A DNA stretch of 64,000 nucleotides from Salmonirosea aquatica (lineage in GTDB: Bacteria > Bacteroidota > Bacteroidia > Cytophagales > Spirosomataceae): NCBI RefSeq assembly GCF_009296315.1, contig NZ_WHLY01000002.1, forward strand, positions 4,314,501-4,378,500. Reading direction: 5' to 3'. Shown piece by piece: positions 1 to 64,000 of this stretch. A program made the position numbers and the translations under genes. The notes under the pieces were generated by a model that saw only the letters and a program-made list of their open reading frames with translations, was not told the origin of the DNA and ran no database searches. Within the stretch, counting starts at the first letter, position 1; every line of letters begins with the position of its first letter.

Positions 1-126
1 AAAATGTTGATTTTAGACGCCATTCGAAACAAGATTATTCACCGAATCCATGCTATTGTTAAGCATCGGAAGAAATATGAAAAAACTATACGCTTTCGCT
101 TGCATAAATCATACAAATCCGTCTGA
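1..126 (+). CDS. C-terminal end of a probable IS110-family transposase (partial)
   Basis: The frame is open from base 1 to a TGA at 124-126, giving 41 codons that begin before the window. The translation is rich in Lys, Arg and His and contains RNKIIHRIHAIVK followed by KKYEKT. That pattern resembles the end of IS110/IS116/IS902 transposases of Bacteroidota (NK/RNK..HR.FA.V......Y). There is no T-rich terminator before gldD. The family call rests only on this tail. An in-frame ATG at 4-6 means a 40-residue basic peptide cannot be excluded. Confidence 0.5.
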   Translation, partial: KMLILDAIRNKIIHRIHAIVKHRKKYEKTIRFRLHKSYKSV

Positions 127-136
127 CTGTATCAGT

Positions 137-733
137 TCACTTCCACCGCAATGTATTCAGCAGGCGCAATGCGTCCTTTTGAATAAAATCGATTACGGGA
201 GCTAATGAATCGTTTTTGGTAGCGGTGGGGAAGTAGATCGCCCCGCGCAGGTAGTGCGTGGTGCTGTCGGTGGTGTAGAACTGAAAGGGGGTAGGTACGT
301 CGCCTTCCAGGCGGAAGAGTGTGGCCGTGCGGCCTGTTTCGGTTTGGATGGTTTGCTCTTGTAAAGCCGAAGCCCGGATTTGGTGCTTGCTGGCCAGTTT
401 GTAGGCATCGTCGATGAAGTCTTTCAGGCGGGCGGGGCTGTTGCGTACTTCTTTGTAGGTAAGTTGAATGTTGGCGTTGAAGCGGGGATAGTAGATGAAA
501 ATCCAGTTTTTTTCGGCCCCGGCGAAGGTATCCGGCAGGATAACCGCCGACCTGGAATACTCGAAGGCATAGGGGTAGGTACCCTCCAGCGGCTGGTACT
601 GGTGCGACGGCAGTGCGATGCGGTTGTAACCCTTGGGTTTGGGTACGTAGCCATCCTGCTCATCACCCGAACCACAGGCCGTCAACAACAAACCAATCAG
701 AAACAAAAGATTAACTTTTATCGACTTTACCAT
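137..733 (-). CDS. gldD: Gliding motility lipoprotein GldD
   Basis: This 198-residue protein has a lipoprotein signal peptide with lipobox LLTAC, so the lipidated Cys is residue 20. The conserved GldD pattern follows: Tyr/Pro-rich start (LPSHQYQPLEGTYPYAFEY), a FIYYPRFNANIQLTYK block, and a C-terminal QFYTTDSTTHYLRGAIYF segment before the final LRW. GldD is an essential accessory lipoprotein of Bacteroidota gliding and the type IX secretion apparatus, and the window also contains T9SS sorting tails. Length matches the family (about 190 residues). The neighbour on the same strand is a small lipoprotein 12 bp upstream. Confidence 0.88.
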   Translation of the reverse strand: MVKSIKVNLLFLIGLLLTACGSGDEQDGYVPKPKGYNRIALPSHQYQPLEGTYPYAFEYSRSAVILPDTFAGAEKNWIFIYYPRFNANIQLTYKEVRNSPARLKDFIDDAYKLASKHQIRASALQEQTIQTETGRTATLFRLEGDVPTPFQFYTTDSTTHYLRGAIYFPTATKNDSLAPVIDFIQKDALRLLNTLRWK

Positions 734-745
734 ATCTATTGGCCC

Positions 746-1159
746 CTAAGGATTTCCATTGGTTTTAACAAATCTGGTATCAGTAGGACGATTGATCATT
801 AGGGAATCTCTGTATTGACTGAAATTAATCTTATTGTCCCCAATCCATTTCAACTTAGTTGTGTCGATCTCTTTGTATTGGCCAAGCCAGTTACTGCCTG
901 GATTAGCACATACCGTCAACAGTTGCTTTTCAGGCCAATAATTTAGAATCGCTCCAGTCCTTTCAACAATTACCTCATAGAACTCTTTCGATTTATCACT
1001 TTGTGTGTAATGGTGATACAACTGTACTGCCATATCCACTTCCCGTTCGTCAATAGAAAACAAGGGCTCTATACGTAACGTATCGACAGAGGGGTCGATG
1101 CGGTTGAAATCACAAGAAACTAGCGCGAAAATCAGAAAAAGGATACAGTAACTTTTCAT
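746..1159 (-). CDS. Small lipoprotein of unknown function
   Basis: The product is 137 residues from the ATG at 1159. I prefer this start to one nine codons upstream because it gives a compact lipoprotein signal (MKSYCILFLIFALVSC). The mature part is polar, with the segment KWIGDNKINFSQYRDSLMI, and has no family I recognise. It lies 12 bp upstream of gldD and 42 bp downstream of glmS on the same strand, so co-transcription is possible. The AT content of its codons is higher than in gldD or glmS. Confidence 0.7.
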   Translation of the reverse strand: MKSYCILFLIFALVSCDFNRIDPSVDTLRIEPLFSIDEREVDMAVQLYHHYTQSDKSKEFYEVIVERTGAILNYWPEKQLLTVCANPGSNWLGQYKEIDTTKLKWIGDNKINFSQYRDSLMINRPTDTRFVKTNGNP

Positions 1160-1201
1160 TGCAAATGAATCATAGCCTCGGAACAAAGAATTCTAAATTC
1201 A

Positions 1202-3040
1202 TTACTCCACCGTCACTGACTTTGCCAAATTGCGCGGCTGATCCACGTTGCGCCCGCGCATGACGGCCACGTAGTAAGAGAGGAGCTGCAACGGAATGAC
1301 CGACAGTAGTGGCATGAGCATTTCGTGCGTTTTGGGAATCTCAATCACAAAATCCACCATCGTCGGGATCAGCGTATCACCTGCGGTCACGATGGCAATC
1401 ACCCTACCTTTGCGGGCTTTGACTTCCTGAATATTGGATACGATTTTGTCGTAGGAGCTATCCTTAGTCGCCAGAAACACCACCGGCATATCTTCGTCGA
1501 TAAGGGCGATGGGGCCGTGCTTCATTTCGGCGGCGGGGTACCCCTCGGCGTGGATGTAGGAAATCTCTTTGAGTTTCAGGGCACCTTCCAGCGCCACCGG
1601 GAAGTTCAAACCCCTACCCAGGTAGATGAAATTACGGGCGTAGGTGAAAATGAAAGCGATTTCCTTGATCTTGGCGGCACTTTGCAGCACTTCCTCTACT
1701 TTGTCGGGAATGTTTTCCAGCTCGATCAGAAGCTGACGGTACAGTTCTTCTGATATGGTACCTTTGCGCTGAGCCGCGGCCAATGCCATAATGGCCAGCA
1801 CCGTTACCTGCGCGGTGAAGGCCTTGGTACTAGCCACCCCGATTTCGGGTCCAGCGTGCGTATAGGCGCCCGCATGCGTGGCGCGGGCGATGGACGAACC
1901 CACTACGTTGCACACACCAAAAATAATCGCTCCCTTGGACTTGGCCAGCTCGATGGCCGCTAGCGTATCAGCCGTTTCGCCCGATTGCGAAATAGCGATG
2001 ACAATGTCATTTTCCTTGATAATGGGATTACGATACCGGAACTCCGAAGCGTATTCTACCTCCACATTGATGCGGGCCAATTCCTCAAAGAGGTACTCGG
2101 CCACCAGTCCGGCATGCCAGGAGGTACCACAGCCGATAATCACAATCCGCTTGGAGTCAGCCAGTTTGTCGAGGTAGTTGCGCAAGCCACCCAGCTGTAG
2201 GTGGGCTTCGTCGGCCCGCACGCGGCCACGCATGCTGTCAGCGATGGAACGGGGCTGTTCAAAAATCTCTTTCAACATGAAATGCTCATAACCACCCTTT
2301 TCGATAGCGTCGAGTTCCAGTTCCAGTTTTTGAATATAGGGTGCCTGCGGTACGTTATCGAGATTCAGGATATTGAGCTCGTTATCCTTCACCACCGCAA
2401 TGGCGTAGTCGTCGAGGTACACCACATCTTTAGTATATTCGATAATCGGGGTAGCATCGGAAGCAAAGAAAAATTCGTCTTCCCCGATCCCAATCACCAG
2501 CGGGCTGCCCTTGCGGGCGGCGATCAACTGCCGGGGATGCTCGTCGGACATAACAACAATGGCGTAGGCACCCACGACCTCCTGCAAAGCCAGGCGAACA
2601 GCTTCTTCCAGTGAATTTCCGGTTTCTTGCCGTACATCCTCAATGAAATGAATAAGTACCTCGGAATCGGTATCGCTGATGAAAACGTGACCTTTCTGCT
2701 GAAGCTTCTGCTTCAGCGTGGCGTAGTTTTCGATGATTCCGTTGTGGATGATCGCCAGCTTGCGGTCGTTGGAGTAGTGCGGGTGAGCGTTAGTGTCGTT
2801 GGGTTCGCCGTGGGTTGCCCAGCGGGTGTGGCCCATACCCGTGGTAGCGTGGGTGTCTTTGGCGGACAATTCTGTTTCCAGATCCGACACTTTACCTTTT
2901 TTCTTATGTATCACCAGACCGCTGCCGTTCAGCAAAGCGACCCCCGAGCTATCGTATCCCCGGTACTCCAGCCGCTTCAGGCCCTTGATGATCAGAGGGC
3001 ATGCCTCTCTATGTCCTACATACGCTACAATTCCACACAT
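1202..3040 (-). CDS. glmS: Glutamine--fructose-6-phosphate aminotransferase (isomerizing)
   Basis: This cytosolic enzyme makes glucosamine-6-phosphate from fructose-6-phosphate and glutamine, the first step toward UDP-GlcNAc. At 612 residues it is full length. The N-terminus MCGIVAYVG supplies the Cys2 nucleophile of the class-II glutaminase domain. Two SIS sugar-isomerase domains follow, with GCGTSWHAG and SQSGETADTLAA in the first. The C-terminus ends in the typical KSVTVE. It heads the minus-strand block shared with DUF4270 and glycogen/starch synthase, as commonly seen in Bacteroidota. No glmS riboswitch is recognisable upstream. Confidence 0.97.
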   Translation of the reverse strand: MCGIVAYVGHREACPLIIKGLKRLEYRGYDSSGVALLNGSGLVIHKKKGKVSDLETELSAKDTHATTGMGHTRWATHGEPNDTNAHPHYSNDRKLAIIHNGIIENYATLKQKLQQKGHVFISDTDSEVLIHFIEDVRQETGNSLEEAVRLALQEVVGAYAIVVMSDEHPRQLIAARKGSPLVIGIGEDEFFFASDATPIIEYTKDVVYLDDYAIAVVKDNELNILNLDNVPQAPYIQKLELELDAIEKGGYEHFMLKEIFEQPRSIADSMRGRVRADEAHLQLGGLRNYLDKLADSKRIVIIGCGTSWHAGLVAEYLFEELARINVEVEYASEFRYRNPIIKENDIVIAISQSGETADTLAAIELAKSKGAIIFGVCNVVGSSIARATHAGAYTHAGPEIGVASTKAFTAQVTVLAIMALAAAQRKGTISEELYRQLLIELENIPDKVEEVLQSAAKIKEIAFIFTYARNFIYLGRGLNFPVALEGALKLKEISYIHAEGYPAAEMKHGPIALIDEDMPVVFLATKDSSYDKIVSNIQEVKARKGRVIAIVTAGDTLIPTMVDFVIEIPKTHEMLMPLLSVIPLQLLSYYVAVMRGRNVDQPRNLAKSVTVE

Positions 3041-3078
3041 AGTCAGTTAATTTTGAATGAGTGAATAATAGTATTTAA

Positions 3079-3166
3079 GTACGAGAGTACCTTAGTTCAG
3101 AAGTACCCAAGGCAGTGCGAAAACGCTTCTAAAACAAGGTACTCCTGTACTTTTGCACTTAGGTAC
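3079..3166. repeat. GTAC cluster in the DUF4270-glmS gap
   Basis: Six GTAC tetramers fall within 88 bp (at 3079, 3087, 3103, 3139, 3147 and 3163), several extended to GGTAC or GTACC. The 138-bp gap holds no gene. No obvious -33/-7 promoter or T-rich terminator is seen. Confidence 0.5.
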
Positions 3167-3178
3167 TTTGCCCCTCTT

Positions 3179-4612
3179 TTATTCCTTCGCCTGGGTATAG
3201 AAGACAATCAGCTTGATATCCTCGGGTTTTCCACTCAGTACCAGGCGGCTCACGCGGTTATTGAATTGGGAGTCGTATAAGGTACCCCTCTGTGCCAGGG
3301 TTTGGATATAGACAGGCGTCACCAGAAAGCCTTCGTTCGTCTTACTGCCAGCCAGTATTGCGTTCAGGTGCGTGGCCAGATTCCACGTGTAGTTTTTATA
3401 GCGTGAATCCAATAGAACCGAAGGAGGATCGGAGCCTCTGGACGTGCTATCATTGAGTGCAACGCTCGCAAAGCCGTTAGCCTTGTATTGGACTTGATTG
3501 GTCGAGTTCGTTTCCAGCAGCACCAGGTAGGAAGGAGGAGTCAGACCCGGCTGCACGGCCGTGAGGTCGGGTTTGACGCTGAGTTCTGCCCGGTTGATGC
3601 CAATCGGGCCGTTTTTGGCCAATGCCTTGAGGTAGGGAATTTCGATCTTGGTACGAATACCCAGGGCATCCTGCACGTAGGTACGCTCACCGGTACTGCT
3701 GGCCGGTACGGGTTGCAGGGGCTTCAGGGCAGCCAATGGGGTACCACTTCGATCCGCCGTGACGCGGTTGAAGCCCGCCCGGATAGTAGCTCCGGATTGT
3801 AGCGCCACCACGGCATTGAGCGGAAAGCTGGTGGAGATCGTATCGGTAGTGGTATGGTACCATAACCGAAGACTAAGCGGGCTATTGGTACCTACTATAC
3901 CGGGAAAACCCAGTACAGCGGTATTTTTGGCACCAGGAATCAAGGCCAGTCCGCCCAATACTTTGGAGAACTCGGCGTTGGTTTGTCCGGCGGTTTGGCC
4001 CGATAGGGCAAACAGCTCTTTACCCAAATCGTCGGGTAATTTAAAACGCAGGGTACCATCGGCCTGCGGTCGGGCCTGGAAGGTTTTAGCAGCTAGGGGC
4101 GTTTGGTCGTACGTGAGGGTACTGTTGTTGTAGTAGTTCTTAAGAGGATCGATCACCTCCCTTATGCGGTGAACCGATAGGGTTTGCTCGGGCAGGGTAT
4201 CACCATAGGTATAGTTGTAAGGCGTGTACAGCACCAGGGAGTCATACACAGCCGTCGTGCCCAGATCAAGCTGAAAACCCAGCGACATGCGGATGAAGCT
4301 GGATGCCGTGATAGTACCAAAGAGCGGGTCCACGTAGCGACCCGCCAGAAATATATCGGGATTGCTGGTACGGACCGAGTCGGCCAGTACGGTGGAGGTT
4401 CGGACGGTAAGGGTGTCAGTAAAAAGGGTTTCTACGGGAGTAAGCGGCGTGACGCCAATGTTGCCGGGGGGATCGCAGCTAAATAGCAGGGTGGTCAGAA
4501 CGACCACCCCGATTGCTCTATTTCTAACCAACCAACCCGTTATACAGGTTGTAATACGCTTCTGAAAGGTTGTCGTCTTCTTCGACGAGGTCGACACGCT
4601 TGGGTGATTCAT
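3179..4612 (-). CDS. DUF4270 family lipoprotein
   Basis: This is a predicted cell-envelope protein of the DUF4270 family, whose function is unknown but which in Bacteroidota sits between glmS and glycogen/starch synthase, exactly as here. Diagnostic features are the lipobox LLFSC, the segment LAGRYVDPLFGTITASSF and a C-terminal LVLSGKPEDIKLIVFYTQ. The only ATG (4612) gives 45 residues before the lipid Cys and an 89-bp overlap with the upstream gene. A TTG at 4531, overlapping the upstream stop, gives an ordinary 19-residue signal peptide and may be the true start, making the protein about 450 residues. Confidence 0.88.
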   Translation of the reverse strand: MNHPSVSTSSKKTTTFQKRITTCITGWLVRNRAIGVVVLTTLLFSCDPPGNIGVTPLTPVETLFTDTLTVRTSTVLADSVRTSNPDIFLAGRYVDPLFGTITASSFIRMSLGFQLDLGTTAVYDSLVLYTPYNYTYGDTLPEQTLSVHRIREVIDPLKNYYNNSTLTYDQTPLAAKTFQARPQADGTLRFKLPDDLGKELFALSGQTAGQTNAEFSKVLGGLALIPGAKNTAVLGFPGIVGTNSPLSLRLWYHTTTDTISTSFPLNAVVALQSGATIRAGFNRVTADRSGTPLAALKPLQPVPASSTGERTYVQDALGIRTKIEIPYLKALAKNGPIGINRAELSVKPDLTAVQPGLTPPSYLVLLETNSTNQVQYKANGFASVALNDSTSRGSDPPSVLLDSRYKNYTWNLATHLNAILAGSKTNEGFLVTPVYIQTLAQRGTLYDSQFNNRVSRLVLSGKPEDIKLIVFYTQAKE

Positions 4613-5330
4613 TCAATAATTGATTTAATTCTTCGCTGTAATCTTCGTCTACTTTTACGACGGCGTCAGCGTACGCGCATCCAAGCTTGATAAACCCTTC
4701 AAAATCGGCGGAACGCAGATGGGCCAGGGCTTCATCGCTCACGTCCATGGCCTTCGCCTTTTCCAGCAGATCGGCGTCAAATTTATAACTGAAAGCGTTA
4801 TTATACACAGTAAAAACGCTTTTTGTGTCCTTAAACATGGGATCGTTCCGGTACGTGGTCTTCAGGTACATCGGAATCAGGGCGGTCATCCAGTCGTTGC
4901 AATGCACGATATCGGGCGCCCAGCCCAGCTTCTTAACGGTTTCGAGTACCCCCTTACAGAAGAAGATAGCGCGCTCGTCGTTGTCGTCGTAAAAGTTATT
5001 TTTCTTGTCAAAGAAAACGGACTTACGGTGAAAATAGTCTTCGTTATCGATGAAATAAACCTGCAGCTTGGCGTTGGGAATGGAAGCGACCTTGATCACG
5101 AGGGGCTTTTCCTCTTCGCCGACGGTAATGTTGATGCCCGAGAGACGGACTACTTCGTGGAGACGGTTTTTGCGCTCATTGATGAGGCCAAACCGGGGAA
5201 CCAGGATGCGAATTTCGGCGCCGCGCTCCTGCATGGCCTGGGGAAGTTGCCTTACATAAGCGGCTACATCGGTGGTTTGAAGAAAAGGGTTGATTTCACT
5301 GGATACATACAAAATTCGTAGTTTGTCCAT
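4524..5330 (-). CDS. Glycogen/starch synthase, GT5 N-terminal domain protein
   Basis: The product is 268 residues from the ATG at 5330 (MDKLRILYVSSEINPF). An in-frame ATG 12 codons upstream is less likely. It matches only the N-terminal ADP-glucose synthase catalytic half of GT5 enzymes: the VSSE start, KLQVYFIDNEDYF, and DIVHCNDWMTALIP. The C-terminal GT1-like half is absent. This short form is the normal state in Bacteroidota, so it is not a truncation, but whether it synthesises glycogen is not shown. It is divergent from panC and overlaps the DUF4270 gene. Confidence 0.85.
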   Translation of the reverse strand: MDKLRILYVSSEINPFLQTTDVAAYVRQLPQAMQERGAEIRILVPRFGLINERKNRLHEVVRLSGINITVGEEEKPLVIKVASIPNAKLQVYFIDNEDYFHRKSVFFDKKNNFYDDNDERAIFFCKGVLETVKKLGWAPDIVHCNDWMTALIPMYLKTTYRNDPMFKDTKSVFTVYNNAFSYKFDADLLEKAKAMDVSDEALAHLRSADFEGFIKLGCAYADAVVKVDEDYSEELNQLLNESPKRVDLVEEDDNLSEAYYNLYNGLVG

Positions 5331-5542
5331 ACAGGTACTTGACGTTTGTGAAAAAAAGATTTGCAAAATTATACAAAAAAAAGCCGAATTTCAATAATTA
5401 TTTCCAAGTAATTGTAATATTGCGGGCAGCTTGGCTCTTTCCATGCCTATGGTTTTGGCCTCAGACCGAAATTTGTCGAGGACCGGTTTTGTAGGATGAA
5501 TTCGGGTCAGCAACCGTACTTTCCTAACCCCTCCACCACCAC

Positions 5543-6385
5543 ATGATTCTTTTAAGTGACCCCGGGGCGCTTCGAACCCACCTAAGAAAAATCCAAAAAA
5601 TTGATACTACGCTGGGCCTGGTGCCTACTATGGGAGCGTTGCACGAAGGGCATTTGAAATTGGTCGAAAGAGCAGTGGAGGAAAACACTATCGCCGTGGC
5701 CAGCATTTTTGTCAATCCCCTGCAATTCAATAATCCCGACGATCTGTCCAGGTACCCCCGTACCCTGGATGAGGACTGCGCCCTGCTGGAATCGGCAGGC
5801 TGCCAGCTAGTGTTTGCGCCCTCGACCGAGGACATGTACCGGGTACCTCCCGTTTTAAAACTGGATTTCGGCAGCCTCGAACACGTGATGGAAGGTGCTT
5901 TCCGGCCGGGACATTTCAATGGGGTGGGGATCGTGGTGGCGCGGCTGTTCAACATGGTGCAGCCCGACCGGGCCTACTTTGGGCAAAAGGATCTGCAGCA
6001 GGTAGCGGTGGTGCGGCGATTGGTAGAGGATCTGGCGTTTCCTATCGAGATTGTGCCCTGCCCCACGGTGCGGGAAGTCGACGGGCTGGCGCTCTCGTCC
6101 CGCAACCGCCGCCTCAGCCTCGAACACCGGGTGATGGCTCCCCTAATCTACAAAACCCTCGGAGAAGCCCAAAAGATGCTGGCGGCGGGCTATTCGGTGG
6201 AAGAGGCAAAGCAGCACGTCCGGACACAATTCATGCGGTACCCCGATTTTCTGCTGGAGTACTTTGAGGTAGCCGATGCGGGTACCCTGCAACCCGTCGA
6301 GGAGGTACAGCCTGTCGGCCAAACCGCCCTGTGTATGGCCGCGCACCTGGGCGGAGTGCGGCTCATTGATAATATTGTATTCTAG
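5543..6385 (+). CDS. panC: Pantoate--beta-alanine ligase
   Basis: PanC joins pantoate and beta-alanine using ATP, the last step of pantothenate synthesis, in the cytosol. The 280-residue length is typical. Family marks are LVPTMGALHEGHLKL (HIGH-like nucleotide site), FVNPLQFN, FGQKDLQQVAVVRR and the KMSKS-like loop LALSSRNRRL. It is divergent from the glycogen/starch synthase gene and ends at its own terminator. Its usual downstream partner panD is found only at 32.8 kb, so the pathway genes are split in this genome. Confidence 0.96.
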   Translation: MILLSDPGALRTHLRKIQKIDTTLGLVPTMGALHEGHLKLVERAVEENTIAVASIFVNPLQFNNPDDLSRYPRTLDEDCALLESAGCQLVFAPSTEDMYRVPPVLKLDFGSLEHVMEGAFRPGHFNGVGIVVARLFNMVQPDRAYFGQKDLQQVAVVRRLVEDLAFPIEIVPCPTVREVDGLALSSRNRRLSLEHRVMAPLIYKTLGEAQKMLAAGYSVEEAKQHVRTQFMRYPDFLLEYFEVADAGTLQPVEEVQPVGQTALCMAAHLGGVRLIDNIVF

Positions 6386-6389
6386 AAAC

Positions 6390-6425
6390 TCCACCAGCCT
6401 TTGATACTTGGTTGGTGGATTTTTT
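6390..6425 (+). terminator. Rho-independent terminator after panC
   Basis: The stem is TCCACCA paired with TGGTGGA (each extended by partial pairing), with the loop around TTTGATACTT and a T6 run directly after. It starts 5 bp past the panC stop. Confidence 0.75.
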
Positions 6426-6448
6426 AGAAGTAGAGCGTTAAGTCTCTT

Positions 6449-6523
6449 TTACTGCTTACTCACCCGTACGGAAGCCTGATGGTTCAGCGCATCGGTGGCG
6501 CGGATCAGGTATACACCCACAAG
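6449..6523 (-). pseudogene. Orphan T9SS C-terminal sorting tail (remnant 1)
   Basis: Read on the minus strand, 24 codons ending in a stop give a tail containing GVYLIRATDALNHQASVRVS. This closely matches the end of the T9SS type A domain of the protein at 9201 (GIYLIKVIDALNQQGVVRVS). The frame meets a TAG immediately upstream and there is no coding region before it. It is the stub of a deleted T9SS cargo gene. Together with the adjacent terminators it accounts for most of the 349-bp space after panC. Confidence 0.7.
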
Positions 6524-6654
6524 CTAGCGCGTTATTGAGGGCGGATCATACATTTATGAGGGTACTTTATTGACATACGCTGCATTAATTTAAAGGGTAC
6601 CTAGTCGTCGGCTATTGACATATATCCAACAGTACTTGATATATGAATTCGGAC

Positions 6655-6697
6655 CCATAAAAAACCAGACGGTGGGGTAAGTACTTACCCCACCGTC
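6655..6697 (-). terminator. Terminator of the 6735-7208 gene (30-bp perfect palindrome)
   Basis: Bases 6668-6697 form a perfect 30-bp palindrome with arm GACGGTGGGGTAAGT. On the minus strand it is followed by GGTTTTTTAT, so it fits a strong Rho-independent terminator for the secreted-protein gene 38 bp away. Confidence 0.85.
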
Positions 6698-6734
6698 CGA
6701 TACGTTCATGGCTAATAGATGGCTATAAGGATGG

Positions 6735-7208
6735 CTAATTGGTTGCTACGAGTATCCGGTCAGGCTGCTGAATGACCTCGTCGGTCGACAGGCTGATCGT
6801 TTTTCCGACCACTTCCTTGCCGTTTTTTACTTCAATGGTGTATTGTCCATCTTTCATTTTTGAAAAATCGAAGCTGCGGCCGTACTTCTCAGTGCCTTTA
6901 TAGATTGTCTCAGAGTGAAGTACACCGCCATCTTTATCAAAAAGTACAATGGACAATTTCTGGTCTTTGTCCTTTTCGATCAGCAGGCGCATTTTCACTG
7001 AATCTTTGATTTTGTACATCGCGATGTCGAAAGTTCGGCCTTCGGGATAGGCGTTTGTCAGAGTTTGATGGGTAGAAGCATTCTCAGCCATAACCACTAC
7101 CTGCTGAGAAGCAAGCTGGGCGGGGGAGTTTTTTTTCTGAGCAAATAGAGCGTTGGCGGCAACGAGGGAGAGCATCAGGGCGAGGGCGGAAGTTTTGAGC
7201 GTTTTCAT
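6735..7208 (-). CDS. Small secreted beta-sandwich-like protein (paralogue 1)
   Basis: The 157-residue product has a Sec signal peptide (MKTLKTSALALMLSLVAANALFA, then Q). The mature domain, with MRLLIEKDKDQKLSIVLFDK and the end FDFSKMKDGQYTIEVKNG, resembles DUF3244 or Por-secretion-tail folds: short beta strands and a closing DGxYTIEVxNG motif. It is paralogous to the proteins at 17302 and 59604. Signal peptide and upstream DNA are nearly identical to the 17302 copy, pointing to a recent duplication. It carries the triple-repeat promoter described at 7281-7369. Function is unknown; a periplasmic or surface role is inferred. Confidence 0.8.
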   Translation of the reverse strand: MKTLKTSALALMLSLVAANALFAQKKNSPAQLASQQVVVMAENASTHQTLTNAYPEGRTFDIAMYKIKDSVKMRLLIEKDKDQKLSIVLFDKDGGVLHSETIYKGTEKYGRSFDFSKMKDGQYTIEVKNGKEVVGKTISLSTDEVIQQPDRILVATN

Positions 7209-7280
7209 GGTCGTAGTATTTAGAAGTTAATGATAAAATGAGTGCTTGAAAATGTCCGCGTATTGACCAGCAGCGAACAA

Positions 7281-7369
7281 TACAAAGGTCGCGGGTTGCG
7301 TTTGACCGAACTTGGCTCATTCTATCAAAGGCGTGGTGCATTGTTGCAGGGACGTGGTTTGTTGTTGCA
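7281..7369 (-). promoter_or_regulatory. Triple direct-repeat operator and promoter, copy 1
   Basis: On the plus strand three 16-bp boxes sit at 7312-7327 (TTGGCTCATTCTATCA), 7333-7348 (GTGGTGCATTGTTGCA) and 7354-7369 (GTGGTTTGTTGTTGCA), spaced exactly 21 bp. The element TACAAAG (CTTTGTA in gene orientation) lies at 7281-7287, 73 bp before the ATG at 7208. In gene orientation the box reads TGNNANAATRNNCNAM. The innermost box covers the expected -33 region of a GAnCTTTG -7 element, as for an activator-dependent promoter. The surrounding 323-bp gap contains no gene. Confidence 0.75.
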
Positions 7370-7416
7370 TTTCGCTTTGGGGATATGATTTTGAATAAAA
7401 TCAGTCAAAAAGAGGC

Positions 7417-7450
7417 AAAAAAAAGGCCGCACGACGCGGCCTTTTTTAAA
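7417..7450 (-). terminator. Terminator of the DUF1624 gene
   Basis: The hairpin AAAAAGGCCGC / GCGGCCTTTTTT has T runs on either strand. It lies downstream of the minus-strand gene ending at 7532 and blocks read-through into the regulatory region of the 6735-7208 gene. Confidence 0.8.
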
Positions 7451-7464
7451 TGATATCTTGTATT

Positions 7465-7518
7465 CTACTCCTTCCTCACCCTTACAGTAGACTGTCGATT
7501 CAGCGCGTTTTTAGGGGA
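7465..7518 (-). pseudogene. Orphan T9SS C-terminal sorting tail (remnant 2)
   Basis: The minus strand encodes SPKNALNRQSTVRVRKE followed by TAG. This is the terminal strand of a T9SS type A sorting domain, compare DALNQQGVVRVSKE at the end of the 9201 gene. There is no matching upstream domain: the homology stops just short of the neighbouring gene end at 7532. It looks like the stub left after another gene replaced a T9SS cargo gene, keeping the old terminator at 7417-7450. Confidence 0.6.
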
Positions 7519-7531
7519 AGCATCCTGCTTT

Positions 7532-8764
7532 TTACAAATAACTCAGCCACCATTTTTCCTTATGGCTCGTTTTGTAGCGGTCGTACCAGCGGCAAAGCGG
7601 ATATAGGACTAAGACTGTCCCCGCCCATATTACATAAACGACAGGCAGGCCAACTCCTTCGCCAGGCACTACAAACAAAAGGATGGTCTGGGTTTTGGTG
7701 GCAATGTTTACGCCATCAGACAGCAGATGCCCCCGCGAGAGAAACATCAGCAGACAAAGCGAATGAAGCACGTACCAATGGACGATGTAGTAGAAAAACG
7801 CCGTTCGACCAAATGTCCGCAGGAAATTGGTCAGGCGGTTTTTTACTGATTCGATCGCTACCAGAAACAGCAACGCTGGGCCAATGGTAATGCACATATA
7901 CAGCAGCGAAGGCGGGTATTTATTGACATCGATAAACGAAAATACCGTCAGCAAGCCACTTTTTTGCTCGCTCCAGGGAGTCGGATTACCGTACAGATTG
8001 CTGAACCGCAGGACTATGAAAAACACCAGCAGGCCAAATCCGGTCAGCAATAGCGCAGTTTTTCGTGTGGCGGGCGAAACTGTCGGGGCGAAGAACGTGC
8101 CAGTGCAATAGCCTAGCAGCATCAGTCCCAGCCAGGGCAGGATTGGATAAAGGACGAAAAGAAAATGCCCATTTGCATAGGGATAGATGCCCCGCCGATG
8201 CAGCAAATCCCACCAGAGGGACGGCTTGAAACCCGGTGCAGCTTCCACCACATCCAGCAGGTTATGGCCCAGCACAATCACGAGTCCCAAGATTAGTATC
8301 AGTCGGAACGGCAGGTGAATCAGCAACCCCAGAATTACCATGCTGATACCGATTACCCAAATTACCTGTAAAATCTGAATCGTGTAGAGCGGATTAAACG
8401 TCATGCCCAAATTGACAATAACTAATTCAGCAAAAATCAGCCACAACCCCCGCTTAATCAGGAAACTGCTTAATTCCTGTTTGGTCTTTCGCAAACTCTG
8501 CAAATAGATGGACGTACCGGCCAGAAACACGAAAACAGGCGCACAGAAATTGGTAATCCATCGAGTTACAAACAAGATGGGCGTGGTAGTAGCGAGGTTG
8601 AGTGGGTCCTCGGTCCAGGCGGTGGAATGGAAGAAATCACGCGTGTGGTCCAGGGCCATGATAACCATGACAAGGCCTCGAAGCACGTCGATGGATTCAA
8701 TGCGGGATTTGGCAAGAATGGGTTGAAGTGGCACAGTCCGAGGGTCATAGATAAGTGCGTGCAA
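7532..8764 (-). CDS. DUF1624 / acyltransferase-like integral membrane protein
   Basis: This 410-residue protein has about ten hydrophobic segments. It opens with RIESIDVLRGLVMVIMALDHTRDFFH, the signature of DUF1624 and heparan-alpha-glucosaminide N-acetyltransferase-like proteins (SIDxLRGxxMxxMxxDH), in which the membrane His/Asp are thought to take part in acyl transfer. Later LWWDLLHRRGIYPYANGHF and GRTAFFYYIVHWYVLHSL fit the same family. Substrate is unknown. Its upstream region is a near copy of that before the 11827-12363 gene. A T9SS-tail stub lies directly downstream. Confidence 0.82.
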   Translation of the reverse strand: MHALIYDPRTVPLQPILAKSRIESIDVLRGLVMVIMALDHTRDFFHSTAWTEDPLNLATTTPILFVTRWITNFCAPVFVFLAGTSIYLQSLRKTKQELSSFLIKRGLWLIFAELVIVNLGMTFNPLYTIQILQVIWVIGISMVILGLLIHLPFRLILILGLVIVLGHNLLDVVEAAPGFKPSLWWDLLHRRGIYPYANGHFLFVLYPILPWLGLMLLGYCTGTFFAPTVSPATRKTALLLTGFGLLVFFIVLRFSNLYGNPTPWSEQKSGLLTVFSFIDVNKYPPSLLYMCITIGPALLFLVAIESVKNRLTNFLRTFGRTAFFYYIVHWYVLHSLCLLMFLSRGHLLSDGVNIATKTQTILLFVVPGEGVGLPVVYVIWAGTVLVLYPLCRWYDRYKTSHKEKWWLSYL

Positions 8765-8771
8765 ATTTAAA

Positions 8772-8870
8772 GAAGAAAATGGAAAGTCGCTTCATCAGCA
8801 GAAAACGCCTTTCTGTAACACAAACCTAATCTGATCGTAGGATGATCAGAGTCTATGAAATGATTGCTGC
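8772..8870 (-). repeat. Duplicated ~95-bp upstream region, copy 1
   Basis: This segment is about 85% identical by eye to 12395-12490. Shared blocks include GCAGAAAACGCCTTTCTGTAACACA and GATCAGAGTCT (given here as separate motifs). Both lie directly upstream of a minus-strand gene. Here CAAACCTA at 8821-8828 is TAGGTTTG in gene orientation, a perfect TAnnTTTG -7 element 57 bp before the ATG at 8764. No clear -33 TTTG is seen; the conserved GACTCTGATC lies in that area. Confidence 0.65.
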
Positions 8871-8880
8871 TTCATTTGAA

Positions 8881-9139
8881 AGTTGTCAAAGCAAAGCCAC
8901 TATTTCGCGGCGGTATAAGACAAATCGGCCCGCATTTGGGCCGTTTTTGTTTCCCGGCGAAGTGCCAGCTTCTACAGTTCGCCCATGAGTTCGGCGGAAA
9001 CATTGAGTACTTCAACAGAATTCTGTCCCTAAATGGGGGGGAGCCCCCAGCAGGATACAAACGGTATTACAATAACCGGATAGCCCGGCACCGAGTGGTT
9101 GTACGAGATTTATTGCTGGTAGTAGTCCTCATGATTTGA
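8881..9139 (+). pseudogene. Possible degraded AraC-family HTH fragment
   Basis: A plus-strand frame ending at 9139 contains LQFAHEFGGNIEYFNRIL, then GGEPPAGYKRYYNN. This resembles the second helix-turn-helix of AraC regulators (A.E.GF.....YFNR.FK...G.SP..YR). It has no N-terminal part and no plausible promoter, and a run of seven Gs at 9036-9042 interrupts the helix. I read it as a decayed fragment. The rest of the 436-bp space 8765-9200 holds the duplicated promoter and a terminator. Homology is judged by eye only. Confidence 0.3.
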
Positions 9140-9160
9140 GAGTGGTTAGTTGTATGTATG

Positions 9161-9190
9161 ATAAAAAGCCGGACGGATATCCCGTCCGGC
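9161..9190 (-). terminator. Terminator of the T9SS cargo gene
   Basis: Arms GCCGGACGG and CCGTCCGGC enclose a short loop. On the minus strand the stem is followed by CTTTTTATC. It starts 11 bp beyond the stop at 9201. Confidence 0.8.
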
Positions 9191-9200
9191 TGATGAAAAT

Positions 9201-11482
9201 TTACTCCTTGCTCACCCGTACCACGCCCTGCTGATTAAGCGCGTCTATTACCTTTATCAGATAAATCCCCGTCGGCAAACTACCCAGCCGGAACTCCGCC
9301 TCGTTCAACCCCTCGATCAGATTCTCTTTCCGCGACTGCCGCACCCGCCCCGATAGGTCAAGTATCTGGAAGGTACCTGGTCCCGCCGAAGGGGAAAGCA
9401 CCTCGACTGTCACGGCATCGTGTACGGGGTTGGGGTAGGCTTTGAGGGAGAGGCCGAAGGGTACCTCCTGCGCCAGTTCATAACTCAGACGGGCGGGTAC
9501 ATTGGCATTGCAGCCGCCGAGCGTGGCGCCTAAGCGCAGGTAGGTGGGTACCAGGTACTGGGCGATGCACTGCTCGCGACCGCCCAGGCATACCTTCACT
9601 CCGCCGTAGCCGCAGCGCACGTCGTTGAATGTTACAGTAATTTGCTTGGTGACCGAGCAATTGACCACGTCGGTGGCCGTGACGGTATAGGTGGTCGTTT
9701 GGGTGGGGCAGACCTGGATGCTGCCGCTCGTGGCTCCTGTGCTCCACGACAGGCTGAGGGTACCCGTGCCGCCCGAGGCGTTGGCCGTTAGGGTGGTGCA
9801 GCTGCTGCCGTAGCCGTAAGTGACCGAGGTGTTGCCGCTGGTGGTCAGGTTGATGGCCGGACGTACCGTCACGGGGATGGAAACGGTGCGCGTGCAGGCG
9901 TTGTCGTTGTCAGCCACAGAAAAGTACACCGGATAGGTACCCCCGCGGCCAGATTTGTGATCGTGAAAGTGTTCGTTTGCTGGTTGTAGGTACCGGCGGG
10001 CATCGTAAGTGCCTCGTCTTTATACCAGGTGGTTCCTACCGTGAGGCTGACGGAACCTCCCAACTGCAAGGCCGGCGAAAGGGTGTTTCCACAGCTGGCA
10101 CCGGATCGGGCAATGATGTCGTTATTGGTCACATTAGGAATTGGGATGCCGAGGGGGTAGCTAAAGCTGATGACACCCTGATTGGTAATGGGGGGCGATG
10201 GAAGACTAACTTGGATAATGCTTATATTGACCGGTCCGCCAGCAAGTGCCGCACGTATGCTTTGTCCAGCTTCATAGGTAAGCATGACCGTCGGTATCGT
10301 GATCTGGTCGGCAAAGGCTCCGGGCGCCATCGTGACCAACATGGATTCTCCACCGGCTACATTGTTGAACATAATCACACCGATGGCCCCCGCCTGTTGG
10401 GCGTAGTAGACTTTCTGGCTAAAATTGCACACTCCCCGGTCGATCAGGGCAATTTTACCCGATAACTGGGCAGCATTCACCGGGGGGCTACATCCCTGAG
10501 TCGGATTGGGTACAGTGGCATCATCTACAAAAACTCCATTCGCTGTTAAATTGACGGAATTCACATTCGCTCCAAAATTGGCTTGTGAAAAAGTGTAGGA
10601 GCCCGCCACGCCCGCGGGCGAATTGACAAGCACGTCAGGAACGCTCGGGACCTTTACTGAATTGACGGATATATATCCATTATTCGTAAAACTTCCTTTC
10701 GTATTCAGGACATTGGAAAAGGCTCGAATCAGGGCGCAGGCTTCATTGGTGAAGGTGGCGACATCAGCCAGGTTCTCGATGGCGTTGCCACCAGGGGGTA
10801 CCAGGGCCCCAATCGTGATGGTACCCGAATTGGTAAAGCTACTCGTGTTGGCGATGGCATTCGACCGGCTGCGGTCGATATGAATTTCACCCGTGGCCTT
10901 GTTGGTAAAAGTACCATAGTTCAGAATTCCGCTGACTCCGGTATTGTCCGTATCACCAATAAAAATCTTTCCCTCATTGATCACTGTACTGCTGCTGTTT
11001 AGATTCCAAATGCCGTTCCCCCAAGGCTTGTTTATCCTCAGTGTCCCGGTAGGCTTATTTTGAAACAAACCGGTGTTATACACACCATCCTGACTGGTAG
11101 TGGATATGGTTATCGTTCCATTATTAGTAAGGGTACCATCGTTGGACATGCCCGCGTCAGGCAGCATCAGATTACCCGTCGCCGAAAGGATAAGCGTAGC
11201 TCCCGATTGTACGCGCAATCCCTTTACGGAGGCTGCTGTGTTGAGAGTGGGCTGGTTGGCTGGTGCCGAGGGGACTTCGACATTGTCGTTGACGGTGGGC
11301 ACTGCATTGGTAGACCAGTTGGTGGGCGTATCCCAGTCGATGTTGGTCGCACCCGTCCAGGTGGTGGTTTGGGCGTGGAGGGCGCAGGTGCAGCCCAGCA
11401 GCAGGAAGACCAGTAACAGCTTTCTAAGCGGCCAAGCCAAGCCTAGGTGTGTGGGGTTTTGTGGAGTGTAGTGGTTTTTCAT
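9201..11482 (-). CDS. T9SS-sorted secreted protein with PA domain, frameshifted
   Basis: The start is the ATG at 11482, giving a Sec signal peptide (LLLVFLLLGCTCALHAQ). Then come repeated N-G-T-I-T beta-helix-like strands (FTNSGTITIG and similar), a protease-associated (PA) domain (GKIALIDRGVCNFSQK, AGAIGVIMFNN), an Ig-like region, and the type A sorting domain (LKAYPNPVHDAVTVEV, ending VRVSKE). It is probably exported through T9SS and anchored or released at the surface. The frame breaks at 9940-9944: a run of five Cs (plus strand) must be six to join ITNLAAG to GTYPVYFSVADND. Either an assembly error or a real inactivation. Confidence 0.8.
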
Positions 11483-11720
11483 ACACACAATTGGTTTTGA
11501 TTGGTTGTTTAAAGTGAAAAAATTGAAAGGGCAAAGTTTTCGTTGGAGGCACCTGCGGCGTTTTTCAGGGCAATGGTCCATCATCGTTATATGTTACCCG
11601 AATGCAGAGATATCCTATTGTCCGTTGCGTTTTTGGTATAGGGCACAGTAGGGACAGAGCGTACCTTGCCCGGCTGTGTACGCAGACTACTCGCAGCAAC
11701 GTAGATGGGTGGATTGGAAA

Positions 11721-11780
11721 ACTATGGTCTGATTTTCATTGGATTATTCGGTTTTGAAAGTGAGGAAAAGAAGAGAAGGT
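11721..11780 (-). repeat. Truncated copy of a gene start (repeat D)
   Basis: The segment GATTTTCATTGGATTATT plus GGTTTTGAAAGTGAGGAAAAG repeats the start-codon context of the gene at 12363 (12352-12400). On the minus strand it gives ATG AAA ATC AGA CCA TAG, a five-codon stub. It is part of the 344-bp space 11483-11826, in which I see no intact gene. Confidence 0.5.
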
Positions 11781-11826
11781 TTGTAAGGGGGCGTTCATAC
11801 GACACAGACCCCATGGTTATTATCCG

Positions 11827-12363
11827 CTACTCTACCACTACGGGTGCTGATCCCGACTCATGGTAAAAGGTAGCTTTCCACGCGCCGTCGATTTTGGTAA
11901 AGAGCATGGTTCCAGCCTCATCGAGTTTCATTTTCTCACCAGTTTTGAGCGTAAAATTCATCGTAGTGAAGACGGTGTAGAGTACCTGAGTGTCTGACAG
12001 GATTCTGATGACTTCCTTTTTAGGGGTCACAGCCATCGTAGCAAACTGGTCGAAAGCATCCGCGTTCAGCTTTTTGAGTGAGGTGTAGTCGCCGGGAGTG
12101 CCATCCGGATTAACCGCCAGAAACTCGGGCGTGTCTTCAAAGTAAGCCATGCATGCCTCGATGTCCAGTTTTTCGACATCTTGAAAGAATGCTGTCGTGA
12201 GGGCCGAGATTTCCTTTTCGATGGTCTGCTTTTGCTCGGCTGTCATCTCCGAAACGTCGGTGGTTTTCGTGGCAGACTCGTTTGCGGTCGTGTTGCAGCC
12301 CGCAACAAATAGAACTAGGGCAGTAAATGCGGCCAGAATGGAAGTAAATTGTTTGATTTTCAT
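11827..12363 (-). CDS. SnoaL/NTF2-like (DUF4440-type) lipoprotein
   Basis: The 178-residue product has lipobox LFVAGC and a Thr/Ser-rich linker. A cone-shaped NTF2-like domain follows: ALTTAFFQDVEKLDIEACMAYF, then QVLYTVFTTMNFTLKTGEKM and a closing FTKIDGAWKATFYHES. Such domains bind small ligands or act as modest catalysts; no catalytic residue can be assigned. It has a distant relative at 14428. It lies downstream of the epimerase-TPR pair on the same strand, with its own copy of repeat C upstream. Confidence 0.75.
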   Translation of the reverse strand: MKIKQFTSILAAFTALVLFVAGCNTTANESATKTTDVSEMTAEQKQTIEKEISALTTAFFQDVEKLDIEACMAYFEDTPEFLAVNPDGTPGDYTSLKKLNADAFDQFATMAVTPKKEVIRILSDTQVLYTVFTTMNFTLKTGEKMKLDEAGTMLFTKIDGAWKATFYHESGSAPVVVE

Positions 12364-12394
12364 TGAATTATTGGGTTTTGAAAGTGAGGAAAAG

Positions 12395-12490
12395 AAAAAA
12401 ATGGAAAGCCGCTTCCCAGCAGAAAACGCCTTTCTGTAACACAGACCTAACTAATTGTATGAGGATCAGAGTCTTTGAATTATTCCTGCT
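12395..12490 (-). repeat. Duplicated ~95-bp upstream region, copy 2
   Basis: Partner of 8772-8870. The -7 candidate is CAGACCTA at 12442-12449 (TAGGTCTG in gene orientation), one mismatch from TAnnTTTG. Its right end overlaps the last codons of the TPR gene at 12480. Confidence 0.6.
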
Positions 12491-13238
12491 TTATCATTTC
12501 GCGCGCCTTGTCGGCCCGCTCTTTGGCGTCGGCAAGGCCTAGTTTTGCCGCTTTATCGTAGTACTCCGCCGCTTTGGTGTAGTCCTTGGTGTTCATGTAG
12601 TACTCGCCCATGCTGTCGTAGGCATTGGGTTCCTTTGGGGCCGAGGCGATGTACTTTTCGAGTGCTGCTTTGGCTTTGTCCATTTCTCCTTTTTTTAGGT
12701 ACATGTAGCCCATCGTGTTGTAGTTGGGCCCGTACTTCGGACTCATTTTAGCTAGCTTCTGGGAATATGCCAGGCCCGCTTCTACATCCTTTGCCGTAAA
12801 AAAGGCGTGTAAAGAAGCCCATTCCGTAGCTTGTGGTGTTTTGGGATAGGCTGCCACCAGTGCTTTCATTTCTTCGGTGGGTAGGTAGTCGAGATCTTGC
12901 GCCCATTTTTCCATCAGGCCCCGCATGATTTTCTCGGCTTCGTTGAAGTTACTGGCATCGACGGCCAACGCTTTTTCGATTATCGCAGGTTTGTTGGCCT
13001 TGGAAGCAAACTGTACGGCATTCACATGCGCCATAAACAAATTCGGGTCTTCGGCCAGAGCCTCGGCGGTTTTTTCATTGCCCTGCGCGAAGTGGACATT
13101 CCCGTAAAGTTCTGCCGCCTGGTGCAGGGCCGCTACGGCCTTTTTGGATTTTGAAGATGAGGGCAGGTAGAAATCCTGCGCCGTCGTGAAACAGGTGCTG
13201 CTCAGCAGCAGGGCAAGGGCAAAGAGTGACGTTTTCAT
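12480..13238 (-). CDS. Secreted tetratricopeptide-repeat protein
   Basis: The start is the ATG at 13238, yielding 252 residues with a Sec signal peptide (MKTSLFALALLLSSTCFTTAQ). An open frame continues upstream but runs into the epimerase gene and lacks a signal. At least three TPR units are visible in the C-terminal half: KYGPNYNTMGYMYLKKGEMD, PNAYDSMGEYYMNTKDYTKA, AEYYDKAAKLGLADAKERA. It probably acts as a periplasmic protein-binding scaffold. It starts 55 bp after the epimerase stop, so it is likely transcribed from the 14317-14405 promoter. Confidence 0.8.
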   Translation of the reverse strand: MKTSLFALALLLSSTCFTTAQDFYLPSSSKSKKAVAALHQAAELYGNVHFAQGNEKTAEALAEDPNLFMAHVNAVQFASKANKPAIIEKALAVDASNFNEAEKIMRGLMEKWAQDLDYLPTEEMKALVAAYPKTPQATEWASLHAFFTAKDVEAGLAYSQKLAKMSPKYGPNYNTMGYMYLKKGEMDKAKAALEKYIASAPKEPNAYDSMGEYYMNTKDYTKAAEYYDKAAKLGLADAKERADKAREMIKQE

Positions 13239-13293
13239 GAGTTTGAGTTTTGTGTGAAAAATTGAATTAAAGGGTATGGCTGACAGCGTTGGC

Positions 13294-14247
13294 TTACGCC
13301 CACTCGTTGAGCGGTACGTGGGCGGCCTGGAACTGCAACCCCAAATCCTGCGTCGCCGCCGCGCCGCTGTACACGGTACGGGCTGCTTCTGCGGGTTCCT
13401 GCCCGTTGAGCATCCGCGTGATGTCCGATACTTTGTAGCTTTCGCCGGTGAGCAGATAGTTCTTGCCATGCAGCCCAGGGGTTGTCGCGGCCCGGAAAAT
13501 CCCCTCAGCCACATCGGCGACCGATACCATGGCAAACTCGACGTTTTTCGCGAACATCATCTCCACGAAAGGATTAGGGGCAATTTTGTTTTTGAACAAA
13601 TACTGTATCCCCATCGAAGAAGAATCGTCACGAGCTGACAGCGAGTGTCCCGTCACGAAGGTGGGGTACACGCTCACAACCTCGAAAGCCGCGTCAGGCT
13701 GAGATTTTACGAACTTCCGCACCACCTGATCGGCGTAGTACTTGGCCTGGGCGTAGGGATGGTCGTTGGCGTCGAGGTACGGTTCATCCGCTTCGGTATA
13801 TACGTCGTCGGCATACACGCCGTCGGCCGAGCGACTGGGGTCGGGTAGCGGGTAGGACGTATTGATCGAAGCGACCGAACCCACGAAAACCACTTTTTTG
13901 AGCGAAGGAGTTTCACCTGCTACTTTCAGGAAATTCTCGGTTCCCTTGATCGTCGGGTCGAGCAGGTCGCGCTGCGGGTCCTGCACGTCGAGCTGAAAGG
14001 GCGTGCCGCTGTGGACGACGATGTCGCAATCCTGCAAAAACGCGCGGAGGGCGGCTTCATCCTGCACATCCATCTGGACGATTTCGAGATGAGACGCGGC
14101 ATTTTCCAGATCATGCAGGTGCGCGTACTTTTCTTTTTGGGACAAATCCCGGACGGACACCCGGACGTCGTAGCCTTCGGCCAGGAATTTTTTGGTAATG
14201 TGGCTGCCGATAAATCCAGCGCCACCGATGATGCCTGTTTTTTTCAT
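13294..14247 (-). CDS. NAD(P)-dependent epimerase/dehydratase (extended SDR, DFR-like)
   Basis: This 317-residue extended short-chain dehydrogenase has the N-terminal Rossmann motif GGAGFIGSHITKKF and the SDR active-site pair YAQAK (Tyr...Lys) with GSVASI before it. The pattern VxVRDLSQKEKYAHL then LVxxDVQDE is typical of dihydroflavonol-4-reductase-like enzymes that reduce a ketone. The substrate is not evident. It is the first gene after operator copy 2 and is followed by the secreted TPR gene. Confidence 0.88.
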   Translation of the reverse strand: MKKTGIIGGAGFIGSHITKKFLAEGYDVRVSVRDLSQKEKYAHLHDLENAASHLEIVQMDVQDEAALRAFLQDCDIVVHSGTPFQLDVQDPQRDLLDPTIKGTENFLKVAGETPSLKKVVFVGSVASINTSYPLPDPSRSADGVYADDVYTEADEPYLDANDHPYAQAKYYADQVVRKFVKSQPDAAFEVVSVYPTFVTGHSLSARDDSSSMGIQYLFKNKIAPNPFVEMMFAKNVEFAMVSVADVAEGIFRAATTPGLHGKNYLLTGESYKVSDITRMLNGQEPAEAARTVYSGAAATQDLGLQFQAAHVPLNEWA

Positions 14248-14316
14248 GATGGTTTATTCTAGTGAAATAAATGATGAATATTGAGGGTAAATCCTTGATT
14301 TTAAGGGCAGTAACAG

Positions 14317-14405
14317 TACAAAGGTCACAGGTTGGATTTGACAGGATTTAGCTCATTTTATCAAAGGGGTGGAGCATTGTCGCACTGACTTGGTTCATTG
14401 TTGCA
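14317..14405 (-). promoter_or_regulatory. Triple direct-repeat operator and promoter, copy 2
   Basis: Boxes on the plus strand are 14348-14363 (TTAGCTCATTTTATCA), 14369-14384 (GTGGAGCATTGTCGCA) and 14390-14405 (TTGGTTCATTGTTGCA). They start 31, 52 and 73 bp beyond TACAAAG at 14317-14323, exactly as in the other copies, while the DNA between is diverged. This gives a phylogenetic-footprint argument. The start codon of the epimerase is 70 bp from TACAAAG. Confidence 0.78.
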
Positions 14406-14427
14406 TTTGCCTATAATCGAGCGTTTT

Positions 14428-14928
14428 TCACTGCGACGGTTCGTCGTTGTTGTACATTTCCCGCAGACAGACGTACTGCCCGTTGCGTTTTTCGTAGAGC
14501 GCCATGTACTTGCCCGTACGAATGGTTCCATTCGAATTCGTTACCGTGGATTTTCCGGTTTCCACTACCAGGGTTCCCTCTGCAAATACGTCGATGGTTT
14601 GGTAGGTATGGGTTTTCTTGTCGCCCATCAAGTTTTTCGTATAATGTTCGCCGATGGCTTTTTTTCCTACCAGCATGGGCGCATCATTGGCCAGCGAGAT
14701 GGCATCGTCGGCGTAGTATTCCAGTAGGGCGTCGAGGTCATGGTTGGTAGCGGCCTTGCCGAAATCCGTTTCCAGGGCCTGAATCTCGGTGCGGATTTTC
14801 GCCAGATCAAACTGGCCCGTTGGTTCGGCCATGGACACCGTTTCTTTGGGGGCCGTAGTACATCCTACTAAACCAACGAGGAGGACGAAGGCGGTCGACA
14901 GCGATAGGAGTAGAGTATTTGTTCTCAT
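14428..14928 (-). CDS. SnoaL/NTF2-like (DUF4440) lipoprotein
   Basis: Starting at the ATG at 14928 (12 codons inside the longest frame) the product is 166 residues with lipobox LVGLVGC. The DUF4440-type domain reads ALETDFGKAATNHDLDALLEYYADDAISL, then MLVGKKAIGEHY, and YVCLREMYNND at the end. Ligand or reaction is unknown. It is preceded by the clearest version of the triple repeat (15020-15107), so it is a likely direct target of the neighbouring AraC-type regulators. Confidence 0.8.
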   Translation of the reverse strand: MRTNTLLLSLSTAFVLLVGLVGCTTAPKETVSMAEPTGQFDLAKIRTEIQALETDFGKAATNHDLDALLEYYADDAISLANDAPMLVGKKAIGEHYTKNLMGDKKTHTYQTIDVFAEGTLVVETGKSTVTNSNGTIRTGKYMALYEKRNGQYVCLREMYNNDEPSQ

Positions 14929-15019
14929 ATAGGTTTGGGGCTTAAACACATTGAGTCGACCCATAAATGGACAATTCCGCCAACTAAACTCATGATGGAA
15001 AGTGATCTGGACAGGCTGC

Positions 15020-15107
15020 TACAAAGCTCCGGGAAACGGGCAGGAAATTCTTCGTGTATTGTGTCAGAAACTTCGTGTATTGTGCCAATCCTTCGTGTAT
15101 TGTGTCA
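15020..15107 (-). promoter_or_regulatory. Triple direct-repeat operator and promoter, copy 4 (most regular boxes)
   Basis: Three boxes differing at one position, TTCGTGTATTGTGTCA (15051-15066), TTCGTGTATTGTGCCA (15072-15087) and TTCGTGTATTGTGTCA (15092-15107), begin 31, 52 and 72 bp beyond TACAAAG at 15020. The flanks share nothing else with the other three promoters beyond the CTTTGTA element. The 292-bp space 14929-15220 between the lipoprotein and the regulator contains no gene. Confidence 0.78.
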
Positions 15108-15220
15108 CGAAGACCCTTGTGCCCCTAATAGGATAGGCATGGCTGGGGTAGGCCGCTGTACTTTTTGTGCTACGGATAGCCTACGAAGTGTGTCTTTGAA
15201 GAGAAAAGGAAGTAGAAAAA

Positions 15221-17134
15221 TCAATCGGCCAGATTGTACCGGCGCAGGACGGCCCGGAAAATCAGGCTCGAACGGTAGGGCGCGAAGATCTCATTCACCT
15301 TGGTGTCACGGGAATAGTACCCGGCATCGGCGGCTTTTCGCAGGTAGAAGAGGGAACTGTCGGCCTCCTGTAGCCCGGCATATACCACCGACCGTTGGTA
15401 GTCGTCCCAGGGACGGGAAGTGGTCAAATTGTGCAGAAAGGTGATTGCTTTCCGGCGATTGCCCGCCCGGGCTTCGCTATACATCTGTAGGGAAATCAGG
15501 CCATTATCGTCGGGATTCAAAACGATGGCCCGCTTTACTTCGGCGATGGCCTGGTCAAAGTGGCCCTGTTGCATGTGAAAATGTGATATGACCATGTGGA
15601 AGGCAGATGAATTATCGAAAAGTACCCGTCCACTTTCGATATTTTGCTTTGCCAGCTCGGGCCGGTTGGCATACACGCAATTGAGGATGTGCCCGGCCAG
15701 AATAACCGGATACAGCGGGTCGAGCGTTACGGCGCGGGTACTGTATTCGACAGCTTCATCCACCCTGCCCACCGACCGTAGCAGCAGGCTGTACCAATAA
15801 TTGGACTGGGCATCGTTGGGGTTATGCTGGAGTGCGATCCTAAACGCATTTTCGGCGGCCTGCCACTGGTGGGTGGCGTGGTAAAGGCTGCCCAGTACCG
15901 CGTAGGCCGTACTGTTAGTCGGGGCGAGGCGGATGGCGGTCAGTGCGATTTGCTCCGTCAGCCGAAAGTTCTCCTGGGTTTCGGCTTCTCCCGATGTTGG
16001 CAGCAGATGCGTGGCGGCGGCTTTGTAAGCGTAGGCTTCGGCAAAGACGGAATCGAGCGAAATGGCACGGTCGAAGCGTTTGATACCAGCCAGAAGATCG
16101 GTTTTCGTGCGCGTGTTCATTAATTGCCTCCCTTGCAAAAAGGCGTTATAAGCCTCTATGTTTTGTGTACGAGCCAGCGTTTTCCCAGCGTCGAGGGTCA
16201 GTTTCAGTTGCCGGGCTACGTCGGCCACGATCTGGTTGGTGAGTTGAAAAATATCCTTGTAGGCCGCGCTGTATTTCTTCGTCCAGGCTGCGGCGTCATT
16301 TTGGGTACCGATGATATCGATTTTAATCTGAACCTGATCTCCGGTTTTCAGGAAATCTCCTTTCAGCACGTGGGCAACCCGGAGTTCTTCGCCAATTTGC
16401 AGGACTCCCTTTTGCGTACCCTGGTATTTGTCCGACGACGACCGCGCGATAACGTTCAAATTATCCAGGTGCGCGACCGAGGTGTAAATATCATCCATGA
16501 TACTCACGCAGGCCGGGTTTCCATCGGCATTCCCGAGGTTGACAAAGGGCAGCACGGCCAGCGAACTGACAGATGTACTAACGGATTGATCAGACCGGAG
16601 CTTTAACCAGAAGTAGGCGCAGGTACCTATAGCTAACAGCAAGGTAGCGGCTATACTTGCGTATATCCAGGTGACTTTGCGAAAACCTAAGAACAGTACT
16701 GTCGGCTTTGCAGCTCCGGCTTCCGGTTCTGACGGCATATCGGGAAGAGGTACCCCCTTAGGAGCAGGCTCTGGTGCAAGGGCAGTATATTGGGCGAACT
16801 GTTTGCGGAATTGGGTAGGGCTGATCCGGAATTCTTCCGTAAAGTAGGTACTGAAATTCTGGGGATTATTGATACCGACCGCATCACAGATTTCGGAAAT
16901 GCGCAGATTGGTTCCGGTGAGCAGTTCCTTGGCCCGCAGCAGCCGACGCTTCCTGATATAGTGCGAGGTGGAGTGTGTGGTGAGTTCCTTGACGGTACGG
17001 TGCAGATGCGACCGGCTCACGCCAAGCGTCTGGCAGATCGCGTCGATCGTATAAGCAGGATTGTCGAGATTGTCGTCAATCAGGCGGTTCAGTCTTTCAA
17101 TTAGTGTGTTCTCAGTGGTAATCATACCCGGCAA
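15221..17134 (-). CDS. Membrane-anchored AraC-HTH / FlgO / TPR regulator
   Basis: The 637-residue protein has an N-terminal AraC-type DNA-binding domain (about 25-112; second HTH RISEICDAVGINNPQNFSTYF then SPTQFRKQF). One transmembrane helix at about 154-177 (WIYASIAATLLLAIGTCAYF) is followed by a FlgO/TolB-like region (SLAVLPFVNLG at 191 to about 300) and TPR repeats to the end. The DNA-binding end would be cytoplasmic and the TPR end periplasmic, a ToxR/CadC-like one-component sensor layout with an AraC head. It sits between two triple-repeat promoters, so it is the prime candidate to bind them (inference). Confidence 0.85.
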   Translation of the reverse strand: MPGMITTENTLIERLNRLIDDNLDNPAYTIDAICQTLGVSRSHLHRTVKELTTHSTSHYIRKRRLLRAKELLTGTNLRISEICDAVGINNPQNFSTYFTEEFRISPTQFRKQFAQYTALAPEPAPKGVPLPDMPSEPEAGAAKPTVLFLGFRKVTWIYASIAATLLLAIGTCAYFWLKLRSDQSVSTSVSSLAVLPFVNLGNADGNPACVSIMDDIYTSVAHLDNLNVIARSSSDKYQGTQKGVLQIGEELRVAHVLKGDFLKTGDQVQIKIDIIGTQNDAAAWTKKYSAAYKDIFQLTNQIVADVARQLKLTLDAGKTLARTQNIEAYNAFLQGRQLMNTRTKTDLLAGIKRFDRAISLDSVFAEAYAYKAAATHLLPTSGEAETQENFRLTEQIALTAIRLAPTNSTAYAVLGSLYHATHQWQAAENAFRIALQHNPNDAQSNYWYSLLLRSVGRVDEAVEYSTRAVTLDPLYPVILAGHILNCVYANRPELAKQNIESGRVLFDNSSAFHMVISHFHMQQGHFDQAIAEVKRAIVLNPDDNGLISLQMYSEARAGNRRKAITFLHNLTTSRPWDDYQRSVVYAGLQEADSSLFYLRKAADAGYYSRDTKVNEIFAPYRSSLIFRAVLRRYNLAD

Positions 17135-17188
17135 CCTAATTCAGCCTTTAAAGATACTGCTTCCCTTTTGAAATGCATTGAAGGTACC

Positions 17189-17239
17189 TTGAAAAGCCGG
17201 GGCAGCACGCGCATTGCGCGTGCTGCCCCGGCTTTTCAA
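17189..17239. terminator. Strong hairpin, 25-bp perfect arms
   Basis: Arms of 25 bp (17189-17213 and 17215-17239) pair perfectly around a single T; the core is GCCGGGGCAGCACGCGC. On the minus strand it follows the 17302 gene and ends in GGCTTTTC. It probably terminates that gene before the regulator. The T run is short, so another role is possible. Confidence 0.6.
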
Positions 17240-17301
17240 AATTTAGGTGTGAACAAGAGGAGACGGCATATTACCGGAAGTCGGTTGTTGGCAGGGGGTA
17301 C

Positions 17302-17778
17302 CTATTGCATGGCGATTAAGGTACGGGCAGGTGTTTCGACCACTTTTGCGGTAGAGAGCGTGACGGTTTTGTGCTGGACTTCGTCTCCGTTGACCACCTC
17401 GATGGTGTAGCTGCCATCCTTACTCGTGGAGAAGTCGAAGTTGCAGCCGTACACTTTCGTTTGCCGGCCCACCACCTCCTGGTGCAGGACCTGTCCCTGC
17501 TGATTGAGCAGCCGCACGAGCACTTTTTCGCCCGCTTTTTTCTCCAGGGTCAGGCGCATGGTCATCGATTCCCGCACCCGGTAGAGGCCGATACCGAACG
17601 TTTTGCTTTCGGGGCTGGTGGCGGTAGTGGGAAGGGTGGGGGCTGCTGCGTAGGCATGTTTCACGGAGGCTACCGGTTCGGGGGTAGCTTTGGCGGAGAT
17701 TTCGGATTGGGCCAGCAGGGTAGCGGAAGTCAACAGGGCCAGCATCAGGGTCATGGCGGAAGTTTGGAGCGTTTTCAT
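17302..17778 (-). CDS. Small secreted beta-sandwich-like protein (paralogue 2)
   Basis: The start is the ATG at 17778, preferred to an ATG 26 codons upstream because it yields the signal peptide MKTLQTSAMTLMLALLTSA. The 158-residue product matches the 6735 protein over its length: MRLTLEKKAGEKVLVRLLNQ, then FDFSTSKDGSYTIEVVNGDE and a final ETPARTLIAMQ shared with the 59604 protein. Gene and upstream region (about 160 bp) were duplicated together. It lies between the two AraC-type regulators on the same strand and carries operator copy 3. Function is unknown. Confidence 0.8.
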   Translation of the reverse strand: MKTLQTSAMTLMLALLTSATLLAQSEISAKATPEPVASVKHAYAAAPTLPTTATSPESKTFGIGLYRVRESMTMRLTLEKKAGEKVLVRLLNQQGQVLHQEVVGRQTKVYGCNFDFSTSKDGSYTIEVVNGDEVQHKTVTLSTAKVVETPARTLIAMQ

Positions 17779-17851
17779 GATCTTGTTATTTAAAGTGTTT
17801 ATGATAGAATGAGTGTTTGAAAGTGTCCGCGTATTGATCAGCAGCGAACAA

Positions 17852-17940
17852 TACAAAGGTCGCGGGTTGCGGTTGACTGGACTTGGCTCATTCTATCAAA
17901 GGCGTGGTGCATTGTTGCAGGAAGTTGGTTTATTGTTGCA
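17852..17940 (-). promoter_or_regulatory. Triple direct-repeat operator and promoter, copy 3
   Basis: Boxes are 17883-17898 (TTGGCTCATTCTATCA), 17904-17919 (GTGGTGCATTGTTGCA) and 17925-17940 (TTGGTTTATTGTTGCA), starting 31, 52 and 73 bp beyond TACAAAG at 17852. The region is a recent duplicate of 7281-7369. The remainder of the 318-bp space up to 18096 shows no gene. Confidence 0.75.
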
Positions 17941-18096
17941 CGGAGCATTTTTCTGGCAAAAAGTCGCTCGAAACAACAATAAAAGGCGCAAAATGACACT
18001 TTGGGCAAGATGGAAAGGTACCCTTAAGGTAGGAGCCATCCCGAACAAGTTTCGATTCCGGGAACTGGCTTCGGAAGACTGGGATAACCGGAAAGG

Positions 18097-19842
18097 CTAC
18101 CCGAAAATCCGGGTGATGAGGACGCCGTACCGCGCATCTTGTATAAAAGAGGGTAGCCAGTCACGCACAATGTACCTGAAGAAAAGCATGGGCGGCTCGT
18201 GTTGTTCAATAGCCTCCTCGAAGTAAGTAAAGGCCGTGTCCAAGTCGCCCAGGCAGGCGTGGACGATACCCATATCGTAGCGGGCGACGGGCTGCGACTG
18301 GTTGAGAGCTACCATTTGATCGAGAATATCCCGGGCTTTGTCTGCTTCGCCTGCTCGTCCGTACAGCGCACCACAAGCGCTCAGGGTCATGCCATTTCGG
18401 TTGAGTTCGCAGGCTTTTTCCAGATGTTGACGCGCTACATCAAAGTTCTTCTGAGCAATCAGATTCATTCCTACCAGACTATGGCCTCCCCAGAAAGTAG
18501 GCTCGAGCGCGACCAGCCGCCGTCCCTGCGCTATGGCGGCGTCGGCCTTGCCCGCTGTCCAATAGATATAGCCTGCGTAAAAGTTATTGATCAGGGAAAA
18601 TGGCTCCAGCGAAAGAGCCACCTCGGCCTGCTTTTCGGCCTGCGCGTGATTTCCCCGGATGCTCAGCAGTAATGCGTATTGCCCGCGCAACTCGGCGGTA
18701 TTCCAGTTAAATTCCAGAGCTTTTTTGAATGATCTGGCGGCCTGGTCCAAATCCCACTCGTAGAGCATCTGCATGCGAGCCAGGGCCAGATGGCTTTCGG
18801 CTATTTCGGGATCAAGGCTCAGGGCCTGTTCGGTGGCCTGCCGCATCAGCGGCAGACTTTGCTCGGAGGGCAGGTGCCGATAAAACCACATGTTGAGGTA
18901 GCAGGAAGCGATGCCCGCGTAGGCAATGGCGTAGGCAGGTTCCAGCGCGATGGCCTCGCGGTAGTAGCTTATGGCCTTGTTGTACTCTTCGGCGCCGGCG
19001 AATTTATTGTGATAAAATTTCCCGTGCAGGTAGAGTTGGTAAGCGGCCGGGTTGTTGGTATAGCGTTTGAGCGTTGCTTGCTGGTCTTCGCCGAGGAGCT
19101 GGACTTTGATTTGCCGCAAAATCGCCAGAGCAATCTCATCCTGAATATCAAAGATATCTTTCAATTCCCGGTCATAAGTCTCCGACCAGAGGTGGTAGCC
19201 GTCCTCCACTTTGACGAGCTGCGCCGTGATGCGCAGCCGATCGCCCGCCCGGCGCACGCTGCCTTCCAGAATATGCGCGACGTTCAACTGCTCGCCGACC
19301 AGCCGTAAGTCCTGATTTCGGCCCTTGAATGTGAATGAAGAAGTACGGCCGGCCACATTCAGGTTGGGTACGTGGCTCAGGACGTTGATTATTTCTTCAG
19401 TAACCCCGTCGCTGAAATACTCCTGACCGGCATCGCCGCTCATGTTGACGAACGGCAGCACCGCAATGGACACCTCGGCTGTGTTTTCGACGGCAATTTT
19501 GTCAATCTCGGCCTGTTTACGATACTCGGTCGGACTGATCTGGAATGCGGCGGTAAAGTACTTGCTGAAATTCTGTGGACTCTCGATCCCGACGAGGTAG
19601 GCGATTTCCGAAATCCGAAGATCTGTCTCGGCCAGCAAATCTTTAGCTTTTTCCAGTTTCTTCTGCCGCACGTAGAGTGTGACCGAAAGCTGGGTCTTCT
19701 CCTTGACAACGCGGTGCAATTGCGCGCGGCTCAGTCCGATTATCTTGCTGAGCGCATCGGGCGATAATGCCAGGTTATCCAGGTTTTCTTCCAGCAGGGC
19801 GTTCAGTTTTTCAAAAGTACTGTGGTGTTCGATGGAGGGCAT
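18097..19842 (-). CDS. Soluble AraC-HTH / FlgO / TPR regulator
   Basis: This 581-residue paralogue of the 15221 protein has an AraC-type domain at about 15-110 (LRISEIAYLVGIESPQNFSKYF, ISPTEYRKQ), then directly a FlgO/TolB-like region (VSIAVLPFVNMSGDAGQEYFSDGVTEE, VAHILEGSVRRAGDRLRITAQL) and TPRs from about 265 to the end. Unlike the neighbour it has no membrane helix, so it should be cytosolic. FlgO-like TPR regions occur in adenylate-cyclase and CadC-like regulators; the ligand is unknown. Its own upstream region lacks the triple repeat. Confidence 0.85.
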   Translation of the reverse strand: MPSIEHHSTFEKLNALLEENLDNLALSPDALSKIIGLSRAQLHRVVKEKTQLSVTLYVRQKKLEKAKDLLAETDLRISEIAYLVGIESPQNFSKYFTAAFQISPTEYRKQAEIDKIAVENTAEVSIAVLPFVNMSGDAGQEYFSDGVTEEIINVLSHVPNLNVAGRTSSFTFKGRNQDLRLVGEQLNVAHILEGSVRRAGDRLRITAQLVKVEDGYHLWSETYDRELKDIFDIQDEIALAILRQIKVQLLGEDQQATLKRYTNNPAAYQLYLHGKFYHNKFAGAEEYNKAISYYREAIALEPAYAIAYAGIASCYLNMWFYRHLPSEQSLPLMRQATEQALSLDPEIAESHLALARMQMLYEWDLDQAARSFKKALEFNWNTAELRGQYALLLSIRGNHAQAEKQAEVALSLEPFSLINNFYAGYIYWTAGKADAAIAQGRRLVALEPTFWGGHSLVGMNLIAQKNFDVARQHLEKACELNRNGMTLSACGALYGRAGEADKARDILDQMVALNQSQPVARYDMGIVHACLGDLDTAFTYFEEAIEQHEPPMLFFRYIVRDWLPSFIQDARYGVLITRIFG

Positions 19843-20148
19843 TGTCCTTAGGAATCAAGAAAAAAGTATAGCGAAAGGTACGGGATCATTGCTCAAAAAA
19901 AAACGGGTCAGGGCCGCAGCTTGGCGAAAACTTTCCAAAAATATGTTTTTTGGAGGTTAGGTACTCCCAGCTAAAATCCGTGGCCTAGTCTTGGATCGAT
20001 AGGGGGTACCTTAGGCCATGTCAAGCGTAGCGTGCGTTTGAAATCAGATTTCCCTAACTTGCGCGATTTGTAAATTAGGCCCGCATAAATGGCCCGCTTG
20101 TTGCTTTGTGCAGAAGTACTGGCAGACTGATTCTTCTTACCAATTGCA
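19843..20148. other. Intergenic region between divergent genes
   Basis: This 306-bp space separates the minus-strand regulator from the plus-strand membrane protein. I see neither the triple repeat nor a convincing -33/-7 pair, apart from a weak CTAACTTG near 20053. One GGTACC site lies at about 20004. No gene is supported here. Confidence 0.4.
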
Positions 20149-22002
20149 ATGAATACAAACGAGTTTTTACGGAGCGATCCTTTGTTATTTGAATATTTTG
20201 GGGTCGTTCTGGTGTTACTTTTCTTCTTTGGAATAACCTTTTTTTTCAAAAGAATTCCCTGGCTCCGGACGGTCGCGGGCCTGGGGTTGATCGCGGCACC
20301 AGTGGCCTACTTTTACCTTATCCTGGATGCCCATACCGTCAATATTCCCTATACCGACGACTGGAATCTGCTGGAGACTGTTTATAAACTACAAAGGGAA
20401 TCCGACTTCGTGAAGGCGGCCAAAATCCTTTTCGAGCAGGTCAATCAACACCGCTTTGCGTTTGAGCGGCTCGTTATGCTAGCGATGGTTGCCCTGTCCG
20501 GAACCGTGAACATCAAGGGGTTGCTCCTGCTGGGCAACCTGTTTCTGCTGGCCATTGCCTATCTTTTCTTCCTGACGTGTAGGCAGGAGCGTGTCACCTG
20601 GCATTATTTCATACCGGTACCCTACGTACTTTTCAACCTGGCCTATTTCGAAAACGCCTTCTGGGGCATTGCGGCCATTCAGAACACCCCGCTGATTTTC
20701 TTTGCTTTCCTGTCGGCGTACGGCCTCGGACGGCGCGACACGGTTGGCCTGGCACTGGGGATTGGCGCGGCGCTGGTGGCTACTTTTGTCAGTGGCACAG
20801 GCATGGTTGCCTGGGTAGTGGGGGCCATAATCCTGGGGTTCCAACAACGCTATCGAACCCTAATTCCGTGGATTGGACTGGCCGTCGGTATCATTCTGTT
20901 CTATTTTCTGTTCGATTACTATTTTATCGAATCGGCAGAAGGTAAGGTATGGCAACACCCGATCTTTAACGGCCTGCTCTGGTTTGGGTTTTTGGGAAAT
21001 GCCCTATACCTGGATATCCCGCATCCGCTCTATCCGGCTTTTTACCCCGATATGGTCGCCTGTATTTTCCTGGGGATATTCCTGGGGCTGGTTTTTGTGG
21101 CCTGGGTGCTGCGGTATTACTTCAAGCCCCGGGTACAATGGAGCCACTGGTTTGTGTTGGGGGCCTTCCTGTTCGTATTGGGGACGGGGGCCATGTTTGT
21201 ACTTAGCCGACCCATGAGCCAGTTTTTCATGTACGGCGGTAACGTCTTTTCCCGGCGGTATATGCTTTTTGGCGTGGTGCTGCTGGCGACGGCTTACATT
21301 GGGCTGGTAGTGCTCACGAAACGAGTACAGTACCTGCAGCAGGGTGTGCTGGTGCTGGGGTTGCTGGGGTTTGTGGCGCTCAACTTTCAAAGCTACCATA
21401 CCTCCCTCATACAGTTGCGCAAGCAGTACGATGAACTTTCGCTCGATGCCTATTACTGGAAGCATTATACGACTTTCCTGACCGCCAGTACCGATTTTGG
21501 TGCCATTCCTTTCTGGAATCACCCTACGCGCATGAAAGAGCTGGTAGCGGCCGTGGAAACCAGTGGACTGAGCCAGTTTTATGCATCGGATTACCTGCCC
21601 GACCCAACCCACATCAAGGCCCTGATGAAGGATAATGCACCCAAGTATGATGGAAACGTCGAAGCCGAAGCTGACTTCCGCCAAGGCGATGACAACCTTC
21701 CCGCCGAATATCTCACCTTCTTCATTGACCCGCGGACCGAACCCGACCCAGGCTGCCTGCTTTTGGTTTCTGAAAAATATGTACTTCCGCTTCCTGCTCT
21801 GCCGCCTCCTAACTCCTGGACTGATTTTCTGAAAGAGCGTACCTACTACGGTTCCCGATTCTACTACGGAATGTATCGCTCCAAGCTACCCTCGGGTGTA
21901 TTTGGGGTGTGGGTGGTAACGCCCAACGACTCAGATCCTGGTCGCCTGACTTTCCTCGATACAGGTAAAAGGATGCGTCTGCGGCTACCTTCATTAAAGT
22001 AA
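20149..22002 (+). CDS. Polytopic membrane protein, possibly GT-C-like glycosyltransferase
   Basis: The 617-residue protein has about eleven hydrophobic segments in the first 430 residues and a soluble tail of about 190. The first large loop contains NIPYTDDWNLLETVYKL and then NQHRFAFERL. An acidic DD(W) motif in the first extracytoplasmic loop followed by a conserved (E/Q)HR-type motif is a feature of GT-C fold enzymes using polyprenyl-linked sugars. The tail has ASDYLPDPTHIKAL and no known motif. I do not recognise a named family. It may belong with the following glycosidase gene (72 bp downstream, same strand). Confidence 0.65.
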   Translation: MNTNEFLRSDPLLFEYFGVVLVLLFFFGITFFFKRIPWLRTVAGLGLIAAPVAYFYLILDAHTVNIPYTDDWNLLETVYKLQRESDFVKAAKILFEQVNQHRFAFERLVMLAMVALSGTVNIKGLLLLGNLFLLAIAYLFFLTCRQERVTWHYFIPVPYVLFNLAYFENAFWGIAAIQNTPLIFFAFLSAYGLGRRDTVGLALGIGAALVATFVSGTGMVAWVVGAIILGFQQRYRTLIPWIGLAVGIILFYFLFDYYFIESAEGKVWQHPIFNGLLWFGFLGNALYLDIPHPLYPAFYPDMVACIFLGIFLGLVFVAWVLRYYFKPRVQWSHWFVLGAFLFVLGTGAMFVLSRPMSQFFMYGGNVFSRRYMLFGVVLLATAYIGLVVLTKRVQYLQQGVLVLGLLGFVALNFQSYHTSLIQLRKQYDELSLDAYYWKHYTTFLTASTDFGAIPFWNHPTRMKELVAAVETSGLSQFYASDYLPDPTHIKALMKDNAPKYDGNVEAEADFRQGDDNLPAEYLTFFIDPRTEPDPGCLLLVSEKYVLPLPALPPPNSWTDFLKERTYYGSRFYYGMYRSKLPSGVFGVWVVTPNDSDPGRLTFLDTGKRMRLRLPSLK

Positions 22003-22073
22003 GTGGGGGTACCTGATAGCTTTTCAAATGAAATTCCTACCAGGTTGATTTTCAAAACCTAATATCTGTCTTC

Positions 22074-24275
22074 ATGTGTCGTGCTCTTATTTTCTTTAGC
22101 TTACTTTTAATACATACAGGTACCCTGGGCCAATCTTTTCTAACCCAAATCAAGACCCTACCTGAAAACAAGCCCGCCCAAGTCACCCAGGATTGGCTGT
22201 TGAGCAGTGACTCATTCAAAGCGGGAATTTATCAGGCCTCCGGCGGGAAAGACATCGTGCTTGCCAATGGCCTGATTCAGAGGCGGATTCGCCTCACTCC
22301 CAATGCCGCTACTATCGATTTCCGGAACCTGGCCACGGGTCAGCAGTACATCCGCTCGGTGCGGCCCGAAGCCCGGGTGGTGTTGGATGGCAGAACGTAT
22401 GCCGTAGGGGGCCTTTACGGCCAAACCGAACACGCCTATTTGCGGGAAGACTGGGTGGATGGTTTTGAAAAAAACGATGCCGATTTTCAGCTTGTTGATT
22501 TTTCGATTGGTCCGCTCACTCACCAATTCGACTGGCAACCTACCACCTGGACCATGAATCGGCAACTACCCACCGGAAAGGAACTCACGCTGCATTTTAC
22601 TTCGCCATTGTCCACCCTGCGGGGCATTACGGTGGCGGTGCATTACGCAATTTACGACGGGCTGCCGGCTCTGCGCAAATGGGTGACGGTGACCAATGGC
22701 AGTACCCATGCGTTGCAGGTGGATCAGATCGTGAGCGAAATACTGGCCATGCCCGAGGAGGAATCGGCGGTGGTGGGCTCGCCCGAGGAAATGAAAAAGC
22801 AGCAGAAAATTTACATCGAGAACGACTACGCCTTCAACAACGCCATGCGGTACGAGCTATCCGATCAGGCCACGCACTGGAAGGTTGATTCGAGCTATAC
22901 CTCGCAGGTCAATTACAACTACCAGACTCCCTGCCTGATGGAGATTTACCCCAAAGGTGGCATCGATGCCACGCTGACCCCTGGCGATAGGCTTGAATCG
23001 GTGCGTAGCTATGAACTGTTGCTGGATAGCTACGACCGCGAGCGCAACGGTCTGGCGCGTCGCCAGATGTACCGGACCGTTGCCCCCTGGACTACCCAGA
23101 ACCCAATCTTCATGCACTTGGTGAGTACCGATCCAGCTCAGGTACGCGGGGTGGTGGATCAATGCGCCGAAACGGGCTACGAACTGGTGATCCTGAGTTT
23201 TGGCAGCGGACTGAACATGGAAGATACCTCGGCGACCAACATTGCCAAATTCCGGGAACTGGCCGATTACGCCCACAAAAGAGGCATAAAGCTGGGAGGG
23301 TACTCGCTGTTCAGCAGTCGCCGCATCGACGACGAAAACGATGTGATCGACCCCGTCACGGGCTTGCCTGACAAAGGTGCGCAGTTTGGCCACGCCCCCT
23401 GCCTGGCCAGCCGCTGGGGGCTCGATTATTTACAAAAAATCAAAACCTTTATTGCCCAAACCGGCTTCGACCTGCTGGAACATGACGGACCCTACCCTGG
23501 TGATCTCTGCGCTTCGACCACTCACCCCGGTCACAAAGGCCTTGCAGACTCGCGCTGGGTGCAGATGGAATTGCAAAAGGAGTTGTACCGCTGGCTCAAC
23601 GCGCGCGGAGTATATATCAATGCGCCCGACTGGTACTTTCTGGATGGGAGTCATAAGACCGGGCTAGGGTACCGCGAAGTCAATTTCTCACTTTCCCGCG
23701 AACAGCAGAAAATTCTGAACCGGCAGAATATCTTCGACGGTACCTGGGAAAAGACACCCGCCATGGGCTGGGGATTTGTGCCGCTCACCAAGTACCAGGG
23801 CGGCGGCCCCGAAGCCGTACTCGAACCCCTGAGCGAACACCTCGCCGACTATAAACAACTGATGATGCAATACTACGGCGCCGGGGTGCAGGCCTGCTAC
23901 CGGGGGCCAAGGCTGTACGATATCGAAGCGACCAAACAAACGGTGCAGGAGGTAGTAGCCTGGTATAAAAAGTATCGCTCCATCCTCAATTCCGACATTA
24001 TCCACCTGCGCCGGCCCGATGGCCGTGACTGGGACGGGATTCTGCACGTCAACCCCGATTTGCCAGAAAAAGGCTTGGTGATGCTTTATAATCCACTCAA
24101 AGAGACGATTACGCGCACCATCCGCCTACCCCTGTACTACACTGGGCTTTCGGAAAAAGCGTCCATCCGCATTCAGGAAGGAAAAGTCCGTACCTACCCC
24201 CTCAACCGGGCCTACGAAGCGGAAATAGAAATCACCTTACCCGCCGAAGGCTACACCTGGCTGGTGATGGAATGA
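22074..24275 (+). CDS. Secreted GH36-like glycoside hydrolase (putative alpha-galactosidase)
   Basis: The 733-residue product has a Sec signal peptide (IFFSLLLIHTGTLGQS). The N-terminal half is a beta-sandwich (super-sandwich) domain. The TIM barrel starts near residue 340: LVILSFGSGLNMED, DYAHKRGIKLGGYSLFSS, then GFDLLEHDGPYPGD, where the Asp near the end of a beta strand is in the position of the clan GH-D nucleophile. A C-terminal beta domain ends at YTWLVME. Similar proteins are annotated as alpha-galactosidases; activity and substrate are not proven. Probably periplasmic. Confidence 0.7.
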   Translation: MCRALIFFSLLLIHTGTLGQSFLTQIKTLPENKPAQVTQDWLLSSDSFKAGIYQASGGKDIVLANGLIQRRIRLTPNAATIDFRNLATGQQYIRSVRPEARVVLDGRTYAVGGLYGQTEHAYLREDWVDGFEKNDADFQLVDFSIGPLTHQFDWQPTTWTMNRQLPTGKELTLHFTSPLSTLRGITVAVHYAIYDGLPALRKWVTVTNGSTHALQVDQIVSEILAMPEEESAVVGSPEEMKKQQKIYIENDYAFNNAMRYELSDQATHWKVDSSYTSQVNYNYQTPCLMEIYPKGGIDATLTPGDRLESVRSYELLLDSYDRERNGLARRQMYRTVAPWTTQNPIFMHLVSTDPAQVRGVVDQCAETGYELVILSFGSGLNMEDTSATNIAKFRELADYAHKRGIKLGGYSLFSSRRIDDENDVIDPVTGLPDKGAQFGHAPCLASRWGLDYLQKIKTFIAQTGFDLLEHDGPYPGDLCASTTHPGHKGLADSRWVQMELQKELYRWLNARGVYINAPDWYFLDGSHKTGLGYREVNFSLSREQQKILNRQNIFDGTWEKTPAMGWGFVPLTKYQGGGPEAVLEPLSEHLADYKQLMMQYYGAGVQACYRGPRLYDIEATKQTVQEVVAWYKKYRSILNSDIIHLRRPDGRDWDGILHVNPDLPEKGLVMLYNPLKETITRTIRLPLYYTGLSEKASIRIQEGKVRTYPLNRAYEAEIEITLPAEGYTWLVME

Positions 24276-24341
24276 GTCAGGCTTTATTTTGATTCCGAAG
24301 AAATTGCTACATTGGGAGAAGAAACAAACAGGACATGGCGT

Positions 24342-24941
24342 ATGAAATATCGGCTGATTTTTATATTTGGATGGCTCACCCTTAGTCTGGCGTTTTCTCC
24401 ACTCTACGCCCAGGTCGTGTCACCTACCCTACCGGGCGATACGCTGCCCGCCATCAGGATGAAGTTTGAACCAGTGTATCTGATCTTTCTGCTAGTTCCG
24501 ATCGGAGGTCTGTTCGTTGGCGGACATTCGTATCAAATCAACGGCGAGAATAAATTGCTGGCATCTTATGTCAAGCCGTATTTTAATGCTACCAATGACC
24601 CACTTTTAGCAGATTTATATGGTCGGCACAAGCGAAATCGAATTGTTTGGTACAGTGCAACTGCTACGGGAACCGTTGTTCTTTTTGCCGGATTTATTCG
24701 GGCCATTTCATCTGTGTTTTCATACGATCCGGGCTTTGAAGATTCCTTTCAGAACTATTTGATCGTAAGTGGCGGTCTGGCCGCCGCCGGAATAGGGGCA
24801 AGAATAGTCTGTTTCCGGCAATTGCGGAAGGCCGTCAACTATTATAACTTTGAGTACGCCGGCAAAGACCCTTCCGTAAGCCTACATGTAGGCCTACCTT
24901 CGGCCACCCCAGCAGGACTGGCACTCTATCTGAAATTCTGA
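24342..24941 (+). CDS. Hypothetical membrane protein
   Basis: From the ATG at 24342 the product is 199 residues: a signal peptide ([24 protein letters not shown]), a hydrophobic segment with [21 protein letters not shown], another at [14 protein letters not shown], and a glycine/alanine-rich third at [13 protein letters not shown]. No known family. It is 66 bp after the glycosidase and 14 bp before the macro-domain gene on the same strand, so the three may be co-transcribed. Confidence 0.65.
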
Positions 24942-24955
24942 AAGCCCCCGAAGCT

Positions 24956-25471
24956 ATGATTGAACTTGTGCAGGACGATATTACCCGCATCGAGGCCGAT
25001 GCCATCGTGAACGCCGCCAACAGCTCACTGCTGGGCGGTGGCGGAGTCGACGGAGCCATCCACCGCGCAGGCGGTAAGGCGATTCTGGAAGCCTGCCGGA
25101 AAATCCGGGCCAGGCAAGGGGGATGTCCCACGGGCGAGGCGGTCATCACCACGGCTGGTAATCTCCCTGCCAAATTTGTGATCCATACCGTAGGTCCGGT
25201 ATGGCACGGCGGGCACAATCAGGAGGAGGCCCTACTTCGCTCGGCTTATACCAACAGCCTCCAATGCGCCATCGAAAACGATGTTCGTTCTATTGCATTT
25301 CCCAACATCAGCACCGGGGTGTACCGTTTTCCCAAAGAGAAAGCCGCCGAAATTGCGATTCGGTCGGTACGCGAATTCCTGGCCGCAAGGGATGATAGCC
25401 TCAAGGTGATTTTTGTCTGCTTCGATTCTGAGAATTACAGGCTATACCAGCGGTTACTGGCACCCGCCTAA
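24956..25471 (+). CDS. Macro-domain protein (O-acetyl-ADP-ribose deacetylase type)
   Basis: At 171 residues this is a stand-alone macro domain. The ADP-ribose-binding motifs are complete: [24 protein letters not shown], then [13 protein letters not shown] and [17 protein letters not shown]. Members remove acetyl from O-acetyl-ADP-ribose or hydrolyse ADP-ribose from modified substrates. The Asn/Asp and GVYG-like loop residues are present, so it should be active. It overlaps tail to tail by 18 bp with the next minus-strand gene. Confidence 0.93.
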
Positions 25472-25747
25472 GGTGTTTTTGGACGTATTCTGCCGGAGGT
25501 ACCTGAGCTGAATATGGGGATATTGGTTCAGAATGTTCCGGAGTTTGTAGGTACGTTCGTAGGCATTGTTGAAGAACCAGATTCGGATCACGCACTCCTT
25601 ATTGTCTCGGGATTGCCCGTAAAAATAAAGAATCCACAGCTTGGGAGCCAGTGGGTTGTCTACGTCCAGTTTGATTCTCTTTACTTTGTTTAGGTCAATG
25701 GCAAGGTTGTTGAAGCTTGATTCGGTTTTTAACGTGAGTGTTTGCAT
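25454..25747 (-). CDS. Small hypothetical protein
   Basis: A 97-residue soluble protein, rich in Asn, Leu and aromatic residues ([26 protein letters not shown]). It has no recognised family. Its end overlaps the macro-domain gene by 18 bp. The codons are more AT-rich than the neighbours, which may indicate separate origin. It may be a real gene, since the frame is well conserved in length and the alternating hydrophobic pattern suggests a beta-rich fold, but this is not certain. Confidence 0.5.
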
Positions 25748-25811
25748 TGGAATAGGAAATTTTATAGAGGGGGAAGTTATAACTGATGCTTACTTATAAG
25801 ATACCAGAATA

Positions 25812-25970
25812 TTAAAAGTGTGTGTTATTCGCCCCGAAAAGTTTTCCTTTTATGTCCCGTAACGCAATCCCAATACCCCGAACACTAGGAAAAATCCTAC
25901 AAAAGGGAGAAAAAATAATGATTACCGCTGCTGTTCCAATTGCTGAAAATAGGGTTATATCGAAAACCAT
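25812..25970 (-). CDS. Possible 52-residue single-pass membrane protein
   Basis: This short minus-strand frame begins at an ATG (25970) and encodes a hydrophobic helix (FSAIGTAAVIIIFSPF) followed by a polar, basic tail (RDIKGKLFGANN). The composition looks protein-like, whereas the overlapping plus-strand frame does not. No family is recognised. It is the only candidate in the AT-rich 366-bp space 25748-26113. Confidence 0.3.
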   Translation of the reverse strand: MVFDITLFSAIGTAAVIIIFSPFCRIFPSVRGIGIALRDIKGKLFGANNTHF

Positions 25971-26113
25971 GCCAATTTTTAATGTATCTGAATTTGGTAA
26001 TAATTTTTAGGAATAGTTACTAGCTTGCGAAGGTTACTCGCCATGATTTGTGACACTTCTGAATTCTTACCTATACATTTACTGCTACTAAATCCCTGAA
26101 ATTTCTCACGTCC

Positions 26114-27021
26114 ATGAAAACCGACTATCGAAGAAAGTTCCTAAAAAATATTTTTATGGGGGGTGCTGCTCTGAGTTTGGCTCCAAAAATGATAGCAGGG
26201 CCCCGGGCCTATGCCGGGGTAGGTAAGTCCCACCTAAAACTCAGCTGCAATATTTATTCCTTTAATGACCCACTCCGCAAAAGTGAAATGACTTTGGAAG
26301 AGGTGTTCAAATTCTGCTCCGATATTGGCTTTGCCGCGGTAGATCCTACGGGCTACTACTTTCCCGGCTATCCGGCCGTACCTGCCGATGAATACGTATA
26401 CGAAATCAAGAAAAAGGCTTTTCTGATGGGCTTGGATATCAGCGGCACGGGGGTACGCACCGATTTTTCCAATCCCGATGCCGGCAAGCGCGCCGCCGAT
26501 GTGGAGCTGGTACGGCAGTGGGTGGAGGTAGCCGCCAAAATGGATGCGCCCGTGCTACGGGTATTCGCAGGCAAGGGGTACCTGAGGGAAACACAGAAGC
26601 CGAAGTGATGGATTGGGCGGTGGAAGGACTCCGGCAATGTACGGAACTCGGCCGGGCGAAGGGCGTGATGATTGTGCTGCAAAACCATAATGAATTGCTC
26701 AAAACGGTAGATCAGGTACTTTACATCCGCAACAAAATAGCGTCTGACTGGCTGGGAATCAACCTCGACATCGGTAGCCTTCGGGCGGGCGATCCCTATG
26801 AAGAAATCGCCAAACTTGCGCCCTATGCCTATACCTGGCAGATCAAAGAAATAATATACCGCAACGGTAAGGAAGAAAAACCCGACTTACCCCGCCTCAT
26901 GGAAATTATCCAAAAATCAGGGTACCGGGGGTACATTCCTATCGAAACCCTGGCAGGTGATCCGCGCGTGCAGGTACCCCGGTTTCTGGCCGAGGTACGG
27001 TCAGCGGTGGAAGGGTTATAG
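26114..27021 (+). CDS. Secreted sugar-phosphate isomerase/epimerase-like protein, frameshifted
   Basis: The N-terminus is a twin-arginine signal (YRRKFLKNIFMGGAALSL). A xylose-isomerase-like TIM barrel follows: LSCNIYSFNDPL, FCSDIGFAAVDPTGYYFPGY, then GVMIVLQNHNELLKT, LGINLDIGSLRAGDPYEEI, YIPIETLAGDP. The His/Asp/Glu residues of the metal site are spread over both halves. The frame is broken at 26575-26578: four Gs should be five to join VFAGKG to VPEGNTEAEVMDW. The run is part of a GGTACC site. It is probably a single gene of about 300 residues and an assembly error. It is convergent with the DUF1501 gene. Confidence 0.8.
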
Positions 27022-27027
27022 GGTACC

Positions 27028-28455
27028 CTATCCCAGCAAGTCCAGCACCGCCTTTCCTTTGCCGTCGGGGGTAGTGTAGAAAGGACGCTTCTCGATCTCG
27101 TACTGTGTGTCGGGCGCAATGCCCAGCGCGTGATAGATGGTCTGGTGGATACCGTCGATCTTGACGGGGTTTTCGATGGTTTTGCAGGGACGTTCGTCGG
27201 CGGTCTTGCCGTATACGTGTCCTCGTTTGATGCCGCCGCCGAACATCAGCATCGAGCAGCCATCGGTAAAGTGGCGGTGCATGCCATAAAACTTTTCCTC
27301 GGTCAGGATATCGGGCTGGTTGACCTGTTCTTTCACCTTTTGGTCGGGCCGTCCTTCTACCATCATGTCGCGGCTGAATTCACTGGCCAGCACCACCAGG
27401 GTACGGTCCAGGTGGCCGGTTTTGTCCAGGTCTTTGATCAACTGGGCCACGGGTCCGTCAATCATTTTTTTCATATCCGCCATGCGCGTGTGGCCGTTTT
27501 CGTGGGTATCAAAGCCTTTGAAAGGCTCGTATTCGGTGGTGACGCTGATGAAGCGCGCGCCCTGCTCGGTGAGGCGGCGGGCGAGTAGGCAGCCCAGGCC
27601 AAACCGTCCGGTGTTGTAGATATCGTAACTTTCTTTGGGTTCGTTGCTGAGGTCAAAGGCCTTGGATTCGGGCGAATTGAGCAGCATGTAGGCTTGCTCC
27701 ATGGATCGCCTGAGTGATTCTTTCTGGTAATCGCTACCGAATTCACCCACCGGACTCTGACTAATTAGTTCATTATATAATTGATTCCGCCGCTCGAAGC
27801 GTTTAGCGTCCATGCCGATGGGCGGGCGCACACTTTCCAAACCCTGACTGGGGTCGGGGATCAGGAAGGGACCAAACTCGTTACCCAGGAACCCGGCTGT
27901 GTGAAAGGCTTTCAATTCTTCGGCCTCACCAACCGAGAACCGCTGCCCTATGTCGATGAAGGCTGGAATGACCGGATTTTTTGGGCCTAGCTCCTTGGCG
28001 ATCCAGGCCCCGATGTGGGGGGCTGCTACGGTTTGGGGTGGTTCGTAACAGGTATGCCAGTGGTACTGGTGGCGCGAGTGCAGAATGTGCCCCAGGTCAG
28101 CGGCCACGTACGATCGGATCAGGGTACCTTTGTCCATCACGCTGCCAATGCCTTGCAGACCTTCGGAAAAGTGGATGCCATCCAGCACCGTCGGCAAAGA
28201 CTTGAAGGTACTTAGCACCCGATTCCCCTCCATGTCTTTTTCGAAGGGCGTGTAACGTTTGGGATCGAAGGTCTCAGTATGGGCCATACCTCCGGCCATC
28301 CACAGCAGAATGACCGTGTCGGCGGTGCCGTCCGTTTTTCCAACGGATTTACAGCCCGAAAGCAAACTGGCCATAGGGGCACCGGCGGCCAGCGCGGCCA
28401 GGGTAGCCGCGCTGCTGCGCTGTAAAAATTCGCGTCGGTTCCAGGTACTTTTCAT
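27028..28455 (-). CDS. DUF1501 secreted protein (Tat-exported)
   Basis: From the ATG at 28455 the product is 475 residues with a twin-arginine signal (NRREFLQRSSAATLAALAAG) followed by a possible lipid Cys (LLSGC). The alkaline-phosphatase-like fold of DUF1501 is seen in VILLWMAGGMAHTETFDPK, GAWIAKELGPKNPVIPAF, VTTEYEPFKGFDTHENGH and VVLASEFSRDMM. These proteins are regularly encoded next to DUF1549/DUF1553 (PSD1) cytochromes, as here. Their chemistry is not established. It is 107 bp downstream of the PSD1 gene on the same strand, so likely one operon. Confidence 0.9.
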   Translation of the reverse strand: MKSTWNRREFLQRSSAATLAALAAGAPMASLLSGCKSVGKTDGTADTVILLWMAGGMAHTETFDPKRYTPFEKDMEGNRVLSTFKSLPTVLDGIHFSEGLQGIGSVMDKGTLIRSYVAADLGHILHSRHQYHWHTCYEPPQTVAAPHIGAWIAKELGPKNPVIPAFIDIGQRFSVGEAEELKAFHTAGFLGNEFGPFLIPDPSQGLESVRPPIGMDAKRFERRNQLYNELISQSPVGEFGSDYQKESLRRSMEQAYMLLNSPESKAFDLSNEPKESYDIYNTGRFGLGCLLARRLTEQGARFISVTTEYEPFKGFDTHENGHTRMADMKKMIDGPVAQLIKDLDKTGHLDRTLVVLASEFSRDMMVEGRPDQKVKEQVNQPDILTEEKFYGMHRHFTDGCSMLMFGGGIKRGHVYGKTADERPCKTIENPVKIDGIHQTIYHALGIAPDTQYEIEKRPFYTTPDGKGKAVLDLLG

Positions 28456-28562
28456 GGTTTTGTTTTTATGAAGGGGCAAAGGGACAAAGTTTTTTTGCTC
28501 ACTATGGAATCTGATAATCTGGCGCAAGCCCACTCTGTGCCTTTGCTCCTTTGTGTCTTTTT

Positions 28563-30919
28563 TTAATAAATCAACTGAAATTCAGGATGTAGCACGATGG
28601 CCCAGGCCAAATCCTGGATACCTTCTTCACTGGGATTTTTGCCAATTATTTCTTCGGCCACGGCTATTTCGCGGGGCATGGGATTACGGCTCAGGGCCCG
28701 TTGATACAGTGCTCTTATCAGTCGGTCAGACTGCGGGAAGCGGGCTTTCCAGCGTTTCGCTCCGGTTTTTATGGATGAATTCAAAAGCTCGCCGTTGGTC
28801 AGTTCCAACGCCTGCAGCAGGCTGGCCTGCGAAGTGCGGCTCGTGCTCACGGTTTCGCGGTTGGGGCGTCCGAGGGCGGTTTGGAAAGGATCGTTTTTGA
28901 CCAATGACGCTCTAGGGAAACGAATCTGCTGGGGCATGGTTTCGGGGAACCGTTTGTACACAATGGATGTGTCCCCATAGATCGGGTTAAAGGTGGTACT
29001 CACGGCATCGGCAAATTGCTCGGCGGTGATGCGACGGCGTACCATCCCCTGGAATACGTAAGAGGGAGACATCAGCAAGTCCGGTTCCTGTACAGCCACC
29101 GAAGGTAGCTGGTAGGTTTTTGACGTAAGAATGGTGTACATCAGTTTCTTGATGTCATAGCCGTTTTGGACAAAGTCGGTGGCCAGCCAATCCAGCAAAT
29201 CCTGGCTCCAGGGTAGGTTGTCCATCACATCCACGGGCTCCACAATGCCCGGCCCATCAGCTGCGCCCAGATGCGGTTGACAAGCGTCCGATACAGGCGT
29301 CCGTCTTCGGGCTTTACCAGAAAATCGGCCAACTCGCGCAGCCGTTCTTCGGTGGGCGCATCGATGCTGATTTCGCCCAGTTCCTTGAACAAAATTTGTC
29401 TGCCTGCCATTTTGCCCGTGGGCTGATCGCAGCGGTTGATTTCCAGCAGCGTGTCGGCGAACACATTGGCGAAAGCGTAGGCATCGGCCAGTTTCCAGTC
29501 ACTGACAAAGCTATCGTGGCAGGAAGCGCATTTGAGGTTGAGGCCCAGCAGTACCTGCGAGACATTCTGAGCAGCCTGCATTTCGGTACGCTGGCTTGAA
29601 TTGATGGTACCCCGCCATTTGATCCCTTTGATAAAACCCGCCGATTCTTCCTGCGGGCTGATGAGTTCCCGCACAAACCAATTGTAGGGTTTGTTGGTTT
29701 TCAGTGATTTATAGAGCCATTTGGTCATATCGAAGCGTCCACCCGTGATGTACCCCGTGCCGGAGTAGTCGTTGCGCAGGGCATCGTTCCAAAAGGTGAG
29801 CCAGTGCTGGGCGTAGTCGGTATCGCGGGCCAGTAATTCTTTGACCAGTAATTCCCGTTTGTCGGGTCGGTGATCGGTGAGGAAAGCCTGCACCCGGGCG
29901 GGCGGGGGAAGCAGGCCGATAACATCCAGGAATACCCGCCGGATGTAGATGCGGTCGGAGACGACCTGTTCCCAGGGTACCTTATGCTCTTGGAAATACA
30001 CGTTGACAAATCGATCTACGGGATTGGTGAGACCGGCGGTAGCCGGGGGCAGAATGGGAGTGCGCGGCGCCAGCGGAGCTACCCTGAACAAGCTCTTCTC
30101 TGCACCACTGGGCCAGGGAGCACCCTGTTTGATCCAGAATTCCAGTACCGCTATTTCCTGGGCGGATAATCTCTTGCCTTTGGTAGGCATAGCTTCCTTA
30201 TGGCCCGTCGGCAGGGAAATCCGACGAATCATTTCACTTTTTTCGGGCTGACCGGGAATCACGACGGGGCCGTCCTCGCCGCCTTGCATCACGAATTCTT
30301 TCTTATCGAGCCGCAGTTCGCCTTTGCTCTTGGTGGCCCCGTGGCAGCTGTAACAGTTATGTGCCAAGATGGAACGTACTTCCAGGTTCAGGTCTTCTAC
30401 CTGTTTCGTAGAAAGCGGCTGACGGGCGCTGGCCAAAACAAAGGTAGCGGTAGGTGAACCCGGACCTGCCGGATCGTTGGCTCCGGGCAGCACGCTGCTG
30501 AGGTAGTCGTCGCCGTGGGTCAGCATGGCACCCAAATGCCCGGCTACCGTGACGCCCACCACCGTGAGGATCAGGGTAACCCGGTACCAGCGAAGGCGAC
30601 CCATGCGCAGTAAGGCCAGGGCCAGTAGGGAAAGTGACATGGTGGCTATGCCCGACCATTGATGGTAGGTAAGTGTGTCGCCGCCGTAGTTTTCCTGATT
30701 GGCCAGGATCAGTCCGAGTGCCACCGCCACCATGGCACTTACGGCACCGATCCAGACCAGCAAATTAATTCCGGCCCGAAGCTCTTTTTTGGATCCCCAC
30801 CAGTCGAGGATTTCGAGAAAGAGCGCCACGCAAAGCAAACCCACGGGGAAGTGAACGATGAGCGGGTGCAACCGTCCCAAAAACTGCCAAAGCCAAAAGG
30901 TGTCTGAAATTTCCTGCAC
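28563..30919 (-). CDS. PSD1-type protein: DUF2231 - cytochrome c - DUF1549 - DUF1553, frameshifted
   Basis: The N-terminus has membrane helices of the DUF2231 type (LHPLIVHFPVGLLCVALFLEI). A planctomycete-type cytochrome c domain follows (heme motif CYSCHG, distal MP in HKEAMPTKGKRLS). DUF1549 (NPVDRFVNVYF, RRVFLDVIGLLP) contains a second CASCH motif, and DUF1553 (WSQDLLDWLATDFVQNGYDIKKL) closes it. A redox role at the membrane is likely. The frame breaks at 29248-29250: three Cs on the plus strand should be four, giving LMGRGIVEPVDVMDNLPW. With the repair the length is about 785 residues. Confidence 0.85.
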
Positions 30920-31001
30920 GCCTGGAAAAGGATAAAAAAGGGCTGCTGACGCATTGGAGCATCAGCAGCCATTAAATGAATAGAATCAACGCTGATTTAC
31001 C

Positions 31002-32492
31002 TTATGCGCCTAGCGTCCAGTCGCCGCGGTAGTTACGCTTCACAAACTGGTTGGCAGGGTCGAAGTTGGTCACTTTCATGTTCTTGCCATCCCACAACAG
31101 CTTCTTGCGTCCTGGGTAGGAGAAGCCCTTGCCGTCGGCATTAGGTTCGCGGAGGGTATAGCTGCGGATACCCAGGTTGCCCATGATGACCGTCTCAGTC
31201 AATGGACCGGCGTAATCGAAGGACGATGTAAGTTCTTTGTGCTCCTTACTGTTAAATCCGGCCTTGCAGGCGTCGGTCCAGGCTACCTGGTGGCCGTACT
31301 CAGGCAGGCCCGTATATTTGGTTTCAAAGCCTCCCTTGGTCATTTCCATTTTCTGACCGTTTTTGAGATATAGTTTGGGTACCAGCCCGTAGGTTCCGCA
31401 AGTCATAACGCCCTTGTCGCCGATGAGGATAGCCCCGTTGGAACTATCGTCGTCGCCAATCGGATCGTTGGCCGGAATCAGTTCGGGGTGAGCGGGACGC
31501 AATCCACCGTCCAGCCAGATCATCGTTACCTCCGATTTGTTAAGTTTGGTGGGGCCAAACTTAAGCTGGGTGCGCGAAGAGGGCGGACAGCCTTCGGGGA
31601 TGTACTCCGGCGTCCAGTCTTTCAGAAACACCGAACCCACGCTGCATTCTACTTCAGTAGGGTACCCCAATCCGAGTACACGGAAGGGCGGGTCGATGAG
31701 GTGGCAACCCATGTCGCCGAGTGCGCCCGTACCGAATTCCCACCAGCCGCGCCACTTGAAAGGATGATAGGCCGGATTGTAATCCACCCAGGGAGCCGTA
31801 CCTACCCAAAGGTCCCAGTTGAGGCCTTCGGGTACCTCGAATTTGCCCGTGGGTACAGGGATGCCCTGCGGCCATACGGGGCGATTTGTCCAAACATGGA
31901 CTTCTTTTACCGTACCAATCAAGCCTTTGTTGAACCAGTCCTGCATCTGCCGTTGACCGGGGTTGGATGCTCCCTGATTACCCATTTGGGTGACGACCTT
32001 GTACTTGCGGGCCGCCTCGGTGAGCATCCGGGTTTCGTAAATATCGTGCGTAAGGGGCTTCTGGCCGTACACGTGCTTGCCTAGTTGCATGGCGGCCATT
32101 TCGGCCACGGCGTGCTGGTGATCAGGCGTGGAGACTGTTACGGCATCAATGTCCTTACCCATCTCATCGAACATCTTACGAAAATCCATGTACTTTTTGG
32201 CGTTGGGATAGCGGGCGAAATTATCCTTATTGCGGGCCCAGTCCACATCGCAGAGCGCCACGATATTCTCAGCGCCGTTGTTGTAGGCGTTTCGAATGTC
32301 GGAAGATCCCTTGCCGCCGATGCCAATGCCGGCAATGTTCAACTTATCGCTCGGAGCGCGATAGCCCTTGCCAAGTACGTGCCGCGGCACGATAAAAAAG
32401 CTGCCGAGGGCCGAAGCTCCAATGGCTGCCGCTGAACTTTTTTGGAGAAAATCCCGCCGCGAAACGGTTTCCTTTTGGTCTTGCTTGTTCAT
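31002..32492 (-). CDS. Gfo/Idh/MocA family oxidoreductase, Tat-exported
   Basis: The 496-residue protein starts with a twin-arginine signal (VSRRDFLQKSSAAAIGASAL). A Rossmann NAD(P) domain (LNIAGIGIGGKGSSDIRNAY, NIVALCDVDW, DAVTVSTPDHQHA) with the catalytic-type Lys motif GKHVYGQKPLTHD follows, then the C-terminal substrate domain (LGDMGCHLIDPPFRVLGLG). Exported members act on glycosides or inositols in other Bacteroidota; the substrate here is unknown. It precedes the PSD1-DUF1501 pair on the same strand with an 82-bp gap, so the three may form a carbohydrate-oxidising unit. Confidence 0.9.
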   Translation of the reverse strand: MNKQDQKETVSRRDFLQKSSAAAIGASALGSFFIVPRHVLGKGYRAPSDKLNIAGIGIGGKGSSDIRNAYNNGAENIVALCDVDWARNKDNFARYPNAKKYMDFRKMFDEMGKDIDAVTVSTPDHQHAVAEMAAMQLGKHVYGQKPLTHDIYETRMLTEAARKYKVVTQMGNQGASNPGQRQMQDWFNKGLIGTVKEVHVWTNRPVWPQGIPVPTGKFEVPEGLNWDLWVGTAPWVDYNPAYHPFKWRGWWEFGTGALGDMGCHLIDPPFRVLGLGYPTEVECSVGSVFLKDWTPEYIPEGCPPSSRTQLKFGPTKLNKSEVTMIWLDGGLRPAHPELIPANDPIGDDDSSNGAILIGDKGVMTCGTYGLVPKLYLKNGQKMEMTKGGFETKYTGLPEYGHQVAWTDACKAGFNSKEHKELTSSFDYAGPLTETVIMGNLGIRSYTLREPNADGKGFSYPGRKKLLWDGKNMKVTNFDPANQFVKRNYRGDWTLGA

Positions 32493-32709
32493 GGTATAGG
32501 TTTAAAATATGATGCTTAGACTAATATCCAATTTATAAAAAGCCAGCAGATGCCTGTTATTACTTATGAAAGGTCGGCAGAACAGGAGTTTTTTATTTTG
32601 GGTAATCGTGCGTTATCGTACGTAACGTTTTTTCAGGGGCATTCTTGTAAATGACCGGCAACTATTGCCTGGACCCGGGGTAGGTGAACTACCCGCCATG
32701 CTCCTGCGT

Positions 32710-32742
32710 TTTGTCTGATGTAAATATTTAGGCGTACCTTTG
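32710..32742 (+). promoter_or_regulatory. Bacteroidota-type promoter of panD
   Basis: TTTG at 32710-32713 and TACCTTTG at 32735-32742, 21 bp apart, match the -33 TTTG / -7 TAnnTTTG consensus. It lies 58 bp before panD in a 307-bp space (32493-32799) that otherwise holds no gene. A small stem (GGGTAG / CTACCC) lies at about 32680-32697. Confidence 0.7.
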
Positions 32743-32799
32743 ACGGATTTTTCAGGCGCCGGTAGTCGGACACAATAAAGCTACTCACTCGATCAAATC

Positions 32800-33147
32800 A
32801 TGCAAATTACCCTTATGAAGTCAAAGATCCACCGGGTAAAGGTGACGCAGGCCGAACTCAACTACGTCGGCAGTATCACCATCGACGAGGATCTGATGGA
32901 TGCGGTGGGAATCATCGAAAATGAACAGGTACATATTGTCAACAATAATAATGGCGAGCGGCTGGTAACCTACGCCATCAAAGGCGAACGCGGCACGGGC
33001 ATCGTGTGCCTCAATGGCGCGGCCGCCCGTAAGGCACAGGTAGGTGATATAATCATAATCATTGCCTATGGTAGCATGTCGGAAGAGGAAGCCCGTACGT
33101 TCAGGCCCCGCGTGGTGTTCCCCGACGATAATAATCGAATTGTGTAG
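32800..33147 (+). CDS. panD: Aspartate 1-decarboxylase proenzyme
   Basis: PanD converts aspartate to beta-alanine for pantothenate. At 115 residues it is the usual size. The self-cleavage site is present as NYVGSITID: Gly24-Ser25, where Ser25 becomes the pyruvoyl group. The start [12 protein letters not shown] fits the family. [26 protein letters not shown] is the conserved C-terminal barrel. In many Bacteroidota panD directly follows panC; here they are 26.4 kb apart. Confidence 0.96.
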
Positions 33148-33280
33148 GTTTTGGCACTTGTTTAATCGCGCCATGGGCTTTACCGCCCAGCGGAACGTAT
33201 CCGAAGCAATGTACGACCTACCTGTTCCGGAACCAAGTGCCAACCAGGCGATTCAACACTTCAACTAGTATACTAACTAC

Positions 33281-34315
33281 ATGAAAAACGTCCTCCGGTA
33301 TGCGATTTCGTTAGCCCTGGCGGGTGGTCTGCTCTGGCTGGTATTCAAGGATATGGATCTGGCCGCCATGCTGGACCGGCTCCAGCAGGCCGATTGGCGC
33401 TGGATCGCGCTGTCGTGCTCGCTGGTGTTGATGGCGCACATTACCCGGGCCTGGCGCTGGCAGATGTTGCTCGAGCCGCTGGGCCATCGTCCCAGCCTGT
33501 TCGATGCCACGACTTCGGTGCTGACGGGGTACTTTGCCAACTACATCATTCCGCGTATGGGCGAGGTCACGCGCTGTGGTACCCTCTATAAATTGGAGAA
33601 AGTCCCGGTGAACCTCAGTTTTGGGACCGTAGTAGCCGAGCGCGTATTTGATGTGCTGACGCTGCTGGTACTGATTGCCCTTAACTTTTTATTGGAATTT
33701 GACCGGCTCAGCACGTTTTTTCTGGATTTTTTCGGCAGTAAGGTTTCGGGTGGAGAGCCACAGGGTACCAACTTCCTGTTGATTGGTTTTGGAGGAATAG
33801 TATTGCTGATTACGATCGGGGTTGTATTTATTTTGACGAATAAAAGCCTTCGGGAAAAACTCCTGCAAAATGCTATCATCATAAAAATCGCGACCTTTCT
33901 GAAAGGTATGCTGGAAGGGGTACTGAGCATTCGCAAGCTCCGTAGTCCGGCGTTGTTCATTTTTAGTACCCTGCTCATCTGGGTGTTTTATTACTTGATT
34001 TCGTACGTGCTTTTTTTCAGTATTCCCGAAACGTCTACCCTGGGGCCATTGGCCGGGCTGACGATTCTGGTGATCGGAGCCATTGGTATGACGGCTCCGA
34101 CGCAGGGCGGCATCGGAGCGTACCATCTGTTGGTGGGAAATGTGATGATCTTGTACGGTCTGACCCAAAAGGACGGCATTACCTTAGCTACCTTCGTGCA
34201 CGGTACCCAAATGTTGTTTATGCTGGCCGTGGGCGCACTGGCGTTTTTAGTGGTGCTGCTTAAAAACCGGAAATCCACTACCGAACCTGCCCTGAGTGAA
34301 CAGCCCGTTTCTTAA
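33281..34315 (+). CDS. Flippase-like / lysylphosphatidylglycerol synthase TM-region protein (UPF0104)
   Basis: The 344-residue integral membrane protein has about eight transmembrane helices and the UPF0104 pattern: ITRAWRWQMLLEPLGHRP, TGYFANYIIPRMGEVTRCGTLYKLEKVPVNLSFGTVVAERVFD, and GAIGMTAPTQGGIGAYHLLVG. It lacks a C-terminal aminoacyl-transfer domain, so lipid flipping or glycan transport is more likely than lysylation. The position after panD is the standard Bacteroidota arrangement. Confidence 0.88.
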   Translation: MKNVLRYAISLALAGGLLWLVFKDMDLAAMLDRLQQADWRWIALSCSLVLMAHITRAWRWQMLLEPLGHRPSLFDATTSVLTGYFANYIIPRMGEVTRCGTLYKLEKVPVNLSFGTVVAERVFDVLTLLVLIALNFLLEFDRLSTFFLDFFGSKVSGGEPQGTNFLLIGFGGIVLLITIGVVFILTNKSLREKLLQNAIIIKIATFLKGMLEGVLSIRKLRSPALFIFSTLLIWVFYYLISYVLFFSIPETSTLGPLAGLTILVIGAIGMTAPTQGGIGAYHLLVGNVMILYGLTQKDGITLATFVHGTQMLFMLAVGALAFLVVLLKNRKSTTEPALSEQPVS

Positions 34316-34335
34316 TCTGAAGCGATACATCTGAC

Positions 34336-34818
34336 ATGACTACCGAAGCCAAAATTCTGCGTCTGGATGAAGCAATGACCCAAGTAGCTGACTGGCAGCG
34401 TGCGGGACAAAAAGTGGTGTTTACCAACGGCTGTTTTGACCTTGTGCATCTGGGCCACATCGACTACCTCGAAAAAGCCAGGGCTTTGGGCGACCGCCTG
34501 GTGCTGGGGCTGAACACCGATGCTTCGGTGAGTCGGTTGAAAGGCCCCGCCCGACCCGTGGTGAATGAATACGCGCGGGCGCGGCTAATGGCGGCTTTGA
34601 GCTTCGTGGATACTGTCATTTTGTTCGACGAACCTACCCCCAAAGAGTTAATTGAGGCCCTAAAACCTGACATTTTGGTCAAAGGCGACGACTATACTGT
34701 CGAAACGATCGTTGGCGCAGATTTTGTTATAAATAAGGGAGGAACAGTAGAAACGATAGCCCTCGTTAAAGGCTATTCGACTACGGCTCTGATTGAAAAA
34801 ATAAAGCAAAGTTATTGA
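34336..34818 (+). CDS. rfaE2: D-glycero-beta-D-manno-heptose 1-phosphate adenylyltransferase
   Basis: The 160-residue cytidylyltransferase-fold enzyme makes ADP-heptose for lipopolysaccharide. The nucleotide motif is [16 protein letters not shown] (HxGH), followed by [21 protein letters not shown] and [19 protein letters not shown], with a [11 protein letters not shown] end. The kinase half of HldE is absent, so this is the stand-alone RfaE2 form. It is 20 bp after the flippase-like gene, likely co-transcribed. Confidence 0.94.
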
Positions 34819-34923
34819 GTCTATCGTCAAGGTTTGACTAATTTCAAAACGTTTTCAAATCAAGAGATCTCATAATTCATCATCGCACGGGTGACCCCGT
34901 CATAACTCATAATTAACAAAGAC

Positions 34924-35604
34924 ATGGCAGGAGCATATTTGATTGGTATTATCGTCATGGCCGTAAGCATGTTCGTGCAGTGGCGGCTCAAAAGTAAGTT
35001 TGAACAGTATTCGCAGGTAGGTCTGAGCAATGGCCTCAGTGGCAAGGAAATTGCCGAAAAAATGCTGCGCGAAAACGGTATTTTCGATGTGCGGGTAGTA
35101 TCGGTGGAGGGCCGTCTGACGGACCATTACAATCCCCAGGACAAGACGGTCAATCTGAGTCCCGATGTGTATCACGGACGGAGCGTGGCGGCAGCCGCGG
35201 TTGCTTCGCACGAGTGCGGGCATGCCGTGCAGCACGCCACCGCCTACACCTGGCTGCAGTTGCGTTCCAAGATGGTACCTTTCCTGACGATCTCCTCTCG
35301 CTACATGCAGTGGGTGATTCTGGCCGGGATTCTCTTGATCAACACTTCGACTATCCCTCTGGCAATTGGCGTGGCGCTTTTTGCCGTCACGACGCTATTC
35401 AGTTTTATTACGCTTCCCGTAGAGTACGACGCCAGCAACCGGGCATTGGCCTGGATCGAAACCCACGGCATCGTGACCCAGCGCGAGCACGAAATGGCCG
35501 CCGATGCCCTCAAATGGGCCGCGCGCACCTACCTGGTAGCTGCCATCGGATCGTTGGCGACGCTGCTCTACTACGTCAGTATCCTGATGGGCAGAAGGGA
35601 CTAG
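34924..35604 (+). CDS. Membrane zinc metallopeptidase (YpdA/COG2738 family)
   Basis: The 226-residue protein has an N-terminal membrane helix (GAYLIGIIVMAVSMFVQW), the zinc motif SHECGHAVQH (HExxH-like: HECGH) at about residues 97-106, two further hydrophobic segments, and a third ligand region LPVEYDASNRALAWIE. The combination is that of the neutral zinc metallopeptidase family COG2738. Its substrate is unknown. It ends the panD-led cluster and is followed by a strong terminator. Confidence 0.9.
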   Translation: MAGAYLIGIIVMAVSMFVQWRLKSKFEQYSQVGLSNGLSGKEIAEKMLRENGIFDVRVVSVEGRLTDHYNPQDKTVNLSPDVYHGRSVAAAAVASHECGHAVQHATAYTWLQLRSKMVPFLTISSRYMQWVILAGILLINTSTIPLAIGVALFAVTTLFSFITLPVEYDASNRALAWIETHGIVTQREHEMAADALKWAARTYLVAAIGSLATLLYYVSILMGRRD

Positions 35605-35628
35605 AAAAATGAATTGGACTAAATATTG

Positions 35629-35664
35629 AAAAGCGCGGCCTCCTCAGGAGGCCGCGCTTTTTTA
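35629..35664. terminator. Bidirectional terminator
   Basis: The arms AAAAGCGCGGCCTCCT and AGGAGGCCGCGCTTTT pair around one C, with T6 following on the plus strand. It separates the convergent peptidase gene and the 35684 gene. Confidence 0.9.
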
Positions 35665-35683
35665 ACATAAACTGCCATAAAGT

Positions 35684-36058
35684 CTACCCCAGGGTACTTT
35701 GCAGGCGCTGGATCAGCAGGTCATGCAAGCGGCGGCTCAACTCCTTTTCCTGTGAAATAAAAGTGGCCCATTCGTCGGTGGTCATTAATCCAAGTACCAG
35801 GCCTATCAATTGGTTGCGCAGAGCCAGGTCTTTTTGAAAAGCCTTTTCGACATAGCTTTTTCGATCGTCGGGTGCCATGCCATCCAGGGGTACCCTCCGC
35901 TTCATAACATGATGTTGAAAAACGGCGACGATTCGCTCATGCTGGAATTTAAGGATGGGACGCAGGACTTGGTTCTGAAATTGCTCCGCCGGGTTTTCGG
36001 TGGGTTCCGTTGAAAGCTGGGGCCGCAGGGCGATAAATGCAGTATCTTTTGAATTCAC
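35684..36058 (-). CDS. Hypothetical protein, last gene of the glutathionylspermidine-synthase-like operon
   Basis: The product is 124 residues, soluble and mostly helical (NQVLRPILKFQHERIVAVFQHH, KELSRRLHDLLIQRLQ). I do not recognise a named family, though the LRPILKFQHE segment looks like one conserved in Bacteroidota. It starts 10 bp after the stop of the ATP-grasp-like gene, so translational coupling is likely. A role in the same process is inferred only from position. Confidence 0.7.
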   Translation of the reverse strand: MNSKDTAFIALRPQLSTEPTENPAEQFQNQVLRPILKFQHERIVAVFQHHVMKRRVPLDGMAPDDRKSYVEKAFQKDLALRNQLIGLVLGLMTTDEWATFISQEKELSRRLHDLLIQRLQSTLG

Positions 36059-36068
36059 GTATTTTGAT

Positions 36069-37241
36069 TTATTCGATTACATGCCCAATGAACTGGGCGG
36101 TGTTGTCCAGAATCCGGCCCCCACGCCGGTAGCCCAGCGCGCAGGGCTCTCCCGCGTAAAACACCCCGGCCTGGTAGCAAAAATCTTCGTTATCGCTCAC
36201 AAAATCGACGTACTCCTGGTAGATGCACCGTTGGGCACCGTACTCACCTTCCACTTTTTCGATCACATCGCCGCCTTTTTCCAAAATCGTCACATTGGCT
36301 CCTTCACGGCCAAAGAGTACCTTGCTCACCGAACGCTTGTGCGGCAGTACGTAGCGCTCGGTTTGTAGCAGCAGGGGGTGGTAGGGGTACATGTCCCACA
36401 GAATTTTGAGGATGTATTTGGACTGGAACAGCAGCGTGTAAGCGGGATTCAGGACGACCGCTTTCCGGTCAGTAACGAGTTGTGTCAGGATGTCCGCCAA
36501 TTCGCTTTCCTCTTCGCCGATATACTCCCAGGGTACCAGCTTGAACCAGAAATCAAAACGCACGAAACTGCCATTAACCGGGTCCTGTTTGAAGATCCCT
36601 TCTTCGACAGAGAATTCTACCTCGTCCATGTAGCAGAACTCCGCGTCGAACCCCGCCTCGCGGGCCGCTTCGTTCAGTAGGGCTACATTGGTATCATCCT
36701 CAGGGTAGTCGCGCAGGGTAGTCAGGAGGAGGCTGGGGGTGAGGTCGGGATTTATTTCCCGCAGGTACCTGAACTGTCCCACCAGGGTTTCGTAAAGGGT
36801 GTTGAACTGGCGGCTGTCGTCCATACCGTTGGCCCGTAGGTGCGCCCATTGCACTACGGCGGTTTCGGGTAGGCAGGTGGCAGTGTCGGCGTTGAATTCG
36901 ATGAGCTTGATGGGCTGGCCATCCAGCCCACCGGCCAGATCAAAGCGCCCGTAAAGATGTACCTGCCGATCGTCCTCCCACGAGCGCCTGACCAACTCGT
37001 GTAACGATTCGGGAATCCCCATTTCTTTAAGCAAATGCTGGTCGATGGCGTACTGCCCGGCTTCTACAAACATATCGTAGAGCGACTGGGCCGCTTCGTA
37101 GTAGGCGTTGGCTTCCGCTTCGGACACAATCACGGCCTTCTGTACCAGATAGGGTAGGGTGTCCTCGCCCAACATCCAGTCCCAGCCCACCGAACGCAGG
37201 GCAGTTTCAGGATGTTGCGGCATTTCTTTCAAGAGAATCAT
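36069..37241 (-). CDS. Glutathionylspermidine synthase family protein
   Basis: The 390-residue protein has the pre-ATP-grasp and ATP-grasp-like fold of the C-terminal half of E. coli Gsp and of YgiC/YjfC: LYGRFDLAGGLDGQPIKLIEFNADTATCLPE, RFDFWFKLVPWEY, VLNPAYTLLFQSKYILKILW, IYQEYVDF. It likely ligates an amine to a peptide carboxylate using ATP. True glutathionylspermidine formation is not shown. The partner genes (UPF0323-like lipoprotein upstream) resemble the ygiB-ygiC pairing. Confidence 0.88.
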   Translation of the reverse strand: MILLKEMPQHPETALRSVGWDWMLGEDTLPYLVQKAVIVSEAEANAYYEAAQSLYDMFVEAGQYAIDQHLLKEMGIPESLHELVRRSWEDDRQVHLYGRFDLAGGLDGQPIKLIEFNADTATCLPETAVVQWAHLRANGMDDSRQFNTLYETLVGQFRYLREINPDLTPSLLLTTLRDYPEDDTNVALLNEAAREAGFDAEFCYMDEVEFSVEEGIFKQDPVNGSFVRFDFWFKLVPWEYIGEEESELADILTQLVTDRKAVVLNPAYTLLFQSKYILKILWDMYPYHPLLLQTERYVLPHKRSVSKVLFGREGANVTILEKGGDVIEKVEGEYGAQRCIYQEYVDFVSDNEDFCYQAGVFYAGEPCALGYRRGGRILDNTAQFIGHVIE

Positions 37242-37274
37242 TTTGGGGGAGTTTTGTAGGGAGAATTCAAAAAT

Positions 37275-37304
37275 GCTACCAGCTATTGACCAATAGCTGG
37301 TAGC
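37275..37304 (-). terminator. Inverted repeat between the UPF0323-like and ATP-grasp genes
   Basis: GCTACCAGCTATTG pairs perfectly with CAATAGCTGGTAGC around AC. On the minus strand it is followed by ATTTTTG, so it may attenuate transcription from the lipoprotein gene. Its AGCTATTG core also matches the interspersed AGCTATTGGCTA repeats elsewhere in the window. Confidence 0.6.
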
Positions 37305-37310
37305 TAAAAA

Positions 37311-37961
37311 TTATCCTCCGCTTCGTGCGCCGGAACGACCGAAAAATCCACTCCTTCCGCCCGAGGGACGGCTATTGACCGTACGGGTGGTGCGGGAAGC
37401 CCGTACGTCGTTGTGGACGCTCTGTGACTTCTGGTAGGTAGACGGCGAGCTATAATACCTGCCAAAGGTACCATTTTGCGATTCGCGCTCCCGGTATGAA
37501 TTGATGTAGCCATTGTTCATGTTACGTCCCAGCATGTAGCCCATGCCGCCATACAGCAGCATGCTCGATAGCCCCCTGCGATGGTAGCCGTAGTGCCTGC
37601 CATTGTCAGTAACAGTGCTATCTCCTGCGTTTTTAATTTCTTCATCAATCAACGCCTTGGCGGCTACCGGACTGATGGTTTCGACGCGCCCGTCGAGGTA
37701 GGTAACTATTGCCTCGGCCCGCTCGGCGGGTACGGTTTCTTCGTCGGTAATCTCGAATTCGCCGGGTTTGATTTCCTTGATGTGCGAACGGATTCCTTTG
37801 GTGTCAACCGTTTCTTCGTAGCTGTACGCGGCCTCGTCGTCCTGTTGGTCCGAACAGCCCGGCAGAGTCATGCCACTGGCCAATAGGGCCAGGGCGAGGG
37901 TGCTACTGATGGTGATGTCCTTGGCTCGCCGGATGAAAGAGCCCTTGCGTATCGGGGTCAT
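37311..37961 (-). CDS. UPF0323/YgiB-like lipoprotein
   Basis: The 216-residue product has a Cys lipobox within a long signal region (ALLASGMTLPGC), then an acidic stretch and the segment MLLYGGMGYMLGRNMNNGYI. It ends in a Ser/Arg/Gly-rich tail (RPSGGRSGFFGRSG) typical of UPF0323 and DUF1190 (YgiB) lipoproteins. These are commonly encoded next to glutathionylspermidine-synthase-like proteins. Function is unknown; outer-membrane or periplasmic location is expected. Confidence 0.75.
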   Translation of the reverse strand: MTPIRKGSFIRRAKDITISSTLALALLASGMTLPGCSDQQDDEAAYSYEETVDTKGIRSHIKEIKPGEFEITDEETVPAERAEAIVTYLDGRVETISPVAAKALIDEEIKNAGDSTVTDNGRHYGYHRRGLSSMLLYGGMGYMLGRNMNNGYINSYRERESQNGTFGRYYSSPSTYQKSQSVHNDVRASRTTRTVNSRPSGGRSGFFGRSGARSGG

Positions 37962-38205
37962 GGTTCGATGGGTTTAGTGGAAAAAGGGTTTGCGGGTAGG
38001 TATTGGCCTCACAAAGCAGGTAAAACAAAACTAGGAAAGAATTCCTGATGAAACATCCTTTTGGGGCAGACGGTTCGGAACAATTGAAACCATAGGGCAG
38101 GGCAGGATGAATGGAGAAACCCATAAAAGACTTGGCCCGCATAAGGGTGGGAAGGTACCCCCATGCAGACCAAGAATCGTGCGTGCAAGTATTAATAGGG
38201 TTGGA

Positions 38206-39150
38206 TTACCGTTTTGGGATGGAAATCATGTGAGAAATTTTCCATTCCCCATCGATCTTTTCAAGATAGCGGCTTTCCAGGTTCGTTACGGGAGCACGCC
38301 CGTCGGGATAGCGGAAAGTTTGTTCGTAACTGGCCCAGGCGGCATGGCCATTGGGCCGGATATTATAGTTGGTATTAACAAATATTGTGCCCGGTTTATT
38401 GGGTTTTTGAGTGGAGAGCCGGTCTACCATCTCACCGATTTCGGTAGCTGTAATGTCGTAGGCTTTGCCGCCCTCGTCGGTTACAGTATGGGCGGCGTAG
38501 GGCAGGTCGGCCCAGAAGGTACCCATCTTCTCGCCATCATTGTCGAGCCAGGCCTGGGTCTCGGCCTCCAGCACCCTGCGAATCATATAGGCGTCGGGAT
38601 CTACCCCCGGAGGTATACTCACATAGCCCATCCTGTCGCGGATAGCCGCCCGGTCGTAGTAGTAATGGGTTTCCGACAACTTACCGTCGCTCAGCCGGGC
38701 CGTAATCTGGTAAGGCATATCGTAAGCAGCGCCGTTTTCCTTGTCTTTCCAATGGTACACCCCCCAGCCCATGACCCAGTCGCCTTCCCGGGGACCGCTC
38801 TTTTCCCGAAACGTAAGGGTACGGCGGTCGGTAATGTTCTGGGACGTACGCTGGCTGCTACTGGCTTCCCAACTCGCCAGGGCTTGTTCACTGGTGAAAG
38901 GCTCATCGTGGCTGGGGCCATATTCTTGGTAGTTGGCCGTAAGGTAGGGGCGGGCCTGCACCAGGTCGTTGGCTATGAGGGCATCGAGGTAGTTATTGAG
39001 GATGGCCACGTTCTGGTCGGCGCTTTTGCTTAGGCTAATGGCGTCGTTGTGCCTGATGATTTTTTGAGCAAAGAGAGAAGAACTGACGAAGAAGAGCAAA
39101 ACAAGGGATAAGCCCTTACGCGGAGAAAAATGTAGGTTGTACATATTCAT
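38206..39150 (-). CDS. Secreted protein with two SnoaL/NTF2-like domains
   Basis: The 314-residue protein has an N-terminal signal (LSLVLLFFVSSSLFAQ). Two NTF2-like domains follow: AILNNYLDALIANDLVQARPYL with WVMGWGVYHWKD, and AETQAWLDNDGEKMGTFWADLPYAA ending with the typical GEWKISHMISIPK. Such periplasmic tandem NTF2 domains bind small molecules; no ligand can be named. It is unrelated in sequence detail to the lipoproteins at 11827 and 14428, although they share the fold. Confidence 0.75.
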   Translation of the reverse strand: MNMYNLHFSPRKGLSLVLLFFVSSSLFAQKIIRHNDAISLSKSADQNVAILNNYLDALIANDLVQARPYLTANYQEYGPSHDEPFTSEQALASWEASSSQRTSQNITDRRTLTFREKSGPREGDWVMGWGVYHWKDKENGAAYDMPYQITARLSDGKLSETHYYYDRAAIRDRMGYVSIPPGVDPDAYMIRRVLEAETQAWLDNDGEKMGTFWADLPYAAHTVTDEGGKAYDITATEIGEMVDRLSTQKPNKPGTIFVNTNYNIRPNGHAAWASYEQTFRYPDGRAPVTNLESRYLEKIDGEWKISHMISIPKR

Positions 39151-39322
39151 GGAGGTTTAGAAGGTGAAAAATAAGGGTGCAGACCCCTTCACAAAACACT
39201 CGCACTAACTTGTACAAATTTAACATTAATTAGAACTTTACCAAACTGAAAAGTAACTTTTTTAGAGATTAAGGCTATTTATATTTGATTTCTAATCCAA
39301 AAAATCGATAGTCTGAAGAATT

Positions 39323-40477
39323 CTAGAAGCGCTGATTCCAGTAAATCACCACATTGTGGGTGGCACGCCCCGAAGCCACCAGATCCAGGTCACCGTCTCC
39401 ATCCAGATCGGCGGCTTTAAGATCCTCAGCGGCCATATCTACTTTCTGGTCCAGGGCGTACTCCTGCCATTTGGCCCCTGAATCGTCGGTACCTACGTAC
39501 AGGCGGACACCCACCTGCTCGGCGGCGTTTTTTTCGCGCCAGCCCATCGCGATCTGGTCGCGGCCCAAGCCCAGGAAGTCGGCCGTTACCAGGGCATGGC
39601 CCTGATTCATCCGGTCGGTCAGTATGGTACGGTCGTCTTTGGTATACACCACCAGACTATTGCCGTGCATGGGTTCGATGGTGGTGGTGAAAAGCATATT
39701 GTTTTTAAGCTTTCCGGTCCTAATTTCGCCCACCCCATTTTTAAGTACCATCCAGTTGCCCGATGGGGCCCAGCCGTCGGCTCCGTCCAGAAAGACCTGT
39801 ACGCCCTCTTTTCCCGCCACGGCCATGCCCAGGAAGGCTCCCCTGACTTCCATAGGTTCCATATTGTGGGTCATGTGCATACCAGTATCCACCAATTGGT
39901 AGGCCCACAAGCCCTTTTTATTTTCAGGTACATCGAAAACGATCATATTTACCCCGGCGCCTTCGCCCTTATCGTTGTCCAATCCATGCAGGGGTAGTAC
40001 TATCAACTGGTACTTGCCCTCGGTATCTTGCACCCAGTGCATCCGGTGAATGGTGACTTCGTGGTGTAGCTTTACGGGCTCCCAGCTCGACTTGCGATCG
40101 GCGGGCGGCACGAGGTAAAATACCGCGCCTGACTCTTTCACATTTTTGGTTTCACCAGGATTCCACTGCGCCCCTACGGCTACCTCTACCTTCCCATCAC
40201 CGTCGATGTCGCGGGCGGCGATGCACACATTATCACGTTCGGTGAGGTTGGCGGCGATGACGTGCCGTTTCCACGATTCATTCGGGCCGCCGGGATTCTC
40301 ATACCACACGATTTCCTTCTGATCGGCCATTAGGATGTCCAGTTGGCCATCGCCATCTACGTCGCCCGTCGCGAGACCGTACCCAATACTGATTTTAGGG
40401 TCGATGACCTCGGCCTTGAAGGTAGGGCTTTGGGCGTATACCGGGACAGCGGCTAGAAAAAGTATTAACTGTTTCAT
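39323..40477 (-). CDS. Secreted FG-GAP/VCBS repeat protein
   Basis: The 384-residue protein has a short signal (MKQLILFLAAVPVYAQ). Calcium-binding repeats frame it: GLATGDVDGDGQLDILMAD near the start, AARDIDGDGKVEVAVGAQW, and AADLDGDGDLDLVASGRA at the end, consistent with a beta-propeller. In Bacteroidota and Planctomycetota such proteins occur next to Gfo/Idh/MocA enzymes, as here (72 bp away). It is likely a periplasmic or surface protein, perhaps sugar-binding. Confidence 0.82.
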   Translation of the reverse strand: MKQLILFLAAVPVYAQSPTFKAEVIDPKISIGYGLATGDVDGDGQLDILMADQKEIVWYENPGGPNESWKRHVIAANLTERDNVCIAARDIDGDGKVEVAVGAQWNPGETKNVKESGAVFYLVPPADRKSSWEPVKLHHEVTIHRMHWVQDTEGKYQLIVLPLHGLDNDKGEGAGVNMIVFDVPENKKGLWAYQLVDTGMHMTHNMEPMEVRGAFLGMAVAGKEGVQVFLDGADGWAPSGNWMVLKNGVGEIRTGKLKNNMLFTTTIEPMHGNSLVVYTKDDRTILTDRMNQGHALVTADFLGLGRDQIAMGWREKNAAEQVGVRLYVGTDDSGAKWQEYALDQKVDMAAEDLKAADLDGDGDLDLVASGRATHNVVIYWNQRF

Positions 40478-40525
40478 AGGTTGATCAAGAGGTTTTCGGA
40501 GTCAGGTACCCGGTTATTTGCCTTC

Positions 40526-40548
40526 AAAAAGCTGATAGCCAATAGCCA
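40526..40548. repeat. Interspersed AGCTATTGGCTA repeat, copy
   Basis: AAAAAGCTGATAGCCAATAGCC is the reverse of the motif seen at 45241 and 48752. It lies in the gap between the Gfo/Idh/MocA and VCBS genes. Confidence 0.45.
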
Positions 40549-41739
40549 TCATAAATCACGTTCCACAATTTTTCCGCTTGCTTTCTCTTTCAAAATCAGC
40601 TTATTCCGTCCGTCGTGCGTTATTTCCTGCTTGATGAGGTAGTGGTCGGCGTCGTAGTCGGTATAGTTGGAAGGCTTGCTGAGCCCTTCCTGACCTCGCC
40701 AGACGGGCAACTGCACGGGTTCCCACTGTTTGGTTTTGGCCGAGCGGTAGGCCGCGTCGATCACGGCGTTCACTACGTAGCCATCATAAAAAGTTTCGGC
40801 GGCTTCCCCGCCCTTTTCGGCGGCATCGAACATATCGGTAAACATGTGATTGTAGCCCAGATCATTGACCTCGTCGCCCACCGGGAACAGCCAGCCCGAG
40901 TTGCTTTCGGCTTTTTCGGCCACGTAGTCGGCACCCTTGCCGGAAGTGTACATCTCGAAACCCGTGCGCAGAAAATTGTTGATCCAGATGGTACCCTCGG
41001 TACCCATCACTTCATCGCGCAAATCCATGCCACCCCGGAACGTCCAGCTCGTTTCGAATTGCCCGATGGCACCGTTCTCGTACTTCACCAGCGCGATGGC
41101 GTGATCTTCGGCCTCGATGGGTTTTACCTGCGTATCGGCCCAGCACATAACCTCCACGGGTTTTACATCTTTTCCTATAAAATTACGCGCAATTTCGATG
41201 CAGTGGCAGCCCAGATCCAGGATGCAGCCGCCACCCGCCTGCTCGATGTCCCAGAACCACTCACTGTGCGGACCGGGATGCGCTTCGCGCGATTTTGCCC
41301 AGAGAATACGGCCCAACGCGCCATTTTTTACGCTTTCCATCGACTTAAGGAATTTAGGCGTGTAGCATAAGTCCTCAAGGTACCCACCAAAGATCCCCGC
41401 TTCTTCCACCGCCTGCATCATGCGCAGGGCTTCGTCGGCGGTGCGGCCCAGTGGTTTGGTGCATACGACGTTCTTTTTGTGTTTGGCGCAGAGGAGTACT
41501 GCGGCTTCGTGGACGTGGTTGGGTAGGGCGATACACACCATGTTGACGTCGGGATGCGCGATGACTTCCTCCATGTCGCTCGACCAGAAATCACAGCCAT
41601 AGTCGTCCGCGAATTTTTTGGCGCTCTCGTCACGACGGGCGTAGATGGCCGTGACGCGATCGCGGCCCCGTTGGCCGTGGATGGACTCGGCGTAAAAGCG
41701 CCCGATGAAACCGGAACCCAGCATGGCAATGCGTTGCAT
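40549..41739 (-). CDS. Gfo/Idh/MocA family oxidoreductase (cytosolic)
   Basis: The 396-residue protein has no signal peptide. It has the Rossmann motif IAMLGSGFIGRFYAESI, VNMVCIALPNHVH, the catalytic-type Lys in NVVCTKPLGRTADEAL, and a C-terminal domain with GGGCILDLGCHCIEIARNF. It likely oxidises a sugar or cyclitol with NAD(P). Unlike the 31002 homologue it is cytosolic. It lies with the VCBS gene, consistent with uptake and intracellular oxidation of the same compound (inference). Confidence 0.88.
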   Translation of the reverse strand: MQRIAMLGSGFIGRFYAESIHGQRGRDRVTAIYARRDESAKKFADDYGCDFWSSDMEEVIAHPDVNMVCIALPNHVHEAAVLLCAKHKKNVVCTKPLGRTADEALRMMQAVEEAGIFGGYLEDLCYTPKFLKSMESVKNGALGRILWAKSREAHPGPHSEWFWDIEQAGGGCILDLGCHCIEIARNFIGKDVKPVEVMCWADTQVKPIEAEDHAIALVKYENGAIGQFETSWTFRGGMDLRDEVMGTEGTIWINNFLRTGFEMYTSGKGADYVAEKAESNSGWLFPVGDEVNDLGYNHMFTDMFDAAEKGGEAAETFYDGYVVNAVIDAAYRSAKTKQWEPVQLPVWRGQEGLSKPSNYTDYDADHYLIKQEITHDGRNKLILKEKASGKIVERDL

Positions 41740-41847
41740 AACAAATCGGTATAGTGAATAGGTAGGTTGCTTGACTCATAAAAGAAGCACACCCACGGAA
41801 TTCTACCAGATTTGAAGCAAAAAAGGCGAAAGCCTGCAAGAACCGCC

Positions 41848-42258
41848 CTACTTGAAAAGTACCTGATCGGCCGAATAGCGGCCCGGACCTGTTAGGAAAA
41901 TCGCTACGAATGCGACGGCAAACATCAGGGCGTGTTCCCGCTCGCTCAATGGTTCGCCGCCATGCACTACGAAACTGACCACCAGCATACCGATCAGCAG
42001 CGGAATGAGGGCCGCCCGCGTGAATAGTCCTAGCATGAGCAGCAGCGCGCAGAAGAATTCGCTGAAAATAGTCAAGATCAGAGAAGTTTCTTCTCCCAAG
42101 CCAATGGGATCGGCAAAGCCACTATTGCCGCCCAAGTAACTGCTGAGCTTATCGTAGCCGTGGGTGGCCATGAAGAAACCCATGCCCACGCGCAGAATCA
42201 GGACGCCCCAACTGGCGGGATCGGGTAGGGTAGGTGGACTGAAAATTCTTCGAATCAT
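41848..42258 (-). CDS. DoxX family membrane protein
   Basis: The 136-residue protein has four hydrophobic helices and the DoxX pattern: LILRVGMGFFMATHGYDKL, LILTIFSEFFCALLLMLGLFTR, and ALIPLLIGMLVVSF. A C-terminal LMFAVAFVAIFLTGPGRYSAD closes it. DoxX-like proteins are linked to thiosulfate:quinone oxidoreductase or oxidative-stress complexes, but most have no proven role. Confidence 0.9.
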   Translation of the reverse strand: MIRRIFSPPTLPDPASWGVLILRVGMGFFMATHGYDKLSSYLGGNSGFADPIGLGEETSLILTIFSEFFCALLLMLGLFTRAALIPLLIGMLVVSFVVHGGEPLSEREHALMFAVAFVAIFLTGPGRYSADQVLFK

Positions 42259-42358
42259 TCTTTGTGGATTTATTGCCAGGTAGGGTACCCTTGAAAATCA
42301 TTCAACCCGTTTAGGCCGGGTACTGTTCCGGTCTAGGAAATATTTTGGTTGAATAAAA

Positions 42359-42374
42359 TTTAGACTAATCTAAA
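42359..42374 (+). promoter_or_regulatory. DtxR/MntR-type operator upstream of the TonB receptor
   Basis: TTTAGACTAATCTAAA is a perfect dyad (arms TTTAGA and TCTAAA around CTAA). It resembles the TTAGGnTAnCCTAA sites of DtxR-family metal-dependent repressors. It lies 80 bp before the receptor start in an AT-rich promoter region, so metal-dependent repression of iron or manganese uptake is inferred. Confidence 0.6.
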
Positions 42375-42453
42375 AATAATATTTCAATACAAGTTTATGA
42401 TGTTTATTTTTGTCAAAAATAAAAATAGATATTGGCTAAAATAAAATAAAAAT

Positions 42454-44721
42454 ATGTTTGTAAAAATACATTTGACGGCCCTGATTATTGGACTTATACA
42501 GGGAGTGACCCTGGCGCAGGCTACGTTGGAAGGGATCGTCCGGCAGGATCAGAAACCCGTGGAATTTGCGAGCGTAGCCATTAAGGGAACGGCTTTTGGA
42601 ACTACGGCTGACTCAACGGGTACCTTCAGACTTACGGGTTTGCCCGTTGGAAAACATACCGTCTTGATTTCCGCCGTCGGCTACAAACCTTATCAGCAAA
42701 ATGTTTCGCTGACCGCCCATCAAGCGACCACCGTAAACGCAAATTTGGAAGAAGTTGCCGGACAGTTGGAAGAAGTGGTCGTGACGGGTACCATGAAGGA
42801 AGTTTCCAAATTGGCCAGTCCCGTTCCGGTAGACATCATCACGCAGAAATTCCTGTACAAAAACCCCGTTCCCAGTATTTTTGAGGCGCTCACCTACGTC
42901 AATGGAGTGCGTCCGCAACTGAACTGCAACATCTGCAACACGGGCGACATCCACATCAACGGCCTCGAAGGACCCTACACCATGGTACTGCTGGATGGTA
43001 CCCCCATCGTCAGCGGCCTTTCGACGGTGTATGGGTTGGTGGGTATTCCTAACAGTTTGATCGAACGCATCGAAATCGTGAAAGGCCCGGCCTCGACGCT
43101 TTACGGTTCGGAAGCGGTAGGTGGTTTGATCAATATTATTACCAAAAACGTCAATAAAGCCCCCGCTTTTTCGGCGGATGTGTTCAGCAGTAATTGGCGC
43201 GATATGAATGTAGATCTGGGCTTCAAATTTTCGGCGGGAGCGAAAGTGTCCTCGCTGCTGGGTGTCAACTACTTTAATTATCAAAATCCCATCGACAACA
43301 ACGGCGATGGCTTCACGGATCTTACGCTTCAGCACCGCATTTCGGTTTTCAACAAGTGGTCGGTACAGCGTCCCGAAAACCGGCAGGCTTCGCTGGCGGT
43401 ACGGTACTTCTACGAAGATCGCTGGGGTGGACAAATGAATTGGACGCCCGCTGAACGGGGTGGCAACCGGGTGTACGGCGAGAGTATCTATACGAAACGC
43501 CTGGAAGCCGTGGGCTTGTACCAATTGCCTACCACTGAAAAATTGACCTTCCAGTACTCGCTGAATTCGCACGACCAGAACTCTTTCTACGGCACTACTT
43601 CCTACCAGGCCACGCAGCGGATTGCCTTCGGGCAACTGCTGTGGGACAAGCAGCTCGGCCAGCACAGCCTACTGACGGGGCTACCCGTGCGTTACACCTA
43701 CTATGATGACAACACCGCCGCTACCTTTCTGGAAGGGCGGGGCAACCAGCCGGAGCGGATTTTCCTGCCGGGATTTTTTGTACAGGATGAAATTACTAGC
43801 GGTTCGCACAAACTCCTGCTCGGCGCGCGCTACGACTATAACTCGCGGCATGGGAATATCTTCACGCCGCGCCTGGCCTACAAATACAGCTTGAACCAGA
43901 CCGACGCCCTGCGCTTCAACGTGGGACGAGGGTACCGCGTAGTCAACCTGTTCACCGAAGAACATGCCGCCCTGACCGGAGCGCGGCAGGTGATCGTGAA
44001 AAACGCCCTCAAACCCGAACAAAGCTGGAACGCCAATGTGAATTTTGTCAAGAAAATCGTGACGGGGAATTCGTTCGTGGGTCTGGACGCCTCGCTGTTT
44101 TATACCCGCTTCAGCAACCGCATCCTGCCCGACTACGACACCAATCCCAACCAGATTATTTATGATAACCTGCGCGGTTACGCCGAGTCCAAAGGCATCA
44201 GCCTGAATCTGGACGTGAATCTGTACGCACCTCTGAAAATTGTGGCGGGGGGTACCTTGATGGACAATGTGCAGGTGAAAGACGGCGTACGGATTCGGCC
44301 CATTCTGACGGAACGGTTCATGGGTACTTGGGCCGTCACCTACGATTTTGTGCGGGCGGGCCTCACGCTGGACTATACTGGCAATGTGTACGGCCCCATG
44401 CGATTGCCTTTGCTTAGCGAAAGCGACCCGCGCGCCGCGTACTCGCCCGTGTGGTCGTTGCAGAACATTCAATTTACCAAAAAGCTGGGTACCCGCACCG
44501 AACTATACGGAGGCGTGAAAAACCTGCTCAATTTCCGTCCCCCGGCCAATTCCATTGCCCGGGCGCACGATCCATTCGATAAAAATGTGGAGTTTGACGC
44601 GGCGGGGCAAGTAGTGGCTACGCCCGATAATCCGTATCGGCTTACCTTCGATCCCAGCTATGTATATGCGCCTAATCAGGGAATCCGGGGCTTTTTAGGC
44701 TTCCGATACCGTGTTCAGTAA
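42454..44721 (+). CDS. TonB-dependent outer-membrane receptor
   Basis: The 755-residue protein has a signal peptide, a CarboxypepD_reg-like domain (about 24-105: TLEGIVRQDQKPVEFASVAI), a plug (about 120-230) and a beta-barrel ending in the terminal aromatic-type FRYRVQ. The plug contains CNIC (Cys158 and Cys161) before the GDIHINGLEGPYTMVLLDG motif, as in some metal or metallophore receptors. NSLIERIEIVKGPASTLYGSEAVGG is the conserved plug end. The upstream DtxR-type site suggests control by metal, probably iron. The ligand is not known. Confidence 0.93.
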   Translation: MFVKIHLTALIIGLIQGVTLAQATLEGIVRQDQKPVEFASVAIKGTAFGTTADSTGTFRLTGLPVGKHTVLISAVGYKPYQQNVSLTAHQATTVNANLEEVAGQLEEVVVTGTMKEVSKLASPVPVDIITQKFLYKNPVPSIFEALTYVNGVRPQLNCNICNTGDIHINGLEGPYTMVLLDGTPIVSGLSTVYGLVGIPNSLIERIEIVKGPASTLYGSEAVGGLINIITKNVNKAPAFSADVFSSNWRDMNVDLGFKFSAGAKVSSLLGVNYFNYQNPIDNNGDGFTDLTLQHRISVFNKWSVQRPENRQASLAVRYFYEDRWGGQMNWTPAERGGNRVYGESIYTKRLEAVGLYQLPTTEKLTFQYSLNSHDQNSFYGTTSYQATQRIAFGQLLWDKQLGQHSLLTGLPVRYTYYDDNTAATFLEGRGNQPERIFLPGFFVQDEITSGSHKLLLGARYDYNSRHGNIFTPRLAYKYSLNQTDALRFNVGRGYRVVNLFTEEHAALTGARQVIVKNALKPEQSWNANVNFVKKIVTGNSFVGLDASLFYTRFSNRILPDYDTNPNQIIYDNLRGYAESKGISLNLDVNLYAPLKIVAGGTLMDNVQVKDGVRIRPILTERFMGTWAVTYDFVRAGLTLDYTGNVYGPMRLPLLSESDPRAAYSPVWSLQNIQFTKKLGTRTELYGGVKNLLNFRPPANSIARAHDPFDKNVEFDAAGQVVATPDNPYRLTFDPSYVYAPNQGIRGFLGFRYRVQ

Positions 44722-44797
44722 AATTGCACTATCCTTTATAAAAGTAGAATAAATGTAATTATTAAAAGAAGTGAAAAATTTATTCAACTGATAATCA

Positions 44798-44828
44798 TTG
44801 TATTAAAAAATATATCTTATTACCTTTG
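44798..44828 (+). promoter_or_regulatory. Bacteroidota-type promoter of the CBM48 gene
   Basis: TTG at 44798-44800 (in CATTGTATT) and TACCTTTG at 44821-44828, 20 bp apart, match the -33/-7 consensus. The element lies 31 bp before the ATG at 44859. Confidence 0.75.
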
Positions 44829-44858
44829 CAGGGTTATTCACAAAACTTTATTACAACT

Positions 44859-45170
44859 ATGGCTTTGACAAAACAATTTTTGAAAAGCAAACCTGTCTGC
44901 AAAGTAACGTTTACCCTACCCGCTGAGGCGACTACTGAATCGAAAAAGGTGATTCTGCTGGGCGATTTCAACGGTTGGGATCCTTCCGAAGCAACTCCCC
45001 TGAAAAAGCAGAAAGACGGCTCATATAAAGCAATCGTAGAACTGGAAACAGGCAAAGAATACCAGTTCCGTTACTTGCTCGATGGTGAGAAATGGGAGAA
45101 CGACTGGCAAGCTGACAAGTATGTTCCTGCTGAAGGTTCAACCGACGAGAATTCGGTAGTAGTGCTGTAA
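44859..45170 (+). CDS. Small CBM48/isoamylase N-terminal domain protein
   Basis: The 103-residue protein starts at the ATG at 44859. It is a single early-set (CBM48, glycogen-binding) domain: VILLGDFNGWDPSEATPLKKQKDG, then YQFRYLLDGEKWENDWQADKY. Trp and Asp of the FNGWD motif are the glycan-contacting residues of the family. No catalytic domain is attached. Such small proteins are common in Bacteroidota and may bind glycogen or act like AMPK beta-type scaffolds. It is cytosolic. Confidence 0.87.
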   Translation: MALTKQFLKSKPVCKVTFTLPAEATTESKKVILLGDFNGWDPSEATPLKKQKDGSYKAIVELETGKEYQFRYLLDGEKWENDWQADKYVPAEGSTDENSVVVL

Positions 45171-45195
45171 AAAACAGTCTTTTAAGCAAGACACT

Positions 45196-45227
45196 AGCGG
45201 TGGGATTCATTTCTCACCGCTTTTTTT
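45196..45227 (+). terminator. Terminator after the CBM48 gene
   Basis: AGCGGTG pairs with CACCGCT, followed by a run of seven Ts. Confidence 0.75.
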
Positions 45228-45240
45228 GTGTATTTTTAAA

Positions 45241-45274
45241 AGCCAATGGCTACTAGCCATCAGCTACTAGCTTT
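45241..45274. repeat. Interspersed AGCTATTGGCTA repeat, copy
   Basis: AGCCAATGGCTACTAGCC then ATCAGCTACTAGCT is nearly the sequence at 48752-48785. It lies between the CBM48 terminator and eutB. Confidence 0.5.
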
Positions 45275-45289
45275 TATCTTCTTCAAAAA

Positions 45290-46648
45290 ATGCCCTTTCG
45301 CCAAACCGTCCGTGCTTTTACCTACCACTTCGAGGATTTGAAAACCCTCCTCGCCAAAGCATCCCCGCTGCGTTCGGGCGACCAACTGGCGGGGGTAGCT
45401 GCCCGCAGCTACGAGGAACGGGTAGCTGCGCAGATGGCATTGGCCGATTTGCCGCTGAGCATTTTTCTGACCGATCATCTGATTCCTTACGAAAAAGACG
45501 AAGTGACCCGCCTCATCGTGGATACCCACGACGTAGGGGCTTTTGAGCCCATAAAAGCCCTCACCGTTGGGGAGTTCCGGGATTTCCTGCTGTCGGAACA
45601 AACCACTACCGAAAAGCTGCGCCGACTGGCTCCCGGCATTACACCCGAAATGGCAGCGGCGGTCAGCAAACTCATGCGGATTCAGGATTTGGTCACAGTG
45701 TCGGCCAAGTGCGAGATTGTCACAAAATTCAGAAATACGATTGGCCTGAAAGGCCGGCTTTCTACCCGATTACAGCCCAACCATCCGTCGGACGATTTCA
45801 AAGGGATCGCTGCCTCGATCGTCGACGGACTGCTCTATGGAAGCGGTGACGCCGTGATCGGTATCAACCCCGCCACCGACCACGTAGCCACGGTACGGGG
45901 TTTGCTGGAAATGATGGATGGCATCCGGCAACGGTTCGATATTCCGACCCAAAGTTGCGTGCTCAGTCACGTGACTACCACGTTGCAACTTATTGAAGAA
46001 AAAGCTCCCGTAGATCTGGTTTTTCAATCCATTGGGGGTACCCAGGCGCTCAACAAGTCGTTTGGCATCGATCTGGCCTTACTCAAAGAAGCGCACGAAG
46101 CGGGCCTGTCCCTGAAGCGGGGTACTCTAGGCACCAACCTCATGTATTTTGAAACCGGGCAGGGCGCGGCGCTCTCGGCCAATGCTCACCACGGCCTCGA
46201 CCAGCAGACCTGCGAGGCGCGGGTCTACGCCGTGGCGCGGGCGTTTGATCCATTGCTGGTTAACACGGTGGTAGGGTTCATCGGGCCAGAGTACCTGTAC
46301 GACGGCAAGCAAATCATCCGCGCGGGTCTGGAGGACGTTTTCTGCGGAAAACTATTGGGCTTACCGATGGGCATCGACATCTGCTACACCAACCATGCCG
46401 AGGCCGACCAGGATGACATGGATACTCTGCTGACCCTCATGGGCGTAGCGGGTGCCAACTTCATCATGGGGGTACCTGGTGCCGACGATGTGATGCTGCA
46501 CTACCAAAGTACCTCCTTCCATGATGCCCTGTACCTTCGCGATGTGCTGGGCGTACGACCCGCGCCAGAATTTGAAAAATGGCTTCTCCGGTTAATTGAA
46601 AATGGAGAATGGAAAATTGAAAAATTTAACGGGCTGTTGGGAGAATAA
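45290..46648 (+). CDS. eutB: Ethanolamine ammonia-lyase large subunit
   Basis: EutB is the catalytic large subunit of the coenzyme-B12-dependent lyase that splits ethanolamine to acetaldehyde and ammonia. At 452 residues it is full length. Conserved features include FLTDHLIPYEKDEVTRLIVDTHD, the TIM-barrel strands GDAVIGINPATD and FQSIGGTQALNKSFGID, and the end DICYTNHAEADQDDMD. There are no microcompartment (carboxysome-like) genes nearby, so this is the simple cytosolic pathway. The small subunit gene follows after an intervening dinB-type gene. Confidence 0.95.
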   Translation: MPFRQTVRAFTYHFEDLKTLLAKASPLRSGDQLAGVAARSYEERVAAQMALADLPLSIFLTDHLIPYEKDEVTRLIVDTHDVGAFEPIKALTVGEFRDFLLSEQTTTEKLRRLAPGITPEMAAAVSKLMRIQDLVTVSAKCEIVTKFRNTIGLKGRLSTRLQPNHPSDDFKGIAASIVDGLLYGSGDAVIGINPATDHVATVRGLLEMMDGIRQRFDIPTQSCVLSHVTTTLQLIEEKAPVDLVFQSIGGTQALNKSFGIDLALLKEAHEAGLSLKRGTLGTNLMYFETGQGAALSANAHHGLDQQTCEARVYAVARAFDPLLVNTVVGFIGPEYLYDGKQIIRAGLEDVFCGKLLGLPMGIDICYTNHAEADQDDMDTLLTLMGVAGANFIMGVPGADDVMLHYQSTSFHDALYLRDVLGVRPAPEFEKWLLRLIENGEWKIEKFNGLLGE

Positions 46649-46706
46649 TATGGGTTTTGCCTGTTTGCCCAACCGATGATTTTATAAATATGAGCTTTTA
46701 AACAAG

Positions 46707-47198
46707 ATGAAAGAATATTTACTCGAATTGGCGCGCTACAACGTGTGGGCCAACGCAAAGTTGTCAGCGTGGCTGTCACAAATCAGCGTAGAGCAGTGGA
46801 AACGGGAATTTGGTGGGAGTTTCAAAAGTCTGGAAGCTACTGCCCTGCACATTGTTTCAGCCGAAAAAATATGGTTCGAACGGCTAGAAGGGAAACCCCA
46901 GCCTTTTCTGTCACTTACTTTTCAGGGCGATAGGGATGAAGTACTGGCTATTTGGAAAAGTGCGTCCGCTAATCTTGAAAGGTACCTTGTTGATAGTTCG
47001 GAGGAGAGCCTGAGAGAGAAATTCACTTATCGGAATCTGAAAGGAAACGAATTCACTGATGAACGCAGCAAGGTTCTGGCCCACGTATTCAACCACTCGA
47101 CCTACCACCGGGGCCAACTCGTCAACTATCTACGAGAAGTGGGCTTTACAGCCATAGAAAGTACAGATCTTATTAATTTTTATCGATTAAACGAGTAA
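46707..47198 (+). CDS. DinB/YfiT-like four-helix metal protein
   Basis: The 163-residue protein is of the DinB fold: YNVWANAKLSAWL at the start, LHIVSAEKIWFERL, and HVFNHSTYHRGQLVNYL near the end. The three metal-binding His (one in LHI and two in the HxxxH motif) are present. Members include thiol S-transferases (bacillithiol or mycothiol type) and proteins of unknown role. It lies between eutB and eutC, 58 bp after the one and 43 bp before the other, so it is probably in the same transcript. Confidence 0.88.
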   Translation: MKEYLLELARYNVWANAKLSAWLSQISVEQWKREFGGSFKSLEATALHIVSAEKIWFERLEGKPQPFLSLTFQGDRDEVLAIWKSASANLERYLVDSSEESLREKFTYRNLKGNEFTDERSKVLAHVFNHSTYHRGQLVNYLREVGFTAIESTDLINFYRLNE

Positions 47199-47241
47199 AT
47201 CCAATAATGAAATAAGCTACCAGAAAGAACAAGCCCTGTAT

Positions 47242-48033
47242 ATGGACACACTAAAAAAGGCTGAAAGTTATACTGTACCCGGTGAGGCGTCATCCGATCT
47301 TACGAAATACACCCCTGCCCGAGTGGCGTTGGGCCGGACGGGGCATAGCCTTCTCACAAAGCGGCTGCTGGAATTCAATCTGGATCACGCCCGGGCTCGC
47401 GACGCGGTGTACTCTACTTTCGATCTGGATCAGGCGGAAATTTTGCTCCGTAAACTAGGTCTTCTTTCCACGCGACTACACAGTCGGGTATCAGACCGGC
47501 AGGAGTACCTGCTTCGACCTGATCTGGGCCGTCAACTTAGTCATGAATCTAACCTTTCTCTACAAAATATTGATAATGAGGAAAATGAGCTATGTGTCGT
47601 GGTGGCCGATGGTCTGTCGGCTACTGCCGTTAATACCCACGCACTGGAAGTGATTCGGCGGCTGGTACCTATGGTCCGGGCAAAAAACTGGCGGCTGGCT
47701 CCTGTCGCGCTGGTCAAACAGGGTAGGGTAGCTATTGCCGATGAAATCGCCCAGACATTGCGCTCCGAGATGACCCTGATTTTGATTGGCGAACGGCCGG
47801 GTCTGAGCTCGCCCGATAGTCTGGGGGCTTACCTCACCTACCGTCCCCGCGTGGGCTTGACGGACGAGGGCCGCAACTGTGTGTCCAATATCCGACCTGG
47901 CGGACTTTCCTACGAGCGAGCTGCCGAGAAGATTTTTTATTTACTACAGGAAATGAAACGACAGCAACTCAGTGGGGTAGGGTTGAAAGACTTATTTAGT
48001 GCGGGGCGCCCCGCGGCGAGAGTTGACGGTTGA
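47242..48033 (+). CDS. eutC: Ethanolamine ammonia-lyase small subunit
   Basis: At 263 residues this is EutC, the small subunit of ethanolamine ammonia-lyase. Conserved features are TPARVALGRTGHSLLTKRLLEFNLDHARARDAVYS, LCVVVADGLSATAVNTHA, MTLILIGERPGLSSPDSLGAYLTY and GRNCVSNIRPGGLSYERAA. Together with EutB it forms the B12-binding complex. The gene ends 83 bp before the convergent DUF4230 gene. Confidence 0.95.
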   Translation: MDTLKKAESYTVPGEASSDLTKYTPARVALGRTGHSLLTKRLLEFNLDHARARDAVYSTFDLDQAEILLRKLGLLSTRLHSRVSDRQEYLLRPDLGRQLSHESNLSLQNIDNEENELCVVVADGLSATAVNTHALEVIRRLVPMVRAKNWRLAPVALVKQGRVAIADEIAQTLRSEMTLILIGERPGLSSPDSLGAYLTYRPRVGLTDEGRNCVSNIRPGGLSYERAAEKIFYLLQEMKRQQLSGVGLKDLFSAGRPAARVDG

Positions 48034-48116
48034 TAGTGGAAAGTCCATAAGTAAATCCGTTTCCGAAAGCTGTTAACCATTTAACCCTTCACCTTTAACC
48101 GTTTGATCCTTCCTTC

Positions 48117-48740
48117 TTACCTCAATTTCGGCAATTCGGCTTTCATCGGAAACACCAGTACTACCTTTTTACCTGACGTACGTTCCAGAATGGGCGTCAG
48201 CATCTTGCGGGCATTTTCGCGGGTCTGGTCCAGGATACCCATATCGAGCGCCGATTGCCGGATTTGTCGCTCGGCCTGTTTGTAGCCTTCCTGTACGAGC
48301 TGTGCCTCTTCCATAAAAGCATACTCGGTGTTGTAGACTTTGGAGCGGTCGTGGTTGATCTTGAACACGCATAATTCGGGTTCGGGTAGGTGAACAACCA
48401 ATGTATCTTTACCAGCTTCTATGTCGGCAATGTCCATTTGGGTCAAATCCACACAGCCAATGGCTTCGCCCTGCACGATGAGCACCGCTTTGGCGTCGGG
48501 TAGCCACATTTTGGTGATCTGCTGTTCTACTACATCTTTAAAATTATAGCGCACCAGTTCCAGTTTGCCGAGCGAAGTGATTTCCTGCAAAACTACCGTT
48601 TGGGTGTTTTCAAGTTTTTTCTTGCTGTTGAACCAGTCCGGCAGCCAGTCGCCCGTCCGCCAGTTTTCCCACAGCGAAATGACCCCAACGATGATGAGGA
48701 AGAAAAGAACTAAGCGGAAAATTCCCTGAATGAAACGCAT
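48117..48740 (-). CDS. DUF4230 protein
   Basis: The 207-residue protein has one N-terminal membrane helix (IFRLVLFFLIIVGVISLW). The DUF4230 domain follows: VVLQEITSLGKLELVRYNFKDVV, IADIEAGKDTLVVHLPEPEL, QAERQIRQSALDMGILDQTRENARKML. The family is widespread in Bacteroidota and Firmicutes with no proven function. The domain is extracytoplasmic if the helix acts as an anchor. It is convergent with eutC. Confidence 0.9.
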   Translation of the reverse strand: MRFIQGIFRLVLFFLIIVGVISLWENWRTGDWLPDWFNSKKKLENTQTVVLQEITSLGKLELVRYNFKDVVEQQITKMWLPDAKAVLIVQGEAIGCVDLTQMDIADIEAGKDTLVVHLPEPELCVFKINHDRSKVYNTEYAFMEEAQLVQEGYKQAERQIRQSALDMGILDQTRENARKMLTPILERTSGKKVVLVFPMKAELPKLR

Positions 48741-48751
48741 GTATTCTAAAA

Positions 48752-48785
48752 AAGCTATTGGCTATTAGCCATCAGCTATTAGCTC
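48752..48785. repeat. Interspersed AGCTATTGGCTA repeat, copy
   Basis: AAGCTATTGGCTATTAGCC then ATCAGCTATTAGCT, near-identical to 45241-45274 and related to 40526-40548 on the other strand. It lies between two minus-strand genes. Confidence 0.5.
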
Positions 48786-48811
48786 TGTAAGATAAAATCA
48801 TAGACATGCCC

Positions 48812-49819
48812 CTACCTCGTTTCCCGGCTCAGCCGCTGGGCGATGGAGCTTACGATCAGGAGCTGCGAGGCGTGGTAGAGCAGAATCGGCAATAGAAGTA
48901 CCCCCGCGCTGGCCATACCCGCAAAAAGTACCTTGGACATCACGGCTCCCTGCACGAGCGATTTCTTGGAACCGCAGAATAGCGCCGTAATCCGGTCTTC
49001 GTGGTTGAAATGTAAGATTTTTGCCAGGAAGGAAAGAATTCCGTACACCAGAAAGAATAACGAAACTACGCCCCCAATCAGCATAAAAAGTTCTTGCCAG
49101 CCAATGAGCGAAAACACCCGATTAGCAAAAGATTCGCAGAAACTGGTGTATACGATCAAGATAATCACGCCCTTGTCGAAATTGCTGAGCGCTTTCCGGT
49201 ACTGATCGGCGAAGGTACCCCAGAACCGGTGCATCAGCATCCCTGCCACCACGGGCAGCAGTACCTGCACGATCAGTTTAAGAATTACATCGGTCATGTC
49301 GAAGCGCATGGATGAGGTACTCATCACGAGCCCCATCCACAGCGGGGTAATGAACACCCCTAGCAGGCTGGAAAGACTGGCATTGAAAATGGCAGCCGGA
49401 ATATTGCCCCCGGCCAGGGATACCATCACCACCGCCGACGAAACCGTGCCCGGCAACGCCGCTAGGAAGAAAATGCCGAGCCATAAGGTATGATCCTCAG
49501 GATTTTGGAAAAAAGGCTTGATGGCCAGGGCCAGCAATGGAAACAGCACAAAGGTGGCGGCATGGATTATCAGATGAAGCCGTGTATTGCTAAGCCCTAC
49601 CCGCAACTGAGTCAGATTGAGTTTCAGGCCGTAAAAGAAAAAAATGACCGACACTCCGTAGCCCGCGATCTTCCCCAGCTGCACCGGGGCCGATACCGTA
49701 CCCGGGTACGGCCAGAGCCACGCCAGAAACACCGCCCCCATCAGCGCGAGAATAAAACCGTCGAACCCGGCGCGTTGCAGAATTTCCCAGAATGATCTTT
49801 GCGATTTTTTCAAAACCAA
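48812..49819 (-). CDS. Bile acid:sodium symporter (SBF/YfeH-like) family protein
   Basis: The 335-residue protein has about ten hydrophobic segments and the SBF-like pattern: VIFFFYGLKLNLTQLRVGL, LAALPGTVSSAVVMVSLAGGNIPAAIFNASLSSLLGVFITPL (two conserved segments), and FCGSKKSLVQGAVMSKVLF. It belongs to the YfeH subgroup; substrate is unknown. It should lie in the inner membrane. It is transcribed away from ileS. Confidence 0.88.
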   Translation of the reverse strand: MVLKKSQRSFWEILQRAGFDGFILALMGAVFLAWLWPYPGTVSAPVQLGKIAGYGVSVIFFFYGLKLNLTQLRVGLSNTRLHLIIHAATFVLFPLLALAIKPFFQNPEDHTLWLGIFFLAALPGTVSSAVVMVSLAGGNIPAAIFNASLSSLLGVFITPLWMGLVMSTSSMRFDMTDVILKLIVQVLLPVVAGMLMHRFWGTFADQYRKALSNFDKGVIILIVYTSFCESFANRVFSLIGWQELFMLIGGVVSLFFLVYGILSFLAKILHFNHEDRITALFCGSKKSLVQGAVMSKVLFAGMASAGVLLLPILLYHASQLLIVSSIAQRLSRETR

Positions 49820-50011
49820 TTTTGTTGATTAGGCAAAGCAACGAATTTCGGCAGGCTAATTGAAATTATTTTCAAATCAGGAATGCAATTTCTTGCCCGC
49901 CCCAAAAATCGCTAAATTTGCTCCCTTGAAAAATGAATCGCTTTTTCGGGAATACCCTGGTTCAGGGCCAGGTTTCTAAAATCCAATATTAAGTATCTAA
50001 CGTCCATTTTA

Positions 50012-53000
50012 GTGAACTACCAGGAATACAAAAATCTCAGCTACCCCCAGCTCGCCGACGAAGTACTTAACTTCTGGAAAGAGAATAAAATCTTCGAGGA
50101 ATCCGTCACCCTGCGCGAGGGCAACCCTACCTTCACGTTCTACGAAGGGCCACCCTCGGCCAATGGCGCGCCGGGCATTCACCACGTGATGGCCCGGACG
50201 ATCAAGGATATTTTCTGCCGCTACAAAACCCTGCGCGGCTTTCAGGTGAAGCGCAAGGGCGGCTGGGACACGCACGGCCTGCCCATCGAGTTGCAGGTAG
50301 AGAAGGAATTGGGTATCACAAAGGAAGACATCGGTACCAAAATCAGCATCGAAGAATATAACGCCAAATGCCGCGAAACGGTCATGAAGTTCACCGACCA
50401 GTGGAACAACCTGACTGAGAAAATGGGCTACTGGGTGGACCTGGATGATCCCTATATCACCTACGAAAATAACTACATCGAGAGCCTGTGGCATTTGCTC
50501 AAAAAGCTATACGACAAGGGTTTGCTGTACAAAGGCTACACGATCCAGCCGTACAGTCCGGCGGCGGGTACGGGCCTTTCGTCGCACGAGCTGAATATGC
50601 CGGGTACCTACAAAGAACTGAAAGACACCACGATCGTGGCTATGTTCAAGGTTAAAGATGCCGGGACGCATTCAGTTTTTAAGGAATATAGCCAGGAAGA
50701 CATCCGCATCCTGGCCTGGACGACCACGCCCTGGACCCTACCCGCCAACTCGGCCCTGACCGTCGGCGCGAACATTAGCTATGTATTGGTCAAAACGTTT
50801 AATCCCTATACCTACGCACCCGTCAGTGTAGTGCTGGCGAAGGATTTAGTCAAAAACTTCTTTTCGGAAAAAGGGAAAGACGGCGATTTTGTGGGGTACC
50901 CTGAAAGCGACAAGAAGGTACTTCCCTGGCAGATTCTTGCGGAGTTCAAGGGAAAAGACCTGGAAGGCATCGAGTACGAGCAACTCATGCCCTACGTCCA
51001 GCCCAAGACGCCCGCTTTTCGTGTGATTCTGGGCGATTTTGTCACGACCGAGGACGGTACGGGCGTGGTACATACCTCACCTACCTTCGGCGCGGACGAC
51101 TTTCGCGTGGCGCAGGCCAACGGCATTCCGCCCATTATGGTGCAGGACGCCAACGGCAAAGAGGTACCCATTGTGGATCGTCAGGGCCGTTTTGTGAAAG
51201 AGATTGGCGAATTCGGGGGCAGGTACGTGAAGCCGGAATACTACTCCGACGCCGAACAGGATGAACCCGATTTCAAACCGACGGACGTGCTGATCGCGAT
51301 CAAGCTGAAAGAGGAAGGCCTGGCTTTCAAGGTAGAAAAATACGAACACCCCTACCCACATTGCTGGCGCACCGACAAGCCCGTACTGTACTACCCGCTC
51401 GATAGCTGGTTTATCCGCACCACGGCCATGAAGGAAAAGCTGGTGGCTCTGAACAAAACCATCAACTGGCAACCCGAAAGTACCGGCACCGGCCGCTTCG
51501 GCAACTGGCTCGAAAATCTGGTAGACTGGAACTTGTCGCGCTCACGGTACTGGGGTACCCCCCTGCCGATCTGGCGCAACGATGCGGGCGAAGAAGTGTG
51601 CATTGGCTCGATTGAAGAATTGGTGCAGCGTTGCGAAGCTGCCAACGAAAAAATGCGAGCCTGGACGCTGGAAGGGAAATCGGGCTACGAGGAATATTTA
51701 CACAAAAACGACGCCTTCCTGCAAGCCAATCTAGAACAAAAACTGGATTTGCACCGTCCGTTTGTCGATGAGATTTTTCTGATCTCGGAATCGGGCAACA
51801 TCATGCAGCGCGAAACCGATCTCATCGACGTCTGGTTCGATTCGGGCGCGATGCCTTATGCGCAGTGGCACTATCCGTTTGAGAATCACGAAATTTTCAA
51901 CGAAAGCTTTCCGGCCGATTTTATCAGTGAAGGGGTAGATCAAACGCGCGGCTGGTTCTTTACGCTCCATGCCATTGCGGGTATGCTGTTCGATTCGGTG
52001 GCCTTTAAGAATGTCGTTTCGACGGGTTTGGTTTTGGATAAAAACGGCAACAAAATGTCCAAGCGCCTGGGCAACGCCGTGAATCCGTTCAAGACGCTGG
52101 GTACCTTCGGACCTGATGCTACTCGCTGGTACCTCATTACCAACGCCGAACCCTGGGACAACCTGAAATTCAATATCGACGGCATCGGGGAAGTGCAGCG
52201 GAAGTTTTTCGGTACGCTGTCCAATACCTACAATTTTTTTGCGCTCTACGCCAATCTGGACGGCTACACGATCAATCAATTCGACCGGGTACCTCATGAG
52301 AAATTGCCCGAATTGGACCGCTGGATTTTGTCGAAACTGAATACGCTGGTCAAGGAGGTAGGTGAGCAATTCGAGAATTATAACCCGACCAAAGCGGGGC
52401 GACTGGTGCAGGATTTCGTGACCGACCAGCTCTCCAACTGGTACGTGCGGCTGTCGCGACGGCGTTTCTGGACCGGCAGCACCGGTAGTGGCGAACTGAC
52501 GCTCGACAAAAAAGCGGCCTACGAAACATTGCAACACTGCCTGACGGCGGTGGCACAACTCATGTCGCCCATCGCGCCTTTCTACGGAGACTGGCTCTAT
52601 CGCCAGCTCACTGAGCATGTGCGGGCTGAACGGAGCGCCGCCCGTTCGAAATCGCATAACACGCCTTTCCAACATTCCTCCGTCCACCTGACTGACTGGC
52701 ATCCCGTAGAGTACGACTGGATCGACCTCGATCTGGAAGAATCCATGCAGCTGGCGCAGGATATCAGTTCGCTGGTGCACTCGTTGCGTAAAGGCCACAA
52801 AATCAAGGTACGTCAGCCGTTGTCCAAAATCCTGATTCCGGTACTGAGCGACAAAACACGCCGTCAGATCGAAAGCGTGGTACCTATCATTCTGTCGGAA
52901 GTCAATATCAAGACCGTCGAGTTTGTCCACGACGACAGCGGGATTTTGAAGAAGAAAATCAAACCCAACTTCAAAGCCCTGGGCCCCAAATTCGGCCCGC

Positions 53001-53476
53001 GGATGAAGGAGGTTGCGGCCGCTATTGCGCAGATGAGCGAAGACGACATCAAGGTACTGGAACGCGACAACGAATTTGCGCTGCCGGTGGCTGAGCCTCC
53101 GGTGTTCATCACGCTGCACGAGGTGGAAATCATCGCCGAGGACGTACCCGGCTGGCTGGTGGCCAGTGAAGACGGCCTGACGGTAGCCCTGGACGTGACC
53201 ATCACCGACGAGCTACGTAAAGAAGGTATCGCCCGCGACTTCGTGAATCGGATCCAGAATCTGCGCAAAGACAGCGGCTTCGACGTGACGGACAAAATCC
53301 AGATCAGCCTGCAAAACGACGATGCTACCCTCACCGAGGCGGTCTCATCCCAGCGCGACTACATCTGCCAGGAAGTACAAGCCGTAGGACTCGACCTGGT
53401 CAATGACCTGAATGGTGCCGCGACGGAAATCGAGATGGATGAGTTTTTACTCAAAGTGAAAGTAGAAGTAGTATAA
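50012..53476 (+). CDS. ileS: Isoleucyl-tRNA synthetase
   Basis: The 1154-residue protein begins at a GTG (50012), no nearby ATG matching the family's NYQEYKNLS start. Class I motifs are PPSANGAPGIHH (HIGH) at about 47-57 and KMSKR at 681-685. The editing domain lies between, with WTTTPWTLPANSAL. The C-terminal anticodon-binding and Ile-specific tail follow (HSLRKGHKIKVRQPL). It charges tRNA-Ile. A possible -7 element TAAATTTG lies at 49913-49920. No T-box or riboswitch is recognisable upstream. Confidence 0.97.
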   Translation: MNYQEYKNLSYPQLADEVLNFWKENKIFEESVTLREGNPTFTFYEGPPSANGAPGIHHVMARTIKDIFCRYKTLRGFQVKRKGGWDTHGLPIELQVEKELGITKEDIGTKISIEEYNAKCRETVMKFTDQWNNLTEKMGYWVDLDDPYITYENNYIESLWHLLKKLYDKGLLYKGYTIQPYSPAAGTGLSSHELNMPGTYKELKDTTIVAMFKVKDAGTHSVFKEYSQEDIRILAWTTTPWTLPANSALTVGANISYVLVKTFNPYTYAPVSVVLAKDLVKNFFSEKGKDGDFVGYPESDKKVLPWQILAEFKGKDLEGIEYEQLMPYVQPKTPAFRVILGDFVTTEDGTGVVHTSPTFGADDFRVAQANGIPPIMVQDANGKEVPIVDRQGRFVKEIGEFGGRYVKPEYYSDAEQDEPDFKPTDVLIAIKLKEEGLAFKVEKYEHPYPHCWRTDKPVLYYPLDSWFIRTTAMKEKLVALNKTINWQPESTGTGRFGNWLENLVDWNLSRSRYWGTPLPIWRNDAGEEVCIGSIEELVQRCEAANEKMRAWTLEGKSGYEEYLHKNDAFLQANLEQKLDLHRPFVDEIFLISESGNIMQRETDLIDVWFDSGAMPYAQWHYPFENHEIFNESFPADFISEGVDQTRGWFFTLHAIAGMLFDSVAFKNVVSTGLVLDKNGNKMSKRLGNAVNPFKTLGTFGPDATRWYLITNAEPWDNLKFNIDGIGEVQRKFFGTLSNTYNFFALYANLDGYTINQFDRVPHEKLPELDRWILSKLNTLVKEVGEQFENYNPTKAGRLVQDFVTDQLSNWYVRLSRRRFWTGSTGSGELTLDKKAAYETLQHCLTAVAQLMSPIAPFYGDWLYRQLTEHVRAERSAARSKSHNTPFQHSSVHLTDWHPVEYDWIDLDLEESMQLAQDISSLVHSLRKGHKIKVRQPLSKILIPVLSDKTRRQIESVVPIILSEVNIKTVEFVHDDSGILKKKIKPNFKALGPKFGPRMKEVAAAIAQMSEDDIKVLERDNEFALPVAEPPVFITLHEVEIIAEDVPGWLVASEDGLTVALDVTITDELRKEGIARDFVNRIQNLRKDSGFDVTDKIQISLQNDDATLTEAVSSQRDYICQEVQAVGLDLVNDLNGAATEIEMDEFLLKVKVEVV

Positions 53477-53504
53477 GTACCTTCGGTTATAGAGAATTCT
53501 ATAC

Positions 53505-53546
53505 AAAAGAGGCTGAATCAGAATTGTATCTGATTCAGCCTCTTTT
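53505..53546. terminator. Bidirectional terminator between ileS and the ATPase operon
   Basis: AAAAGAGGCTGAATCAGA pairs perfectly with TCTGATTCAGCCTCTTTT over a 6-nt loop. Confidence 0.9.
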
Positions 53547-53558
53547 CTGTAAGGTAGT

Positions 53559-56161
53559 TTACATGAATCGTTTGATCCGCTCGGCCAGATCGGCTGCTAC
53601 CTCACGTACCTCGGCGGCGATGCTATTGAGAAAGGCGGTGCTGTCTTTCGCTACCAAGGATTGAATTGCCACAAAATACGGCCGAAGAATCACATCATAG
53701 CCATTTTGTTGCAGTACTTCCAAAATAGCCTGCCCGTATCCCAGATTGATGGATACCGCCGCGAAGCGCCACCAATCGTCCTGGGTGTTGGGAGGGAGCT
53801 TTCCTTCGGTATAGTGTAAAGCTTGCAGCAGATGCTTTTCGGCAATCCCTAGGTTTTTATCGTACAGGGCAAATAGGGAAGCATTGAGCCAGTAACTGTC
53901 TTTTCCATCCTTAGGCTCATCCATAGCCTCGTAAAGCATTTTTGCTTTATCAAATAAATGCATTTTGTCCCGATACAGAAATAGGAGATTTATCCTTGAA
54001 CTTTCATTATTCAAATCTAATTCACTGGCTCGGAGGTAGGCTGCTTCTGCTTCCTCATATTTTCTCAAATAATCCTGATAGAGGTTTCCCAAGTTGTTCC
54101 ATAGAATGGCATCCGTTTCATCCAACTCGATAGCCCGGCGGTAGGCTGCTTCTGCCTCAGCGTAGTTCTCCAGCTGATACTGGTAGAGGGTGCCAAGACC
54201 AAACCATGGCGCGGCTTTTGTTTCATCCAGCTCGATAGCCCGGCGGTAGGCTGCTTCTGCCTCAGTGTAGTTCCCCAGCTGATACTGGTAGAGGGTGCCC
54301 AGACCATACCATGGCGCGGCATCCGTTTCATCCAGCTCGATAGCCCGGCGGTAGGCTGCTTCTGCCTCAGCGTAGTTCCCCAGGTGGTCCTGATAGAGGG
54401 TGCCCAGACCAAACCATGGCGCGGCATCTGTTTCATCCAGCTTGATAGCCCGGCGGTAGGCTGCTTCTGCCTCAGCGTAGTTCCCCAGGTGGTCCTGATA
54501 GAGGGTGCCCAGATTGTTCCATGGATTGACATCAGTTGGATTCAACTCTGTTGCTCGGCGGTAGGCTACTTCTGCTTCCTCATATTTTCTTAGTTTTTGA
54601 TTAATAGTTCCTAATAAATTCCATCCAGCTGGACTTTGAGGATTTAATCTGATTAATTCCTCGCAGATAATTATGGCTTCTGGCCAAGCTTTTGCTGAAA
54701 TAGATTCATGCATGCGCTCTATTAATGCTTTTCCTCTTTCATTTAGTACCTTCCCCGGAATATCAAAATCCTTCAAAATAGAAGCATCTGTTCTCGACAG
54801 ATCAAATAGTTCCTTATAGCTTTTTTCTCTTAACTTTCGGGCAAGCTCAAGGTCTTTAACCCCATCCGCAATAGCCAATTGCATACTGACGTGATCACGA
54901 TGGGTGACTCCCTGCTGTATCAGCCTTTCCCCCATCTGGTTGAGGTCTTCCCCGTACAGTGTGACCAGGAACTTGGTCAGGCATAGCAATTCTTTTTTCT
55001 GCCTCCGGCTGCTGCGGCGCATAAGGTACCAGATATTGAAAAATCGCTCACTGATTTCGTAGGCTTGGCCTTTCTTCTCGTAGGCATTGAGGCGGTCAAG
55101 CCAACCTACCTCGTAGAGGCGTTTAAGTTGAGGAGAAAGTTGGGGGTTTTCGAGTTGGGTAATCTGGCGCAGGTCATCCAGAGCGATGGGGTCCCAATGT
55201 AGCGCCACTGCGTCGAGAATGACCTGCATTTGCTCGGGAAGTTCTTCAAAACGGGCCTTGTACAAGGGGTCATCACATCCATGAGGCCTTCGAGGTCGGT
55301 CTGTACTTCTAGTGAAAAACCGCCCCGTATGAGCGGGTATAGCATCACGATGGTACGCGGGGTACCGCCCGTGAGCTGATACAAAGTGCGTAATCGCGCC
55401 CGGTTGCCCCGCAGAGTGATAGCAAATTCTGAGTTGCCAGTCATCTGGGCGAGATTTTCCAATACCTCCATGGTTTCCTCAAACGTTAGTTTTTTGAGGT
55501 ATTGCGTCTGGAAAGCATCGTAGAAGGGTGCTCCGTATTCCACGGTATCGGTGAGGGTGTTGGCGCTCGCCCCCACCAGAATCGGGGCATCTTTATCCAT
55601 CAAAATGGCGCGCAGTTGGTGTTGTTCTTCCCTGGCTAGTCGATCAAAAATCAGTCCCAGATTATCTACCAGTAGTACTGGCCGTCGCGCTGTCCGATGG
55701 ACCCATTGCGCAAAGTATTCGTAGAGCTGCGTAGCAGAACTATCCCGCGCGGTGGAAGCCCAGCGACTGATGTCCAGATCCAGCTGATCGAGCTGATCGG
55801 TGCTGCCTTCGCGGTCAAGGGCGTCGGCGAGGGCATCCAGACAATTGAGCCAGAACTTGGACAGGCGGTCTACGTTGTACTGCTCCTCCGGAAAGGTCAG
55901 CGGCAGAAAACTCTTTCGGTGCGGCTCCTTCCGCAGTTCTACGGCTATCCGGTGCAGGAGGGTAGACTTTCCCATGCCACGCTGCCCGATGATCAGGTAG
56001 TGCTGCGGAATAGTACCCGGCGTTTCGGACACAATACCTTGTAGAAGGTACTCGAACAACTTAATCCGGGTAATGAAAGCCCGTTCGATTTCACGGTCAC
56101 TTAACCGGCCCGGGTTGAATATGCCGATTTGAGTGGTTTTGAATCCAGTTTCCTCGCTCAT
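53559..56161 (-). CDS. STAND-like ATPase with winged-helix and TPR array, frameshifted
   Basis: The N-terminal P-loop ATPase has Walker A GQRGMGKSTLLHR (about residues 60-72) and a Walker B-like PVLLVDNLGLIF. A winged-helix-type region (LDDLRQITQLENPQLSPQL then QAYEISERFFNIWYLMRR) precedes at least eight TPRs. The frame is broken at 55266-55269, where four Gs (plus strand) should be five, joining DVMTPL to YKARFEELPEQM. Repaired, it is about 867 residues. Its ATG overlaps the upstream ATPase stop (ATGA), so the two are translationally coupled. It resembles signal-transducing STAND proteins; the signal and output are unknown. Confidence 0.75.
54030..54560 (-). repeat. Tandem 105-bp TPR-coding repeats
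   Basis: About five units of 105 bp, each encoding 35 residues of the form AYRRAIELDETDAAPW then GLGTLYQ. The central units are nearly identical at the DNA level (block TAGCCCGGCGGTAGGCTGCT recurs), implying recent amplification or gene conversion. Copy number could vary between strains. Confidence 0.85.
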
Positions 56162-57324
56162 TTTACAAATCGGTTAAACCAGAAATCACGAATCAGCGGA
56201 GAGCGGAATAGGTAGTGGGCGTTGTTCTCCGCCAGATAGCCGTCGTTCTGGAGCATGTTCAGCAAGGTTGCCAGGATGCTATCCGTCCGGTCGGCGTCGC
56301 TGTACTTCTGGTATAGTAGATTGTGCAGATTCTCCCGCTTCATCCCTTCTTTTGCCCGGCAAATATGCCGGAGTAGCAAATAGGCATCGTCTTTGTGATC
56401 GCCATATTGTTCCCGCAGCCGCTCGTCCCAGGTATTCAGATACGCCCCTTCGATTATTTCATTGTACGCTTTGTTTACTAGGTTTTGATCAATCAGAGCG
56501 TCCTCTATCTGGATTTTCCCTTTCATTTTTTCAAACAGTACTTGAATAAAGTAAGGTAGTAGGTACCCTAACTTAGCCAGCATTTGTGCTCTGATTTCTT
56601 CGTTGAACGTTACGTTTCCTCCTTTTTCTAACTCGATGATCATGGAAGTAGCTGCCTCAGAACTGAACGGTTTGAGTTCATAATAGGAAAAGTCATTGAT
56701 GGTTTTACTGAGTTGATGACCAGTGGTAAAGTTCTCGATACCCACTGAGCTGCAAAAAATCCAGCGGATTTGTGAGCCGGATACCTGCCGGAGGCTCCTG
56801 AGCCAGTGCATGAGTTCTTCTATTTGTCGTTTGTCACCATTACTGTCCAGTAATATGCCATTGAGCAGTACGGCTACCTCGTCGAAGAAAATCAGAACTT
56901 CCCGATCGTGCGGAAGAATTCGTTCTAACTCGCGGTATATATTTGATTTTTCTTTCTTCCAGTCCAGTTTGACTTCTGCCCCGCCTATACTTAAGGTTGG
57001 TTTTAAAGCACTAATTATTTCAAGCAACTTAATGCCCGACTCCTTACTTCTTTCCCAAACGGACATTTTTCGTAGTTCTCCGGTCAGCAGTTCCACAAAT
57101 TCCAGTTCCGAGTGCGCCCGTTCCAGGTTGATCTCAATGACTTCCCATCCTTCCCCTTCGGCTTTTTCGAGCATTTTCTTGGCAAAGGAGCTCTTACCTA
57201 CCCGACGGGGCGAGGGCAGCAAGATGTTATTCCCATTTTGGAGCAAATCCCATACATAGGCTATTTCCTTTTCTCTCCCAAAAAAATCGTTGCCATCTAC
57301 GGGAGCACCGGTTCTGTTCTTCAT
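56158..57324 (-). CDS. ATP-binding protein (archaeal-type ATPase)
   Basis: Starting at the ATG at 57324, it is 388 residues. The P-loop NTPase has FFGREKEIAYVWDLLQNGNNILL, Walker A SPRRVGKSSFAKK, Walker B EVLIFFDEVAVLL, an SLRQVSGSQIRWIFCSS sensor segment and a C-terminal winged-helix-like region ending in HYLFRSPLIRDFWF. It belongs with the widespread, mostly uncharacterised archaeal-ATPase-like AAA proteins. Its TGA overlaps the ATG of the next ATPase. The AT-rich palindromic region upstream is probably its promoter-operator. Confidence 0.82.
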   Translation of the reverse strand: MKNRTGAPVDGNDFFGREKEIAYVWDLLQNGNNILLPSPRRVGKSSFAKKMLEKAEGEGWEVIEINLERAHSELEFVELLTGELRKMSVWERSKESGIKLLEIISALKPTLSIGGAEVKLDWKKEKSNIYRELERILPHDREVLIFFDEVAVLLNGILLDSNGDKRQIEELMHWLRSLRQVSGSQIRWIFCSSVGIENFTTGHQLSKTINDFSYYELKPFSSEAATSMIIELEKGGNVTFNEEIRAQMLAKLGYLLPYFIQVLFEKMKGKIQIEDALIDQNLVNKAYNEIIEGAYLNTWDERLREQYGDHKDDAYLLLRHICRAKEGMKRENLHNLLYQKYSDADRTDSILATLLNMLQNDGYLAENNAHYLFRSPLIRDFWFNRFVK

Positions 57325-57355
57325 ATACCTCTCATTTAATTTTATAAGGCAAGTA

Positions 57356-57390
57356 TATATACAAAAATGCATATATACAAATTTGTATAT
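57356..57390 (-). promoter_or_regulatory. AT-rich palindrome upstream of the ATPase pair
   Basis: ATATACAAATTTGTATAT (57373-57390) is a perfect 18-bp palindrome. A partial copy, TATATACAAA, lies 16 bp closer to the gene (57356-57365) and repeats 57372-57381. It lies 32 bp before the ATG at 57324, so it could be a repressor site; autoregulation is a guess. Confidence 0.5.
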
Positions 57391-57445
57391 GAGAATTTTG
57401 AAAAAGGCCAGTCCAGAATTGCCTGTATACTAGAAGAGTATCAAA

Positions 57446-58213
57446 TTACCACTCTTTCACCTCCGCCTCGCGCAGCCACGCCAGCGGATTCTCGGGTTGG
57501 GGTAGGTAGCTGCTATCCAGCCGCAGGAACATCATGTGTACGTGGGTAGGGGAGCGTCCCTTGTAGGCGTTGAGGCCGGTGCGACCTATCTCGCCGAGTT
57601 TCTGGCCGGACTGTACCCATTGGCCGGGCTGCACCACCACGCGGCTGTTGTGGGCATAGTAGAAAAGTCCGTTGAGGCAGGGATCGTATACCCAAACGAA
57701 ATTACCGCCGCGTAATTCACTTTCGGGTTGCCAGGTAGTGTCGGTAGCCAGCACGACGCCCTGACTGAATGAAAGCAGATCGACGGGAAGGCACATGTGG
57801 TCGTCGAGATTGTCCTGATTGCCATCGCGGATGAACAAATCGTGGGCGGGGTGGCTCCCGCGCGCATCGGCATCAAACAGGTCGAATCCTTTGGCGCGGA
57901 AACCGCGCCCATTGCCCCCGATGGAATAGCGGGGCAGGTACCCCCGGAGTGGATACACGAACCGATTGGCCGCGTCGTCGCGGCAGGAGTCCAGCAGGGG
58001 CAGCACGCTTTGGATGTTACGCATGGTAGCCTGGAAAGCCCGTGCCGCCGAGTCGGGGCTGACGTTGCATTCCCGGATGTCGATCTGGATTTGCTGAAAC
58101 TGGTGCACATAGTTCAGCATTTGTTCCGAAGGCGTTTCTACCCGGCTCCATCCCATCAAAGCCATGATCACTGAGAGCGCCATCAGGCTATTGCCTACGT
58201 TTCTCCAAATCAT
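57446..58213 (-). CDS. M23-family metallopeptidase
   Basis: The 255-residue protein starts with a hydrophobic signal (SLMALSVIMALMGW). The LytM/M23 Zn ligands are present: HPAHDLFI (HxxxD) and THVHMM (HxH), with GGNFVWVYDPCLNGLFYYAHNSRVVV and GQWVQSGQKLGEIGRTG between. M23 enzymes cleave peptidoglycan cross-links or act as activators. The enzyme should be periplasmic. It faces the ATPase operon and is probably unrelated to it. Confidence 0.88.
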   Translation of the reverse strand: MIWRNVGNSLMALSVIMALMGWSRVETPSEQMLNYVHQFQQIQIDIRECNVSPDSAARAFQATMRNIQSVLPLLDSCRDDAANRFVYPLRGYLPRYSIGGNGRGFRAKGFDLFDADARGSHPAHDLFIRDGNQDNLDDHMCLPVDLLSFSQGVVLATDTTWQPESELRGGNFVWVYDPCLNGLFYYAHNSRVVVQPGQWVQSGQKLGEIGRTGLNAYKGRSPTHVHMMFLRLDSSYLPQPENPLAWLREAEVKEW

Positions 58214-58463
58214 TCTTCCTTCAATTTTTTAACGTATGCAGATCTTAGTTTCAAATTGCTTGTACTGATATCGTTCTGTTGGATCTATTGTGCAACACCC
58301 GATTTTACCAAAAATAGAACTTTTCCAGTTCCTTCGCAAGGTGCTTTTTTTCAGAACAACGCTCGGGTCAGTAGGTTTGGGTATGGGCAGAATAATTCTT
58401 TTCAAACCGGATTTGCCGTACTTTGCGAAAAATCAATCCTAATCACAAAACCTTTATTTGACT

Positions 58464-59435
58464 ATGAATTACCGACGATTTGGCCGTACCGACTGGCAGG
58501 TCAGCGAGATAGGCTACGGCATGTGGGGCCTGGCTGGCTGGACGGGCTCTGATATCGAGGAAGTGAACGCTTCCCTCGATCTGGCCGTGGAACTGGGTTG
58601 TAATTTTTTCGATACCGCCTGGGGGTACGCCGAAGGGAAAAGTGAGCAGATTCTGGGTGAACTCATGAAGCGGAATCCTGACAAGAAGCTCTACGCCGCG
58701 ACCAAAATACCTCCCAAAAACCGCAACTGGCCTTCCCGGCCCGAATTTTCGCTCGACGAGGTATTTCCCGCCGATTACATTGTAAAATATACCGAGAAAA
58801 GCCTGAAAAATCTGAATGTAGAGTGCATCGACCTCATGCAATTCCACGTCTGGGAAGATCATTGGGCCAATCGCGACGAATGGAAAGAAGCCATCCAGAA
58901 GCTAACCCAGGAAGGCAAGGTACAGGCGTGGGGAATCAGCGTCAACCGCTGGGAACCGGACAATTCGCTCGAAACCATCAAAACTGGCCTCATCGACGCC
59001 GTGCAGGTGATCTACAATATATTCGACCAAAATCCCGAGGACCAGTTGTTCCCCCTCTGCCGCAAGTACGATGTGGGTATCATCGCCAGGGTACCCTTCG
59101 ACGAAGGTACCCTGACCGGTACCCTGACCAAAGAAACGACTTTCCCGGCCGACGACTGGCGCTCTACCTACTTTGTACCCGAGAATCTCAACAGCAGCGT
59201 AGACCACGCCGACGCTTTGAAGCCGCTCATTCCCAATGGATTGACAATGCCTGAGATGGCGCTCCGCTTCATTCTGGCCAATGACGATGTGGCCACTACC
59301 ATTCCCGGTATGCGCAAGCTACCCCACGTACGGGCCAACATCGCGGCGAGTGATGGGAAAACATTGGAGGATTCATTACTGGAAAAACTAAAAACCCACC
59401 GCTGGGACCGTACCCCCACGGAGTGGTCGCAGTAG
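58464..59435 (+). CDS. Aldo/keto reductase
   Basis: The 323-residue protein is a TIM-barrel aldo/keto reductase. Features include YRRFGRTDWQVSEIGYGMW, NFFDTAWGYAEGKSEQILGEL (catalytic Asp and Tyr), and the Lys in YAATKIPP. His appears in DLMQFHVWEDHW. It reduces carbonyls with NAD(P)H; substrate unknown. The ATG at 58464 is preferred to a TTG two codons upstream. Confidence 0.92.
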   Translation: MNYRRFGRTDWQVSEIGYGMWGLAGWTGSDIEEVNASLDLAVELGCNFFDTAWGYAEGKSEQILGELMKRNPDKKLYAATKIPPKNRNWPSRPEFSLDEVFPADYIVKYTEKSLKNLNVECIDLMQFHVWEDHWANRDEWKEAIQKLTQEGKVQAWGISVNRWEPDNSLETIKTGLIDAVQVIYNIFDQNPEDQLFPLCRKYDVGIIARVPFDEGTLTGTLTKETTFPADDWRSTYFVPENLNSSVDHADALKPLIPNGLTMPEMALRFILANDDVATTIPGMRKLPHVRANIAASDGKTLEDSLLEKLKTHRWDRTPTEWSQ

Positions 59436-59603
59436 GTACTCATTCCAACGCTGACGGCCTTTTGAAGGTTGTCAGCGTTAAGTTCCGCTACCTTTTACCA
59501 TTCATCCTTTTATTCTGCCGTTCGCGCAACTGCCTGCAACGTGAGCAAGGCGGTGGGAGTCTTTGGGTCAAAGTAATTTATAAAGCCCAAAAATTCAAAA
59601 GCC

Positions 59604-60020
59604 ATGAAAAACGTAAAAAGAATGCTGGTAGTTGCCCTGTGCGGGATGATGATGAGTGCCTCAGTAGAAGCCGGAACGCCAACGAAAGAGATGCGGGAGT
59701 GTAAAAACAACGATTGTGGTACCTTCCAGGTGGGGATGTACCGGGTTCAGAATACCCTCAACATGAAGTTGATCCTGTACAAAGAAGCGGGTGAAGTCGT
59801 GACGGTACGCCTGAGAAACCAAAAAGGCGAGGTACTGCACGAAGAAGTACTGGGCAAGAAGATGCAGAAGTATGCCCGCCCCTTCAACTTCTCCGATAGC
59901 CAGGACGGTCGCTACACCCTCGAAATCAGCAACGGCGAGGAAATAGTACGGAAAGACATCAAACTATCCACCAAAGACATCGTTGAAACACCCGCCCGGA
60001 CGCTCGTAGCAGTAAACTAA
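59604..60020 (+). CDS. Small secreted beta-sandwich-like protein (paralogue 3)
   Basis: The 138-residue product has a Sec signal (MKNVKRMLVVALCGMMMSASVEA). The mature domain matches the 6735 and 17302 proteins: NMKLILYKEAGEVVTVRLRN, KGEVLHEEVLGKKMQKY, FNFSDSQDGRYTLEISNGEE and the same ending ETPARTLVAVN as in paralogue 2. Two extra Cys occur near the start (ECKNNDC), possibly a disulfide. Its promoter lacks the triple-repeat boxes, so it should be regulated differently. Function unknown. Confidence 0.78.
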   Translation: MKNVKRMLVVALCGMMMSASVEAGTPTKEMRECKNNDCGTFQVGMYRVQNTLNMKLILYKEAGEVVTVRLRNQKGEVLHEEVLGKKMQKYARPFNFSDSQDGRYTLEISNGEEIVRKDIKLSTKDIVETPARTLVAVN

Positions 60021-60046
60021 TGTAGTATGTAGTGATAAGGTTTCGG

Positions 60047-60080
60047 AAACGGGACGGGCTTTTAGGTCTGTCCCGTTTTT
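60047..60080. terminator. Terminator between convergent genes
   Basis: AACGGGAC pairs with GTCCCGTT over a 16-nt loop (GGGCTTTTAGGTCT within), followed by T6 on the plus strand. It serves the 59604 gene and probably also the esterase gene from the other side. Confidence 0.75.
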
Positions 60081-60994
60081 TATTTCATCAGGTTTCGGCT
60101 CTTAAGGAAATTTTCCATCGCCTGCGTCCAGGTATCTACCGAGCCTTTGCCGGCGGTTTTCATTGCGAAGCCGTGACCGCCCGTAGGGTAGATGTGCAAT
60201 TCGGCGGGAATTTTATACTGCTTCAAAGCCAGGAAATAGTTGATGCTGTTCTCGACAGGTACCCCGCCATCGTCTTCGGCGTGAACCAGAAACGTAGGGG
60301 GCGTGGAGGACGAAACCATCAGTTCGTTGGAATAGTAGTTGACCAGTTCGTCCGACTCATCGGGTCCCAGCAGATTTTTCCGCGATCCGCCGTGCGCGAA
60401 TTCGGGTAGGAACGTAATGACCGGGTAAAGCAAAAGCGCGAAATTGGGTTTTGCTTCCTCGCTGGCGTTGGCGCCCCGGTCGAAGTGGGTCGAGAGCGTA
60501 GCGGCCAGGTGACCACCCGCCGAAAAGCCCATGATGCCGATCTGGTCGGGCTTCACGTTGTATTTATTGGCATTTCGGCGAATCATTTTCATGCCCTGCA
60601 TGGCATCCATCAGGGGTACCTCATGCTGGTGGGTCATGGCTTTTTCGTTGGGCAGACGGTACTTCAACACGAAGGCCGCGATACCCCGCTCTTTAAACCA
60701 CGCCGCCAGGTCGGTACCTTCGTGGTCGTAGGCCAGGATGCCGTAACCCCCGCCGGGGCAGATCAGCACCGCCGCGCCCGTGGCTTTGTCTTTGGCCGGA
60801 ATAAAGGCTACCATGTTGGGTACCGTCACATTGCTGAGGCGCGTGATGCCTCCGGTGGTGACGGCTTTCTCTTCCAGACTGTTGGGAATAGCGTTGGGTA
60901 TTTTTCCGGCGGGCCACAGCATGATGGTTTCATTTTGGGCCATAGCCGAGAACGATAAAGCGATAAGCGACACGGTGTATAGGATTTTTTTCAT
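60080..60994 (-). CDS. Secreted alpha/beta-hydrolase (acetylesterase-like)
   Basis: The 304-residue protein has a signal peptide (LYTVSLIALSFSAMAQ). The alpha/beta-hydrolase is of the BD-FAE/acetylxylan-esterase-like type: ICPGGGYGILAYDHEGTDLAAWF (oxyanion hole), IGIMGFSAGGHLAATL (nucleophile Ser in GFSAGG), VHAEDDGGVPVENS (Asp) and PTGGHGFAMK (His). The triad is complete. It probably removes acetyl groups from sugars in the periplasm. Confidence 0.9.
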   Translation of the reverse strand: MKKILYTVSLIALSFSAMAQNETIMLWPAGKIPNAIPNSLEEKAVTTGGITRLSNVTVPNMVAFIPAKDKATGAAVLICPGGGYGILAYDHEGTDLAAWFKERGIAAFVLKYRLPNEKAMTHQHEVPLMDAMQGMKMIRRNANKYNVKPDQIGIMGFSAGGHLAATLSTHFDRGANASEEAKPNFALLLYPVITFLPEFAHGGSRKNLLGPDESDELVNYYSNELMVSSSTPPTFLVHAEDDGGVPVENSINYFLALKQYKIPAELHIYPTGGHGFAMKTAGKGSVDTWTQAMENFLKSRNLMK

Positions 60995-61203
60995 GAATAG
61001 CTAGTGGCTGACAGCGGATGTCTGTCGGCCTTTTTGGGGTTATAGTAATCGAACAAAACGGATTTGGCCTTTCCCTAATCAAACCTACCTGGGTAGTAAA
61101 GCCCTATTCCATGGCAGGGTATAAAAAGTCAAATGCCATCAGCCAAGAGCTGTCGGCTATTGTCACAAAAGACGAATATTTTCTGAAAATACCCGCTAAA
61201 TCC

Positions 61204-61830
61204 TTAGCGCGTCCTTAACCAGCCGGTAATGCTCCGGCGGGGACGAACAGCCGATAGTACCTCGTGTTCCAGCTTGTCGCTTTCAAAACACACGAGTCGG
61301 CCGCCGATGGGTAGGATGCTTTCAATTTGATTCTCAGCCGGATAAAGAATCAATTGCCCGCCTTCATCCAGTTGCCAGTTTTCGTTCAGGTAGCAGATTA
61401 CGGATAATTTGCGCCGCGAATCCGTTTTGAACCGATCCAGGTGGCGCTTGTAAAAGGTACCCACGGGGTACTCGGCGTAATGAAATTCAGCATCCAGCAA
61501 ACCCAGGTAGCAAGTGCGGTTGAAATACTCGATGAGGGACTGGATTTTGGCAAAATAAGCGACTTCGGCGGGCATGAGGTTTTCTTCCGAAAGCCAGCAA
61601 ATCTGATCGCCCCGAATCTCGGTCAGGATTTGCTTGCCGGCCTGATGGCCCACCGCCGCCGGGCGAAACTCGCCTGTGTTTTGACGGTAATCGAAAGCAT
61701 GACTCAACGTGCGGATTTCGGAAGGAGTAAGGATAGCGTCGGAGTATCCGTAGCCCCGACTTAAGATACCCTCAATTATTTTTTCAAATTCGTCTTCAAG
61801 CGAGTGTACGGAAGCGGGTAGCATGGTCAA
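61204..61830 (-). CDS. 2OG-Fe(II) dioxygenase (prolyl-4-hydroxylase-like)
   Basis: The 208-residue protein has the jelly-roll motifs: YKRHLDRFKTDSRRKLSVICYLN (HxD), KLEHEV (distal His) and RRSITGWLRT (Arg binding 2-oxoglutarate). It resembles small bacterial P4H-like or SM-20-like enzymes that hydroxylate protein or small-molecule substrates. Substrate is unknown. It is followed 223 bp away by the divergent MscS gene. Confidence 0.9.
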   Translation of the reverse strand: MTMLPASVHSLEDEFEKIIEGILSRGYGYSDAILTPSEIRTLSHAFDYRQNTGEFRPAAVGHQAGKQILTEIRGDQICWLSEENLMPAEVAYFAKIQSLIEYFNRTCYLGLLDAEFHYAEYPVGTFYKRHLDRFKTDSRRKLSVICYLNENWQLDEGGQLILYPAENQIESILPIGGRLVCFESDKLEHEVLSAVRPRRSITGWLRTR

Positions 61831-62064
61831 TACAAGTTATAGTACATTGAATATCAACCTTTCTGTCGGCGAAGAAAAGCGACGCCAAAAAGTGGACAAA
61901 GCTAACCGTAAAAACGAATGTTGTGGCCAAGCGCAATACAAATTTTTAGTGAATACAGGTAGCGCTATACTTCAGTATACGCGGCACCGGGGCCGAAAAG
62001 GCATAATTCTTTTACTGCGTTCACATATCGCTACCAGCTACTACTATTCTTGACCTATACTTCT

Positions 62065-63075
62065 ATGCTTATTCAGGCTGACTCTACCCAAATTGCCCTA
62101 CAATCCATGAATTTTGATTTCAGTGGCGCGGTCGAACGCGTGCAGAACTGGATCAACGGATTTATCCGGCTCCTGCCCAATATTATCGTAGCCAGCGTCG
62201 TGATTGCTATATTCTACGGCTTGGGGTACCTGGCCCGGAAAATCATTCAACGCCGCACCACAAAAAACCAGCGTGACAACCTCGGCGAGGTACTGGGAGG
62301 ATTTGTGCGCTGGATCATTATTATCCTTGGTTTTCTGCTGGGTGCGACCATCATAATTCCTTCGCTCAAACCCGGTGACCTGATCGCCGGACTGGGTGTG
62401 AGTTCGGTGGCGATCGGGTTTGCCTTTAAGGACATTCTGCAAAACTGGCTGGCGGGCCTGCTGATTCTGTTCCGGCAACCCTTCGAAACCCACGATCAGA
62501 TCGAGGTCAATGGCTATGAAGGTACCGTAGAGCGCATCGAAACCCGCGCCACGATCATGCGGACCTATGACGGCCAGCGGGTTGTGATTCCGAACAGTGA
62601 TATTTACACCAATTCCGTACTGGTAAAAACCGCCCACGAAAAGCGGCGTAGTCAGTACGACGTCGGCATTGGCTACGGCGATGGTATCGAAGAGGCTTGT
62701 GAAGTGATCCGAAAGGCAGTGGCAGAAGTGGTGGACGTAGAGAAGGAGCCGGGCGTGGAAGCCCTACCCTGGGATCTGGCCGCGAGTTGGGTTACGATCC
62801 GCATCCGCTGGTGGACCCACAGCCGCCGGGCCGACGTGGTGAAGGTACACGCCCGCGTGATTCAGGCGGTTAAGAACGCCCTCGACCAGGCTCATATCGA
62901 TATACCCTACACCACGGAGGTGCACCTTTTTCATGACCAGACCGAAGCCAGCGAAGGCAACCGCGCCGAGCAACGCGAAGGTTGGCCCGCGCCGGAGGGC
63001 GGCACGCAGCCACGCTGGCGAGCGCAGATGGATACAAAAAAGATTGATTCTGGGAAAACGGAGTCACAGAAATAG
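62065..63075 (+). CDS. Mechanosensitive ion channel (MscS family)
   Basis: From the ATG at 62065 (a TTG five codons upstream is also in frame) it is 336 residues. It has three transmembrane segments, the last being the glycine/alanine-rich pore helix (GLGVSSVAIGFAFKDILQNWLAGLLIL) with RQPFETHDQIEVNGYEGTVERI just after it. A cytoplasmic beta/alpha vestibule follows, with an extended polar C-terminus. It relieves osmotic shock. The MscS core is complete. Confidence 0.94.
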   Translation: MLIQADSTQIALQSMNFDFSGAVERVQNWINGFIRLLPNIIVASVVIAIFYGLGYLARKIIQRRTTKNQRDNLGEVLGGFVRWIIIILGFLLGATIIIPSLKPGDLIAGLGVSSVAIGFAFKDILQNWLAGLLILFRQPFETHDQIEVNGYEGTVERIETRATIMRTYDGQRVVIPNSDIYTNSVLVKTAHEKRRSQYDVGIGYGDGIEEACEVIRKAVAEVVDVEKEPGVEALPWDLAASWVTIRIRWWTHSRRADVVKVHARVIQAVKNALDQAHIDIPYTTEVHLFHDQTEASEGNRAEQREGWPAPEGGTQPRWRAQMDTKKIDSGKTESQK

Positions 63076-63160
63076 GAAAGCAGTACAGTAATCTGCTTTT
63101 TTGTAAAATCACTTTCACCCACACTACCCACCGACTAGGAGCCGATCAAAACGTTCTTCT

Positions 63161-63757
63161 TTACTGCTTCGGCGGATTGATCATGATGTGAGCCCTGTGC
63201 GTGCCGGGGTCCATGATCCACGGCATGGCCGGGCCTTCGGGCTTGAGCGGTAGCCCCGTACTCTCGGCCGTCGCAAACGGGATGTACACCACGTAGCGAA
63301 GGTACCCATCCTTGATTTCACCGGTAGCCGGGTCGTAATTTTCGTCATTACCCGACAGAACAAAGAGCGTAGAGGGTGCGTCGGGCATTTTCAATTTGCC
63401 CGATTTGGCCTCCGCTTCGCGAATATCGAATACCTCCTTGGCTGATTTCTTTTCCATTTTCAATTCCCGCCCCCGCGCCATGAACGGTTCCAGCTTGGCA
63501 TGGTAGCACGACACATTAATGCCTTTGGTTGCAGGATCGTCGGCCAGGCAAATCAGGTCGTTGGTACCCTCACGGAGTACTTTGAACTGGCCGTCGGACG
63601 AATAACCGTAGACTTTGGCACCCTCTTTTTTGTCACTTGGGGCGGCGAGCAGCGCCGTTTTAATCTGCATGTCGGCGCTGGGCGCGGGGGTAGTTTGGGC
63701 TTGCAGATTAGGTGCAACCAGGCAGGCGGTCAGGGAGGCAATGAGTAGTTTTTTCAT
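63161..63757 (-). CDS. Secreted protein of unknown function
   Basis: From the ATG at 63757 (48 codons into a longer frame) the product is 198 residues with a Sec signal (KKLLIASLTACLVAPNLQAQ). Mature features are AKVYGYSSDGQFKVLREGTNDLICLAD, SCYHAKLEPFMARGRELK, and the end PWIMDPGTHRAHIMINPP. The Cys-rich central part may hold a disulfide. No named family is recognised. Confidence 0.72.
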   Translation of the reverse strand: MKKLLIASLTACLVAPNLQAQTTPAPSADMQIKTALLAAPSDKKEGAKVYGYSSDGQFKVLREGTNDLICLADDPATKGINVSCYHAKLEPFMARGRELKMEKKSAKEVFDIREAEAKSGKLKMPDAPSTLFVLSGNDENYDPATGEIKDGYLRYVVYIPFATAESTGLPLKPEGPAMPWIMDPGTHRAHIMINPPKQ

Positions 63758-63904
63758 GGATTCAGGAAATAAATAAGTAATTAAGTTATTCGATCTGTTG
63801 AGGACCGGAGCGGATACGCGCAGGACTTCGGTTGATACTATTTTTATAAAAGTACAAAAAAGGAACTTCCAATCTGTAGAACTATTAAATTCACTCATAA
63901 ACTA

Positions 63905-64000
63905 CTAGTACCCATTCACAATAAATCCACCATCTACCCCGATACATTGTCCTGTGATGTAGCTGGCCGCGGGCAAACTCAGAAATAGGGCGGCGGCGGC
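63905..64000 (-). CDS. C-terminus of a short-chain dehydrogenase/reductase (partial)
   Basis: The minus strand encodes ALFLSLPAASYITGQCIGVDGG then FIVNGY and a TAG stop at 63905-63907. This is the conserved SDR ending (FL.S..ASYITGQ...VDGG). The gene continues beyond the window. It would use NAD(P); no substrate can be inferred. Confidence 0.9.
   Translation of the reverse strand, partial: AAAALFLSLPAASYITGQCIGVDGGFIVNGY

What the first reader, a model, noticed from the sequence alone, without database searches (positions are those of the whole stretch)
53559..57324. Translationally coupled pair of P-loop ATPases, the second with STAND-like layout
Two ATPases of different families overlap by ATGA under an AT-rich palindromic control region. 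The second has ATPase, winged helix and a TPR array in the order of STAND signalling proteins. Such pairs include anti-phage and stress systems, but no effector domain is visible here, so the output is open.
Basis: partly seen in the sequence, partly recalled or inferred. Interest (0 to 1): 0.6.

Follow-up and report, generated by a model that had tools for sequence, protein, structure and literature searches.

The report
Paired NLR-like ATPases with own operator
Two neighbouring bacterial genes form a conserved pair of switch-like ATPases, one carrying a fast-changing recognition arm like that of immune receptors; relatives in several phyla carry the same kind of DNA control sites in front of the pair, although the copy in this genome looks broken.

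Summary
Two minus-strand genes overlap by ATGA below an AT-rich palindrome, but gene B is not one open frame here: ATPase half and winged-helix/TPR half lie in different frames, while relatives have one frame. Both proteins are the same kind of STAND/MNS ATPase (models closest to archaeal 2qen/2fna, then ORC/Cdc6 and NLRs), not different families. The pair is real: A is directly upstream of B in 72 of 80 relatives, A and B distances agree (Mantel r 0.90), and no third gene was found to recur. Two facts point to mechanism. B's TPR region is hypervariable next to a conserved switch (511 of 511 pairs; e.g. NOD 91%, TPR 37%, C-terminal cap 84%). And the pair carries its own operator: TGACAA-N8-TTGTCA in 67 of 70 relatives, usually in tandem at 27-bp steps, against 5 of 481 control upstreams; the window has a variant unique in its genome. 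A keeps Walker B DE (69/69); B has DN (58/59). Best reading: an autoregulated, NLR-like recognition module, B sensing and A executing. Immunity, DNA binding and output are inferred: no effector or defence-island enrichment was seen, and a small regulon is neither shown nor excluded.

The parts
57358..57389 (.). Double palindromic operator (TATACA-N4-TGTATA twice, 18-bp step), 33 bp before the start codon of gene A
   Evidence: Pattern matched with 0 mismatches on the minus strand, mean 0.00 in 100 shuffles; the only place in the 7.07-Mb genome with up to 3 mismatches, reversed control 0; the same element seen by eye upstream of A in 9 of 9 printed members of the window subfamily (a tenth, L180, lacks its 5' end)
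56158..57324 (-). Gene A: 388-aa ATPase + winged helix, no sensor repeats, no effector domain found
57187..57213 (-). Walker A of A (SPRRVGKSS)
   Evidence: P, R, R, G, K in 69 of 69 aligned A proteins
56878..56895 (-). Walker B of A ending in DE
   Evidence: D and E in 69 of 69 aligned A proteins
56158..56161 (-). ATGA overlap of A stop and B start
   Evidence: A and B overlap in 48 of 70 relatives
55271..56161 (-). Gene B, first half: ATPase and lid, up to the frame break
55964..55987 (-). Walker A of B (GQRGMGKS)
   Evidence: read; lysine in 59 of 59 relatives
55661..55666 (-). Walker B of B, DN in place of DE
   Evidence: read; N in 58 of 59 relatives, E in none
53559..55265 (-). Gene B, second half, in another frame: winged-helix region, TPR array, C-terminal cap
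54108..54575 (-). TPR array of near-identical 35-aa units (105-bp tandem repeat)
53562..53771 (-). C-terminal cap (last 70 aa)
   Evidence: more conserved than the TPR part in 427 of 511 relative pairs

Best explanation
A and B form a self-contained recognition switch of the STAND/NLR type. B is the sensor-regulator: an ORC/NLR-like nucleotide switch (NOD = ATPase, lid, winged helix) followed by a rapidly diversifying TPR/Sel1 array that meets a ligand, and a C-terminal cap. A is a bare NOD with an intact ATPase site that assembles with B and acts as executor. At rest B (or A with B) sits on the tandem palindromes in front of the operon and keeps it low; ligand on the TPR arm opens the NOD, the A-B assembly forms and the operon is derepressed. 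The ligand is most likely a phage or mobile-element product. Shown here: the conserved pair, its shared ancestry, the modelled fold, the asymmetric Walker B, the hypervariable sensor and the conserved operator sequence. Inferred: that A/B bind the operator, that they form a hetero-oligomer, the nature of the ligand, and the output. The copy in the window has a broken B frame and may be inactive.
For: Pairing: A-like gene directly upstream of B at 18 of 18 B places (the window included) in 341 genomes of the order; 72 of 80 in the wider set (in L067 and L069 only the tail of A is on the contig), with L082 cut in A and L093 at a contig edge; 23 of 23 phylum genomes with A at E up to 1e-40 also have B. 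Mantel r 0.899 between A and B distances over 70 pairs, 0 of 2000 permutations as high, largest 0.28. Fold: A Z 26.3 (327 aligned, rmsd 3.6) and B core of relative L113 Z 19.1 (322, 4.6) to 2qen; 2fna, ORC2 and NLR/apoptosome proteins follow. Sensor: TPR part less alike than NOD in 511 of 511 B pairs (means 63/34/50% for NOD/TPR/cap; 82/47/70% in the 56 pairs with NOD at least 75%); L175-L176 NOD 92, TPR 62, cap 93 with 489 vs 279 aa; L035-L178 NOD 96 with 338 vs 114 aa; L064-L125 92-100% over 7 kb except 75-88% in the TPR part. Control TPR orthologues of two genomes 67-79% (4 pairs found among 30 loci) against 32% for B of the same genomes. Operator: at least 10 of 12 positions in 67 of 70 (44 perfect), two copies 26-28 bp apart in 58 of 70, against 5 and 1 of 481 control upstreams. 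B-only loci L063, L064, L125 (nearly identical to L064), L090, L132 keep it, 5 of 6.
Against: No effector domain among the families shown and no recurring third gene found. Only scattered defence-model matches among 134 neighbours, no background set scanned, so no defence island is shown. dN/dS in the TPR part stays below 1 (0.03-0.49 in the 14 of 17 pairs where it is defined); dS there is raised in several pairs, which points to segment exchange or repeat turnover, not to point-by-point selection. The cap is not always conserved: it is below the TPR part in 84 of 511 pairs, among them the Chitinophaga pairs. Only 3 of 90 B proteins meet a criterion modelled on that for fungal NLRs (fungal TPR NLRs 21.2%, PMC4986451 passage). 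12 of 35 phylum genomes with B have no A at 1e-40. No relative in phages or viral contigs. Window B is frame-broken.
Confidence: 0.48

Rival explanations
1. An autoregulated regulator of the MalT/IniR kind: B senses a small molecule or a host protein and the pair controls transcription in response to stress or nutrients; the TPR part varies because it is loosely constrained.
For: Operator overlapping promoter-like sequence (28 of 70 against 7 of 503); winged helices; mostly housekeeping-type neighbours (families shown). Single operator-like sites (up to 1 mismatch) elsewhere are not rare: 88 in 14 genomes, of which 18 listed ones lie at the pair, against 37 for the reversed pattern and 29 with a 7-base spacer, so a small regulon is possible. 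MalT is a STAND regulator (PMC4381067, search listing) and IniR a signal transduction ATPase (PMC5760070, listing).
Against: 27-28-bp arrays appear in the listed rows only at the pair (listing cut before the rest of G314, G236, G287 and G504). Of 11 sites away from the pair that were fetched, 9 lie inside ORFs. Patchy presence (17 of 341 genomes). Segmental divergence of the TPR part against 92-100% identical surroundings.
Confidence: 0.27
2. An addiction-like pair: A is the harmful partner, B the restraining regulator, kept by selfish advantage more than by defence.
For: Palindromic operator, overlapping genes, A not seen without B (23 of 23; 16 of 16) while B occurs without A (6 of 80); A frames found broken more often (L045, L091, L106, L178, L179, perhaps L039) than B (window, L180).
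Against: No toxin family or fold was seen for A; a hypervariable repeat arm is not a usual part of such pairs (recalled); orphan B is kept. The A model was built from A genes that sit beside B, which may hide lone A genes.
Confidence: 0.12
3. ORC/Cdc6- or TnsC-like DNA machine: the pair loads on the tandem repeats as on iterons, for maintenance of a mobile element.
For: ORC/Cdc6 and TnsC folds among the nearest structures; 27-bp iteron-like arrays; recombinase- or integrase-like genes beside L063, L064 and L125 (sequences, my reading).
Against: No replication or transposition gene family recurs beside the pair; it does not explain the variable TPR arm.
Confidence: 0.08

Closest known systems
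MNS-clade STAND ATPases (SSO1545 = 2fna, PAB2304 = 2qen)
   Same: Whole fold of A and of the B core; best structural matches; ATPase_2 Pfam match
   Different: Here two diverged paralogues in an operon, one with a variable TPR arm, under a conserved operator; nothing like this is known to me for those proteins (recall)
NLR / AP-ATPase receptors (NRC4, RPP1, CED-4, Dark; fungal TPR NLRs)
   Same: NOD fold, C-terminal repeat sensor, rapid change and length variation of the repeats (PMC4986451 abstract and passages)
   Different: No effector domain found on either protein; dN/dS below 1; few arrays with high internal identity
MalT (STAND transcription regulator)
   Same: ATPase, winged helix and helical-repeat sensor order (recalled for MalT); a role at promoters is plausible
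   Different: No separate DNA-binding output domain was found
Archaeal Cdc6/Orc1 pair
   Same: Two paralogous ATPase-winged-helix proteins and repeated sites
   Different: No replication context looked for or seen; TPR arm on one partner
iSTAND and other STAND conflict systems (PMC7159879, PMC8195603; passages seen)
   Same: STAND module, Walker B change in B, weak iSTAND match in 7 of 59 B
   Different: No vWA-MoxR pair recurs beside it; B keeps Walker A
PADLOC mad8 / NCBIfam DS41_1
   Same: Weak P-loop matches (mad8 for A and B; DS41_1 in 4 of 69 A and 4 of 59 B)
   Different: Low scores; no set of MADS genes beside the pair

Membership tests
STAND superfamily | NOD of P-loop ATPase, lid and winged helix | tested here: met
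   Models and matches over the whole NOD for window A and for the B core of L113
STAND superfamily | C-terminal superstructure-forming sensor repeats | tested here: met
   Window B; the commonest TPR family in 20 and Sel1 in 17 of 59 B; none in A
STAND superfamily | Fused or neighbouring effector | tested here: inconclusive
   None in the window proteins or among the first 25 of 67 families for 59 B; no recurring third gene in 80 loci
MNS clade | Nearest to SSO1545/PAB2304 structures | tested here: met
   Top two rows for both models; clade name from a passage of PMC8195603 and recall
NLR-like immune receptor | Diversified ligand-binding repeats | tested here: met
   Diversity shown; that they bind a ligand is not tested
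NLR-like immune receptor | Triggered by an invader and protective | not testable with these tools
   needs phage challenge
NLR-like immune receptor | Positive selection (dN/dS above 1) on the repeats | tested here: not met
   0.03-0.49 in 14 of 17 pairs where defined; averaged over the whole TPR part, so single sites are not tested
MalT-like regulator | Separate DNA-binding output domain | tested here: inconclusive
   None in the window proteins or among the listed families of 59 B, whose HTH matches fall on the winged helix in L113
iSTAND ternary system | vWA-MoxR pair beside it | tested here: not met
   No neighbour family common to the loci
MADS defence system | Full mad gene set | tested here: not met
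   Only weak mad8 P-loop matches; mad2 and mad3 matches in 5 and 2 of 134 neighbours
ORC/Cdc6 initiators | Replication origin context | not tested
   No origin or replication search was made

The most novel reading that the evidence does not exclude
A widespread bacterial recognition system made of two paralogous NOD switches: a sensor NOD with an exchangeable TPR cassette and a bare executor NOD, which together read a cognate tandem operator that diverges with the proteins. Its response would be self-derepression and assembly on DNA in place of a fused toxin, a bacterial parallel to sensor-helper NLR pairs.
Probability: 0.3. Interest if true: 0.82.

Novelty: new variant of a known kind. Interest (0 to 1): 0.62.

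Why it matters
If right, this is an NLR-like receptor architecture without an attached effector, split into a sensor and a partner, with a built-in promoter switch found in several phyla. It would ask how a receptor without a toxin domain acts, and it offers a natural set of swapped recognition arms on nearly constant switches, which makes ligand-specificity experiments direct. The operator gives a ready reporter for activation.

Tried and rejected
Different families: rejected by the A-B profile comparison and shared structural neighbours. Third partner: clustering of 730 neighbour ORFs in 80 loci gave no family common to the system; the largest group (7 loci) looks like ABC-type ATPases, several others are shared flanks of related genomes. 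Defence island: 134 neighbours, chosen from 218 listed (which had already left out four loci and ORFs over 1100 aa) to stay under the 50,000-residue limit, gave single PADLOC matches such as PDC-S01, a 2TM effector, an RT, and mad2/mad3 in 5 and 2 (first 25 of 46 families shown); no background set was scanned and no enrichment is claimed. Distant plasmid relatives (26-29% identical in the ATPase) do lie near annotated Pycsar, cyclase and methylase genes and a CARF-model match. Point-wise positive selection: not found. High internal repeat identity: 3 of 90 B against 0 of 297 control ORFs of at least 300 aa; for the window only the second half of B was used. DNA-level tandem arrays: 23 of 92 B, no control set. 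Phage or viral carriage: none. Transfer between phyla: the B tree groups mostly by phylum (59 rows, quick tree), so it is not claimed. First operator pattern had the wrong spacer: 44 of 79 upstreams at 10 or more of 14, against 59 of 499 controls; the corrected one is (69 of 78 against 15 of 499 at 10 of 12). Operator misses: 3 of 70; L095 and L100 begin at a contig edge, L131 has a TGCAA-type array, as has L040 from the order set; L050 and L051 carry other palindromes. The 70 leave out L067 and L069, whose A is a 69-aa tail. Regulon: in my draft I had called single sites elsewhere no more frequent than the control; on recount they exceed the reversed control in 9 of 14 genomes, and with a 7-base spacer gives 29 against 88, so I raised the regulator rival (0.25 to 0.27) and lowered the best reading (0.50 to 0.48). 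Programmed frameshift in B: the site did not look like a usual -1 slippery site by eye; not tested. Region comparison: of 92 available B genes, 9 cut by contig ends were left out and 5 of the remaining 83 without the expected motif; L177-L179 failed for the same reason. Papers: listings, abstracts and passages only; none of the papers listed was seen to describe this pair; the library holds open-access papers only.
Full report
What is there. Two minus-strand genes lie between a long gene that reads like ileS (recalled, not searched) and an M23 peptidase gene. Gene A runs from the ATG at 57324 to its stop at 56158 (388 aa). Gene B starts at 56161, so the two overlap by ATGA. B is open for the ATPase half only; the winged-helix and TPR half follows in another frame (53559-55265). 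Each query gives one match in the 7.07-Mb genome. Of nine nearer relatives found in the family, eight have B open well past this point (599-972 aa; G457 at 76% and G374 at 62% identity among them); G472, on a 3.3-kb contig, is the exception. So the copy in the window is either decayed or carries a sequencing error. Broken frames recur: A in L045, L091, L106, L178, L179, perhaps L039, and B in L180, several of them in drafts.

What the proteins are. A matches ATPase_2 and B's first half AAA_16 and ATPase_2. Of 59 relatives of B, 55 match nSTAND_NTPase5 at E up to 0.001 (in the first member 24.9 bits, below Pfam's cut-off of 34), 25 ORC-CDC6-like and 7 iSTAND. AlphaFold2 models are good: window A pLDDT 91.8, and the B core, taken from a 533-aa relative in Clostridium tagluense (L113), 88.1. 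VIA-align, which re-aligns Foldseek's top 1000, puts both nearest to the archaeal ATPases 2qen and 2fna (A: Z 26.3, 327 aligned, rmsd 3.6, and Z 25.4, 333, 3.9; B: Z 19.1, 322, 4.6, and Z 17.7, 316, 4.3), followed by ORC2 and by NLR and apoptosome proteins. A and B are distant paralogues. A keeps the Walker A lysine and Walker B DE in 69 of 69; B keeps the Walker A lysine in 59 of 59 but has DN in 58 of 59 and E in none, with two E after strand 2, each in 58 of 59. That B is a weaker ATPase is an inference: the EE pair could stand in for the missing glutamate.

The pair is conserved. In 341 genomes of the order, B was found in 17 and A in 16; at all 18 B places an A-like gene lies just upstream, the one in G059 (L050) being too diverged for the search but alignable. 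In 80 named loci (the best 80 of 406 relatives), A is just upstream of B in 72 (only its tail in L067 and L069); L082 keeps an A fragment at a contig edge, L093 is cut, and six have no A within reach (L063, L064, L125, L090, L107, L132). Of 70 loci with A of at least 285 aa, 48 overlap, 18 have gaps up to 100 bp and 4 larger (two of these four have A split in two frames). In 395 genomes of the phylum, 23 have A and all 23 have B; 35 have B, so 12 have B without A at this cut-off (E up to 1e-40), most of them in one family; a diverged A was not looked for there. Distances in A and B agree. Outside close relatives the flanking genes differ, and no third family was found to recur.

The recognition arm varies. 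Cutting 78 B proteins into NOD, TPR part and last 70 aa, the TPR part is less conserved than the NOD in 511 of 511 pairs with NOD identity of 55-99% (repeated); the last 70 aa are more conserved than the TPR part in 427 of 511, and in 44 of the 56 pairs with NOD of at least 75%. Close pairs: L040-L131 91/37/84, L044-L046 85/32/94, L098-L108 92/29/64, with A at 88, 86 and 78%. In the Chitinophaga pairs listed the last 70 aa vary too (20-48%). Lengths jump between relatives. L064 and L125 (two Pedobacter elements beside an integrase-like gene) are 92-100% identical over 7 kb, 99-100% to the right of the gene, but drop to 75-88% within the TPR part, where dS is 0.51 against 0.05 in the NOD. That is the mark of a replaced or recombined segment more than of point-wise selection; dN/dS is below 1 wherever it is defined. 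Among 30 TPR loci fetched from the genomes of L044 and L046, four orthologue pairs were found, 67-79% identical (BLAST), against 32% for the B TPR part. DNA-level tandem arrays occur in 23 of 92 B genes; the window array has near-identical 105-bp units.

The pair carries its operator. Upstream of A, 67 of 70 loci hold TGACAA-N8-TTGTCA with at least 10 of 12 positions (44 perfect) and 58 of 70 hold two copies 26-28 bp apart; 481 control upstreams of other genes in the same loci give 5 and 1. Of the three misses two begin at a contig edge and one (L131) has a TGCAA-type array. Positive loci: Bacteroidota 46 of 47, Thermodesulfobacteriota 5 of 5, Cloacimonadota 3 of 5, Fidelibacterota 2 of 2, one each in Fusobacteriota, Calditrichota, Actinomycetota and Bacillota, 7 of 7 unplaced (labels follow record titles, many are bins). 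In 28 of 70 there is a TTTG-N18-20-TAnnYTTG pattern (7 of 503 controls), which I recall as the Bacteroidetes promoter. The window subfamily (9 of 9 printed) has another form, TATACA-N4-TGTATA in tandem, beside different neighbours, and in the own genome it is unique. L050 and L051 have yet other palindromes (seen). That operator forms change with the protein subfamily suggests that A or B is the binder. Orphan B genes keep the operator in 5 of 6 cases, two of these nearly identical, which favours B.

Targets elsewhere. In 14 genomes, sites with up to one mismatch number 88 in all (18 of the listed ones at the pair), against 37 for the reversed pattern and 29 for the same half-sites with a 7-base spacer. 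The excess is real in 9 of 14 genomes by the reversed control, so a small set of further targets cannot be excluded. Against it, 27-28-bp arrays in the listed rows lie only at the pair (the list was cut), and 9 of 11 fetched sites away from the pair fall inside ORFs. In Clostridium tagluense two further single sites lie just behind the pair, not followed up.

How it most likely works. B senses with its TPR arm and represses the operon from the operator; a ligand opens the switch, A joins, and the operon is derepressed. Gene order, modelled fold and operator sequence are shown; DNA binding, assembly, ligand and output are inferred. The immune reading rests on the segmental variation of the arm, patchy presence, occasional mobile surroundings and recurrent decay. 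Against it stand mostly housekeeping-type neighbours, no effector found and no functional data. Fungal NLRs offer the closest published pattern of variable TPR sensors that I saw (PMC4986451, abstract and passages). Overall: a new variant of STAND/NLR-like systems, more interesting than the first report suggested because of the operator and the exchangeable arm.

Noticed in passing
L113 10596 and 11844: Two further single operator-like sites lie directly behind the pair in Clostridium tagluense, near small membrane-like genes; possibly a local target.
   Followed up: partly
L107 6568-6612: In a Calditrichia genome A is missing and the operator lies before an intervening 225-aa gene whose start looks like a CRP/FNR regulator (recalled from sequence, not searched).
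   Followed up: partly
L064 and L125, about 10351-11100: Two nearly identical Pedobacter elements differ most inside the TPR part of B; a good case for mapping a recombined segment.
   Followed up: yes
L133 7271-16692: On a Moraxella osloensis plasmid the pair, with A shortened behind an IS5 transposase, is followed by dUTPase, PRTase-like, a further ATPase-like, CARF-like and N6-methylase genes; a possible larger conflict operon.
   Followed up: partly
L135 1043-5413: A distant B relative on a Sphingobium plasmid sits beside an annotated Pycsar effector and cyclase.
   Followed up: no
L035, L177, L178, L179: In four relatives of the window subfamily the pair lies beside a gene that reads like a fumarase (recalled, not searched), a shared place not seen in the window.
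   Followed up: no
window 57446-58213: M23 peptidase gene directly upstream of the operator region, on the same strand.
   Followed up: no
G256, G295, G156, G236, G314: Single operator-like sites are clearly more frequent than the reversed pattern in these genomes; unexplained.
   Followed up: partly
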